Assembly (NCBI GenBank): GCA_021730635.1
Contig: JAJNNC010000024.1
Location: 1 to 35,742, forward strand
Length of the DNA stretch: 35,742 nucleotides
Direction: 5' to 3'
DNA from: Catalimonadaceae bacterium JC749
GTDB lineage: Bacteria > Bacteroidota > Bacteroidia > Cytophagales > Cyclobacteriaceae
Position 1 is the first letter of the stretch, and each line of letters opens with the position of its first letter. Made by a program: the position numbers and the translations under genes. The notes beneath the pieces are model-generated. The model was not told the origin of the DNA, did not search any database, and was given only the letters and a program-made list of their open reading frames with translations. This document shows positions 1-35,742 of the stretch, piece after piece.

Positions 1-102
1 ACCGATCACGGTTTGTCCATAGCCGTTAGAGAGTAGAGAAAAATAAAGAAAAGCAAAGAAAACTAGAAACAGACGAGTTGGAGAAAAAACACTACTTACC
101 AT
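1..102 (-). CDS. Exported protein, N-terminal fragment (runs off left edge)
   Basis: An ATG at 100-102 on the minus strand opens 34 codons without a stop up to the window edge. The translation has an arginine near the N-terminus, a long hydrophobic stretch (LFLVFFAFLYFSLL) and then SNGYGQTVIG, which looks like a Sec signal peptide with cleavage near GYG-Q. In Bacteroidota a mature start such as QTVxG often begins a SusC/RagA-type TonB-dependent receptor, but the visible part is too short to say so. The function is unknown. The call rests on the open frame and the signal peptide only. Confidence 0.55.
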   Translation of the reverse strand, partial: MVSSVFSPTRLFLVFFAFLYFSLLSNGYGQTVIG

Positions 103-663
103 AGCATAGAGAATTTATCAAAAATTTTGATGTCTGAAGACCTGTTTCCAAGCCCTCAGAGAGCAAAAGTCAGTAAGCCAAGCCAGGGCTGGCTTGCACA
201 TTTCCCTGTAGGCTTATTGTAATTTCTCTATCTTTTCTCATTTTTCCCGTACTTTCTTGCTGGAAAAGCTGAGGTGTAAGTTATGGATCAATATTTGAAT
301 ATTTATATAATATATAAACTTAATACAAAATTTATTTTTTGTATTTCAGTGATCTTTTTAATTTTCTTTCCATGTCTTCCTATAAAAGATTCGTCCCTGT
401 TAAGCTGAAAAAACGAAATCTTTACACCCTATTTGCAATAAACCTGGAGTTAGGAGCCTCTGCCCTTTGCAGCTGCCTTATCATTGCATGAAACAGATGA
501 GTACTTATGGTTTGCTATCTTATTGCTCATGTGCCTGATTACCAATTGTTTAAAGGCATGAATTTCACTAACCCCCTTCCAATTATAATCTAAGCGCAAC
601 ATTATACACAAAATTTTGTATTATGTTCACAAGAAACACTACTCTAATCTTGAGTAAATAGAC
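103..663. other. Intergenic region between two divergent genes
   Basis: This stretch of about 560 bases separates the divergent exported-protein start (102) and the amidohydrolase (664). It is A+T-rich and has stop codons in all frames. A near-palindrome, AAGCCAGGGCTGGCTT, lies at 180-195. The best -7-like match in front of the amidohydrolase is TAATCTTG at 645-652, which has one mismatch to TAnnTTTG and no well-placed -33 partner. I see no RNA gene. Confidence 0.5.
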
Positions 664-1983
664 ATGAGAAAAGAATTTTATTATGCACCATTATTATTGA
701 TGAGTTTTCTATCTGTAGATACTGTCGCACAGGATCTGTCTGCTATGGTTGACAAGCAGGTGACTACTCTGGAAGATAAGGTCATTGCCTGGCGCAGGGA
801 TTTTCACGAACATCCTGAGCTTTCTAACCGGGAGTTTAAAACCGCTGAAAAAGTAGCCAAGCACCTGAGATCACTGGGAATAGATGTGCAAACCGGTGTG
901 GCCCATACCGGTGTGGTAGGACTACTCAAAGGAAATAAACCAGGTCCGGTTGTAGCTCTAAGGGCTGATATGGATGCGCTACCCGTAACAGAGCGGGTAG
1001 ACCTTCCTTTTGCTTCCAAAGTCACTACCGAATACAATGGCGAGGAAGTAGGCGTGATGCATGCCTGTGGCCACGATACCCACGTCGCTATTCTGATGGG
1101 GACAGCCGAGGTACTCGCCAGCATGAAAAAAGAGCTTCAAGGCACTGTCAAATTTATTTTTCAACCTGCTGAGGAGGGAGCGCCGGCCGGCGAAGAAGGG
1201 GGAGCCGAACTGATGCTCAAAGAAGGCGTATTTGATAATCCAAAGGTAGATGTAGTCTATGGTTTGCACATCAACTCAAGCACAGCGGTAGGCCATATTG
1301 GCTATCGTCCGGAGGGAGAAATGGCCAGCGTAGACGGTCTGACCATTACCATCAAAGGAGCGCAGACCCATGGAGCCTATCCCTGGAATGGTGTCGATCC
1401 TATTGTGACTGCCGCCCAGATTGTATTGGGGTTGCAGACCATTGTCAGCCGTAATCTGGAGATCATCAAAGCACCCGCTGTAGTGACCATCGGTAAGATA
1501 GAAGGCGGCGTCCGCAGCAATATCATTCCGGAAGAAGTCACCATGATCGGTACCATACGAGCTTTGGATACCGGGATGCAGGAAAAAATTCATCAGCGTA
1601 TTCGTGAGGTTGCTACCAACATAGGCGAAAGTGCAGGGGCCACTGTAGAAGTAGCTATTAGCAAGCATTATCCGGTTACCTACAATGATCCGGCGCTGAC
1701 GGCGGCATCGCTACCCATACTGGAAAAAACGGCCGGAAAAGAACAGGTACATCTTATTCCACCCCGAACCGGTGCTGAAGATTTTTCTTTCTTTGCCAGA
1801 GAAGTGCCGGGATTCTTTTTCTTTCTGGGTGGTATGCCCCCTGAGATGGACCCGGCGGAAGTGCCTCCCCATCATACGCCGGATTTTTATATAGATGACA
1901 GTGGACTGGCCCTGGGTGTACGGACACTTGCTAATCTAACCTTGCATTATATGGATACCCATACTCATGCCACTGGTAAATAA
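664..1983 (+). CDS. Secreted M20-family amidohydrolase (hippurate/N-acyl-amino-acid hydrolase type)
   Basis: A zinc-dependent M20D amidohydrolase that would cleave N-acyl amino acids or related amides. Residues 1-23 look like a signal peptide ending VAQ, so it probably acts in the periplasm. Family motifs are clear: RADMDALPV near 100-108, MHACGHDTH at 132-140 with metal-binding Cys135 and His137, FQPAEEG at 167-173 with the catalytic and metal-binding glutamates, GLHIN near 200, GAEDFSFF, and a late HHTPDF that provides the last metal ligand. The length of 439 aa is normal for the family plus a signal peptide. It stands alone on the plus strand and converges with the next gene. The substrate cannot be told from sequence. 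Confidence 0.92.
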   Translation: MRKEFYYAPLLLMSFLSVDTVAQDLSAMVDKQVTTLEDKVIAWRRDFHEHPELSNREFKTAEKVAKHLRSLGIDVQTGVAHTGVVGLLKGNKPGPVVALRADMDALPVTERVDLPFASKVTTEYNGEEVGVMHACGHDTHVAILMGTAEVLASMKKELQGTVKFIFQPAEEGAPAGEEGGAELMLKEGVFDNPKVDVVYGLHINSSTAVGHIGYRPEGEMASVDGLTITIKGAQTHGAYPWNGVDPIVTAAQIVLGLQTIVSRNLEIIKAPAVVTIGKIEGGVRSNIIPEEVTMIGTIRALDTGMQEKIHQRIREVATNIGESAGATVEVAISKHYPVTYNDPALTAASLPILEKTAGKEQVHLIPPRTGAEDFSFFAREVPGFFFFLGGMPPEMDPAEVPPHHTPDFYIDDSGLALGVRTLANLTLHYMDTHTHATGK

Positions 1984-2031
1984 TCTTGAAAGAACTGACG
2001 GGTAGTTCTGACTTGTAATAGTCACGTCAGG

Positions 2032-3765
2032 TTAATATCTCCAGCTCGCCAGGTCAGCACCTTTGGGGGCACTTTCTTTGATACGTTCCAGAATTTTGGG
2101 AACGTACATCGTATTATAGCGCAGCCGGCTAATCGCATTGGGCAGTTCAGGATCACCATTCCAACAATGTTCTGCTCCATCGCCGTAGGCTACTTCTCCC
2201 TCGTAGTAAGGGTTTTCAGTATTTTCCAGAAATGCTTCGGTCAGCTTTACGGCATTGTTCAGATAATAATTGTCCATATCGCCGCAATAGAGATGAATCT
2301 TCCCTTTCAGCTTGGGCCCTAGCTGATCCCAGTCCCGTTCCATCATGTAACGCAGATCGTAATTTTCCTTCCAATAGGCAGCCACTTCAGGGTCTATCGT
2401 ACCGGTGCGCTTATCCCAGATAGGCTTCGGGTAACCATCTTCTCCAGCCGGCGAATAGACTGCCTGCCAGATATCCCATTGCTGACCGGAACGGCCATGG
2501 GTACCCAACACCAATTCCCGATGATTCATATCCTCCAAGGTAGCACTGATATGTCCACGACCATCCCGATGACCGGGACGCGGGGTTTTCTTAAACTTAC
2601 TGGGCAGATAGTAAGCGTTGGTATCCTCATAAAGGTTCACCACGGTAAAGGCTCTAAAATCTATCGGGTCAGGACAGGCTGCAAAGCAGGCATTGTATTC
2701 ATCAGGGTACATCAGCTGTGCTGCCAGGGCCTCCCATCCTCCGGTGGAACCACCATACAGAAAACGAGCCCAGCCTTCTCCAATACCTCTGAATTTTTCC
2801 TCAATAAACGGGATGAGTTCATGCGTGATAGCATCTCCGTACGGTCCGAGATTCGCTGAGTTTACCGCATAAGAATCATCATAATAAGGGTTTTGATGTT
2901 GTATCTCTATAATGATCATCCGGGGAAAACCAGGGCCGGTCCAGGTCTTGTAGAAGTTATGCGCTTCCTGTTGCTGTATGCGATTGTAACCTTCCAACTG
3001 AAACCTTTCGCTATAGTCAGGCGGCAGGTCAGGATCAGGAGGCTCTTCCCGAAAGCCCTCAAAAGTATAAGGAAAATGTCCGTGAAAGATACAGAGAGGA
3101 TATTTGGCTTCAGGGTGTTCCTCAAAGCCTTCCGGCAGCAGGATGTTGGCTCCCAGATACATAGGTCTACCCCAAAATTCCGTGAGTAAATCACTCTTCA
3201 TCTTGATATGTTTGATATAGCGGGTATCCTCGGGAGCAGGAATCGGAGGGATCTCCTGATCCAGCTCAATGTCGATTGTCTGTGCACCCTTCGGATCAAT
3301 ACTGACCTTGACAGGGGTGCTGTACAGATTGCCGGGAGATTGGTTCCATTGCTGCCCTTCTCCCTGATCCATGGGAAGCTTGACGGTATGTCCGCTAGCC
3401 AGATGAAAAGTTTCATACTTGTGCAACAGCGCCTGCACATAATATTCTCCGGCAGGAATATCAGCCATGCTTGCCATGGGATAACCAAACACCGTATCGT
3501 TGAGATAAGCCTTTTCCTCTGCTTTCCAACCGTCAACATCTATACCATAGGCCAGTTGTGTATCCGGGCCGTCTGAGATCTGAAAGCGAGGTTCACTGGT
3601 ACTATCTACCGAAAGCATCAGGATCAGGCGGCCATCCAGGGGCTCCTCGCTGAATTGGGAAGGATAAGAAACCGAAAAGCGAAGGCTATCGTTGGCAGGC
3701 TGTTCCGGGCTACAGGAAAAGAAGATAAGGAGCGGAAGCCACAGGTATTTCAGGGAGTGTATCAT
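2032..3765 (-). CDS. Esterase-family lipoprotein (alpha/beta hydrolase)
   Basis: A 577-residue outer-envelope lipoprotein. The N-terminus has a hydrophobic stretch and a lipobox LIFFSC with Cys18. Residues about 30-180 are a beta-rich region without a recognised family. Residues about 190-560 look like a PF00756-type esterase (enterochelin esterase or esterase D fold): PLCIFHGHF near 223, YGDAITHELIPFIEEKF near 309-325, and the nucleophile elbow GGSTGGW with Ser340. A late EHCWNG carries a candidate catalytic His. It would hydrolyse an ester or acyl group outside the cytoplasm; the substrate is unknown. It converges on the amidohydrolase gene with 48 bp between stop codons. Confidence 0.85.
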   Translation of the reverse strand: MIHSLKYLWLPLLIFFSCSPEQPANDSLRFSVSYPSQFSEEPLDGRLILMLSVDSTSEPRFQISDGPDTQLAYGIDVDGWKAEEKAYLNDTVFGYPMASMADIPAGEYYVQALLHKYETFHLASGHTVKLPMDQGEGQQWNQSPGNLYSTPVKVSIDPKGAQTIDIELDQEIPPIPAPEDTRYIKHIKMKSDLLTEFWGRPMYLGANILLPEGFEEHPEAKYPLCIFHGHFPYTFEGFREEPPDPDLPPDYSERFQLEGYNRIQQQEAHNFYKTWTGPGFPRMIIIEIQHQNPYYDDSYAVNSANLGPYGDAITHELIPFIEEKFRGIGEGWARFLYGGSTGGWEALAAQLMYPDEYNACFAACPDPIDFRAFTVVNLYEDTNAYYLPSKFKKTPRPGHRDGRGHISATLEDMNHRELVLGTHGRSGQQWDIWQAVYSPAGEDGYPKPIWDKRTGTIDPEVAAYWKENYDLRYMMERDWDQLGPKLKGKIHLYCGDMDNYYLNNAVKLTEAFLENTENPYYEGEVAYGDGAEHCWNGDPELPNAISRLRYNTMYVPKILERIKESAPKGADLASWRY

Positions 3766-3966
3766 GGTAGAATCGCCATAAAAATGATATGTGTTCTCTA
3801 TAAGTATCTCAAAAAGGATCCTGCTTTGACAGAGGATGAAGTCGGCGTTTCCGGGCTTTTGGTATAGTTTCTCAGGCAGGCAGAAGACAGGCCGTGCAAT
3901 GGGTTGGATGCCTTGCTGTCAATGGTACTTACCAACCTAATTTAGGTCAACATGCCGTTCAAACGT

Positions 3967-5196
3967 TTATGCCAGGGCCTGTTCCAGCACCTCTTTGATG
4001 CGCTGCCCCACAATATCTACCTGATCAGGGCGAAGGGTAACCACCGCCACCCGCAGGCCTTCATCACCACTACCGATCTCTATACTGGGTGTTCCGGAAC
4101 GTAAAGCTTCAGCTACCTCTCCGGGCGTAATTTTTACTTTGCCCTGATCCCAGCTGATATGTAATCCGGGAAAGACGTTGGCAGGTCCTTCGGGCACCTG
4201 CATCTCACTGTTTACAGAAGGGACAGGATTTACCAGGGAAGCGATACGTTTGGTTTGTGCCACCCATTCATCCCATTCTTTCGCATGGTCTTTCTCCAGA
4301 TAGGTTTTCAGTGCCACATACATGCCAAAGATCTCCTCTTTATTTACTTTCATAGACCGGCCAATGGGAGATTCATAAGGCGAAAAGTTACGTTTGGCAG
4401 CTTCTATCAAGTCTTTTCTTCCAAATAATAATCCGGCACTTTGCGGGCCACGGATCATTTTTCCACCGGAAAAAGTGACCATATCGAAACCCATTTTCTG
4501 GTATTTGAACAGGTTTTCAGCAGGGGGTACATCGGCAGCAGCATCAATGAAGGAAGCCACCTTATGCTTTTTGGCTATCTCCACAAACTTTTCGTGCGAA
4601 ATGCTATCAGGGATGCCATACCAGGAAAATGCACCGTTAAAAAACAGGGCCATCACCGTATTTTCGTTGATGGCTTTTTCCATTTCTTCCGGACCTTCCA
4701 CCTCTACAAATTGGATTCCCGCAGACCGGACTGCCTGATCAAATACATACCGGTGCGACTTCTGGATAATCACCTCTTTTGGCGGACCGGGCAGGTGGGG
4801 TAGTTGTTTCATTTTTTCTTCATCCATGCCTGTCATGGCCGCTGCGGTGCCAAGGGTGAGGGCACAGGCGGCCCCGGAGGTCACCATGGCTGCTTCACAC
4901 TGCAACAACTCAGCTATTTTCTCCCCTACTTTATCCATCACTTCGTGCATATTGGCAAAATCATGAGCGGTGGCATTGATGGCTTGCATGACTTCGGGTG
5001 TCATCAGCGAACCAGACAAATAGGTCATAGTACCCCGGGCATTGATGATGGGGCGTATGCCTAATGCCTCGAATAGATTGGTATTCCCAACAGCCGTTGG
5101 TGTAGCGGAGGCACGGAAAGAAGGCCATAAGCTACCGACCAGCACGCCCATCACAGGAATTGTTGAGAAATATTTTAGAAGATCTCTACGCTTCAT
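3967..5196 (-). CDS. Tat-exported PLP-dependent SelA/DgaE-like enzyme
   Basis: A fold type I PLP enzyme of the SelA-like group (selenocysteine synthase, D-glucosaminate-6-phosphate ammonia-lyase and relatives). Visible features are the start INARGTMTYLSGS near 51-63, VTSGAACALTLG near 105-116, FIDAAADVPP near 217-226 with the aspartate that contacts the PLP pyridine nitrogen, and SGGKMIRGPQSAG near 243-255 with Lys246 as the likely Schiff-base lysine. Unusually the N-terminus MKRRDLLKYF followed by a hydrophobic stretch and ASA is a twin-arginine signal. That fits export of a folded, cofactor-loaded enzyme. True SelA activity is unlikely without selenocysteine machinery nearby. Substrate unknown. 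Confidence 0.85.
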   Translation of the reverse strand: MKRRDLLKYFSTIPVMGVLVGSLWPSFRASATPTAVGNTNLFEALGIRPIINARGTMTYLSGSLMTPEVMQAINATAHDFANMHEVMDKVGEKIAELLQCEAAMVTSGAACALTLGTAAAMTGMDEEKMKQLPHLPGPPKEVIIQKSHRYVFDQAVRSAGIQFVEVEGPEEMEKAINENTVMALFFNGAFSWYGIPDSISHEKFVEIAKKHKVASFIDAAADVPPAENLFKYQKMGFDMVTFSGGKMIRGPQSAGLLFGRKDLIEAAKRNFSPYESPIGRSMKVNKEEIFGMYVALKTYLEKDHAKEWDEWVAQTKRIASLVNPVPSVNSEMQVPEGPANVFPGLHISWDQGKVKITPGEVAEALRSGTPSIEIGSGDEGLRVAVVTLRPDQVDIVGQRIKEVLEQALA

Positions 5197-5488
5197 ACCA
5201 TAATTTTATTGATTGTGAATAAGCTGGTACAATATAAATAATATCAGAGACAGATGGGGCTGATTATTTTTCAAAATTATCAGGCTAAGGTTTTTACAGT
5301 ATCCCGTGCGAGAAATTTTTTGGTGTTAAACCACCTATGCTGTTAAATAGTGGGTGAAATGAGGGTCGTCCATCTGAGCATAGGTAAGCTTATCTAACCG
5401 TTGAGCCGTTAACAGCAGCACTGGGTAGCTGATCATTTTATAATTTTATTTGTATACTCAGAGAAAGCGAGGAAAACCAATATTTCAG

Positions 5489-7558
5489 CTATTCCTGCTT
5501 TTTTCCTTCCATTAAGAAGTCTTTCAGATCATGACACAAGATATGACCCATATTAGAATTAGTAAAGACTACATAGCCCATTTTCAAGTCTTGGTACACT
5601 TCAAACTGGCATTGAAAATCTCCATTATTTCCTCCGTGGCCAAACACTTTGCCATAGGGAGAATCTCTTAGGGCTATGCCTAAACCCATACCCTCTTTAT
5701 ACTTTGGCTTTTCTTCACCCTCTTCATAAGGGTATTCAGAATGCAGGGTAAACATATGAGCGTAAGTGGTAGGCTGCATCCCTTTTTCATGTAATAAGCC
5801 TATCATAAACTGGGTAAAGGCTTTGGCTTCCGTATACATGCTAAACGCCATCCCAGGCTGTTCAGGAATATCCGGTGTGTTTGGAAGGTTATCATAATGA
5901 CCATGAGCCGCCATTTTTACCAATGCTTCATTTTTAGAAAAGTATGTATGATACATACCCATAAGCCCCATCACTTCTTCTTGTAAGATTTGTTCGACAG
6001 GCTTGCCCATCACATGAACTACTACTCTTTTCAAATATTCAAACCCCTCTCCTGAATAGCCATATTGTGTGCCTGGTGTAAATTTGATATCTATATTACC
6101 ATCTTCATTCATATAGGCCCAGTTTGGAAAACCTGTCCGGTGGGAAAGTACATGCTGTGCCGTGATGAGTTGATAGCGATCATCGTGTGCGATAGCCTCA
6201 AAAGGCAGATATTGATACAAGGGTTTATCTAAATCAATTATACCTTTTTCTGCCAAGCGATTCACCACATAAGCAAATACGGTTTTGGTGATGGAAGCAG
6301 CTTCAAACAGGGTGTTTTCTGCGACTGCTTCTTGTGTAAAAGTATTCTTCACCCCATAAGTTTTATGATAAGCCAATTGACCCTCTCTGATCAGGGCAAG
6401 AGAAACACCCGGTATGTTATAATACTGCCTGTAAGTTTCAATAAAATGATCTAATGCCTGAGCCTTACGCTTGTCAAAATCATGGAGAATCCCTTTCTCA
6501 GGGATCAGATCAGGTTTAATGATATGAGTTATTTCACACAAAGGCGCTTCCACAGTTTGTCGAGATTGAAGTCTTACGGTAGCCAAGATGTTTGTATCCA
6601 CGCGGTACATGTCTTCTTCATCAATATATAAAATATCAGGGACAGACACCTGATAGGTGCCAGCGGGGAGTTGCACAGTATACTGGCCCAGAGAATCAAG
6701 GTGGGTATCTACCCATAAAGAAGGCAATTGCTGAGAAGTGAGGCGAATCTTACTGGGCAATTTTTTCTTTAATCCATTTTTCCACTGAATCCTGCCTTTG
6801 AGCGTGCCTGGTTGTTCATGCGCTTTCATCAATATTACATCACCCACATTTTGGGGATTCATAAACTTATACCCTCCCTTACCCCACGCTTCAATGGTAA
6901 AATCACCAGCTATATCCTTATCAAAAACTTGATGATCCACACCAATAGATCTGCCGGCGTAAAGTTGATCTCCTAAGGCTATCCGCCATTCGTAAACAGT
7001 AGTGGTACCCTGTCGACGTGTTGCAACCTCTATATGCTCCCAACCAGCCTTAGCAACCACCGAATCCGAAACCATCTTGTTTATATGCTGCAAATCTTTA
7101 CTATATAAATAAGAAACCACGCCTGAGCCCATTGCAGCATGGAGCGCATCTATGTAGAGTTCATGACCATCCTGTGAATTCCAGGCCACATTCTCTGTGG
7201 TATCTCTGATGTAGTCGTCATCAATCACTTCCAGGGCCAGATAGAGTGATTGATTGTCAAGGTTATAGCCAATTCGGAAATGAGCTGTAAAATCATCTTC
7301 ATTGTCCGGTCTTGAAGGCAAGAGGTGTTCTTGTATAGGATATTGGGTTAATTGCTTGGGCCAGTCGGATAGATCACCGTCAATGGCTATAGGATCTATG
7401 GGGTAAGCGTAAGCAATAGAGGTATTCTGCCCATAACTTTTATTGCAGCAGGAGAAAAATAAAATGCTCGTAAGCATAAAGGTGGCGAGATAACTGAAAG
7501 CAGCTATGCGTTGGGAAGAAAAAGGGATCATATAGAACATCGTGCATTTTTTTAGCAC
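5489..7558 (-). CDS. Lipoprotein: CBM9-like domain fused to class C beta-lactamase-like serine hydrolase
   Basis: A 689-residue exported hydrolase. Starts at Met1, Met7 or Met10 all precede a hydrophobic segment with lipobox FFSC near residue 37. Residues about 48-245 match a CBM9/DOMON-like carbohydrate-binding module (IAIDGDLSDWP at 58-67, ELYIDALH, WRIALGD). About 250-335 resembles a carboxypeptidase-regulatory beta-sandwich. About 360-680 is a penicillin-binding-protein/class C beta-lactamase fold: SITK at 422-425 (nucleophile Ser422 and Lys425), YSG at 501-503 in the YxN position, and GHGG late in the chain. These enzymes are usually peptidases or esterases rather than resistance enzymes. 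Promoter and partner genes are not evident. Confidence 0.85.
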   Translation of the reverse strand: MLKKCTMFYMIPFSSQRIAAFSYLATFMLTSILFFSCCNKSYGQNTSIAYAYPIDPIAIDGDLSDWPKQLTQYPIQEHLLPSRPDNEDDFTAHFRIGYNLDNQSLYLALEVIDDDYIRDTTENVAWNSQDGHELYIDALHAAMGSGVVSYLYSKDLQHINKMVSDSVVAKAGWEHIEVATRRQGTTTVYEWRIALGDQLYAGRSIGVDHQVFDKDIAGDFTIEAWGKGGYKFMNPQNVGDVILMKAHEQPGTLKGRIQWKNGLKKKLPSKIRLTSQQLPSLWVDTHLDSLGQYTVQLPAGTYQVSVPDILYIDEEDMYRVDTNILATVRLQSRQTVEAPLCEITHIIKPDLIPEKGILHDFDKRKAQALDHFIETYRQYYNIPGVSLALIREGQLAYHKTYGVKNTFTQEAVAENTLFEAASITKTVFAYVVNRLAEKGIIDLDKPLYQYLPFEAIAHDDRYQLITAQHVLSHRTGFPNWAYMNEDGNIDIKFTPGTQYGYSGEGFEYLKRVVVHVMGKPVEQILQEEVMGLMGMYHTYFSKNEALVKMAAHGHYDNLPNTPDIPEQPGMAFSMYTEAKAFTQFMIGLLHEKGMQPTTYAHMFTLHSEYPYEEGEEKPKYKEGMGLGIALRDSPYGKVFGHGGNNGDFQCQFEVYQDLKMGYVVFTNSNMGHILCHDLKDFLMEGKKQE

Positions 7559-7866
7559 TACCGCTGTTTTTTCAAAAGGTTACAGCGACTGTCTACATTT
7601 TTAGATTAAAAAAGATATTCATGCTCTTTGTTGCAACTGAGAAAGCTACCAATTACCAATCGTTGTCCCTTTACAAAATTGGAGTGAAAAAATTTTATGA
7701 GGTACAAATAAGAAACAATTACTATGATAATATTAACTTTTACTGAGTTCAATCATCCCAAGTAGTTCAAGACGCTGGTAAGCATAGTAAAAAGCAGTAC
7801 TTATTTGCACTGCTTTTTACTCATTGCTGCTTCCAAGAGAGTTGAAGATGGTTATGTAAACATCAA
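7559..7866. other. Intergenic region with one terminator
   Basis: About 308 bases between the hydrolase start and the stop of the repeat protein. It holds the perfect hairpin at 7786-7821 and a 14-base string at 7700-7713 that also occurs at 11059-11072 inside the mobile element. I see no coding potential and no secure promoter. Confidence 0.5.
7786..7821 (-). terminator. Probable intrinsic terminator of the T9SS-sorted repeat protein gene
   Basis: A perfect 13-bp inverted repeat, AGTAAAAAGCAGT at 7786-7798 and its complement at 7809-7821, with a 10-base loop. The run of T in the 3' arm (CTTTTTACT on either strand) gives a U-rich end. It lies 45 bases downstream of the minus-strand stop at 7867 and could also act on the other strand. 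Confidence 0.7.
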
Positions 7867-10467
7867 TTATTGTTTAATTACCTTTAGCAACCTCACCGCC
7901 TGATCCTCTGAGACAATTTGCAGAACATACATTCCCGCAGGTATAAGAGCAGACGTACTTACCTGAATACTGCCTCTTACCCTAGAAACTTCCACAGGAT
8001 ATTGTTTTCCATCCAAGCCAAAAAGTCTCACTTCAGGAGCGTTGGCTTCTAAGGCTGTGTTGATAAACAACCGATCCTGGAAGGGGACAGGATATACCCT
8101 ATAATGATCGTTTAGAGGCATTATTGATTCTATATCCAATTTCTCCTGCCCTTTTTTATCTCCCTGCTTAGCCAGTCTGGCATTACTGTCATCAATAACG
8201 GTAAAGTGGATCTCTAGAGGAGTACCTGCCGCTCCTTGTTTGTTCTTTTCTGGATAAGGAATCGCTATCAAGGTATACTCTCCAGGAAGAAAAGCCTGAC
8301 CGAATATGTCATTGTCAGAATCACTAAATAAAGTATAGGGTTTGGTATTTTCAATACGGTTATAGTTTATGGGGCCTTTCAGTGCTACTTTTACACTACC
8401 CACAAAATCAGGCATGGTATGAATAAGAATCGTAAGTTCATTATGAAGTAACTCATCCAAATCAATCACAGCGTACTGTTGAATCTCTGCTATCTTTCCA
8501 TCTGTGACGGCATCATAGAGATCAAAGCCAGTGACCTGAGAATGATCTGTCTCATCACTGTTAATAATTGTGAAGTTGATTTCTAAAGGTGCACCTGCTA
8601 TACCACCTTTCTGCTTCTCTGGGTAGGGGGTAGCTATCAGCGTATAGGCTCCCGGTTTGAATTTCCGGCCGATATAATCTCTGCTATTATTATCAGTATT
8701 CAGTTTATCTCCGAAGAGAGCATAAGGCCAATTATTTTCTATACTCTCATGAGTAAAGGGACCTTTTAATCTAAAGGCCACACTGCCTACAACATAAGGC
8801 AAAGTATAGGCAGTTATATTTAGCTTTGTGCTGGGGAGCGTAGCCAGATCAATCACATCACCATCATTAAGGGGTACTATCTCTTGATCAGCATCAACAT
8901 ACACCAAGCCAAGTCCTTCAATTGAATGATCATACATTACTTGAAAAGAAATCGCTAATGCAGTACCTGCCTCACCACCAAGGTAAGGGGTAACCGCCAG
9001 CGTATAGGCTCCCGGTTTGAATTTCCGCCCGGTATAATCTCTACTATTATCATCAATATTTAGTTTATCTCCGAATAAGAAATAAGGGTATTGCTTTTCT
9101 ACCTGTGTATGTGAGAGGGGACCTGTTAGCTCCAGTATAACACTATCTAAGTGCACAGGTAAGGTATTGGCTTGAACAGTCAGGCGGGGATTGTCTAGTT
9201 GTAAGAGGTCGATAGTATCCCCATCCTGCAAAGGAAATAAAGATTGATGATAATCAGCATGGACCAAAGTAAGATTTTTGATGGATACCTCCTCATCAGT
9301 TGTTTCCCTGATTTTAACGATCCAGTAGTCACCAGAATCCTCTGTTCCTCTGTTATTGTCACTCTTATCTCCTGAAGCATTAGATTCAGAATACCCTGCT
9401 AGCAGATATCCTCCATCCGCTGCAGGAATCGCGCTTTGTAAATCATCTCCACCATCACCACCTATTGTTTTATCCCACAGCTTATTGCCGTTAGCATCTA
9501 TCTTGACGATCCAATAATCAGTTTCACCTTTACTATCTTCACTCTTATCCCCGGAAGCAGAAGAATTAGAAGGTCCCCCCAGCAGATAACCTCCATCTGC
9601 CGTAGAGATGGCACTTCTTGGACTTTCACTACCAATCCCGCCTAATGTTTTATCCCACAGTTTATTGCCATTAGCATCTATCTTAACAATCCAATAATCA
9701 GTTTCACCTTTGCTATCCTCACTCTTATCTCCTGAAGCATTAGATTCAGAATATCCTGCTAGCAGATACCCTCCATCCATAGTAGTGGTTACAGCCAAAA
9801 CCCTCTCTCCCTTACTACCTCCTAATGTTTTGTCCCACAGTTTATTTCCACTCTCATCTATCTTGACGATCCAATAATCCAACTCACCTCTGCTGTTTTC
9901 ACTTTTATCACCTGAAGCATCAGAATTAGAAGAGCCAGCCAACAGGTAACCTCCATCATCAGTAGGAATCGCGCTTTGTAATTCAACATCACTATCACTT
10001 CCAAAGATTTTATCCCACAGTTTATTTCCATCGGCATCTATTTTTACAATCCAGTAATCTACATCGTCACTATTCTCACTCTTATCTCCTGAAGCAGAGG
10101 AACTAGACATCCCCTCTAGCAGATACCCTCCATCCGCTGTAGGAATAGCGCTAATAAGATCATCAAAACTATCGCCTCCTATAGTTTTATCCCATTGTTT
10201 GTTACCGCTGGAATCAAGTTTAACAATCCAATAGTCATTTGAAGATATACCTTTATTTTCTTCACTTTTATCACCTTCAGCACCGGAATAAGAAGAACCT
10301 GCCACTAGATAGCCTTCATCGGCAGTAGGTACTACATCTGTAGGTGTGTCCCAAAAATCTCCCCCAAAGGTTTTATCCCATTGTACAGTTACTTGTGCCG
10401 TCGCAGAAAAAGTGCAAGCCAGCAAGCCACAGCTTACCAGCACTGCTAAGTTAAGTGTATATTTCAC
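7867..10467 (-). CDS. Large secreted repeat protein with type IX secretion sorting domain
   Basis: An 866-residue exported protein. Residues 1-25 form a signal peptide ending TATAQ-like (SATAQ). Residues 28-387 contain six units of about 60 residues, each opening WDKxxGG, continuing DGGYLLxG and SASGDKS, and closing DYWIVKID; this looks like a beta-propeller-type repeat. Residues about 397-760 contain three units of about 120 residues ending FKPGAYTLxATPY and (G)TxLxIxF, a beta-sandwich module common in Bacteroidota surface proteins. Residues about 785-866 are a type A T9SS C-terminal domain (YRVYPVPFQDRLFI, PAGMYVLQI, KVIKQ). It would be exported through the outer membrane by PorU-type machinery and anchored or released. 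A weak -7 match lies at 10556-10563. Ligand unknown. Confidence 0.88.
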   Translation of the reverse strand: MKYTLNLAVLVSCGLLACTFSATAQVTVQWDKTFGGDFWDTPTDVVPTADEGYLVAGSSYSGAEGDKSEENKGISSNDYWIVKLDSSGNKQWDKTIGGDSFDDLISAIPTADGGYLLEGMSSSSASGDKSENSDDVDYWIVKIDADGNKLWDKIFGSDSDVELQSAIPTDDGGYLLAGSSNSDASGDKSENSRGELDYWIVKIDESGNKLWDKTLGGSKGERVLAVTTTMDGGYLLAGYSESNASGDKSEDSKGETDYWIVKIDANGNKLWDKTLGGIGSESPRSAISTADGGYLLGGPSNSSASGDKSEDSKGETDYWIVKIDANGNKLWDKTIGGDGGDDLQSAIPAADGGYLLAGYSESNASGDKSDNNRGTEDSGDYWIVKIRETTDEEVSIKNLTLVHADYHQSLFPLQDGDTIDLLQLDNPRLTVQANTLPVHLDSVILELTGPLSHTQVEKQYPYFLFGDKLNIDDNSRDYTGRKFKPGAYTLAVTPYLGGEAGTALAISFQVMYDHSIEGLGLVYVDADQEIVPLNDGDVIDLATLPSTKLNITAYTLPYVVGSVAFRLKGPFTHESIENNWPYALFGDKLNTDNNSRDYIGRKFKPGAYTLIATPYPEKQKGGIAGAPLEINFTIINSDETDHSQVTGFDLYDAVTDGKIAEIQQYAVIDLDELLHNELTILIHTMPDFVGSVKVALKGPINYNRIENTKPYTLFSDSDNDIFGQAFLPGEYTLIAIPYPEKNKQGAAGTPLEIHFTVIDDSNARLAKQGDKKGQEKLDIESIMPLNDHYRVYPVPFQDRLFINTALEANAPEVRLFGLDGKQYPVEVSRVRGSIQVSTSALIPAGMYVLQIVSEDQAVRLLKVIKQ
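8188..9279 (-). repeat. Three tandem coding repeats of about 120 codons
   Basis: Residues about 397-760 of the T9SS-sorted protein. The first two units are the closest: both contain LFGDKLN, DNNSRDY or DDNSRDY, and GRKFKPGAYTL, and long identical DNA strings are visible around 8655-8730 and 9015-9080. The third unit is more diverged. Confidence 0.75.
9307..10386 (-). repeat. Six tandem coding repeats of about 180 bp
   Basis: Residues 28-387 of the T9SS-sorted protein, with unit starts at Trp30, Trp92, Trp151, Trp211, Trp271 and Trp331. Units four to six share nearly identical blocks at DNA level, which suggests recent duplication or gene conversion. Such arrays can change copy number between strains. 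Confidence 0.8.
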
Positions 10468-10980
10468 GTTCGTTTTTATTTATATAATGATGATAAAAAA
10501 GTATTTACGGAACCTAGCATTATGGAAAGATGAGCCCTTACTTTCTATAAATGCACAAAAATATGGCTATGCTACGGAGGTTGATACCTATAAAAAAATT
10601 AGGCATCAACAAGCAGCATAATGCTCCTTTCTCTCACAAAAAAATAGAATCAGAAGTCGATCAGGATAGGTAATAATTTTCAACTGAATATTGATAAAAC
10701 ACTAAAGTTTTACAAGAGGTTACAGAAAAAAATTTCAATATAGAAAACGTTAGTAGTTGCTATTCAGATAACCTTTTTCAATAATGAATGATAAAAATGA
10801 GACCAGATCTTTGCCAGGGTTTTTACACAAACTTTCAACCCTAAAGACGTTATAAAATCTGGTAATTTTGCGTTTGGCAATGGGTTAAATGTCTGTTAAA
10901 ATTGAACAGTAATTAACCTGAGTATTAATACCACGCTTTCCGTGAAGAGGATAGCAATTCATCTTTTAGTTTTGCACTAC
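10468..10980. other. Chromosomal flank, formerly downstream of mnmE
   Basis: About 510 bases with no supported gene. It lies between the start of the T9SS-sorted protein gene (10467) and the left attachment repeat (10981). On my reading this DNA followed mnmE directly before the element inserted. A possible minus-strand -7 box TATTTTTG is at 10556-10563, 89 bases before the ATG at 10467, without a clear -33 partner. Confidence 0.5.
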
Positions 10981-10998
10981 TTATTTCCCGATACAAAA
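10981..10998 (+). repeat. Left attachment repeat (attL), remnant of the old mnmE end
   Basis: TTATTTCCCGATACAAAA matches TTACTTTCCGATACAAAA at 21931-21948 in 16 of 18 positions, with an identical 11-base core CCGATACAAAA (10988-10998). Read on the minus strand it still encodes FCIGK and a TAA stop. The two differences lie outside the core, on the side that comes from the chromosome at this junction. Confidence 0.85.
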
Positions 10999-11236
10999 AG
11001 TAATTATAAGCAATAACTCACTGAAAATTAGCTATTTACTCCCATAATAGATTTATTCAGGTACAAATAAGAGCCAAAACAGAATTAATTATAATAATTT
11101 CCCTCTTTCATTCTATAATTTTCTTTTATAGTTTTAAAAACATTACTTTAATTTATAAGCTAGCTGAAATTTTATTTTTTATTCGTAAGAATAGCCTCTA
11201 TTGAGATATATCTTTACAGTTTAACATAATTTATTT
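10999..11236. other. Left inner end of the element
   Basis: About 240 very A+T-rich bases between attL and the first cargo gene. It contains one AGGTACAAAT at 11059-11068, about 70 bases inside the repeat, in the same orientation as the cluster at the other end. That is a candidate integrase arm site. I could not find a convincing promoter for the cargo operon. Confidence 0.45.
11059..11068 (+). promoter_or_regulatory. Candidate integrase arm-type site, left end
   Basis: AGGTACAAAT here is identical to the copy at 21771-21780 and similar to three more copies at 21791-21821. Lambda-type integrases bind short arm sites on both sides of the core, so matching repeats inside both ends are expected. 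A single 10-base match could be chance. Confidence 0.35.
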
Positions 11237-12307
11237 ATGGAATTAGAAAAACTACTTTCATCTATACAAGAAAGAATACCATACAATCAATTTAGAGCTT
11301 TATTGAAAAAAGTTGAATTGCCACCCAGTAATGGATGGGATAATACTTTTAAAAAAATAAGACAGGAAGTTGAAAGTGAAGCTGAAAATATTGAAGAAAA
11401 AATTGAGAAATTGTTATTAGCTTATCGTGAACATTTGCTAGTAGGTGAGAAGGCAGTTAAATTTTTTAAGATTAAACCTTCACTTATTCAGAGTTTATTA
11501 AATCAGGCAGAAGGGTTGAAATATGATGAGTGTCCATTTACTCAGGCGTTTCCGTTTTTTTTAGATGATGAAAATTCTAATAATGTACATCCATCCAACT
11601 TATATTTTATTAAAAAACTTAAACATACTAATGGATTAGCTTTAATTTTTTTCTCCAAAAAATACTTTCAAGAAAAGCAATCATTAGATGTAAGCACAAT
11701 CAACGACTCTCTAACAAGAGAATATTTTGATCAATTTCAAGAAGTTTATGGGTTAAAGCAAAATATAAAGCAATTCGCAGATATTGTTTTTATCAATAAA
11801 AAAGAAAATTTAGTAGAATATAGGTTAGATATAAGAAACTTTTCACGTGATGAGCGAAAAAAAGGGTTTGGCTTAATTCATAAAAAGTTTGTTAATCTTT
11901 TCCCATCAATTGATTTTTCAGAGCGAACATTCAGCGCATTGAATTTTTACCCTTTGCTGAATAAATTTTATGAATCTAGTGAGGGAAGAGTGTGTGAGCT
12001 GGGTTTTACAACTGATGAAGGCGCAATAAAAAAAGATAGAATGAGATTCAAGAATACTGACTTAAGATATGAAACCTTTCATCATGCAGGTAGAAAAGCA
12101 GTTACCTTAATAACACCATACAAAATTGGTGTGGTTTGGGAAAAGGAAAACTATGTTGACGAGAATATAGAATTAATCATTCCAGGAACAATTAGTTTAT
12201 TGACTCAAAGTCAGTTTCCGGTTATTGATGAGGTTATTTTAACGGGTTGTATGAATCTAAATGATTGTGAAAACGTTAAAAATAAGATCTTAAGGTTTCT
12301 AAGATAA
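11237..12307 (+). CDS. Unknown protein, first gene of the cargo operon
   Basis: A 356-residue soluble protein with no signal peptide or membrane segment. I do not recognise a family. Residues about 35-75 are rich in Glu and Lys and look helical or coiled (IRQEVESEAENIEEKIEKLL). The C-terminal part (about 230-356) looks like alternating beta strands and ends with a short helix. It is the first gene of a plus-strand trio; the next gene starts about 30 bases after its stop. Its A+T content fits the element and not the chromosome. Because the operon ends in a nuclease-like protein, a sensor or effector role in defence is a guess from context only. Confidence 0.7.
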   Translation: MELEKLLSSIQERIPYNQFRALLKKVELPPSNGWDNTFKKIRQEVESEAENIEEKIEKLLLAYREHLLVGEKAVKFFKIKPSLIQSLLNQAEGLKYDECPFTQAFPFFLDDENSNNVHPSNLYFIKKLKHTNGLALIFFSKKYFQEKQSLDVSTINDSLTREYFDQFQEVYGLKQNIKQFADIVFINKKENLVEYRLDIRNFSRDERKKGFGLIHKKFVNLFPSIDFSERTFSALNFYPLLNKFYESSEGRVCELGFTTDEGAIKKDRMRFKNTDLRYETFHHAGRKAVTLITPYKIGVVWEKENYVDENIELIIPGTISLLTQSQFPVIDEVILTGCMNLNDCENVKNKILRFLR

Positions 12308-12341
12308 TTGCTTATTTAAAAACCTATTTGTAAATTTAGTG

Positions 12342-12773
12342 ATGAACTTGGATGAACTATTGGAAATTATTCGTGAAGACTGGAAGGATTTCCCGGTTCA
12401 TAAGAGTGTTTGTCAAGCTATCTCAACTTACATCTATAATAACTCCCACAAGCTTAATCATATTTCATTTGCAAGTATCAAGGTTCTATTAGAAGAAGAT
12501 CCCATCAACGATAACCCATCCAGTGATTTAATAATTCTTGAAGCTATTCAATATTTATCTGGTTCCCGTGCAAATGTTTTAGATATCAAATTTGAATTTT
12601 ACGATGGGAACGACTTTTATCAGCTTGATAAGAAAGATGTTGCAGAGGCGGAAAATACTAAAGAATTTTTTCACCCTATAAACGGCAATAATATTGAAGA
12701 TTTCAGCGAAAAAATCTTTATGTATTTTGTTCCTAGTAAGCATCTAATATCTACTCTTCATGAGTCAGCCTGA
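12342..12773 (+). CDS. Small unknown protein, second gene of the cargo operon
   Basis: A 143-residue acidic protein, counted from ATG at 12342; a GTG immediately before it (12339) is an alternative start. Residues 1-60 look helical (LDELLEIIREDWKDF, SVCQAISTYIY), and the rest is mixed, with EFYDGNDFYQLDKKDV. I recognise no family and see no catalytic motif or membrane segment. Its last 14 bases overlap the next gene, so the two are probably translationally coupled, and their products may work as a complex. Confidence 0.7.
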   Translation: MNLDELLEIIREDWKDFPVHKSVCQAISTYIYNNSHKLNHISFASIKVLLEEDPINDNPSSDLIILEAIQYLSGSRANVLDIKFEFYDGNDFYQLDKKDVAEAENTKEFFHPINGNNIEDFSEKIFMYFVPSKHLISTLHESA

Positions 12774-13425
12774 TTTAAGTGATTTAAGTTTAGCACAAAT
12801 AAAATTAATTTGCAGATTTAATCCCAGAGTTAAGAATATGTTATCTCGAGAATTAGTAGATAACTATTCTGATTTTGTGGCTCAACTATATTTAGATATT
12901 GACCAAAGCATTATTAAGATTGAGGATGGTAGGCACTTGCAGCAAGACTCAGGAGAAGACTTACTAACCGTTCAAATTGTAAATATGCTAAATCTAATAG
13001 GTTATAATGCAAGCCATGATAAAGAAAAGGGAGGCCATGTAGATTTAGTTGTTGAGAAAGATGAATTTACTTGGCTAGGAGAGGCAAAAATATTTGGAGG
13101 CACTAACACTTACTTATGGGAAGGTATCTTGCAACTTACAACCCGATATGCAACTGGTCGACCTAATGCGAATTGTGGAGGTTTGGTAGTTTACATATTT
13201 GATGAAGATGCTAAATCAATTATGGACAATTGGGCTACTTATATTTCAAATAAAGAAGACTTAGAAGATTATAAAGGCAGTAAATGTCCAAAGAATCCAT
13301 TGGCCTTTTTCTCACAGTTTAAAAATAAAGTATCAGGACTAGAATATAAAGTTCGGCACATTCCTGTATTATTACATTTTAATCCACAAGATAAAAGTGG
13401 ACGGAGAAGAAATAAGACGAAATGA
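12760..13425 (+). CDS. PD-(D/E)XK nuclease-like protein, third gene of the cargo operon
   Basis: A 221-residue protein with the signature of a restriction-like nuclease core. A helix with Glu66 (SGEDLLTVQIVNMLNLIGY) is followed by HVDLVVE with Asp95 and LGEAKIF with Glu108 and Lys110, giving E-D-ExK in the right order, and then LQLTTRY with Gln125 in the position of the QxxxY-type motif. The family uses Mg2+ to cleave DNA or RNA. The N-terminal 60 residues are helical and unassigned. It overlaps the previous gene by 14 bases and ends about 50 bases before a convergent gene. I infer a defence or anti-competitor nuclease; the target is unknown. Confidence 0.75.
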   Translation: MSQPDLSDLSLAQIKLICRFNPRVKNMLSRELVDNYSDFVAQLYLDIDQSIIKIEDGRHLQQDSGEDLLTVQIVNMLNLIGYNASHDKEKGGHVDLVVEKDEFTWLGEAKIFGGTNTYLWEGILQLTTRYATGRPNANCGGLVVYIFDEDAKSIMDNWATYISNKEDLEDYKGSKCPKNPLAFFSQFKNKVSGLEYKVRHIPVLLHFNPQDKSGRRRNKTK

Positions 13426-13457
13426 GTGAAGTTTTTAGATCTATTATAGCGGGAAAG

Positions 13458-13480
13458 AGCCTTATTCTAAAGGTTTTGTT
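13458..13480 (+). terminator. Weak possible terminator after the cargo operon
   Basis: AGCCTT at 13458-13463 can pair with AAGGTT at 13470-13475 (one G-U pair) and is followed by TTGTT. It lies between two convergent genes, where a terminator is expected, but the stem is short. Confidence 0.3.
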
Positions 13481-14066
13481 AAACAAGATAAAGATTCTCT
13501 ATTTCTTCTAGCGAAAACTGTTCACTTTGCCGGATTTTTTCCATTATTCTTAAGTATCGTTTGGTAGGTTTTCCTGCATAGTGGGTTTTAAAATATCTGC
13601 TGTATAATTGTTCATACAGCTTTTCATTTCCCAAAGCTTTTTCAAATGTTTTGAACAGTACTCTGTTTTTGTGAGAATAAGTTTGTTTCTCATACATACA
13701 CCCTCTAAAAGCTTCTCGGTGCAAAAACTTTTCACCAACTGAATATAGTTTACGGCAACGCTTGCCGGTATGAGGGCAAAGAAAGTACCACACAGCACCC
13801 TTGCCTAAATTTGAAGGAATGCAAACCAGAGGTACTTTATAGTTTACAGGTTTATTCTGGCATTTGTAATCCAGTTCAAGGTAGGGATTTTCAAGTTTTG
13901 TATTGGTAGCAATGGAAATACTAGCTCTTGTATTTCCATTCCTGCTCCAGGTAATTGTACCACTTTTATATTGATTCGGTTTGAGGTAACCCCATTCTTT
14001 AAGTTTGGAAAGATGAATTTGTAAAACCTCATCGTATAAAGTGGGAAAGGTTGGAAAACGTGGCAT
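13479..14066 (-). CDS. Unknown protein with Cys-rich motif, last gene of the backbone operon
   Basis: A 195-residue protein. The middle holds WYFLCPHTGKRCRKLY, a one-sided Cys pair with basic residues that is common in small hypothetical proteins of mobile elements and resembles half of a zinc ribbon; GCMYEKQ follows with another Cys. The C-terminus is basic and helical. No family assigned. It starts 27 bases after the upstream gene's stop, so it is the last of the element's long minus-strand operon. It converges on the cargo operon. A role in DNA handling is possible but not shown. Confidence 0.7.
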   Translation of the reverse strand: MPRFPTFPTLYDEVLQIHLSKLKEWGYLKPNQYKSGTITWSRNGNTRASISIATNTKLENPYLELDYKCQNKPVNYKVPLVCIPSNLGKGAVWYFLCPHTGKRCRKLYSVGEKFLHREAFRGCMYEKQTYSHKNRVLFKTFEKALGNEKLYEQLYSRYFKTHYAGKPTKRYLRIMEKIRQSEQFSLEEIENLYLV

Positions 14067-14093
14067 ATTTTTTTCTGAATGAAACCTAAATTA

Positions 14094-14690
14094 TTAAGGA
14101 AGATTGCCTAAAAACTCCGAAAAGTTGAACCCGCTTGCTGAAGATTTATCTTTCTCACAACTTACAGACTCAGTCTTTGGTAAAACATAAGGCATTAACT
14201 TTATGAGAAAATTTACCCTTTGTGCAGGTGGCATTTCCTTTATTGTTTCAGGAAACCGTTCTATTTCCTTTTGCATCAAATCTTTTAAAATTTCTCGTAT
14301 TCCTTTTTGTACCGGCTTCTTTTTCTCAATAACTTCTTTCAGGTTTTCAATCTGAGATTTTAATAATTTCCTGATTTCCGAAATATCACCTTTCTCAAAC
14401 TCCGAATCTTTTACATACTTATAAACCCACTGGCTAACGAATAGCTTCTGCATGTCATTTAATTTTTCTCTCTCTAATTCTTGGAGAAACAATTGAATAG
14501 CTTTTAGTGGTGTCTCAAAGTGATCAGTAAAAATGTCAACTGCCTTACTGAAAAGTTCTAGTGGTTGTTCCGGATTATCAAACAGCCCTTGCTGTAATAC
14601 TTCACATACCATACTAAAGGCATACCCATTCCAATGTTCGTTTTCTGTTTTAAAATAGCTTTCTATGGATTCAATCTCTTTTGTTTTCAT
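14094..14690 (-). CDS. Unknown helical protein in the replication operon
   Basis: A 198-residue, largely helical charged protein without membrane segments. The stretch at about 105-150 is rich in Lys and Glu (IENLKEVIEKKKPVQKG). I recognise no family. Only one base separates its start from the stop of the DUF6371 gene, so the two are surely co-transcribed and probably translationally coupled. Position right after a primase-like gene suggests an accessory replication or regulatory role, which is inference. Confidence 0.68.
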   Translation of the reverse strand: MKTKEIESIESYFKTENEHWNGYAFSMVCEVLQQGLFDNPEQPLELFSKAVDIFTDHFETPLKAIQLFLQELEREKLNDMQKLFVSQWVYKYVKDSEFEKGDISEIRKLLKSQIENLKEVIEKKKPVQKGIREILKDLMQKEIERFPETIKEMPPAQRVNFLIKLMPYVLPKTESVSCEKDKSSASGFNFSEFLGNLP

Positions 14691-14691
14691 A

Positions 14692-16086
14692 TCAGTATGA
14701 TTTAGTGTTTAATACTTGTCTTAATTCCTGTAATCGGCTAAGGTATGGTAAGAAAGCCTGTTTGCCATTATTGGCTTTAACAGTGGCAAAGTGATTTTCA
14801 ACGAATAAAGAAACATTGCTTATCCTGTTACTCTGACTTAATGTTATAGGTATATTTGGCAGTGATGTATTGGCAAAGTATGAATCTAGTTCGGCAATTT
14901 CCCTGCTCCAACATTCAGGTTTTATCAGGTTATTACTATTCTCAATATGAGATTTTATAAGGTTTTCTTCTTCCTGAATATCAAGTTTTATCAAGTCCTG
15001 AACACTAAGTTTCGCTAAGTTTTGAGGTTCAATAAATCGCTTATAATCAAGCTTTACTAAGTAATCAGCCAAATCTACTCCCCGCTTTTTTTCTTCTTCT
15101 GTTGCTTTACATTCCAGAAGATCGGAAACAGTAAATTTAAAAAGGTACTTTTTTGCAGTATTTGTCCATTTTTCAAATACCGTTTCTTTACCCTCTTTTG
15201 GTTTTGAAGCATCAGGAAATAAAAAAACGTGTCGCCCACTATCATTTAAAGTCTCACATTTTTCTTTATTTAAACCCTCCGCACCACCTGTTGCCAACGA
15301 AATAAATTGAGGAAAATAAACGCTTGCAATGACAGTTGTTTTCTCACTTTCAAATAAAAGAATTGATTTTTTATCATTCCCATTTGTTTTATCCTGTAAC
15401 AAATGTTCACCGAATAAACATTGCTTCAAATGATACTGCTCCTGATCAAAATAAGCCCCTTTCATGGCTTTGTGTGTCCAGGCAATATGATTGTTAGGTT
15501 CTTTCACTCTTTTGCCTGTAGCAGGGTTATAAAGCATTATTTTGCCTGCTCGTATTTTGCCATGAGTGTCAATTTGCCAAAAGACTGTAGCTGCCTCCCA
15601 ATGCTTTGATGTACCTATAAAATAACGGCCTACTAATTGGTTTTTTACCTCAACACCAAATAGACTTTTAAGATACGTTACAAAATGATTCTTTTCATGG
15701 CTTTTCAAACTCCCTTTGAATATATCAATTGGGATAAAAGAAACTGGTTGTGGTTGAACTGTTTCTGTATCTGAACTGAAGTTTTCTGTAGTAGTTCTAT
15801 TATCTTTTTTGTTTTGAGTGTTAAGTTTTGTTAAGGTCTGATAGCTCATTTTCTGACTGTAATAATCATCACCTAAAGAGCTTTTATTATCCTCAAAATA
15901 TTCCTTTGGCGTATAATGATAACCACAGTTATTTATTCGTTCACATCTCCCAACATCAGGCGATAAATGTTCGCCTGTTTCCGTATCTATGTATCTACTG
16001 AATACTTTACTTCTATTACATTGTGGGCAGTTGTACCGGGTATTCATCCCCTCATACGGTTTTAGTATGTATCTGTAATGACTCAT
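14692..16086 (-). CDS. DUF6371-type primase/Toprim-like protein
   Basis: Close in layout to DUF6371 proteins of Bacteroidota mobile elements. An N-terminal zinc finger has CPQC, then GRC and CGYHYTP (four Cys at 20, 23, 48 and 54 from Met at 16086), like the CHC2 finger of DnaG primases. A later region has LLFESEKTTVIA and VFLFPDASKP, resembling the Glu and Asp motifs of a Toprim fold. It probably primes replication of the excised element together with the upstream ATPase. I choose ATG at 16084-16086, because family members start close to the HYRYxLKPY motif and the alternative ATG (16108-16110) lies inside a dyad repeat; the alternative adds eight residues. Confidence 0.78.
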   Translation of the reverse strand: MSHYRYILKPYEGMNTRYNCPQCNRSKVFSRYIDTETGEHLSPDVGRCERINNCGYHYTPKEYFEDNKSSLGDDYYSQKMSYQTLTKLNTQNKKDNRTTTENFSSDTETVQPQPVSFIPIDIFKGSLKSHEKNHFVTYLKSLFGVEVKNQLVGRYFIGTSKHWEAATVFWQIDTHGKIRAGKIMLYNPATGKRVKEPNNHIAWTHKAMKGAYFDQEQYHLKQCLFGEHLLQDKTNGNDKKSILLFESEKTTVIASVYFPQFISLATGGAEGLNKEKCETLNDSGRHVFLFPDASKPKEGKETVFEKWTNTAKKYLFKFTVSDLLECKATEEEKKRGVDLADYLVKLDYKRFIEPQNLAKLSVQDLIKLDIQEEENLIKSHIENSNNLIKPECWSREIAELDSYFANTSLPNIPITLSQSNRISNVSLFVENHFATVKANNGKQAFLPYLSRLQELRQVLNTKSY

Positions 16087-16101
16087 AATTTCAAATTTTG
16101 C

Positions 16102-16153
16102 TCGTACCATTCGTACCGGTCGTACAGGTGTACGAGAGGTACGAGGCGTACGA
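16102..16153. repeat. 52-bp dyad of six TCGTAC half-sites in 9-bp register
   Basis: TCGTAC occurs at 16102-16107, 16111-16116 and 16120-16125, and its complement GTACGA at 16130-16135, 16139-16144 and 16148-16153. Each arm has an exact 9-base period and all three pairs share one centre, 16127.5. It sits in the 78-base gap between the RepA-like gene and the DUF6371 gene. It may be an iteron-like origin, an operator, or an RNA hairpin controlling the downstream gene. Confidence 0.85.
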
Positions 16154-16188
16154 ATTTACTTGGTACTTCTTTCTTCAAACTTCTTTAT

Positions 16189-17232
16189 TCATTTTCTCAC
16201 GGTTCCTTCTGATACACTATACCTTCTGCCAATCTCTACATTTGAAATACCTTGCTTTTTTAATTCCATTACTTCAGAAATACGCTGTTCTTTATCCCCA
16301 TTAGAGAGTTGTTTTAAGTGTTCAAACTCCGTTGAGAAATCAATAAACTCAAACTGTAGGAAGTTGAAAGCTTTGTTTATTTGACATAGATATACGTTAT
16401 CAGCATCATACCTCTTTTCTTTTGCCCTTACTTTAATCTGCTTCAAGTAGCGTAAAGAATTATCTGTATGGCTTTCTCCTATTGCAAAAATGCTATCAGC
16501 TAAAATTGAAAGCATCTTGCTACCCTGCACGTCATTCACATTTAAAGGTCTTGAATTATCTCTTTTCGGAGTATGTGCTAATGCAAGGATAGAAAGATTA
16601 TACCTATTTTTTAATGCCTTCAAATGCTTCATCAATGGCAAAGCATCTTTTGCTTTTTCCGTTTCGTTCTTCAGATAGGTAAGGTTATCAATGATCAGCA
16701 CCTTAGCCCCTGTTTCAACAATACTCTGTTCTAAAGAATGATTTAGGTATTCCTCAAAATTTGAAAATGATTTTGGTTGTTCTGCTTCTGGATTGATTTC
16801 AGCTCTTTTGAAATTGTCATCAAAGTCATAATGCTCAGCATATTCTATTGAATACCTGTTCTCAAATTGCTTATCGGAAAGTTCAAAATCAAAATACAGA
16901 ATAGGTTGTTTAGGGGCTTCCAGTTTAAAGCCCCTTATTTGTTCTCCCCTACTGATACTATTACCAATCTGAACAGCTAGTATTGATTTACCTAAATTAG
17001 TGTCAGCAAACAAAATACATAGCTCTCCCTCAAACCAAAATTCTCCAAATAGCATTTTGGGAATAGGTCTGGTCTTCGCCTGGTCTATCCAACGATTACC
17101 AGTTTTTACTGTAAACAATCCTTTGCTTTCATTGGCTTCGTTGGCCTTTTTAAAAAGCTCCTCGGTTTCAGCCTGAATATCATCAACACCAATACCGTAT
17201 TTCTCAAATTCAAATTCAGGTTCAAGACTCAT
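16189..17232 (-). CDS. RepA-like AAA ATPase/helicase with C-terminal HTH
   Basis: A 347-residue RecA-fold ATPase of the RepA/AAA_25 type. The P-loop is ADTNLGKS with Lys82 and Ser83, a variant of GxxxxGKS with Ala in place of the first Gly. ILYFDFELSD follows at about 111, the Walker B motif is VLIIDNL with Asp182, and LALAHTPKR fits the sensor segment. Hexameric helicases of this type unwind plasmid origins. The last 20 or so residues (ISNVEIGRRYSVSEGTVRK) form a resolvase-type helix-turn-helix, so the protein may also bind DNA. The start overlaps the preceding gene by 11 bases. The 52-bp dyad lies directly downstream and is a candidate binding site. Confidence 0.82.
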   Translation of the reverse strand: MSLEPEFEFEKYGIGVDDIQAETEELFKKANEANESKGLFTVKTGNRWIDQAKTRPIPKMLFGEFWFEGELCILFADTNLGKSILAVQIGNSISRGEQIRGFKLEAPKQPILYFDFELSDKQFENRYSIEYAEHYDFDDNFKRAEINPEAEQPKSFSNFEEYLNHSLEQSIVETGAKVLIIDNLTYLKNETEKAKDALPLMKHLKALKNRYNLSILALAHTPKRDNSRPLNVNDVQGSKMLSILADSIFAIGESHTDNSLRYLKQIKVRAKEKRYDADNVYLCQINKAFNFLQFEFIDFSTEFEHLKQLSNGDKEQRISEVMELKKQGISNVEIGRRYSVSEGTVRK

Positions 17233-17533
17233 TACTGAAAAGGTTTAACTGTGTTGAACCATCTTTAAACTTACTTGGATCAGTAGTCAAGTAGTAAGCC
17301 TTGCAACCTGTTTTTTGACATTTTGCCTTCTTGAGTTGCTGAAGCTTTTTAGCCTTTTCTAAATCCCTTTTATACCTGCAAATATTCTTTTGTGGTACTC
17401 CAGTTGCATTAGAAACCATTGAAGCTGTAGCTACATGTTTTTGTAAATACGAAAATATGGTTTCTAATTGATTTGGTTTTTTGCTACCTTTGCCCTGTCC
17501 TTTATGCTGGGCGTTCAATCGGTTGTTATCCAT
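17222..17533 (-). CDS. Small HTH protein between the excisionase-like and RepA-like genes
   Basis: A 103-residue basic protein. I take ATG at 17531-17533, which overlaps the previous stop by 8 bases; a longer frame upstream reads through the previous gene and is not needed. Residues about 22-60 (LETIFSYLQKHVATASMVSNATGVPQKNICRY) look like a winged helix, with a Cys pair further on (KCQKTGCKAYYL). The gene overlaps the RepA-like start by 11 bases. Genes of this kind commonly precede repA in Bacteroidota integrative elements. It probably regulates or assists replication; this is inferred from position. Confidence 0.72.
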   Translation of the reverse strand: MDNNRLNAQHKGQGKGSKKPNQLETIFSYLQKHVATASMVSNATGVPQKNICRYKRDLEKAKKLQQLKKAKCQKTGCKAYYLTTDPSKFKDGSTQLNLFSNES

Positions 17534-17876
17534 TGTTCGCCCTTTTTTTATGGTTTGACAAGTACTTTTCTGCTTCAGCTTCAATTTCTGCAACTGTTTT
17601 TTTCCGGCCTGATTTGATCCACTCAGTAAGTTGCTGCTTTGAGAAATAAAGCCTTTTTGAACGCTTGCAAACAGGAATTTCCTGCTTTTGAACATATCCA
17701 TAAATGGTGGGAACGGACAAGTTTAGAAATTCTGCTGCTTGTTGAACTGTCAGAAGTTGATCAACTTCAGATTGGGTAAAGGTGCTTTTTTCAATTAAGA
17801 TACTTTCAATACTGCTCAGTTTATCATAAAGCTGTGTGACTGCTTCTGGTAACTGTTCAAATGTTAAATTCTTCAT
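17526..17876 (-). CDS. Excisionase-family (MerR-like) HTH protein
   Basis: A 116-residue protein from ATG at 17874-17876; upstream in-frame codons read through an A+T-rich leader and look non-coding. Residues about 3-30 are helical (LTFEQLPEAVTQLYDKL), and the centre holds LLTVQQAAEFLNLSVPTIYGYVQ and RLYFSKQQLTEWIKSG, the typical AlpA/excisionase-type DNA-binding domain. It is the second such domain in the element, the first being next to int. It is preceded by paired TTACTTTTGTT repeats that may be its promoter or its own operator. It probably regulates the replication genes or excision. Confidence 0.8.
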   Translation of the reverse strand: MKNLTFEQLPEAVTQLYDKLSSIESILIEKSTFTQSEVDQLLTVQQAAEFLNLSVPTIYGYVQKQEIPVCKRSKRLYFSKQQLTEWIKSGRKKTVAEIEAEAEKYLSNHKKRANNG

Positions 17877-17956
17877 TACAATATGCTTTTGGTTAAACAT
17901 ACTGCAATGGTACTGGTATGGTAATGCTTGTTTAGATAAGTAGTAAGTGTAGTAAT

Positions 17957-17987
17957 AACAAAAGTAAGAACTTAAGAACAAAAGTAA
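17957..17987 (-). promoter_or_regulatory. Paired TTACTTTTGTT repeats: promoter or operator of the replication operon
   Basis: On the minus strand TTACTTTTGTT occurs twice, at 17957-17967 and 17977-17987, exactly 20 bases apart. Each copy includes TACTTTTG, a full match to TAnnTTTG. It lies 81 bases before the start of the HTH gene and at the very end of the 730-aa gene, so an internal promoter for the replication genes is likely. Exact duplication at two helical turns also suits a repressor site. Confidence 0.5.
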
Positions 17988-20180
17988 TTACCACTTCCTT
18001 TTTACTTTGTCTCCAAAGTTATTTTTGGTTTGTTGATAGTCCCAATTTGTGAAATTATCGGTTAACAATCTGATGTATTTTTCTTGGCACTGTTGAGTAT
18101 TTTCGTACTCTTTCCAACTCATATCGTAAAATTGGTAAAAGCGTTTGACTAGAAAAAGTTTCTCTCTTGTAGCCATATTAAAAGTCTGTTTTGGCTCTTC
18201 TTCTTTCCCTAAAAATGCTCTTTTGATGAATGAATTGAATTCCTCTTCTGTAAGAAAGGGTTTTCCATTTTTACTTTTTCGTTGTGTAAATACTTCAAAG
18301 TGCTGAATTACCATTTTCAATGGCATTGATTTACAAAAGAGATTTATTGTTTCTGAATCAAAAGGAGTTGTAGCTTCCTGTAATGTATTGGTTTCTATGG
18401 GTTCAGGTTCTTTTTTCCCAAGAATATATTTTCTAACTATTACTAATTTGTTTTTCGCGTCAATATAATTACGTAGTTTTTTTACTAAATCATAGAAATC
18501 ATTAATAGACCTTTTTTGCATCTCAGAACTATAGAAATAGTTATTTATGTTATCCTTTGTCGCTATAAAAACTTCACTATCATAAAAACCATCTATAAAG
18601 TAGCCGTATTCTTTTACCGTATTTTCTTCAATTTCTTTAATCTCTGACACAATTCTATCAAATAGCTTAGACAAGTAATTCTTCCTACTGTTATCATCAA
18701 AAGTATATTGCTGAAATTCTTTGTCAAGAAACGCTTTATAAGTATTTATCTCCTGTTCATCCCATGTATATTTCTTTTCATTGATTAAAACATCAATATA
18801 TTTGGTTCTAGCGCATATTTCTTTGTAACAGTTCATTACATACAGTGGTGGTTCAATTTCTAATTTTTTGAAATTATTCATCACATCTTCTGCAATTGCT
18901 AAATTATCAAATGTGCCACAAAGTCTTAATCTGCTTAATTCTTCAATAAACCAACTAGCATCTGACTCTATCTGCTTTTTCTCAAAAAGATCAAAAATCT
19001 TATTTGCTAAATCATTCATTAATGTTTTATCAAACTTGCAATTTGATCTAAATGCTTTATTATACTTTTCTTTTTCAATATTATACAGGTCAATTATTTG
19101 CAGTATTAAATCTCCTTTTTCCAAATTATTAAAGCAATTACTTATTTGCCCTTGATGTTTTTCTGTCCCATCCTGTTCCTCAGGTTGAGGTGTTTTATTT
19201 AGAAAAGGTGTGATTTCTTCAAAGTATTTTTTTTCATCTTTAAACCACCTCTTTAACATTTTAATGTACTCCTTCTTTTCATCAGTTGGTTTTCCCTTTA
19301 GTAGATGTAATTTAAGCCTTCTGTTCTCATTAATTAATTCTATTTGAATTTGAGCTTCATCTTTGATAAGGCCTTTCTTATAAAGATTTACTCCATTTAC
19401 CTGCTGTAATAAATTTTCTGTCACATTAATCAATTCTTTGATCAAACTATTCTTTGTATGCATTTTGGATCTACTTGTACCTAAATAGGGATTATATTCG
19501 GGCTTCCCTTTTAATATGGGCAAATGCTTTTCATAATACTGCTTAAGTTCTTTAAAATAGCTTAATTCAAATGGAAAAATACTTAGCCAATCTTGATAAG
19601 TATTAATAAGTACATTCAAGTCTGTTTTTTGTGTTTCCTTTGGATTGATGTAGGAGTTTATGTACTCTGTAATTCTTTTGCTCTTTTCAGGTGGTAAGTC
19701 CTTATTGGTTTTTATCAGTTCATTTATTAATCTCAAAAAATAACCCTTTTGAACTGGTTCTCCACAGCCTTCAGGCATTAGCCCAAGACTTTGAACTGTA
19801 TAATCAACATAGTCAGTTACAATTTTATACCAATTTTTATCATCTACATTGTTTATAATATGTTGATTAGTAAAAATAACTTTGTTAGCAACTTGTGAAG
19901 GAATATCACCAAAGAAATTCTTATTAAACCATTTTTCCTTTGCTAAATTGGCATGAGCTTCACAACAGAATGGGAACTTTTCAAATGAACGTTTAACGCT
20001 ATTGAATATAATTTTATAGTTATCATTGCAAGACTGACAATACTTGTAATCGTGCTCTCCCTCAGTCGGTTTAGTCTCAAATGGCAGTTCAAACCTACTG
20101 CCTGACACCTCATAAATATTTGCATTACAAAATTTAATTGCTTTAATAGAGTCGACAAAAAATGCTGTATGTCTAATCAT
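17988..20180 (-). CDS. Large unknown protein of the element backbone
   Basis: A 730-residue, charged, mostly helical protein with no signal peptide or membrane segment. The N-terminal 80 residues carry YCQSC at 47-51 and FCCEAH at 71-76, a plausible zinc-binding knuckle (Cys48, Cys51, Cys72, Cys73 and His76). The rest is rich in Lys, Glu and Asn without a catalytic motif that I can see; the C-terminus ends in a basic KVKRKW. The family is not recognised. It sits 20 bases after the integrase stop and before the regulatory genes, a fixed backbone place. Roles in packaging, interference or replication are all possible and unsupported. Confidence 0.72.
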   Translation of the reverse strand: MIRHTAFFVDSIKAIKFCNANIYEVSGSRFELPFETKPTEGEHDYKYCQSCNDNYKIIFNSVKRSFEKFPFCCEAHANLAKEKWFNKNFFGDIPSQVANKVIFTNQHIINNVDDKNWYKIVTDYVDYTVQSLGLMPEGCGEPVQKGYFLRLINELIKTNKDLPPEKSKRITEYINSYINPKETQKTDLNVLINTYQDWLSIFPFELSYFKELKQYYEKHLPILKGKPEYNPYLGTSRSKMHTKNSLIKELINVTENLLQQVNGVNLYKKGLIKDEAQIQIELINENRRLKLHLLKGKPTDEKKEYIKMLKRWFKDEKKYFEEITPFLNKTPQPEEQDGTEKHQGQISNCFNNLEKGDLILQIIDLYNIEKEKYNKAFRSNCKFDKTLMNDLANKIFDLFEKKQIESDASWFIEELSRLRLCGTFDNLAIAEDVMNNFKKLEIEPPLYVMNCYKEICARTKYIDVLINEKKYTWDEQEINTYKAFLDKEFQQYTFDDNSRKNYLSKLFDRIVSEIKEIEENTVKEYGYFIDGFYDSEVFIATKDNINNYFYSSEMQKRSINDFYDLVKKLRNYIDAKNKLVIVRKYILGKKEPEPIETNTLQEATTPFDSETINLFCKSMPLKMVIQHFEVFTQRKSKNGKPFLTEEEFNSFIKRAFLGKEEEPKQTFNMATREKLFLVKRFYQFYDMSWKEYENTQQCQEKYIRLLTDNFTNWDYQQTKNNFGDKVKRKW

Positions 20181-20200
20181 TTATTTTTAAAGACTAATCT

Positions 20201-21316
20201 TTATAAAATTAATTTAATTCTTTCTGCTGCCTCCTGTTTTTGCTTATCTACTATCTTAGCGTAAACCTGCGTAGTTTTTAGCTCACGATGTCCCAGCATC
20301 TTAGAAACAGTGTAAAGGTCTGTTCCCAAAGATAGCTGTAAGGTGGCAAACGTATGCCGGAAACAATGAAAAGAGATGTCTTTTGATATTCCTGCCTTTA
20401 ATACCCATTGCTTTAAATGGATATTAGTATAAGCTGAATATTTAAGCCCTTCAAAAACTCTGACAGTAGGTTCTTTGCGTTCACCTAATAAGCCGTATGC
20501 CTGTTCGGAGATAGGTAACACTTCGACTCCTTTGGTTTTCTTTTGTCTAAAGTGTAATGAATGATGATTTCCGCTTTGCCTTACTTCACTCCAAACTAAT
20601 TTCTGAATGTCAGAAAACCTCAGCCCTGTTAAAGCTGAAAACAAGGCAGCCTGCTTGAGAATAGGTAAAGAGCATTCTATGTGAGCCAGGCATTGGAGTT
20701 CTTCAATGGTTAAAAACTGCCTTTCTGTTTCAGCCTGTTTGATGGACTGTACTTTTGCATTTAAATCGGTTTGTAAATAACCATCTTTAAAAGCTTGTTT
20801 TAAGGCTGCTTTTAGCTTATTGAAATAAGAAACCGTTGAATTTTGAGATAGAGTTTTTTTGTTACTCCTGCTACTGGGTGCAGTAATAAGATACTCTCTA
20901 AACTCATTACAAAAGTGTTCGTTAAGGTCTGCAAATCGTAAGCTACCTCCTGTAAATTTCTCTAAATAATTCAAAGCTGAATACCAGTTGTCAGAATTAC
21001 TCCCTGTCCGTTTAGCTGCTAAATCTCTGAAATACTGAACAAAATCAGCATTGCGTTTGCCATTTGAAAGAAAGCCATAGTTGCCGTTTTGTACTTCTAT
21101 TTGTCTTTTTGCCCTAATGTTTTCTGCCAGCGTCTTTGTTTCCTTGTTGTGCTGTTTCTCAATAGGTGTTTTAGGTTTATCAAGCACGTACAGTTTTAAA
21201 AATTCTCTTCTGGTTAGCTTTCCTGTTGCTGGGTGTGGGATGGGTGGATAATAGTCCAGATAGAGCGTTTGCCTATTACCTGATATTGGTTTGCACCTTA
21301 GTTTTACTTTAGTCAT
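20201..21316 (-). CDS. Tyrosine site-specific integrase
   Basis: A 371-residue tyrosine recombinase. The N-terminal region is a Bacteroidota-type arm domain, about 90-185 a SAM-like core-binding domain, and about 200-371 the catalytic domain. Catalytic residues are all visible: Arg233 in ALTGLRFSDI, Lys262 in KKTKGVE, His317 and Arg320 in FHCFRHTFA, His343 in LGHRELKTT, and nucleophile Tyr352 in QVYAKI. It would catalyse integration and excision between an attP and the mnmE attB. Its place next to an excisionase-like gene and close to the right attachment repeat supports this. The gene appears intact. Confidence 0.95.
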   Translation of the reverse strand: MTKVKLRCKPISGNRQTLYLDYYPPIPHPATGKLTRREFLKLYVLDKPKTPIEKQHNKETKTLAENIRAKRQIEVQNGNYGFLSNGKRNADFVQYFRDLAAKRTGSNSDNWYSALNYLEKFTGGSLRFADLNEHFCNEFREYLITAPSSRSNKKTLSQNSTVSYFNKLKAALKQAFKDGYLQTDLNAKVQSIKQAETERQFLTIEELQCLAHIECSLPILKQAALFSALTGLRFSDIQKLVWSEVRQSGNHHSLHFRQKKTKGVEVLPISEQAYGLLGERKEPTVRVFEGLKYSAYTNIHLKQWVLKAGISKDISFHCFRHTFATLQLSLGTDLYTVSKMLGHRELKTTQVYAKIVDKQKQEAAERIKLIL

Positions 21317-21336
21317 TGTCCTTTATGCTTATGAGT

Positions 21337-21690
21337 TTATGCAAATAGTTTGTCCACTTCGGATCGCTTGATAAGTGTCTTTTTTAGCTTAATATTTACC
21401 GCTTTTAAGTTACCTGCATTAATCAGGTTGTAAACGGTTTGGCGGGAACAGTTCAATAACTTTGAAGCATCTCGTACAGTAAGAAATTCTTTAGCTTTAA
21501 TTGCTTCAATGGGTTGGCTTTTGACTATAATTGTTTCCTTATTACTATTCTCGACCTTTTCAGCTCGTTTCCTGGCTTTATAAGCCTGCTTAGCGCACCT
21601 ATCACTGCAACATCTGGTAACGGTTGTTCTGGCTTCAAACTCATTACCACAGTGCTGGCAAATTCTGGTAATTCTAATGTTAGAACTCAT
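21337..21690 (-). CDS. Excisionase-like protein with N-terminal zinc finger
   Basis: A 117-residue protein. Residues 10-33 contain ICQHCGNEF and CCSDRCAKQAY, a treble-clef-like zinc finger often found in mobile elements. Residues 66-117 contain FLTVRDASKLLNCSRQTVYN and KAVNIKLKKTLIKRSEVDKLFA, an excisionase-family winged helix that fits an AlpA/Xis-like protein. It starts 20 bases upstream of int. The combination of zinc finger and HTH is common for directionality factors in Bacteroidota. Binding to the AGGTACAA cluster about 80-130 bases upstream of its start is likely but inferred. Confidence 0.82.
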   Translation of the reverse strand: MSSNIRITRICQHCGNEFEARTTVTRCCSDRCAKQAYKARKRAEKVENSNKETIIVKSQPIEAIKAKEFLTVRDASKLLNCSRQTVYNLINAGNLKAVNIKLKKTLIKRSEVDKLFA

Positions 21691-21770
21691 GTTTCAATCT
21701 GATTAATTCTGTATTAACTTGTTATAAAATGTTTAAAAGTGTCAAGTAATTTCGCCTTAAAAAAGGACTG

Positions 21771-21821
21771 AGGTACAAATCAATCCTTTGAGGTACAATA
21801 AAGGTACAAAAAGATACAAAA
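21771..21821 (+). repeat. Cluster of AGGTACAA repeats, candidate integrase/excisionase binding sites
   Basis: AGGTACAAAT at 21771-21780, AGGTACAATA at 21791-21800, AGGTACAAAA at 21802-21811 and AGATACAAAA at 21812-21821, all in the same orientation and about 10-20 bases apart. The last resembles the attachment core CGATACAAAA. Another copy is inside the opposite end (11059). This is the pattern expected for arm-type or directionality-factor sites. Confidence 0.6.
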
Positions 21822-21829
21822 CAAACCTA
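21822..21829 (-). promoter_or_regulatory. Candidate -7 box for the xis-int operon
   Basis: TAGGTTTG on the minus strand fully matches TAnnTTTG. It lies 131 bases upstream of the xis-like ATG and abuts the AGGTACAA cluster, so a protein bound there could control transcription. A TTTG at 21843-21846 is closer than usual for a -33 element. Confidence 0.4.
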
Positions 21830-21862
21830 TAACAACACAAAACAAATATTAACATTAAGTCA

Positions 21863-21894
21863 CAAAAAAAGCCCTAAACGATTAAATTTAGAGC
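21863..21894 (-). terminator. Intrinsic terminator behind mnmE, carried by the element
   Basis: On the minus strand GCTCTAAA pairs with TTTAGGGC across a 8-base loop (stem arms 21871-21878 and 21887-21894; one G-U pair), followed by TTTTTTTGTG (21861-21870). The wobble pair works only on the minus strand, which sets the direction. It is 37 bases after the mnmE stop and inside the element. Confidence 0.78.
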
Positions 21895-21930
21895 TTTTAT
21901 TAATAGTTATTATTTCTTTATTTTGTTCAG

Positions 21931-21948
21931 TTACTTTCCGATACAAAA
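21931..21948 (+). repeat. Right attachment repeat (attR), overlapping the mnmE 3' end
   Basis: TTACTTTCCGATACAAAA is the reverse complement of the last codons of mnmE and includes its stop. It matches 10981-10998 in 16 of 18 bases. The two differing bases are at third codon positions of Gly and Lys, so the protein is the same from either copy. The identical 11-base core (21938-21948) is the likely crossover region. Confidence 0.87.
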
Positions 21949-23301
21949 CTTGGAGAAGATGTTTCCTAACAGATCCTCTGTCGTGATCTCACCTGTGATC
22001 TCTCCCAGATAATGCAGGGCATGTCGGATGTCCTGGGCCAGAAAATCCTGGGTAATGCCACTATCCAAACCTTTCAGCACATCCTCCAGGGCTTCCTTTG
22101 TCTTGACCAGGCTATCGTAATGACGCACATTGGTTACAATGGTACCACTGGTGGAAAACTTGTTCAGGTCTACCAACGCCATGATTTTGTCTTTCAAGCC
22201 CTCCAGATTTTCTCTTTTCTCTGCTGAGATATAAACAATATCCGGTATAGACTCTAATGCCTTTAACAGGTCCGGTTGTGCCTGGTCTATTTTGTTGCCG
22301 ACCCTGATAAAAGGAATGCCCAGGTTTTCCAATACATTGATATCTTTCTGGATACTGGTGATGGTTTCCTCCGTGAGGTCAAACAGAAAAATAATGAGAG
22401 AGGCTTGCTTCATCTTGGCATACGTCCGCTCTACCCCTATGGCTTCTACCTTGTCTGTGGTTTCCCGTAAACCGGCAGTGTCTATAAAGCGGAAGCTAAT
22501 GCCGCCTAGAAGAATTTCATCTTCTATAAAATCCCGGGTGGTACCAGGAATATCAGATACAATTGCTTTTTCTTCATTCAGCAAAGCATTCAGCAAGGTA
22601 GACTTGCCCGCATTGGGTTTCCCGGCAATGACGGTGGGCACTCCGTTTTTGATGACATTCCCCAGGGCAAAGCTGTTGATCAGGGCATTCACAACCCGTA
22701 AAATATCCTCTACCAGCCGGCGCAGATCATCCCGACTGGCAAACTCCACGTCTTCTTCCACAAAATCCAGTTCCAGCTCTATCATAGACGCAAAATGTAC
22801 CAACTGTGCCCGCAAGTCTTTGATCTCCTGTGAAAAGCCACCCCGCATCTGGTTCAACGCTGTCTTATGGGATATTTCAGAATCTGAAGCGATCAGGTCG
22901 GCCACGGCCTCTGCCTGAGCCAGATCGAATCGGCCATGCATAAAAGCCCGCTTGGTAAATTCTCCGGCCGTGGCCAGTCGGGCACCGTGTTTTAACAAGA
23001 GTTGTATGATCTGACGAACGATAAAAGGAGAACCATGACAGCTAATCTCTACTACATCTTCTCCTGTGAAAGAGTGAGGTGCTACAAACAGAGAAACGAC
23101 CACCTCGTCGAGTACTTTTTCTCCGTCGCGAATACTGCCATAATGCAGGGTATGGCTAGGCTGCCGGGTCAGATCTTTGCCCTTAAACACCCGGTTACTG
23201 ATAGCAATGGCTTCTTTACCTGATAAACGGATGACGGCAATAGCGCCTGTCCCTTCAGGCGTGGAAAGCGCTACGATGGTATCGTCTATAGCATAATGCA
23301 T
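21931..23301 (-). CDS. mnmE: tRNA modification GTPase MnmE
   Basis: MnmE works with MnmG to install the cmnm5 or nm5 group on wobble uridine-34 of several tRNAs, in the cytoplasm. The 456-residue product shows the N-terminal folate-binding domain ([18 protein letters not shown]), the helical domain and an inserted G domain: P-loop GKPNAGKS, switch region GTTRDF, DTAGLRE and NKID. The C-terminus ends CIGK with Cys453, the conserved catalytic cysteine. The 3' end is the integration site of the element, which restores the last codons. The gene is therefore intact. Transcription would end at the element-borne terminator 37 bases further on. Confidence 0.97.
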
Positions 23302-23369
23302 AAAAAAATTGTCATTAATCCATCTGCAAAGTTAATGGATCAATGACAACCCAAAAGAAAAGTATCTGT

Positions 23370-23849
23370 TTACTTACCGGCTTCTGTTTCTGCTTCGTTG
23401 AACATTTCCAGAATTTTTCTGAATTCATCGGCCTGACGATAACCGCTCAGCGGCTGGAAACGGGAGAATGATTCATCAAAGAAGACCACCGTAGGATAGC
23501 CTGAAACCCGTAAAGCACGAGCCAGCTCCGGATGCGTGAATTCTTTGCCTTTAAAATTAATTTTTCCTGGATTCTCGGCATTCAGCTTCACGGCATAAAA
23601 ATTTTCATTGACATAGGCCACTACCTTTTCGTCGGCAAAGGTGGTTTTGTCCATTTTTTTACACCATCCGCACCAGTCGGTATAAACATCCATAATGACT
23701 TTGCGCGGTTCTTTCTCCATTAATTGCTGGGCTTCTTCCAGGGTAAGCCAATTGATCGTATTTTCAGGCTTCTCCTCTTCCTGCATGATAAAGGAAGATA
23801 ACCCTCCCAGGGCGATCAGCATGCATAAACTATATAAATATCTTTTCAT
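23370..23849 (-). CDS. Exported thioredoxin-like protein
   Basis: About 159 residues from ATG at 23847-23849; ATG at 23856-23858 is nearly as good, and a longer frame opens at 23924 but only adds a lysine-rich leader. MKRYLYSLCMLIALGGLSSF is a signal peptide, so the protein acts in the periplasm. The active site is WCGWCKKM, with the usual downstream DEKVVAYVNENF and the cis-proline segment SGYPTVVFFD. This is the thioredoxin_7/DUF255-like subgroup, which reduces or isomerises disulfides of exported proteins. Neighbours do not reveal a partner. Confidence 0.85.
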   Translation of the reverse strand: MKRYLYSLCMLIALGGLSSFIMQEEEKPENTINWLTLEEAQQLMEKEPRKVIMDVYTDWCGWCKKMDKTTFADEKVVAYVNENFYAVKLNAENPGKINFKGKEFTHPELARALRVSGYPTVVFFDESFSRFQPLSGYRQADEFRKILEMFNEAETEAGK

Positions 23850-24069
23850 CGTGTGCATATTATTGGTTTCCTCTTCAACATTGTCGAAAATAAAAAGATT
23901 CTTTTTAACAAAAAACAAAGACAATGCCCAATGTTATTTTCCTGACAAAAACGATGAAATCAGGATAGTCGTAGGTGCCTTTTTCTAATCTTTCATGGGT
24001 TTTGCCCTTGGGTACAACGTATCTGCCAGAGAGGTCTAACCTTCCAAACGTGCCTTCTTTTGGCTATGC

Positions 24070-24408
24070 TTATTTCTGTTTCATCTCTTTTTCCAGATGC
24101 TTCACCAGCTTATCACACAGGTGATGCATCTCCTCCGACATGTACTCATCGCCGGTAGCGCTCAAAATGGTTTGGGCTAAGCCTCCGATGGTATCTACAC
24201 AAAAACGTTTCATTTCATCAACAGGCATTTCTTTCGTCCACAGGTCTATGCGCAAGGTGTTTTTCTGAAAATTATCCCAGATAGATACGCTGATCGCTTT
24301 GGTTTCGGAAACTCCATCTTCTTCTCTGTCGGTAGCATCCCAAAACATTTTGTCCGGTACATTCTGTGCATCTAATTCGACGGTAAATTTTATTTCTGAT
24401 TTTTTCAT
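24070..24408 (-). CDS. gldC: Gliding motility protein GldC
   Basis: A 112-residue cytoplasmic protein that closely fits GldC: it opens KKSEIKFTVELD, continues VPDKMFWDATD and IWDNFQKNTLRIDLWTKEMPVDEMKRF, and ends with a charged helix. GldC is found with type IX secretion and gliding in Bacteroidota, where it helps efficient gliding but is not essential for secretion. Its presence fits the T9SS sorting domain at 7867-10467. gldB is not the direct neighbour here. The gene looks complete. Confidence 0.9.
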   Translation of the reverse strand: MKKSEIKFTVELDAQNVPDKMFWDATDREEDGVSETKAISVSIWDNFQKNTLRIDLWTKEMPVDEMKRFCVDTIGGLAQTILSATGDEYMSEEMHHLCDKLVKHLEKEMKQK

Positions 24409-24429
24409 GCTTCATCCATTTATGACAAT

Positions 24430-24469
24430 AGCAGCCAGGTAGGTAAGGGAAACCTTACCGCTTGCTGCT
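24430..24469. other. Two-part intergenic hairpin
   Basis: AGCAGC (24430-24435) pairs with GCTGCT (24464-24469), and inside it GGTAAGG (24442-24448) pairs with CCTTACC (24453-24459) around a GAAA loop on the plus strand. It lies between gldC and the M48 gene. There is no T run after it, so a simple terminator is unlikely; it may be a processing or stability element. Confidence 0.35.
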
Positions 24470-24536
24470 GAAATATCCTGCTAAATTATATATTTTCAAC
24501 TTTGGAAAAAAACCAGCTGGCGAAAGCTCCTATGCT

Positions 24537-25337
24537 TCAGGGCAACATGCTTTTGAAATCCTGATAAGAAGGAGGATTCAGAGGAGCCGTACTACATCCG
24601 ACATCCTGGGCTTTTTCTGCGATGTTCTCTACCCGATTGGTAGGATTGGGATGGGTGCTCAAAAACTCCGGCACACCACCACTTTGCCCTTCATCGGTAA
24701 GCTTCTGGAAAAAAGAACCCGCCCCGGCACAGTTATACTCCGTATCTGCCAGATACTCGACAGATTGCCGGTCGGCCTCTGTTTCAAAATCTCGGCTAAA
24801 CTCCAGGCCTACCAGCCCACCGGCAATCTGCGTCAGCACAGCAGCATTTTGTCCCAGAATAACACTTAATACCACACTGATACCGTATTGCCGTTCTATC
24901 ATACGGGCTGAATGCCTCAGATCCGCATGGGCCGCCTCATGTCCTAACACCCCTGCCAGATCATCTTCCTGGTCCAGGTATTTGATCAAGCCGGTATAAA
25001 CATATATATAGCCACCAGGGGTAGCAAAAGCATTGAGAGTGCTGTCGTTCCGGATCAGCTTGATTTCCCAGGGAAATTCTTGCCGGTAGCGAATCGCATC
25101 AGAACTCAAAATATCTTCAAAAATATTTTCCAGGTAGCTGTATGCCTCCGGATACTGGCTTCTGCTCATTACCGGATACTGTGCAGGATCAGCCAGAATA
25201 GCCGAATCCAGTTGCCGGCCCAGTTCTATTTCTTGTTCTAAAGAGATGAACAAGGGTTTGTCATTGTCACAGGAAGCGATAACGAACCCCAAAAAGACAA
25301 AAAATAAGCAATAAACGGGTGTAATTTTCTTGATCAT
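24537..25337 (-). CDS. M48-family metalloprotease lipoprotein
   Basis: A 266-residue lipoprotein from ATG at 25335-25337. An earlier in-frame ATG (25385) overlaps the upstream gene and adds residues before the signal peptide. FLGFVIASCDND gives a lipobox Cys. The zinc site is GHEAAHADLRH, with HExxH-type HEAAH, and the third ligand Glu is in FSRDFETEADRQSVEYL. The family (BepA/LoiP-like) degrades or helps fold outer-membrane proteins. It follows the DUF6702 gene by 25 bases and is probably co-transcribed with it. Confidence 0.87.
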   Translation of the reverse strand: MIKKITPVYCLFFVFLGFVIASCDNDKPLFISLEQEIELGRQLDSAILADPAQYPVMSRSQYPEAYSYLENIFEDILSSDAIRYRQEFPWEIKLIRNDSTLNAFATPGGYIYVYTGLIKYLDQEDDLAGVLGHEAAHADLRHSARMIERQYGISVVLSVILGQNAAVLTQIAGGLVGLEFSRDFETEADRQSVEYLADTEYNCAGAGSFFQKLTDEGQSGGVPEFLSTHPNPTNRVENIAEKAQDVGCSTAPLNPPSYQDFKSMLP

Positions 25338-25362
25338 AAAAAATAACATTAAGGAAAACAGT

Positions 25363-25863
25363 TTATTCAAAGGCAACTTCTCCAACCAGGCTATTGCCTG
25401 CTAACTTCATACTCTTAACCATATCCTGGTTGTTGACATGCACAATATTAGTCTGATCGCTAAAGGTCTCGGTCAGAATAGAATTTTTTATTTTGACGTT
25501 TTTTACTTTTTTTACGCCACTCACTTCCCAGTAACACCACATAGCCAGATCTTCCAGTTCGTATCCTAGAAATACAGGCTGCACCTTCTCTTCATTCACA
25601 GCAAGCTCAAAATGATCTCGAATATACTGCTCTACTTTGCTGTTCAGCTTATCCGTGTTTTCAGGATTCAGCACATCCACATAAGGCTCCTCCTCTGTCC
25701 TGTAAGGTGACTTATTCAATGCGTCTTCCAGATCATCTGCAAAAATTTTCATGGTAATCTGCAGACTTTCTTCCGAACTGGCATAATGCACACTACAGAC
25801 ACTGACATGAAAAGGATGCAGCAAAAAAGCCAATACCAGGAAACAATAATGTATCAATATCAT
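25363..25863 (-). CDS. DUF6702-family exported protein
   Basis: A 166-residue protein with an N-terminal hydrophobic segment (YCFLVLAFLLHPFHVSVCS). HPFHVSVCSVHYA followed by LQITMKIFADDLEDAL is the usual opening of DUF6702 proteins, which are small periplasmic proteins of Bacteroidota often encoded next to an M48 protease or a related gene. WCYWEVSG and a late HVNNQDMVKSMKL also fit. No catalytic function is known for the family. It precedes the M48 protease gene at a short distance and may work with it. Confidence 0.75.
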   Translation of the reverse strand: MILIHYCFLVLAFLLHPFHVSVCSVHYASSEESLQITMKIFADDLEDALNKSPYRTEEEPYVDVLNPENTDKLNSKVEQYIRDHFELAVNEEKVQPVFLGYELEDLAMWCYWEVSGVKKVKNVKIKNSILTETFSDQTNIVHVNNQDMVKSMKLAGNSLVGEVAFE

Positions 25864-25990
25864 GGATAGGAATACCTTTTATATGGTTCCAAAGATGAAA
25901 CAGTATAGCGCCAGCACTTGTTTTTTTCTTTGCTCATACGGGACTATGCTGTCACAATTCTTTTTGAAGTAGAACGAATAAAATGATCCA

Positions 25991-26935
25991 TCAGGTATGG
26001 GATAATAGTTGAAGGGCCGTTTGTCGGTCCTGGATAAGCTGGTCTTTCAGCGCCTCTATGTTGCTGAATTTGATTTCATCACGGATTCTTCCTATGATCT
26101 GTACATGCATGAGGGCACCATATATGGTTTGATCAAAATCAAAAAGATGAACCTCTACCTGTCGGGCACTACCATCTACGGTAGGTCGGAAACCAATGTT
26201 CATCATACCCTGAAATACCTTTTCCTGAAGCTGTGCTTTAACGGCATAGACGCCATCAGCGGGTATTAGTTTATAAGGTATACTCATTTCCAGGTTGGCT
26301 GTAGGGAATCCCAGATTCCTGCCCAACTTCCTGCCGGCCGTTACTTTTCCTTGAATAGTATAAGGTCTTCCCAGATATTCGTTGGCTGTGTGAATATCGC
26401 CTGCGTTCAGCGCATTCCTGATTTTGGTAGAACTTACCCCAATGTGGTCTACATCCTGCCGGGGGATTTCTTCCACAGCAAAACCATATTCCTGGGCATG
26501 CTCTTTCAGATAGTCAAAGCTTCCCTCCCGGTTCTTACCGAAACGATGGTCATACCCGATCACCAGATAACGGGTGCCTATCTTTTCTACCAGAATCTTA
26601 CGGATAAATTCATCAGAACTTAGCTGAGAAAATGCTTTGGTAAAAGGGATCTTTACCAGATGATCTATGCCCAGTTCTTCAAACAAGGCTATCTTTTCTT
26701 CAAAAGAAGAAAGCAGTTTTAAAGAATGATCTTCCGGATGCAATATGAAGCGGGGGTGAGGCCAGAAAGTAACGACCACCGTTTCTCCGCCCCTTTCCCG
26801 GGCTAACTCGGTCAGACGCACCAAGATTTTCTGATGCCCTACATGCACACCATCGAAGGTACCGCTGGTCACTATAGCCGAGTGAGGTTTTGCCAGTTGA
26901 ATTGTTGCTTCTTCGCTGCCATCGTGTATGATCAT
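25991..26935 (-). CDS. ribF: Bifunctional riboflavin kinase/FAD synthetase
   Basis: A 314-residue cytoplasmic enzyme that phosphorylates riboflavin to FMN and adenylates FMN to FAD. The N-terminal adenylyltransferase half shows SGTFDGVHVGHQKI, VVTFWPHPRF, YDHRFGKNREG and GVSSTKIRNAL. The C-terminal kinase half shows GRPYTIQGKVTAGRKLG and LGFPTANLE, later GVYAVKA and MNIGFRPTVDG. The length is normal. It overlaps the truB stop by 4 bases, an ATGA-type coupling, and belongs to the ftsX-to-ribF run of genes. Confidence 0.96.
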   Translation of the reverse strand: MIIHDGSEEATIQLAKPHSAIVTSGTFDGVHVGHQKILVRLTELARERGGETVVVTFWPHPRFILHPEDHSLKLLSSFEEKIALFEELGIDHLVKIPFTKAFSQLSSDEFIRKILVEKIGTRYLVIGYDHRFGKNREGSFDYLKEHAQEYGFAVEEIPRQDVDHIGVSSTKIRNALNAGDIHTANEYLGRPYTIQGKVTAGRKLGRNLGFPTANLEMSIPYKLIPADGVYAVKAQLQEKVFQGMMNIGFRPTVDGSARQVEVHLFDFDQTIYGALMHVQIIGRIRDEIKFSNIEALKDQLIQDRQTALQLLSHT

Positions 26936-27633
26936 AGGGAAGCCTCTTTTACGGTGGCTAGAAAATTCTCCAGGTGGTAAGCCTGATCTACATGAAAATT
27001 ACCAATACGGGTACGACGCAGGCTTTTCAGATAAGCCCCTACGCCGAGTGATTCTCCAATATCACGTACCAGACTCCGGATATAAGTTCCTTTCGAGCAT
27101 ATCACCCTAAAATGTACTTCCGGCAAAACAATATCGTTGAATTGAAGTGTATCGATAAAGATTGTACGAGGTTTCAGGGCGAGGGTTTTCCCCTGCCGGG
27201 CACTTTTGTATACCCGCTGTCCCTGCACTTTCACGGCGGAATGCATGGGTGGAATCTGCGCTACTTCCCCTATGAAATTTTCTCTGACAGCCTCAACCTT
27301 TTGCGGTGTAAGATGGGCAATGGAGGTTTCACTGTCAAAATCGGTTTCCAGATCAATGGAGGGTGTGGTTTTGCCCAGCACCAGGGTCCCTTCATATTCT
27401 TTTTCCTGAGCCTGATACTGGTCAATAGATTTGGTCATCTTGCCGGTACACAGTATCAACAGGCCCGTAGCCAGTGGATCTAAAGTGCCAGCATGCCCTA
27501 TTTTCTTGATTTTTAACTGATACTTAAGCTTTTTGACCACATCAAAAGAGGTCCAGTGCAGAGGCTTATCAATGAGAATCACTTCTCCTGACTGAAAATC
27601 ATACTGATGTGTAGGTGAATGATGGGAAGTCAT
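26932..27633 (-). CDS. truB: tRNA pseudouridine-55 synthase
   Basis: TruB makes pseudouridine at position 55 of the tRNA T loop. The catalytic aspartate is in [14 protein letters not shown], with [12 protein letters not shown] typical of the family; [32 protein letters not shown] and [15 protein letters not shown] are also present. I start at ATG 27631-27633 (233 aa), because the family begins shortly before GEVILIDKP and the longer frame overlaps uppP. It follows uppP by 10 bases and overlaps ribF by 4. Confidence 0.95.
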
Positions 27634-27643
27634 GGGCAGGAAA

Positions 27644-28438
27644 TTAAGACCATGCCGCAAAAATAGCAATGAATCCGACGATGAAACAGTAAACAGCAAA
27701 GTAGATGAGTTTTCCCTTTTTAACCAGTGAGATCATCCACTGGCAAGCCAACAAGCCTGAAAGAAAGGCTGCGATAAAGCCTATCAGCAGTACGCCCCCT
27801 GAAATATTGCCTCCTGCAGCAGGTGCCTCAAAGTAATCTTTCAGCTCTAACAGAGAAGCCCCCAAGATAGGCGCCAATACCATGAGAAAGGAAAACCTGG
27901 CCGCTCTTTCTTTTTCCACCCCGATCAGCAAGGCCGTCGCAATGGTGGCGCCGGAACGGGAAATACCCGGTAGAATGGCGACTGCCTGGGCCATACCAAT
28001 GATCAGGGCTTTTCCGAAAGTGACAGGTCCGGCTTGTTTGCGGGCATAGTAGGTCATGGCCAGCAAAGTACCGGTGATCAGCAGCATAAAACCCACCAGC
28101 AATACCTGCCCACCAAAAAAACCTTCTACATAGTCTTTTAAGAAAATACCGATCAGGCCTACAGGAATCATAGAGACAATGATTTTGGCCACATAGGCAG
28201 TGGATGTATTCCATTGAAACTGAAACAGCCCTATGATGATTTCAGCAATATCTTTCCGGAAGACCACAATGGTACTGAGAGCCGTGGCACAGTGCACGAT
28301 CACAGAAAACAGGAGATTATCGGCACTCTCTGCCCCCAGCAAAACGGTACCCAACTCTATATGCCCACTACTGCTGACAGGAAGAAACTCCGTGAGCCCC
28401 TGTACAATCCCTAAAATGATAGCTTCGATGATAGTCAT
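27644..28438 (-). CDS. uppP: Undecaprenyl-diphosphatase UppP (BacA)
   Basis: A 264-residue integral membrane enzyme that recycles undecaprenyl pyrophosphate, the lipid carrier for peptidoglycan and other envelope glycans. TEFLPVSSSGH near 16-26 and LPGISRSGATIATALLIG are the two conserved catalytic regions, and seven or eight hydrophobic segments are visible. The length is normal. It lies 17 bases downstream of the DUF3098 gene and 10 upstream of truB, in the conserved Bacteroidota order. Confidence 0.96.
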   Translation of the reverse strand: MTIIEAIILGIVQGLTEFLPVSSSGHIELGTVLLGAESADNLLFSVIVHCATALSTIVVFRKDIAEIIIGLFQFQWNTSTAYVAKIIVSMIPVGLIGIFLKDYVEGFFGGQVLLVGFMLLITGTLLAMTYYARKQAGPVTFGKALIIGMAQAVAILPGISRSGATIATALLIGVEKERAARFSFLMVLAPILGASLLELKDYFEAPAAGGNISGGVLLIGFIAAFLSGLLACQWMISLVKKGKLIYFAVYCFIVGFIAIFAAWS

Positions 28439-28455
28439 GAGGAAGAATGTCCTGT

Positions 28456-28662
28456 TTATTCAGGTTTGGAAAGAATAGCAAAAAATTCAACGGCAAAACC
28501 AATCATTACGATGATAGGCCCTAAAGTAAGTCCCAGAAAACCAAAACCATACTCTTCACTATCCAGGCTCATCAGGGTAAATCCCAGGATGAGAATGCCG
28601 ATGCCTATCAGCATCAAAATGTAATTTTTTTTGCCAAAGGGAAGTAACTCTTTTCCGTTCAT
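28456..28662 (-). CDS. DUF3098-family small membrane protein
   Basis: A 68-residue protein with two membrane helices: YILMLIGIGILILGFTLM and LGLTLGPIIVMIGFAVEFFA, preceded by LPFGKKNY. This matches the small DUF3098 proteins that lie between ftsX and uppP in many Bacteroidota. No function is known. Only one base separates it from the ftsX stop, so it is in the same operon. Confidence 0.88.
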   Translation of the reverse strand: MNGKELLPFGKKNYILMLIGIGILILGFTLMSLDSEEYGFGFLGLTLGPIIVMIGFAVEFFAILSKPE

Positions 28663-28663
28663 A

Positions 28664-29563
28664 TTAATAAAGTTCGTCTAATGACATTTTCAAATATTTC
28701 TTGACAGCACGATACGTGCTCAAAAAACCCATAAAACCACCCATGAGCAGCAAGCCTGTGAGTAAAATAATAATTTTCAATGGTTCCTGCAGTGCTTCTA
28801 TGTCCTCTATCTGCTGGTTGGCATAATTGAGAATGAGCAGGAGCAGCAGGGAAGCGAAGATGCCGCCCAGGAGGCCATGGAAAAAAGACCGCAAAAGAAA
28901 TGGTTTTTGAATAAAACGCCGGGTGGCTCCTACCAACTGCATACTCCGGATCAGAAACCGCTGGGAAAATAGGGCCAGCCGGATGGTATTATTAATAAGT
29001 ATAGCAACCACGATAATCAACAAAACGGCAAAGCTCACCAGAACAATGCTGATTTTCGCCACATTTTTGTTGATAGAATTGATCAGGCTTTCTACATAAA
29101 TAACCTCAAAAACACCGCTGATCCGTTCTATATCCAGTTTGATTTTCTGTAGTTCCTGCCCTTCATAATATTCGGGCTTTATGTTGATGATATAAGCGTC
29201 CCGCAGTGGGTTTTCGCCCAGAAACTGAATAAAATCTTCTCCTGTTTCCTCTATAAAATCCTCTGCAGCCTCTTCTTTTGAAATAAAACTGATCTGAGGT
29301 TGCTCGTTAGACAAGGCAATATACTCTTTATTAGCCAGGGTTTTCTGGATCTTGATGCGGTCGTTTTCTGAAATGGTATGGTTGAGATATACCTGAATTT
29401 CAATATTCTCCTTGATAATCTGGGTCAGGCGGTTGGCATGCAAAATCAACAGGCCGAACAGACCAATCACGAAAAGAGCCAACGAGATACTGAACACTAC
29501 ACTCACATAGGGATAACTGCCCAGTTTTTTCTTCTTTCGGATTTTAACCTCTTTTACCTCCAT
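28664..29563 (-). CDS. ftsX: FtsX-like permease of the cell-division ABC system
   Basis: About 299 residues from ATG at 29561-29563 (ATG at 29570-29572 adds three). A basic N-terminus (KIRKKKKLGSYPYVSVVFS) leads into the first membrane segment; a periplasmic domain of about 110 residues follows (ENIEIQVYLNHTI..., SFISKEEAAEDF, ENPLRDAYIINI), then three further membrane segments. FtsX with FtsE links division to peptidoglycan hydrolases; ftsE is not in this window. It heads the ftsX-DUF3098-uppP-truB-ribF cluster. Confidence 0.9.
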   Translation of the reverse strand: MEVKEVKIRKKKKLGSYPYVSVVFSISLALFVIGLFGLLILHANRLTQIIKENIEIQVYLNHTISENDRIKIQKTLANKEYIALSNEQPQISFISKEEAAEDFIEETGEDFIQFLGENPLRDAYIINIKPEYYEGQELQKIKLDIERISGVFEVIYVESLINSINKNVAKISIVLVSFAVLLIIVVAILINNTIRLALFSQRFLIRSMQLVGATRRFIQKPFLLRSFFHGLLGGIFASLLLLLILNYANQQIEDIEALQEPLKIIILLTGLLLMGGFMGFLSTYRAVKKYLKMSLDELY

Positions 29564-29637
29564 ACACAGCAAACGATTCTAAAGTCCCGATATTAGCTAA
29601 ACCACAGATTATTCTTGCGCTGTTTTTGAAAAAAAGC

Positions 29638-31464
29638 TTACTTCGTTCGCTTATTCCTCGTTTTCTTAGCTTCCTCTGTAGCCTTCATGGCTTCTTCTAA
29701 ACGAAGCTGAAATTTAGACTTTTTCTTATTACGATTGCGCTTCTTGTTTTCCTCCAGCGTAGCCCTGATTTTATCGTCATCGACAAACTTCCGGATAATT
29801 GCCTGTTGCCCGAAAGTCACAATGTTAGACACGAAATAGTAAAAGCTTAAGGCAGCCGGAAAAGAATTCAGCACGAACATAAAGATCACAGGCATCAGAT
29901 ACTGCATGGATTTCATAGGGCCCTGCACCGTTGTGGCCTGATTGTTTGACCAGGTATACAAGATGGTGGAAGCGGTCATCAGCAGCACAAACAAGCTCAC
30001 ATGATCTCCATAAAATGGAATAGTGAAGGGCAGATTCAGAATAGAATCATAGGTAGATAAATCGTCTGACCAGAGGAAAGGTTCCTGACGCAGCTCAATG
30101 GAATTGGGGAAAAAGTTGAACATGGCCAGCAGAATGGGCATCTGCAATAACACCGGTACACAACCACTCAGGGGGTTCACGCCTACTTTCCCATAGAGCT
30201 GCATCTGCTCTTGCTGTGCTTTTTGCATATCGTCGCCATACTTCTCCTTGATCTCGTCCAGCTCTGGCTTCAGCACTTTCATCTTAGCCATAGAAATATA
30301 CGACTTATAGGAAAGGGGAAATAAGACCGTCTTGATGATGAGCACCAGCACGATGATAATGATCCCATAGTTGCCGATGAATTTTTCCAGGAAATGAAAC
30401 AGCGGAGCAATCACAAACTTACTGATCCAGCGGACGATAGGCCAGCCAAAGTCAATGTTTTCCTCGAAATAAGGCGCTACATGCCGCATGACCTGCAAAT
30501 CGTTAGGACCAAAATAATAGCTGAAGCTGGTTTGACCATTCTCAAAAGGCACCTGTACCTCCATACTCATGGTTTTCACCACCTGGGAAGAAGCTTCCGG
30601 GTTATATACTTTCACAACCGCACTCCGAAAGGGAGCATCAGCGATAACAGCCGAACTGAAGAAGGGCTGTTTCATAGAGATCCAACTCAGATTTTCCTGT
30701 ATCTCTTCTACCTCCTCTTCATTTTCTCCTGTGGTAGCCAGCTTCTCAAGATCTCCTTCTGCGGTATAATAAGTCAAAGCACTTCTCCTTCGGCTTTCCT
30801 CAATATCCTTTTCCAATTCTTTGAGGTCATCCGTCCAGGCGAAGGTAAGTTGATCGGAGGTGATCACGCCACTCGCATTACTGACCTGCAGGGTATAGCC
30901 AATTTTAAAGCCTTTGCCGGGCACTGTATAAATTTGTTGTAAGCGACGACCTCCCCCCAGGTCTGCGGTAAAGGTGATGGCAGTGGTATCTCCTTCCTGC
31001 ACGGATACCTGCCGGGACTCGGTTGTATAATAAAGCTCTTTCAGGTTGACACTGCCCTGCGGGGTAGCCGCCAGTAAATCGAGGGCACTGTTTTTCTTAT
31101 CTACTAAAATGAGCGCTTGTCCATCATAACTTTTATAGTTCTTTAACTCTACCTGCTCTACTTTACCTCCATGGGTGTTGAAAACAATGGACAAATCTTC
31201 ATTGTCTACGCTCACTTCCTGGGCACTGCCATTGACGGCGGGGGCAAAGACACCGTACCTTTGTTGATTTAAAGCTGTTTGCAGGGAATCGTCAGGATCA
31301 ATTTGCGGTTGAAGGCGGGTACTATCCAACCTGGCAGGGTTTTCCTGTGCACTTTCCGTAGGCTGGGGTTCCTGAGGAGCTTCTGCCTTAGGGGCAAAAA
31401 ACTGAAAATATAAGATTAATAATAAGCCCGATAATAAAAGGCCAATGGCTTGATTTTTATCCAT
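29638..31464 (-). CDS. yidC: Membrane protein insertase YidC
   Basis: A 608-residue YidC of the Gram-negative type. MDKNQAIGLLLSGLLLILYFQF is the first membrane segment, a large periplasmic beta domain follows (about 60-350), and then the conserved core with YGIIIIVLVLIIKTVLFPL, GCVPVLLQMPILLAMFNFF and further segments. The tail is very basic (RNKKKSKFQLRLEEA, KKTRNKRTK), suited to ribosome contact. It inserts inner-membrane proteins with or without Sec. It lies downstream of pyrG, as in many Bacteroidota. Confidence 0.96.
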   Translation of the reverse strand: MDKNQAIGLLLSGLLLILYFQFFAPKAEAPQEPQPTESAQENPARLDSTRLQPQIDPDDSLQTALNQQRYGVFAPAVNGSAQEVSVDNEDLSIVFNTHGGKVEQVELKNYKSYDGQALILVDKKNSALDLLAATPQGSVNLKELYYTTESRQVSVQEGDTTAITFTADLGGGRRLQQIYTVPGKGFKIGYTLQVSNASGVITSDQLTFAWTDDLKELEKDIEESRRRSALTYYTAEGDLEKLATTGENEEEVEEIQENLSWISMKQPFFSSAVIADAPFRSAVVKVYNPEASSQVVKTMSMEVQVPFENGQTSFSYYFGPNDLQVMRHVAPYFEENIDFGWPIVRWISKFVIAPLFHFLEKFIGNYGIIIIVLVLIIKTVLFPLSYKSYISMAKMKVLKPELDEIKEKYGDDMQKAQQEQMQLYGKVGVNPLSGCVPVLLQMPILLAMFNFFPNSIELRQEPFLWSDDLSTYDSILNLPFTIPFYGDHVSLFVLLMTASTILYTWSNNQATTVQGPMKSMQYLMPVIFMFVLNSFPAALSFYYFVSNIVTFGQQAIIRKFVDDDKIRATLEENKKRNRNKKKSKFQLRLEEAMKATEEAKKTRNKRTK

Positions 31465-31580
31465 AACGAAATTTCATTCTGCAACTAACAATTATCTATA
31501 CAAATAATTTCCGGTTAAAATTTCAAAACACAATATTACGGGTGAATTTACCTTATATCCTAATGTCAGGCGACAAATCC

Positions 31581-33212
31581 TTACCGATGGTTATTTCTCC
31601 GATTCCTGTATTCCTTGGTAGCATGTACGAACTTGACGAACAAGGGATGTGGATTTAATACGGTACTTTTCAGCTCAGGATGATACTGGGTTCCCACAAA
31701 CCAGGGATGATCCTCCAACTCCATCACCTCCACCAGTTTGGAATCCGGGTTGATGCCCGTAAATTTCATGCCTGCCTTCTCAAATTTTTCTAAATATTTA
31801 TTGTTAAACTCATAGCGGTGTCGGTGCCGCTCCTCGATGGTTTTACTTCTGCCATAAGCCTGGTAGGCCAGACTGCCTCTCTTCAGATCACAGGGATAAG
31901 CCCCCAGCCGCATGGTACCGCCTTTATTGACAATATGCTTCTGGTCTTCCATCAGGTCGATCACCGGATCCTGTGTTTTGGGGTTCATCTCTGTGGAATC
32001 AGCCCTGGTCATATTGAGCATATTTCGGGCAAATTCAATCACAGCACACTGCATTCCCAGGCAAATACCAAAAAACGGCACCTGATTTTCGCGGGCATAC
32101 CTCACGGTAGTCAGCTTTCCGGGAATCCCTCTTTCTCCAAAACCCGGAGCTACCAGAATACCGTCCAGGGAACCCAGTTGCTCTGAGACGTTTTCCTCAT
32201 TGATCGTTTCTGAGGAAATCCACCGTACATGCACTTTACACTCATTGACAGCACCGGCATGGACAAAAGCCTCTGCAATGGACTTATAGGCATCGGGCAG
32301 TTCCACATACTTTCCCACAACACCAATGGTAATTTCACTCAAAGGGTTTTTCAGTTTACCCAGAAACTCTTTCCACTGCTCTATATCCGGCTCTTTCTTA
32401 TAAGGAAGCTTCAGCTTGGAGAGTACCCGTTCATCGAGTTTCTCCTTACGCATCAGCAAGGGTACATCATAAATAGAATCTGCATCGATGGCTTCTATCA
32501 CCGAATTTACATGCACGTTACAAAAGAGGGCAATTTTCTTTCTGATATCTGATGGCAAATGCCGTTCTGAACGACAAACTAAAATATCAGGCTGTACACC
32601 TGCTTCTGACAAACGCTGAACGGAATGTTGGGTAGGTTTGGTCTTCAGTTCTTTGGCTTTTTCCAGGTAAGGAATTAAAGTCAGATGAATGACAGCAATA
32701 TCGTGAACATTCAATTCCCAGCGGGCCTGCCTTAAGGCTTCAATAAAGGGTAACGACTCTATATCGCCTACGCAGCCTCCAATTTCTGTGATAACAATAT
32801 CAAACTGACCGGTTCTCCCCAGTTTGAAGAAGTTATCTTTAATTTCATCGGTAATATGCGGTACTACCTGCACTGTTTTCCCCAGATATGCCCCTTCTCT
32901 TTCTTTGGTAATCACATTATTATAAATCCGGCCAGTTGTAATATTATTGGCCTGAGAAGTCCGCACATTCAAAAATCTTTCATAATGCCCCAGATCCAAA
33001 TCGGTCTCTGCCCCGTCGTCCGTTACATAACATTCCCCATGTTCATAAGGGTTCATCGTACCCGGATCAATGTTGATATAAGGATCAAATTTTTGAATGG
33101 TAACCTTGAAGCCCCGAGCTTGCAACAACTTTCCTAATGATGCAGAAATGATTCCTTTTCCTAAAGAGGAAGTGACCCCTCCGGTCACGAAAATATACTT
33201 TACTAAACCCAT
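31581..33212 (-). CDS. pyrG: CTP synthase
   Basis: A 543-residue enzyme that aminates UTP to CTP with glutamine and ATP, allosterically controlled by GTP and CTP. The N-terminal synthase domain opens [17 protein letters not shown] (P-loop) and has [19 protein letters not shown]; the C-terminal glutamine amidotransferase has [16 protein letters not shown] with the nucleophile Cys and GTQYHPE near the end with the catalytic His and Glu. The length is normal. The start codon lies inside an 8-bp inverted repeat next to a -7 box. Confidence 0.97.
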
Positions 33213-33231
33213 AAGTTTTCATGCTTATGGG
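33208..33231 (-). promoter_or_regulatory. Hairpin over the pyrG start codon
   Basis: CCCATAAG (33208-33215) and CTTATGGG (33224-33231) form a perfect 8-bp inverted repeat with an 8-base loop. The ATG of pyrG (33210-33212) is within one arm. In the mRNA the extreme 5' end would pair with the start codon. See the finding on pyrG. Confidence 0.5.
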
Positions 33232-33234
33232 ATA

Positions 33235-33242
33235 CAAAGTTA
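33235..33242 (-). promoter_or_regulatory. -7 promoter box upstream of pyrG
   Basis: TAACTTTG on the minus strand fully matches TAnnTTTG, 22 bases upstream of the ATG. No well-spaced TTG is seen for the -33 element. With this box transcripts would start close to the hairpin arm at 33224-33231. Confidence 0.45.
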
Positions 33243-33299
33243 TGTGAATTAATCGGATAATGTAAGGGAAAAATGTGCCAAATGCTGATATAAATATTG

Positions 33300-34469
33300 C
33301 TAGGCCCTCTTTGCTCTCTCCCAAACTACTGATTGTGAGCCTCTTACATATCTAATAAGACCAGCCAAGACAGCATAATTCATGATAAAGAAATAGTAAG
33401 GCACAAAGAAAATTTTCATTTTAATGTGTTTGGCTTCCAGCAGATAGCCTACCCCTGCCATACTGTAAAAAAGAATTTGACCCATCAGTATCATCTGATA
33501 GAAAAAGTGCCCCTCCAGGGCAAGAAAAGAGCTGCTTAGAAAGAGCGCGACCAAGGCAAAAGGAGTAATGGTCCAGCGTAACACCCGGTGAGAAATATAC
33601 TGGAAACTCAACAAGCCATACCTGAAAATATTCAGTAAAGATTTTAACCGCACAATAGCCTGTATACCTCCGGCAGCAATTCTGATCTTTCGCTTCAACT
33701 CTTCTTTGACAGAAGCAGAAGGTCCCTCCAGGGCATAGGCCTGAGGTTCGTAGGCCACCTTGTATCCTTCCTGAGCAATAGAGAGCGTTGTATAAAAATC
33801 CTCTATAATAGTATCCGATGGTATTTCACGATGAAGCTGCGTTCTGATAGCAAATAACTCGCCCGCTGCCCCTACCACCGTGTACAAAGTAGCATCCCAT
33901 TGTTTGAGCGCCGATTCATATTTCCAGTAAATACCCTCTCCGGCTCCGCTGGCGGTGTCCTTCTCCTGATGTCTGATGCGCTTTTCACCTGCGACAGCAC
34001 CCACCCGTGGGTTTTTGAAGTGCCTCACCAGATTGACTACCGCCTCTTTATTCAAGAGCGTATTCGCATCGGTATAAATGACGATAGGTGTCTTCACAAA
34101 AGGCATGACCCGGTTGACAGCCGCAATCTTACCTCTCCTTTCGGGTTGATAAAAATGGCTGATTTCGCCATATTGACTGACCAGCAGTGGTGTACGATCA
34201 CTGGAACCATCCGTAACGATCATCAGATGAAGCTTATAGGGGGGGTATTCTAAGGCTAAAGAATTCCTGATTTTTTCTTCTATAAAGTCTTCTTCATTAT
34301 AGGCAGCAATCAGCAGTGTTACCGATGGTAATTCGTTGTAGCTATAATAACAATCTTTTGCAGTGGGGCGAAAGAACTCCTTTATCTTCACCATGCAATA
34401 CAGGAGGATGCCATACCCTACATAAGTGTAGATGACCACAAAAAGACTTATCCAAAAAAGCAGGACCAT
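33300..34469 (-). CDS. Membrane family-2 glycosyltransferase
   Basis: A 389-residue processive-type GT2. A first membrane segment (LFWISLFVVIYTYVGYGILLY) precedes the GT-A domain: SVTLLIAAYNEEDFIEEKI, IVTDGSSDRT, VIYTDANTLL with the DxD-like acidic site, and a later QYISHRVLRW resembling the QxxRW motif. Three hydrophobic segments follow (ALVALFLSSSF, ILFYSMAGVGYLLE, FFVPYYFFIMNYAVLAGLI). It would make or export a surface polysaccharide; the sugar is unknown. A -7-like box is at 34498-34505. It is not obviously in an operon with pyrG. Confidence 0.9.
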   Translation of the reverse strand: MVLLFWISLFVVIYTYVGYGILLYCMVKIKEFFRPTAKDCYYSYNELPSVTLLIAAYNEEDFIEEKIRNSLALEYPPYKLHLMIVTDGSSDRTPLLVSQYGEISHFYQPERRGKIAAVNRVMPFVKTPIVIYTDANTLLNKEAVVNLVRHFKNPRVGAVAGEKRIRHQEKDTASGAGEGIYWKYESALKQWDATLYTVVGAAGELFAIRTQLHREIPSDTIIEDFYTTLSIAQEGYKVAYEPQAYALEGPSASVKEELKRKIRIAAGGIQAIVRLKSLLNIFRYGLLSFQYISHRVLRWTITPFALVALFLSSSFLALEGHFFYQMILMGQILFYSMAGVGYLLEAKHIKMKIFFVPYYFFIMNYAVLAGLIRYVRGSQSVVWERAKRA

Positions 34470-34497
34470 AAGGAAGAAGAGGTTAATGGTTTAAGAA

Positions 34498-34505
34498 CAA
34501 AATTA
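34498..34505 (-). promoter_or_regulatory. Possible -7 box of the glycosyltransferase gene
   Basis: TAATTTTG on the minus strand matches TAnnTTTG, 28 bases before the ATG at 34469. In such A+T-rich sequence the match may be chance, and no -33 partner is clear. Confidence 0.35.
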
Positions 34506-34880
34506 AAAAATATATTCACCCTTAAAGTTTAATCTCTAAATTGCTTACTTCATTTTCTTACTTGGTAAGGAAATTGAAATATTCACAGAAAATGCCAGCA
34601 GAAAATGACCTCATATAAAACAGCAAATAAGTATTTTTAACTATGATAAATAAGTATTTACAAAAGAAATTGATAAATATAAAACATTGATTTACAATTA
34701 TATAAAAATAGAGCTCTCTAAATTTCAATCAAAATGGCTTTAATTTCAATCAGTAACAAGGGGCTATTTTATAAAAAATTGCGAGATGACATTTTCATAA
34801 AATTTTAAAGAATTCTGATTTCATTCAATGTAATTAATTCTATTTTTTTTATAAATTTATTAATAATATCTTATATTTCG

Positions 34881-34888
34881 TATATTTG
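34881..34888 (+). promoter_or_regulatory. Probable -7 box of the cohesin-like gene
   Basis: TATATTTG fully matches TAnnTTTG and lies 101 bases before the ATG at 34990. No strong -33 TTG is seen at the usual distance. The predicted leader contains a perfect 8-bp hairpin at 34924-34942 (TCTTTTAA / TTAAAAGA, loop GGC). Confidence 0.42.
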
Positions 34889-34989
34889 TACTGTCGAATA
34901 AATTATTATCAAAATGATAATCTTCTTTTAAGGCTTAAAAGAGTCTTAGGGCTTATAGGCTTGACAGCAACAACTATTTTCAGCTATTA

Positions 34990-35742
34990 ATGAAAAAGAC
35001 GTATACCAGCATATATCAGGATTGGAGAACACTCAAGAGCACTATTGCTAGCTTGCTGCTGTTAGGGGGTAATCTTGTTTTCCTGATCGCTACACCCGCC
35101 TCAGCCCAAGCAGATCTGATGGTAAGCCCACAGGATACCATCGTAGCTTCGAACGATATTTTTTCCCTCACTGTGCAAGCAGTCTCAGACAGTCAGGCTG
35201 TGAGTGAAGCAACAGTACATTTGCAATACAATACAGATGTATTATCAGTTAACAATTTTGCGCCTAGTAGTATTTTCGACACACTGTATTATCAACATAC
35301 GGATGAAAATGCCGGAATTGTTGCTTACAGTGCAAGTATGGTTGACAATGATTCTCTCGTTGGTACTTTCAATATTTTTACTGTTGAGTTCCTGGCCAAA
35401 GCGGCAGGAAGTAGTAATCTCACTTTTGCAACGTATGAGGGGGCTAATACAGCTTTATTATTAGGAGGCGTTGATGTGACCGGAAATCAAGTCACTGGGC
35501 TGGTCACAGTGAATGCTCAGGCCAATGAAGCCCCTGTGGCTGAGGATGTGGAAGCACAGACTCCAGAGGATCAGCCTGTTAGCATTACCCTGGTAGCCAG
35601 CGATGAAGAGGATGAGGATGAAGAGGAGGACGATGAGGATGAGGAAGAGGACGATGAGGAAGAGGAAGAGGACGATGAGGATGAGCTAACCTATAGTATT
35701 GTCACTGCACCCAGCAATGGTACGCTGAGTGCGATAAGTGGT
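34990..35742 (+). CDS. Surface protein with cohesin-like domain and Ig-like repeat (cut by right edge)
   Basis: ATG at 34990 opens 251 codons up to the window end, without a stop. Residues 1-40 are a long signal peptide ending TPASAQ. Residues about 41-175 form a cohesin-type beta-sandwich (VSPQDTIVASNDIFSLTVQ, VHLQYNTDVLSV, LVGTFNIFTVEFLAKAAG). From about 178 a cadherin/VCBS-like unit starts (NEAPVAEDVEAQTPEDQPV) and continues LTYSIVTAPSNGTLS. Between them residues 205-232 are 28 uninterrupted Asp/Glu. Such multi-domain proteins are adhesins or glycan-binding surface proteins in Bacteroidota, often with a T9SS C-terminus, which is out of view. Start codon is inferred. Confidence 0.8.
   Translation, partial: MKKTYTSIYQDWRTLKSTIASLLLLGGNLVFLIATPASAQADLMVSPQDTIVASNDIFSLTVQAVSDSQAVSEATVHLQYNTDVLSVNNFAPSSIFDTLYYQHTDENAGIVAYSASMVDNDSLVGTFNIFTVEFLAKAAGSSNLTFATYEGANTALLLGGVDVTGNQVTGLVTVNAQANEAPVAEDVEAQTPEDQPVSITLVASDEEDEDEEEDDEDEEEDDEEEEEDDEDELTYSIVTAPSNGTLSAISG
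35602..35685 (+). repeat. 84-bp GA-rich run coding for 28 acidic residues
   Basis: Twenty-eight consecutive GAT, GAC, GAA or GAG codons. The run sits where related repeats have a short DxDGDxLTY calcium loop. The mixture of short units (such as GATGAG and GAGGAC) looks like replication slippage within an already acidic loop. Confidence 0.9.

What the first reader, a model, noticed from the sequence alone, without database searches (positions are those of the whole stretch)
16102..16153. Perfectly spaced dyad of six TCGTAC half-sites between the helicase and primase genes
Three TCGTAC direct copies and three complementary GTACGA copies each follow an exact 9-base period and share a single dyad centre (16127.5), while the 3-base spacers differ. 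The register has been kept although the spacers vary, which points to protein binding or to a base-paired RNA rather than a simple duplication. It lies in the only sizeable gap of the replication operon, so it may be the replication origin of the excised element, a site for the HTH tail of the RepA-like protein, or a translational hairpin for the DUF6371 gene. I do not know this arrangement from described iteron origins.
Basis: partly seen in the sequence, partly recalled or inferred. Interest (0 to 1): 0.78.

Follow-up and report, generated by a model that had tools for sequence, protein, structure and literature searches.

The report
Origin array read by its helicase
The repeated word next to a mobile element's helicase gene is very probably the landing site for that helicase's own DNA-reading tail, and most likely marks where the freed element starts to copy itself.

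Summary
The dyad is real: six TCGTAC half-sites, 3+3, 9-bp period, 16102-16153, between an AAA_25 (DnaB/T7 gp4-fold) helicase with a C-terminal HTH and a DUF6371 gene whose predicted catalytic fold resembles DnaG primase. It lies in a ~10.95 kb integrase element beside mnmE in a probable Cytophagales genome. Related elements, mostly Bacteroidota, carry such arrays at or just after the helicase gene's end (108 of 184 ORFs; 0 of 920 shuffles), most often with six sites (40 of 73 representatives). The word follows the HTH tail, not the helicase core or primase: partial Mantel r 0.55 (0 of 2000 permutations) against 0.05 for the core; helicases with 91% identical cores but 30% identical HTHs carry different words. 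Best reading: the tail binds the array, which is the replication origin of the excised circle. This works like SaPI Rep and SCCmec Cch2, with an unrelated RecA-fold helicase. A Tn4555-type record carries the module too, its array inside the helicase gene. Binding is strongly inferred, origin function less so; nothing was tested at the bench. 35 of 154 close helicases lack an array without explanation. The window's own helicase stops inside its recognition helix, so this copy may be impaired.

The parts
16102..16153 (.). Array of six half-sites: three TCGTAC then three GTACGA, 9-bp period, dyad centre 16127.5; proposed binding array for the helicase HTH and origin core
   Evidence: recurrence in relatives
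16102..16125 (+). Left arm: half-sites 16102-16107, 16111-16116, 16120-16125
16130..16153 (-). Right arm: half-sites 16130-16135, 16139-16144, 16148-16153
16189..17232 (-). AAA_25 / DnaB-like helicase, 347 aa (P0001)
   Evidence: Pfam AAA_25 8.6e-18; relative L107 predicted with a KaiC/DnaB/T7 gp4/RadA-like fold
16192..16287 (-). C-terminal HTH tail of the helicase; in this copy it ends inside the third (recognition) helix, where relatives continue
   Evidence: helices 317-332, 337-344, 348-363 in the L107 model; boundary of the tail set by me
14692..16086 (-). DUF6371 protein (Zn ribbon + DnaG-like catalytic fold), probable primase; start reassigned from 16110 to 16086
   Evidence: Pfam; start by relatives; fold (the 32 PDB matches at E<=0.001 are DnaG, T7 gp4, T4 primosome or Twinkle chains)
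20201..21316 (-). Tyrosine recombinase (integrase) of the element
   Evidence: Pfam
21337..21690 (-). HTH_17 protein, excisionase-like
   Evidence: Pfam; the role is inferred
10981..10998 (+). Candidate att repeat (18 bp, 16 of 18 identical to 21931-21948), far end of the element
   Evidence: family D12, one of 18 direct-repeat families; chosen because its other copy is the mnmE 3' end
21931..21948 (+). Candidate att repeat at the 3' end of mnmE (mnmE 21931-23301, - strand)

Best explanation
The array is an iteron-type replication origin read by the helicase itself. Steps: (1) after excision from the mnmE site the element is a circle (circular forms seen in relatives; inferred here). (2) The C-terminal HTH of the helicase binds each 6-bp half-site, one HTH per site (strongly inferred from word-HTH covariation). 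(3) Two sets of sites facing each other place helicase subunits head to head, and a ring-forming helicase is assembled or held there without a separate initiator such as RepC (inferred). (4) The next gene supplies a DnaG-type primase that primes the opened strands (inferred from predicted fold and gene order). Because HTH and word change together, HTH replacement gives each lineage its own origin specificity.
For: Arrays at or just after the helicase stop in 108 of 184 non-redundant ORFs (96 of 154 at 200 bits or more), 0 of 920 shuffles reaching the cut. Autocorrelation of the 90 nt after 120 representative helicases, with no word assumed, peaks at lag 9 (z 31.6) and 18 (z 14.7); 150-240 nt downstream lag 9 gives z 2.5, and a coding stretch upstream of the stop 6.5. 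Six sites in 40 of 73, 3+3 in 36 of 73. Half-site columns 0.98 conserved against spacers 0.48 in 11 TCGTAC arrays. Partial r(HTH,word|core) 0.553, 0 of 2000 permutations; r(core,word|HTH) 0.053, 179 of 2000; of 132 pairs with HTH identity >0.7, 121 share the word and 0 clearly differ; L176/L150: core 91%, HTH 30%, word GTTACA against GTGAAC. Nearest HTH gives the same word in 59.5 of 71, nearest core in 24 of 71, random pairs 0.18. Word does not follow the primase: partial r 0.057. The four most informative positions lie at the start of helix 2 and in the recognition helix. 0 of 11 HTH-less relatives have an array. Nine relatives without an adjacent array have TCGTAA repeats about 190-245 nt on. 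Module on contigs L183, L187, L191 with exact terminal repeats and on circular plasmid records. Another primase-like protein (PriCT-2) takes the DUF6371 slot in L191. Helicase and primase folds.
Against: No binding or replication data were found for any member. 58 of 154 helicases of 200 bits or more have no adjacent array; after removing 11 HTH-less, 9 with TCGTAA further on, 1 with an upstream array and 2 gene fragments, 35 remain unexplained; some have sites outside my window or at other steps (the Tn4555-type record has steps 9, 8, 20, 8, 10). The AT content shows only a mild rise beside the array (0.69-0.72 in the 40 bp after it, 0.69 in the 20 bp before), not a clear unwinding element. 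The coding control also shows lag-9 signal (z 6.5, with 9.3 at lag 6), as codon structure gives. Some covariation signal lies just before the HTH too (columns 310, 315). The window's own helicase ends inside its recognition helix, losing the position with the highest covariation (column 341). 11 of 59 long loci have a second same-word pair elsewhere, so regulation or partition is possible. The Mantel test controls for core similarity, not for a full phylogeny.
Confidence: 0.77

Rival explanations
1. The array binds the helicase HTH but is an operator or incompatibility/partition site: the helicase represses or couples expression of the primase gene, and replication starts elsewhere.
For: Array lies upstream of the primase start in many loci (100 of 176 helicase loci have DUF6371 on the same strand within 600 nt after, or up to 400 nt overlapping, the helicase end); 11 of 59 long loci have a second same-word pair.
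Against: In the Tn4555-type record L214 the array is inside the helicase gene, a poor promoter position; no other comparable array in the window; the helicase rather than a separate repressor carries the HTH.
Confidence: 0.15
2. The dyad is an RNA (or single-strand DNA) hairpin: attenuator, translational hairpin for DUF6371, or a single-strand priming site.
For: Strong predicted fold: RNA z -3.9 in the window and -3.5 to -6.1 in four relatives.
Against: A dyad folds by its nature; deviations in mirrored sites are compensated in only 1 of 31 positions of 48 symmetric arrays, and spacers match mirror-wise at 0.307 against 0.269 (sd 0.028) by chance; asymmetric arrays 2+4, 2+5, 4+3; word follows the helicase HTH, not the downstream gene.
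Confidence: 0.04
3. The array is read by another element protein (primase Zn ribbon, HTH_17 protein or integrase).
For: All are encoded close by.
Against: Word against primase identity given HTH: partial r 0.057; nearest primase predicts the word in 18.5 of 53 against 45 of 53 for nearest HTH; the array keeps its place with the helicase when the primase-like gene is of another family (L191). Integrase and HTH_17 protein were not tested this way.
Confidence: 0.04

Closest known systems
SaPI Rep helicases and their origins (as described in passages of PMC7581432)
   Same: Element-borne helicase whose C-terminal domain reads short repeats directly downstream of its own gene; primase also encoded.
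   Different: The passages relate SaPI Rep to DUF927 or D5-type helicases; here the core is AAA_25 with a DnaB/T7 gp4-like fold, the tail a three-helix HTH, the array typically six 6-bp sites at 9 bp, often 3+3, and hosts are mostly Bacteroidota.
SCCmec Cch2 with CCPol-MP (passages of PMC7581432)
   Same: Helicase C-terminal domain binds repeats downstream of its gene; helicase-primase pair; proposed self-loading.
   Different: Cch2 site has three 5-nt direct iterons; unrelated helicase and primase families.
RSF1010-type RepA/RepC origins (recalled)
   Same: RepA is a hexameric RecA-fold helicase of the AAA_25 kind.
   Different: There RepC reads the iterons; here the Pfam scans recognised no RepC and the helicase carries its own HTH.
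Bacteroides mobilizable transposon Tn4555
   Same: The gene list for Tn4555 in PMC13183296 holds an AAA ATPase and a DUF6371 protein; a Tn4555-type plasmid record (L214) has this pair and a 3+3 TGTCCC array.
   Different: Array lies inside the helicase gene with steps 9, 8, 20, 8, 10; different HTH and word; cargo and target differ; I found no account of its replication in what I read.
WH-tailed primase-helicases of the PrimPol-PV1 group (passages of PMC5862659)
   Same: Some have a RepA-type helicase domain followed by a C-terminal winged-helix domain proposed for origin recognition.
   Different: Primase and helicase are fused there and the primase is of the AEP type; no arrays described in the passages seen.

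Membership tests
Self-recruiting initiator helicase with downstream iterons (SaPI Rep / Cch2 kind, functional class) | Helicase with a separate C-terminal DNA-binding domain | tested here: met
   Three C-terminal helices in relative L107, 10-residue block pLDDT 78-87, last block 54; truncated in the window copy
Self-recruiting initiator helicase with downstream iterons (SaPI Rep / Cch2 kind, functional class) | Repeats directly downstream of the helicase gene | tested here: met
   108 of 184 ORFs; window 16102-16153
Self-recruiting initiator helicase with downstream iterons (SaPI Rep / Cch2 kind, functional class) | Specificity of the tail for the repeats | tested here: inconclusive
   Covariation strong; no binding data
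Self-recruiting initiator helicase with downstream iterons (SaPI Rep / Cch2 kind, functional class) | Array needed for replication of the excised element | not testable with these tools
   -
SaPI Rep / SCC Cch protein families (by descent) | DUF927 or D5/primase C-terminal type core | tested here: not met
   Pfam gives AAA_25 and DnaB_C only; fold of KaiC/DnaB/T7 gp4/RadA kind
Classical iteron plasmid origin (Rep_3/RepC initiator) | Rep_3- or RepC-type initiator in the element | tested here: not met
   No such Pfam hit among the element proteins scanned; seven of them have no Pfam hit at all, so an unrecognised initiator is possible
RNA hairpin regulator | Compensatory changes keeping base pairs | tested here: not met
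   1 of 31 deviating positions compensated
Integrative (mobilizable) element, Tn4555 kind | Integrase, excisionase-like gene, att repeats | tested here: met
   excision itself not tested
Integrative (mobilizable) element, Tn4555 kind | Relaxase/mobilization gene | tested here: inconclusive
   None recognised by Pfam or NCBIfam among the proteins scanned; several ORFs unassigned, the 730-aa ORF 17988-20180 among them

The most novel reading that the evidence does not exclude
Six half-sites mirror a six-subunit ring: at 10.5 bp per turn the 9-bp step turns each successive site by about -51 degrees, close to one-sixth or one-seventh of a turn, so HTH tails of one ring (or of two half-rings facing at the dyad) could each hold one site and wrap the DNA around the helicase, making the array a template that builds the ring. 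HTH exchange between elements then acts as an interchangeable address that sets origin identity and compatibility across Bacteroidota elements, Tn4555-type ones included.
Probability: 0.3. Interest if true: 0.87.

Novelty: new variant of a known kind. Interest (0 to 1): 0.74.

Why it matters
A 2017 review of integrative and mobilizable elements heads its section on maintenance of excised elements 'An Unexplored World' and says their replication had never been studied (PMC5704250, section 2.2); since then SGI1 of Salmonella has been shown to replicate from an iteron oriV (PMC7433901, passages). This work gives a defined candidate origin, initiator helicase and primase for a broad group of mostly Bacteroidota elements, Tn4555-type ones included, with a readable link between protein tail and DNA word that simple binding and deletion experiments can test. 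It also gives DUF6371 a probable role as a DnaG-type primase, and suggests that the SaPI-type solution arose again with another helicase fold.

Tried and rejected
RNA hairpin/attenuator: folds well but no compensation. Operator for the primase only: not excluded, kept as rival. Primase as reader of the array: rejected. Array by chance or low complexity: rejected. A search of plasmids with the raw DNA of the region found nothing; the protein search did. tRNA scan found none. NCBIfam and PHROGs added little. A direct-repeat search of the four contigs with exact terminal repeats, asking for 16 nt or more, put the array first only in L191; I did not use it as evidence. A simple one-residue/one-base code was considered and dropped: GCGTAC goes with HTHs both with and without an arginine in helix 2 (L121, L193 against L120). 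PDB search by sequence with the primase profile gave nothing. A paper on Prevotella repeats (PMC4755523, passages) proved unrelated.

The 184 ORFs include weak helicase matches (30 bits up) and leave out duplicates, open ORFs and those with under 80 nt downstream. The chain method allows 8-10 bp steps, so 278 of 323 nine-bp steps is not independent of the method; the autocorrelation is. Word similarity cut-offs (0.75, 0.5) are mine. Covariation used the 71 representatives of 200 bits or more with a called array, so helicases without one do not enter it. In L214 my period-9 scan found no array; I saw it in the printed sequence and measured it. In one search the query file held both window proteins, so some 'best' ORFs there were DUF6371; the set was rebuilt with a helicase profile and all counts come from that. 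Terminal repeats were looked for in 11 viral contigs and were exact in 4.

Full report
What is there. The window holds six TCGTAC half-sites, three in each orientation, at exact 9-bp steps around one centre (16102-16153). They are the only exact period-9 runs of three or more 6-mers in the window, and 0 of 300 mononucleotide shuffles of the window gave such a dyad. The array lies between two genes on the minus strand: an AAA_25 helicase (16189-17232) and a DUF6371 gene. By comparison with relatives that gene starts at 16086, not 16110, so the dyad is wholly intergenic.

The element. On the same strand, upstream, lie a tyrosine integrase (20201-21316) and an HTH_17 excisionase-like gene (21337-21690), next to the 3' end of mnmE (21931-23301). 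An 18-bp repeat, 16 of 18 identical, lies at 10981-10998 and 21931-21948, which would bound an element of about 10.95 kb. The host probably belongs to the Cytophagales: contigs of two genomes listed as 'same family' equal in length named records of Algoriphagus (40,473 bp) and Nafulsella (88,075 bp), which NCBI places in Cyclobacteriaceae and Cesiribacteraceae of that order; this is an inference.

Recurrence. The helicase was searched in 1571 genomes: 34 of 390 (family), 32 of 390 (order), 25 of 395 (phylum) and 31 of 395 (class) have a match, the own genome included each time and with overlap between samples. Further loci came from named genome contigs (best 80 of 513) and viral contigs (31). 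In 184 non-redundant ORFs with enough sequence after the stop, I scored arrays of 6-bp words in the last 45 nt of the gene plus 180 nt; 108 reached a score of 3, while the highest of 920 shuffles was 2.5. Among helicases of 200 bits or more it is 96 of 154. With no assumption about words, self-similarity of the first 90 nt after 120 representative helicases peaks at lag 9 (z 31.6), 18 (z 14.7) and 27 (z 5.5). Two controls: 150-240 nt downstream, lag 9 gives z 2.5; 150-240 nt upstream of the stop, in coding sequence, 6.5, with 9.3 at lag 6 and 8.1 at lag 27, as codon structure would give. In 73 cluster representatives the number of sites is 6 in 40, 7 in 12, 5 in 8, 4 in 5 and other values in 8; the 3+3 layout occurs in 36.

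Selection on the words. In 11 arrays of the TCGTAC class with the 3+3 layout, the commonest base has mean frequency 0.98 in half-site columns and 0.48 in spacer columns.

The word follows the HTH tail. Other elements carry other words in the same layout: TGTTACA, GTTCAC, TGTCCC, TCGCAC, GCGTAC and more. Over 71 representatives, word similarity correlates with HTH identity (r 0.564) and hardly with core identity (0.143). With the other held constant: HTH 0.553 (0 of 2000 permutations as high), core 0.053 (179 of 2000). Of 132 pairs with HTH identity above 0.7, 121 share the word, none clearly differ, 11 lie between; of 1268 pairs below 0.35, 21 share it and 990 clearly differ. L176 and L150 have 91% identical cores, 30% identical HTHs and different words. 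The nearest HTH neighbour has the same word in 59.5 of 71 cases, the nearest core neighbour in 24; restricted to cores at most 70% identical it is 53.2 against 15; a random pair shares it at a rate of 0.18. The four most informative positions (columns 341, 324, 339, 335) lie at the start of helix 2 and in the recognition helix; the next two (315, 310) lie in or before helix 1. The primase does not explain the word: partial r 0.057; nearest primase 18.5 of 53 against nearest HTH 45 of 53.

Exceptions. Of 58 helicases of 200 bits or more without an adjacent array, 11 are HTH-less relatives on large viral contigs, a fitting negative control (0 of 11). Nine loci, seven of them titled Flavobacterium, have TCGTAA repeats about 190-245 nt downstream, beyond what looks by eye like a short ORF, with an HTH close to that of the TCGTAC class. 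One has its array about 2 kb upstream; two are gene fragments whose other part has the array. The remaining 35 are not explained by my criteria. Some show related words at other steps by eye; the Tn4555-type helicase has its sites further inside the gene than I scored.

Protein folds. The helicase of relative L107, with intact tail, was predicted with mean pLDDT 83 and three C-terminal helices; the 50 PDB matches shown, of 442 at E<=0.001, are KaiC, DnaB, T7 gp4 and RadA structures (I recognise some entries whose titles do not name the protein from recall). The DUF6371 protein (pLDDT 86.6) matches DnaG, T4 and T7 primosome chains and Twinkle; the 32 matches at E<=0.001 are of that kind, with low whole-chain TM-scores (0.17-0.32 of the query), so what is shared is a part, presumably the catalytic region. 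In contig L191 the gene after the array is instead a BT4734-like/PriCT-2 protein; PriCT-2 is a primase-associated domain by its Pfam name, which fits a primase slot.

Free circles. Of 11 viral contigs checked, L183, L185, L187 and L191 (6.1-7.8 kb) have exact terminal repeats of 96-127 bp, the mark of circular assembly; of these L183, L187 and L191 were scanned and carry integrase, helicase and a primase-like gene. Eight plasmid records hold a 42-43% identical helicase; the three I opened are circular. One, CP103138.1 (10,057 bp), closely resembles the gene list given for Tn4555 in PMC13183296. There three TGTCCC and three GGGACA lie at 1008-1068, inside the 3' part of the helicase gene (1-1098), with steps 9, 8, 20, 8 and 10. 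Its HTH resembles those of other TGTCCC arrays.

Mechanism. I take the array to be the origin of the excised circle, bound by the helicase's own tails, with the neighbouring primase completing a minimal initiation set. Shown: array, conservation, covariation, gene order, circular forms in relatives, predicted folds. Inferred: binding, ring assembly at the array, strand opening, origin function. The 3+3 layout suggests two helicase assemblies facing each other. Six sites for a ring of six is attractive but unproved; such rings can also have seven subunits (recalled).

This copy. The window's helicase stops inside the recognition helix; the 21 other helicases with TCGTAC-word arrays for which the motif was found continue for 7-14 residues beyond the same point, and the first missing position is the one with the highest covariation. 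The array is nevertheless perfect. Either the shortened tail suffices, or the loss is recent.

What is known. SaPI Rep and SCCmec Cch2 work this way according to the passages I saw of PMC7581432: a C-terminal domain reads repeats directly downstream of the helicase gene. PMC5862659 (passages) notes C-terminal winged helices after P-loop ATPase domains, RepA-type among them, in fused primases. SGI1 has 17-bp iterons downstream of rep (PMC7433901, passages). PMC3401641 (passages) reviews ring helicase loading and does not mention iterons. PMC5704250 section 2.2 (that section whole; other passages) calls maintenance of excised IMEs unexplored. My ten searches of the held library listed no paper that describes this array as far as titles and abstracts show; subscription papers are mostly not held, so this is not proof of novelty. 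I file it as a new variant of a known kind: it works like SaPI Rep/Cch2 but is not of those protein families.

Noticed in passing
L008, L007, L056, L057 (C-termini of the helicases): Several helicases end in an acidic or polar stretch plus PF (such as DDDFPF in L008, DDEPF in L056), resembling the C-terminal tip of single-strand binding protein (recalled), which might recruit SSB partners.
   Followed up: no
window 16189-16212: The window helicase ends at VRK inside the HTH recognition helix; 21 relatives with TCGTAC-word arrays continue for 7-14 more residues.
   Followed up: partly
L104, L131, L137, L144, L147, L148, L151, L154, L193, L194, L199: A second place with the same word at 9-bp spacing elsewhere in the locus (11 of 59 long loci), reminiscent of the P4 ori/crr pair (recalled).
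   Followed up: no
L214:1008-1068: Tn4555-type element: the 3+3 TGTCCC array is inside the helicase reading frame, so it also codes the protein tail. L217 has the same layout.
   Followed up: partly
L216:8415-8710: A Butyricimonas plasmid has two TGTCCC clusters, one in the end of the helicase gene and one after it.
   Followed up: partly
L191:5148-6068: BT4734-like_N + PriCT_2 protein in the gene position usually held by DUF6371.
   Followed up: partly
window 11237-13425: Three adjacent plus-strand genes of the element match PHROG families of unknown function (12777, 11490, 9664) and nothing in Pfam: cargo of unknown role.
   Followed up: no
L122, L085, L064, L088, L194: Expanded arrays of 10-15 sites, one of them with eight same-strand copies (L085).
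   Followed up: no
L126, L127, L138, L158, L160, L173, L180, L190: A different C-terminal segment (FNSFKVxVxRIV-like) replaces the usual HTH and goes with GTAACA/GTTACC-like words.
   Followed up: no
window 9346-10384: Five to six tandem copies of about 180 nt inside the 866-aa gene with a Por secretion tail (7867-10467), beside the element.
   Followed up: no
L133, L138, L147, L148, L167, L175: Loci whose record titles name non-Bacteroidota bacteria (Geobacteraceae, Bacillota, Azovibrio, Rhizobium, Acidobacteria); all are titled MAG and may be misbinned.
   Followed up: no
L201-L211: HTH-less relatives of the helicase on viral contigs of about 46 to 413 kb.
   Followed up: partly
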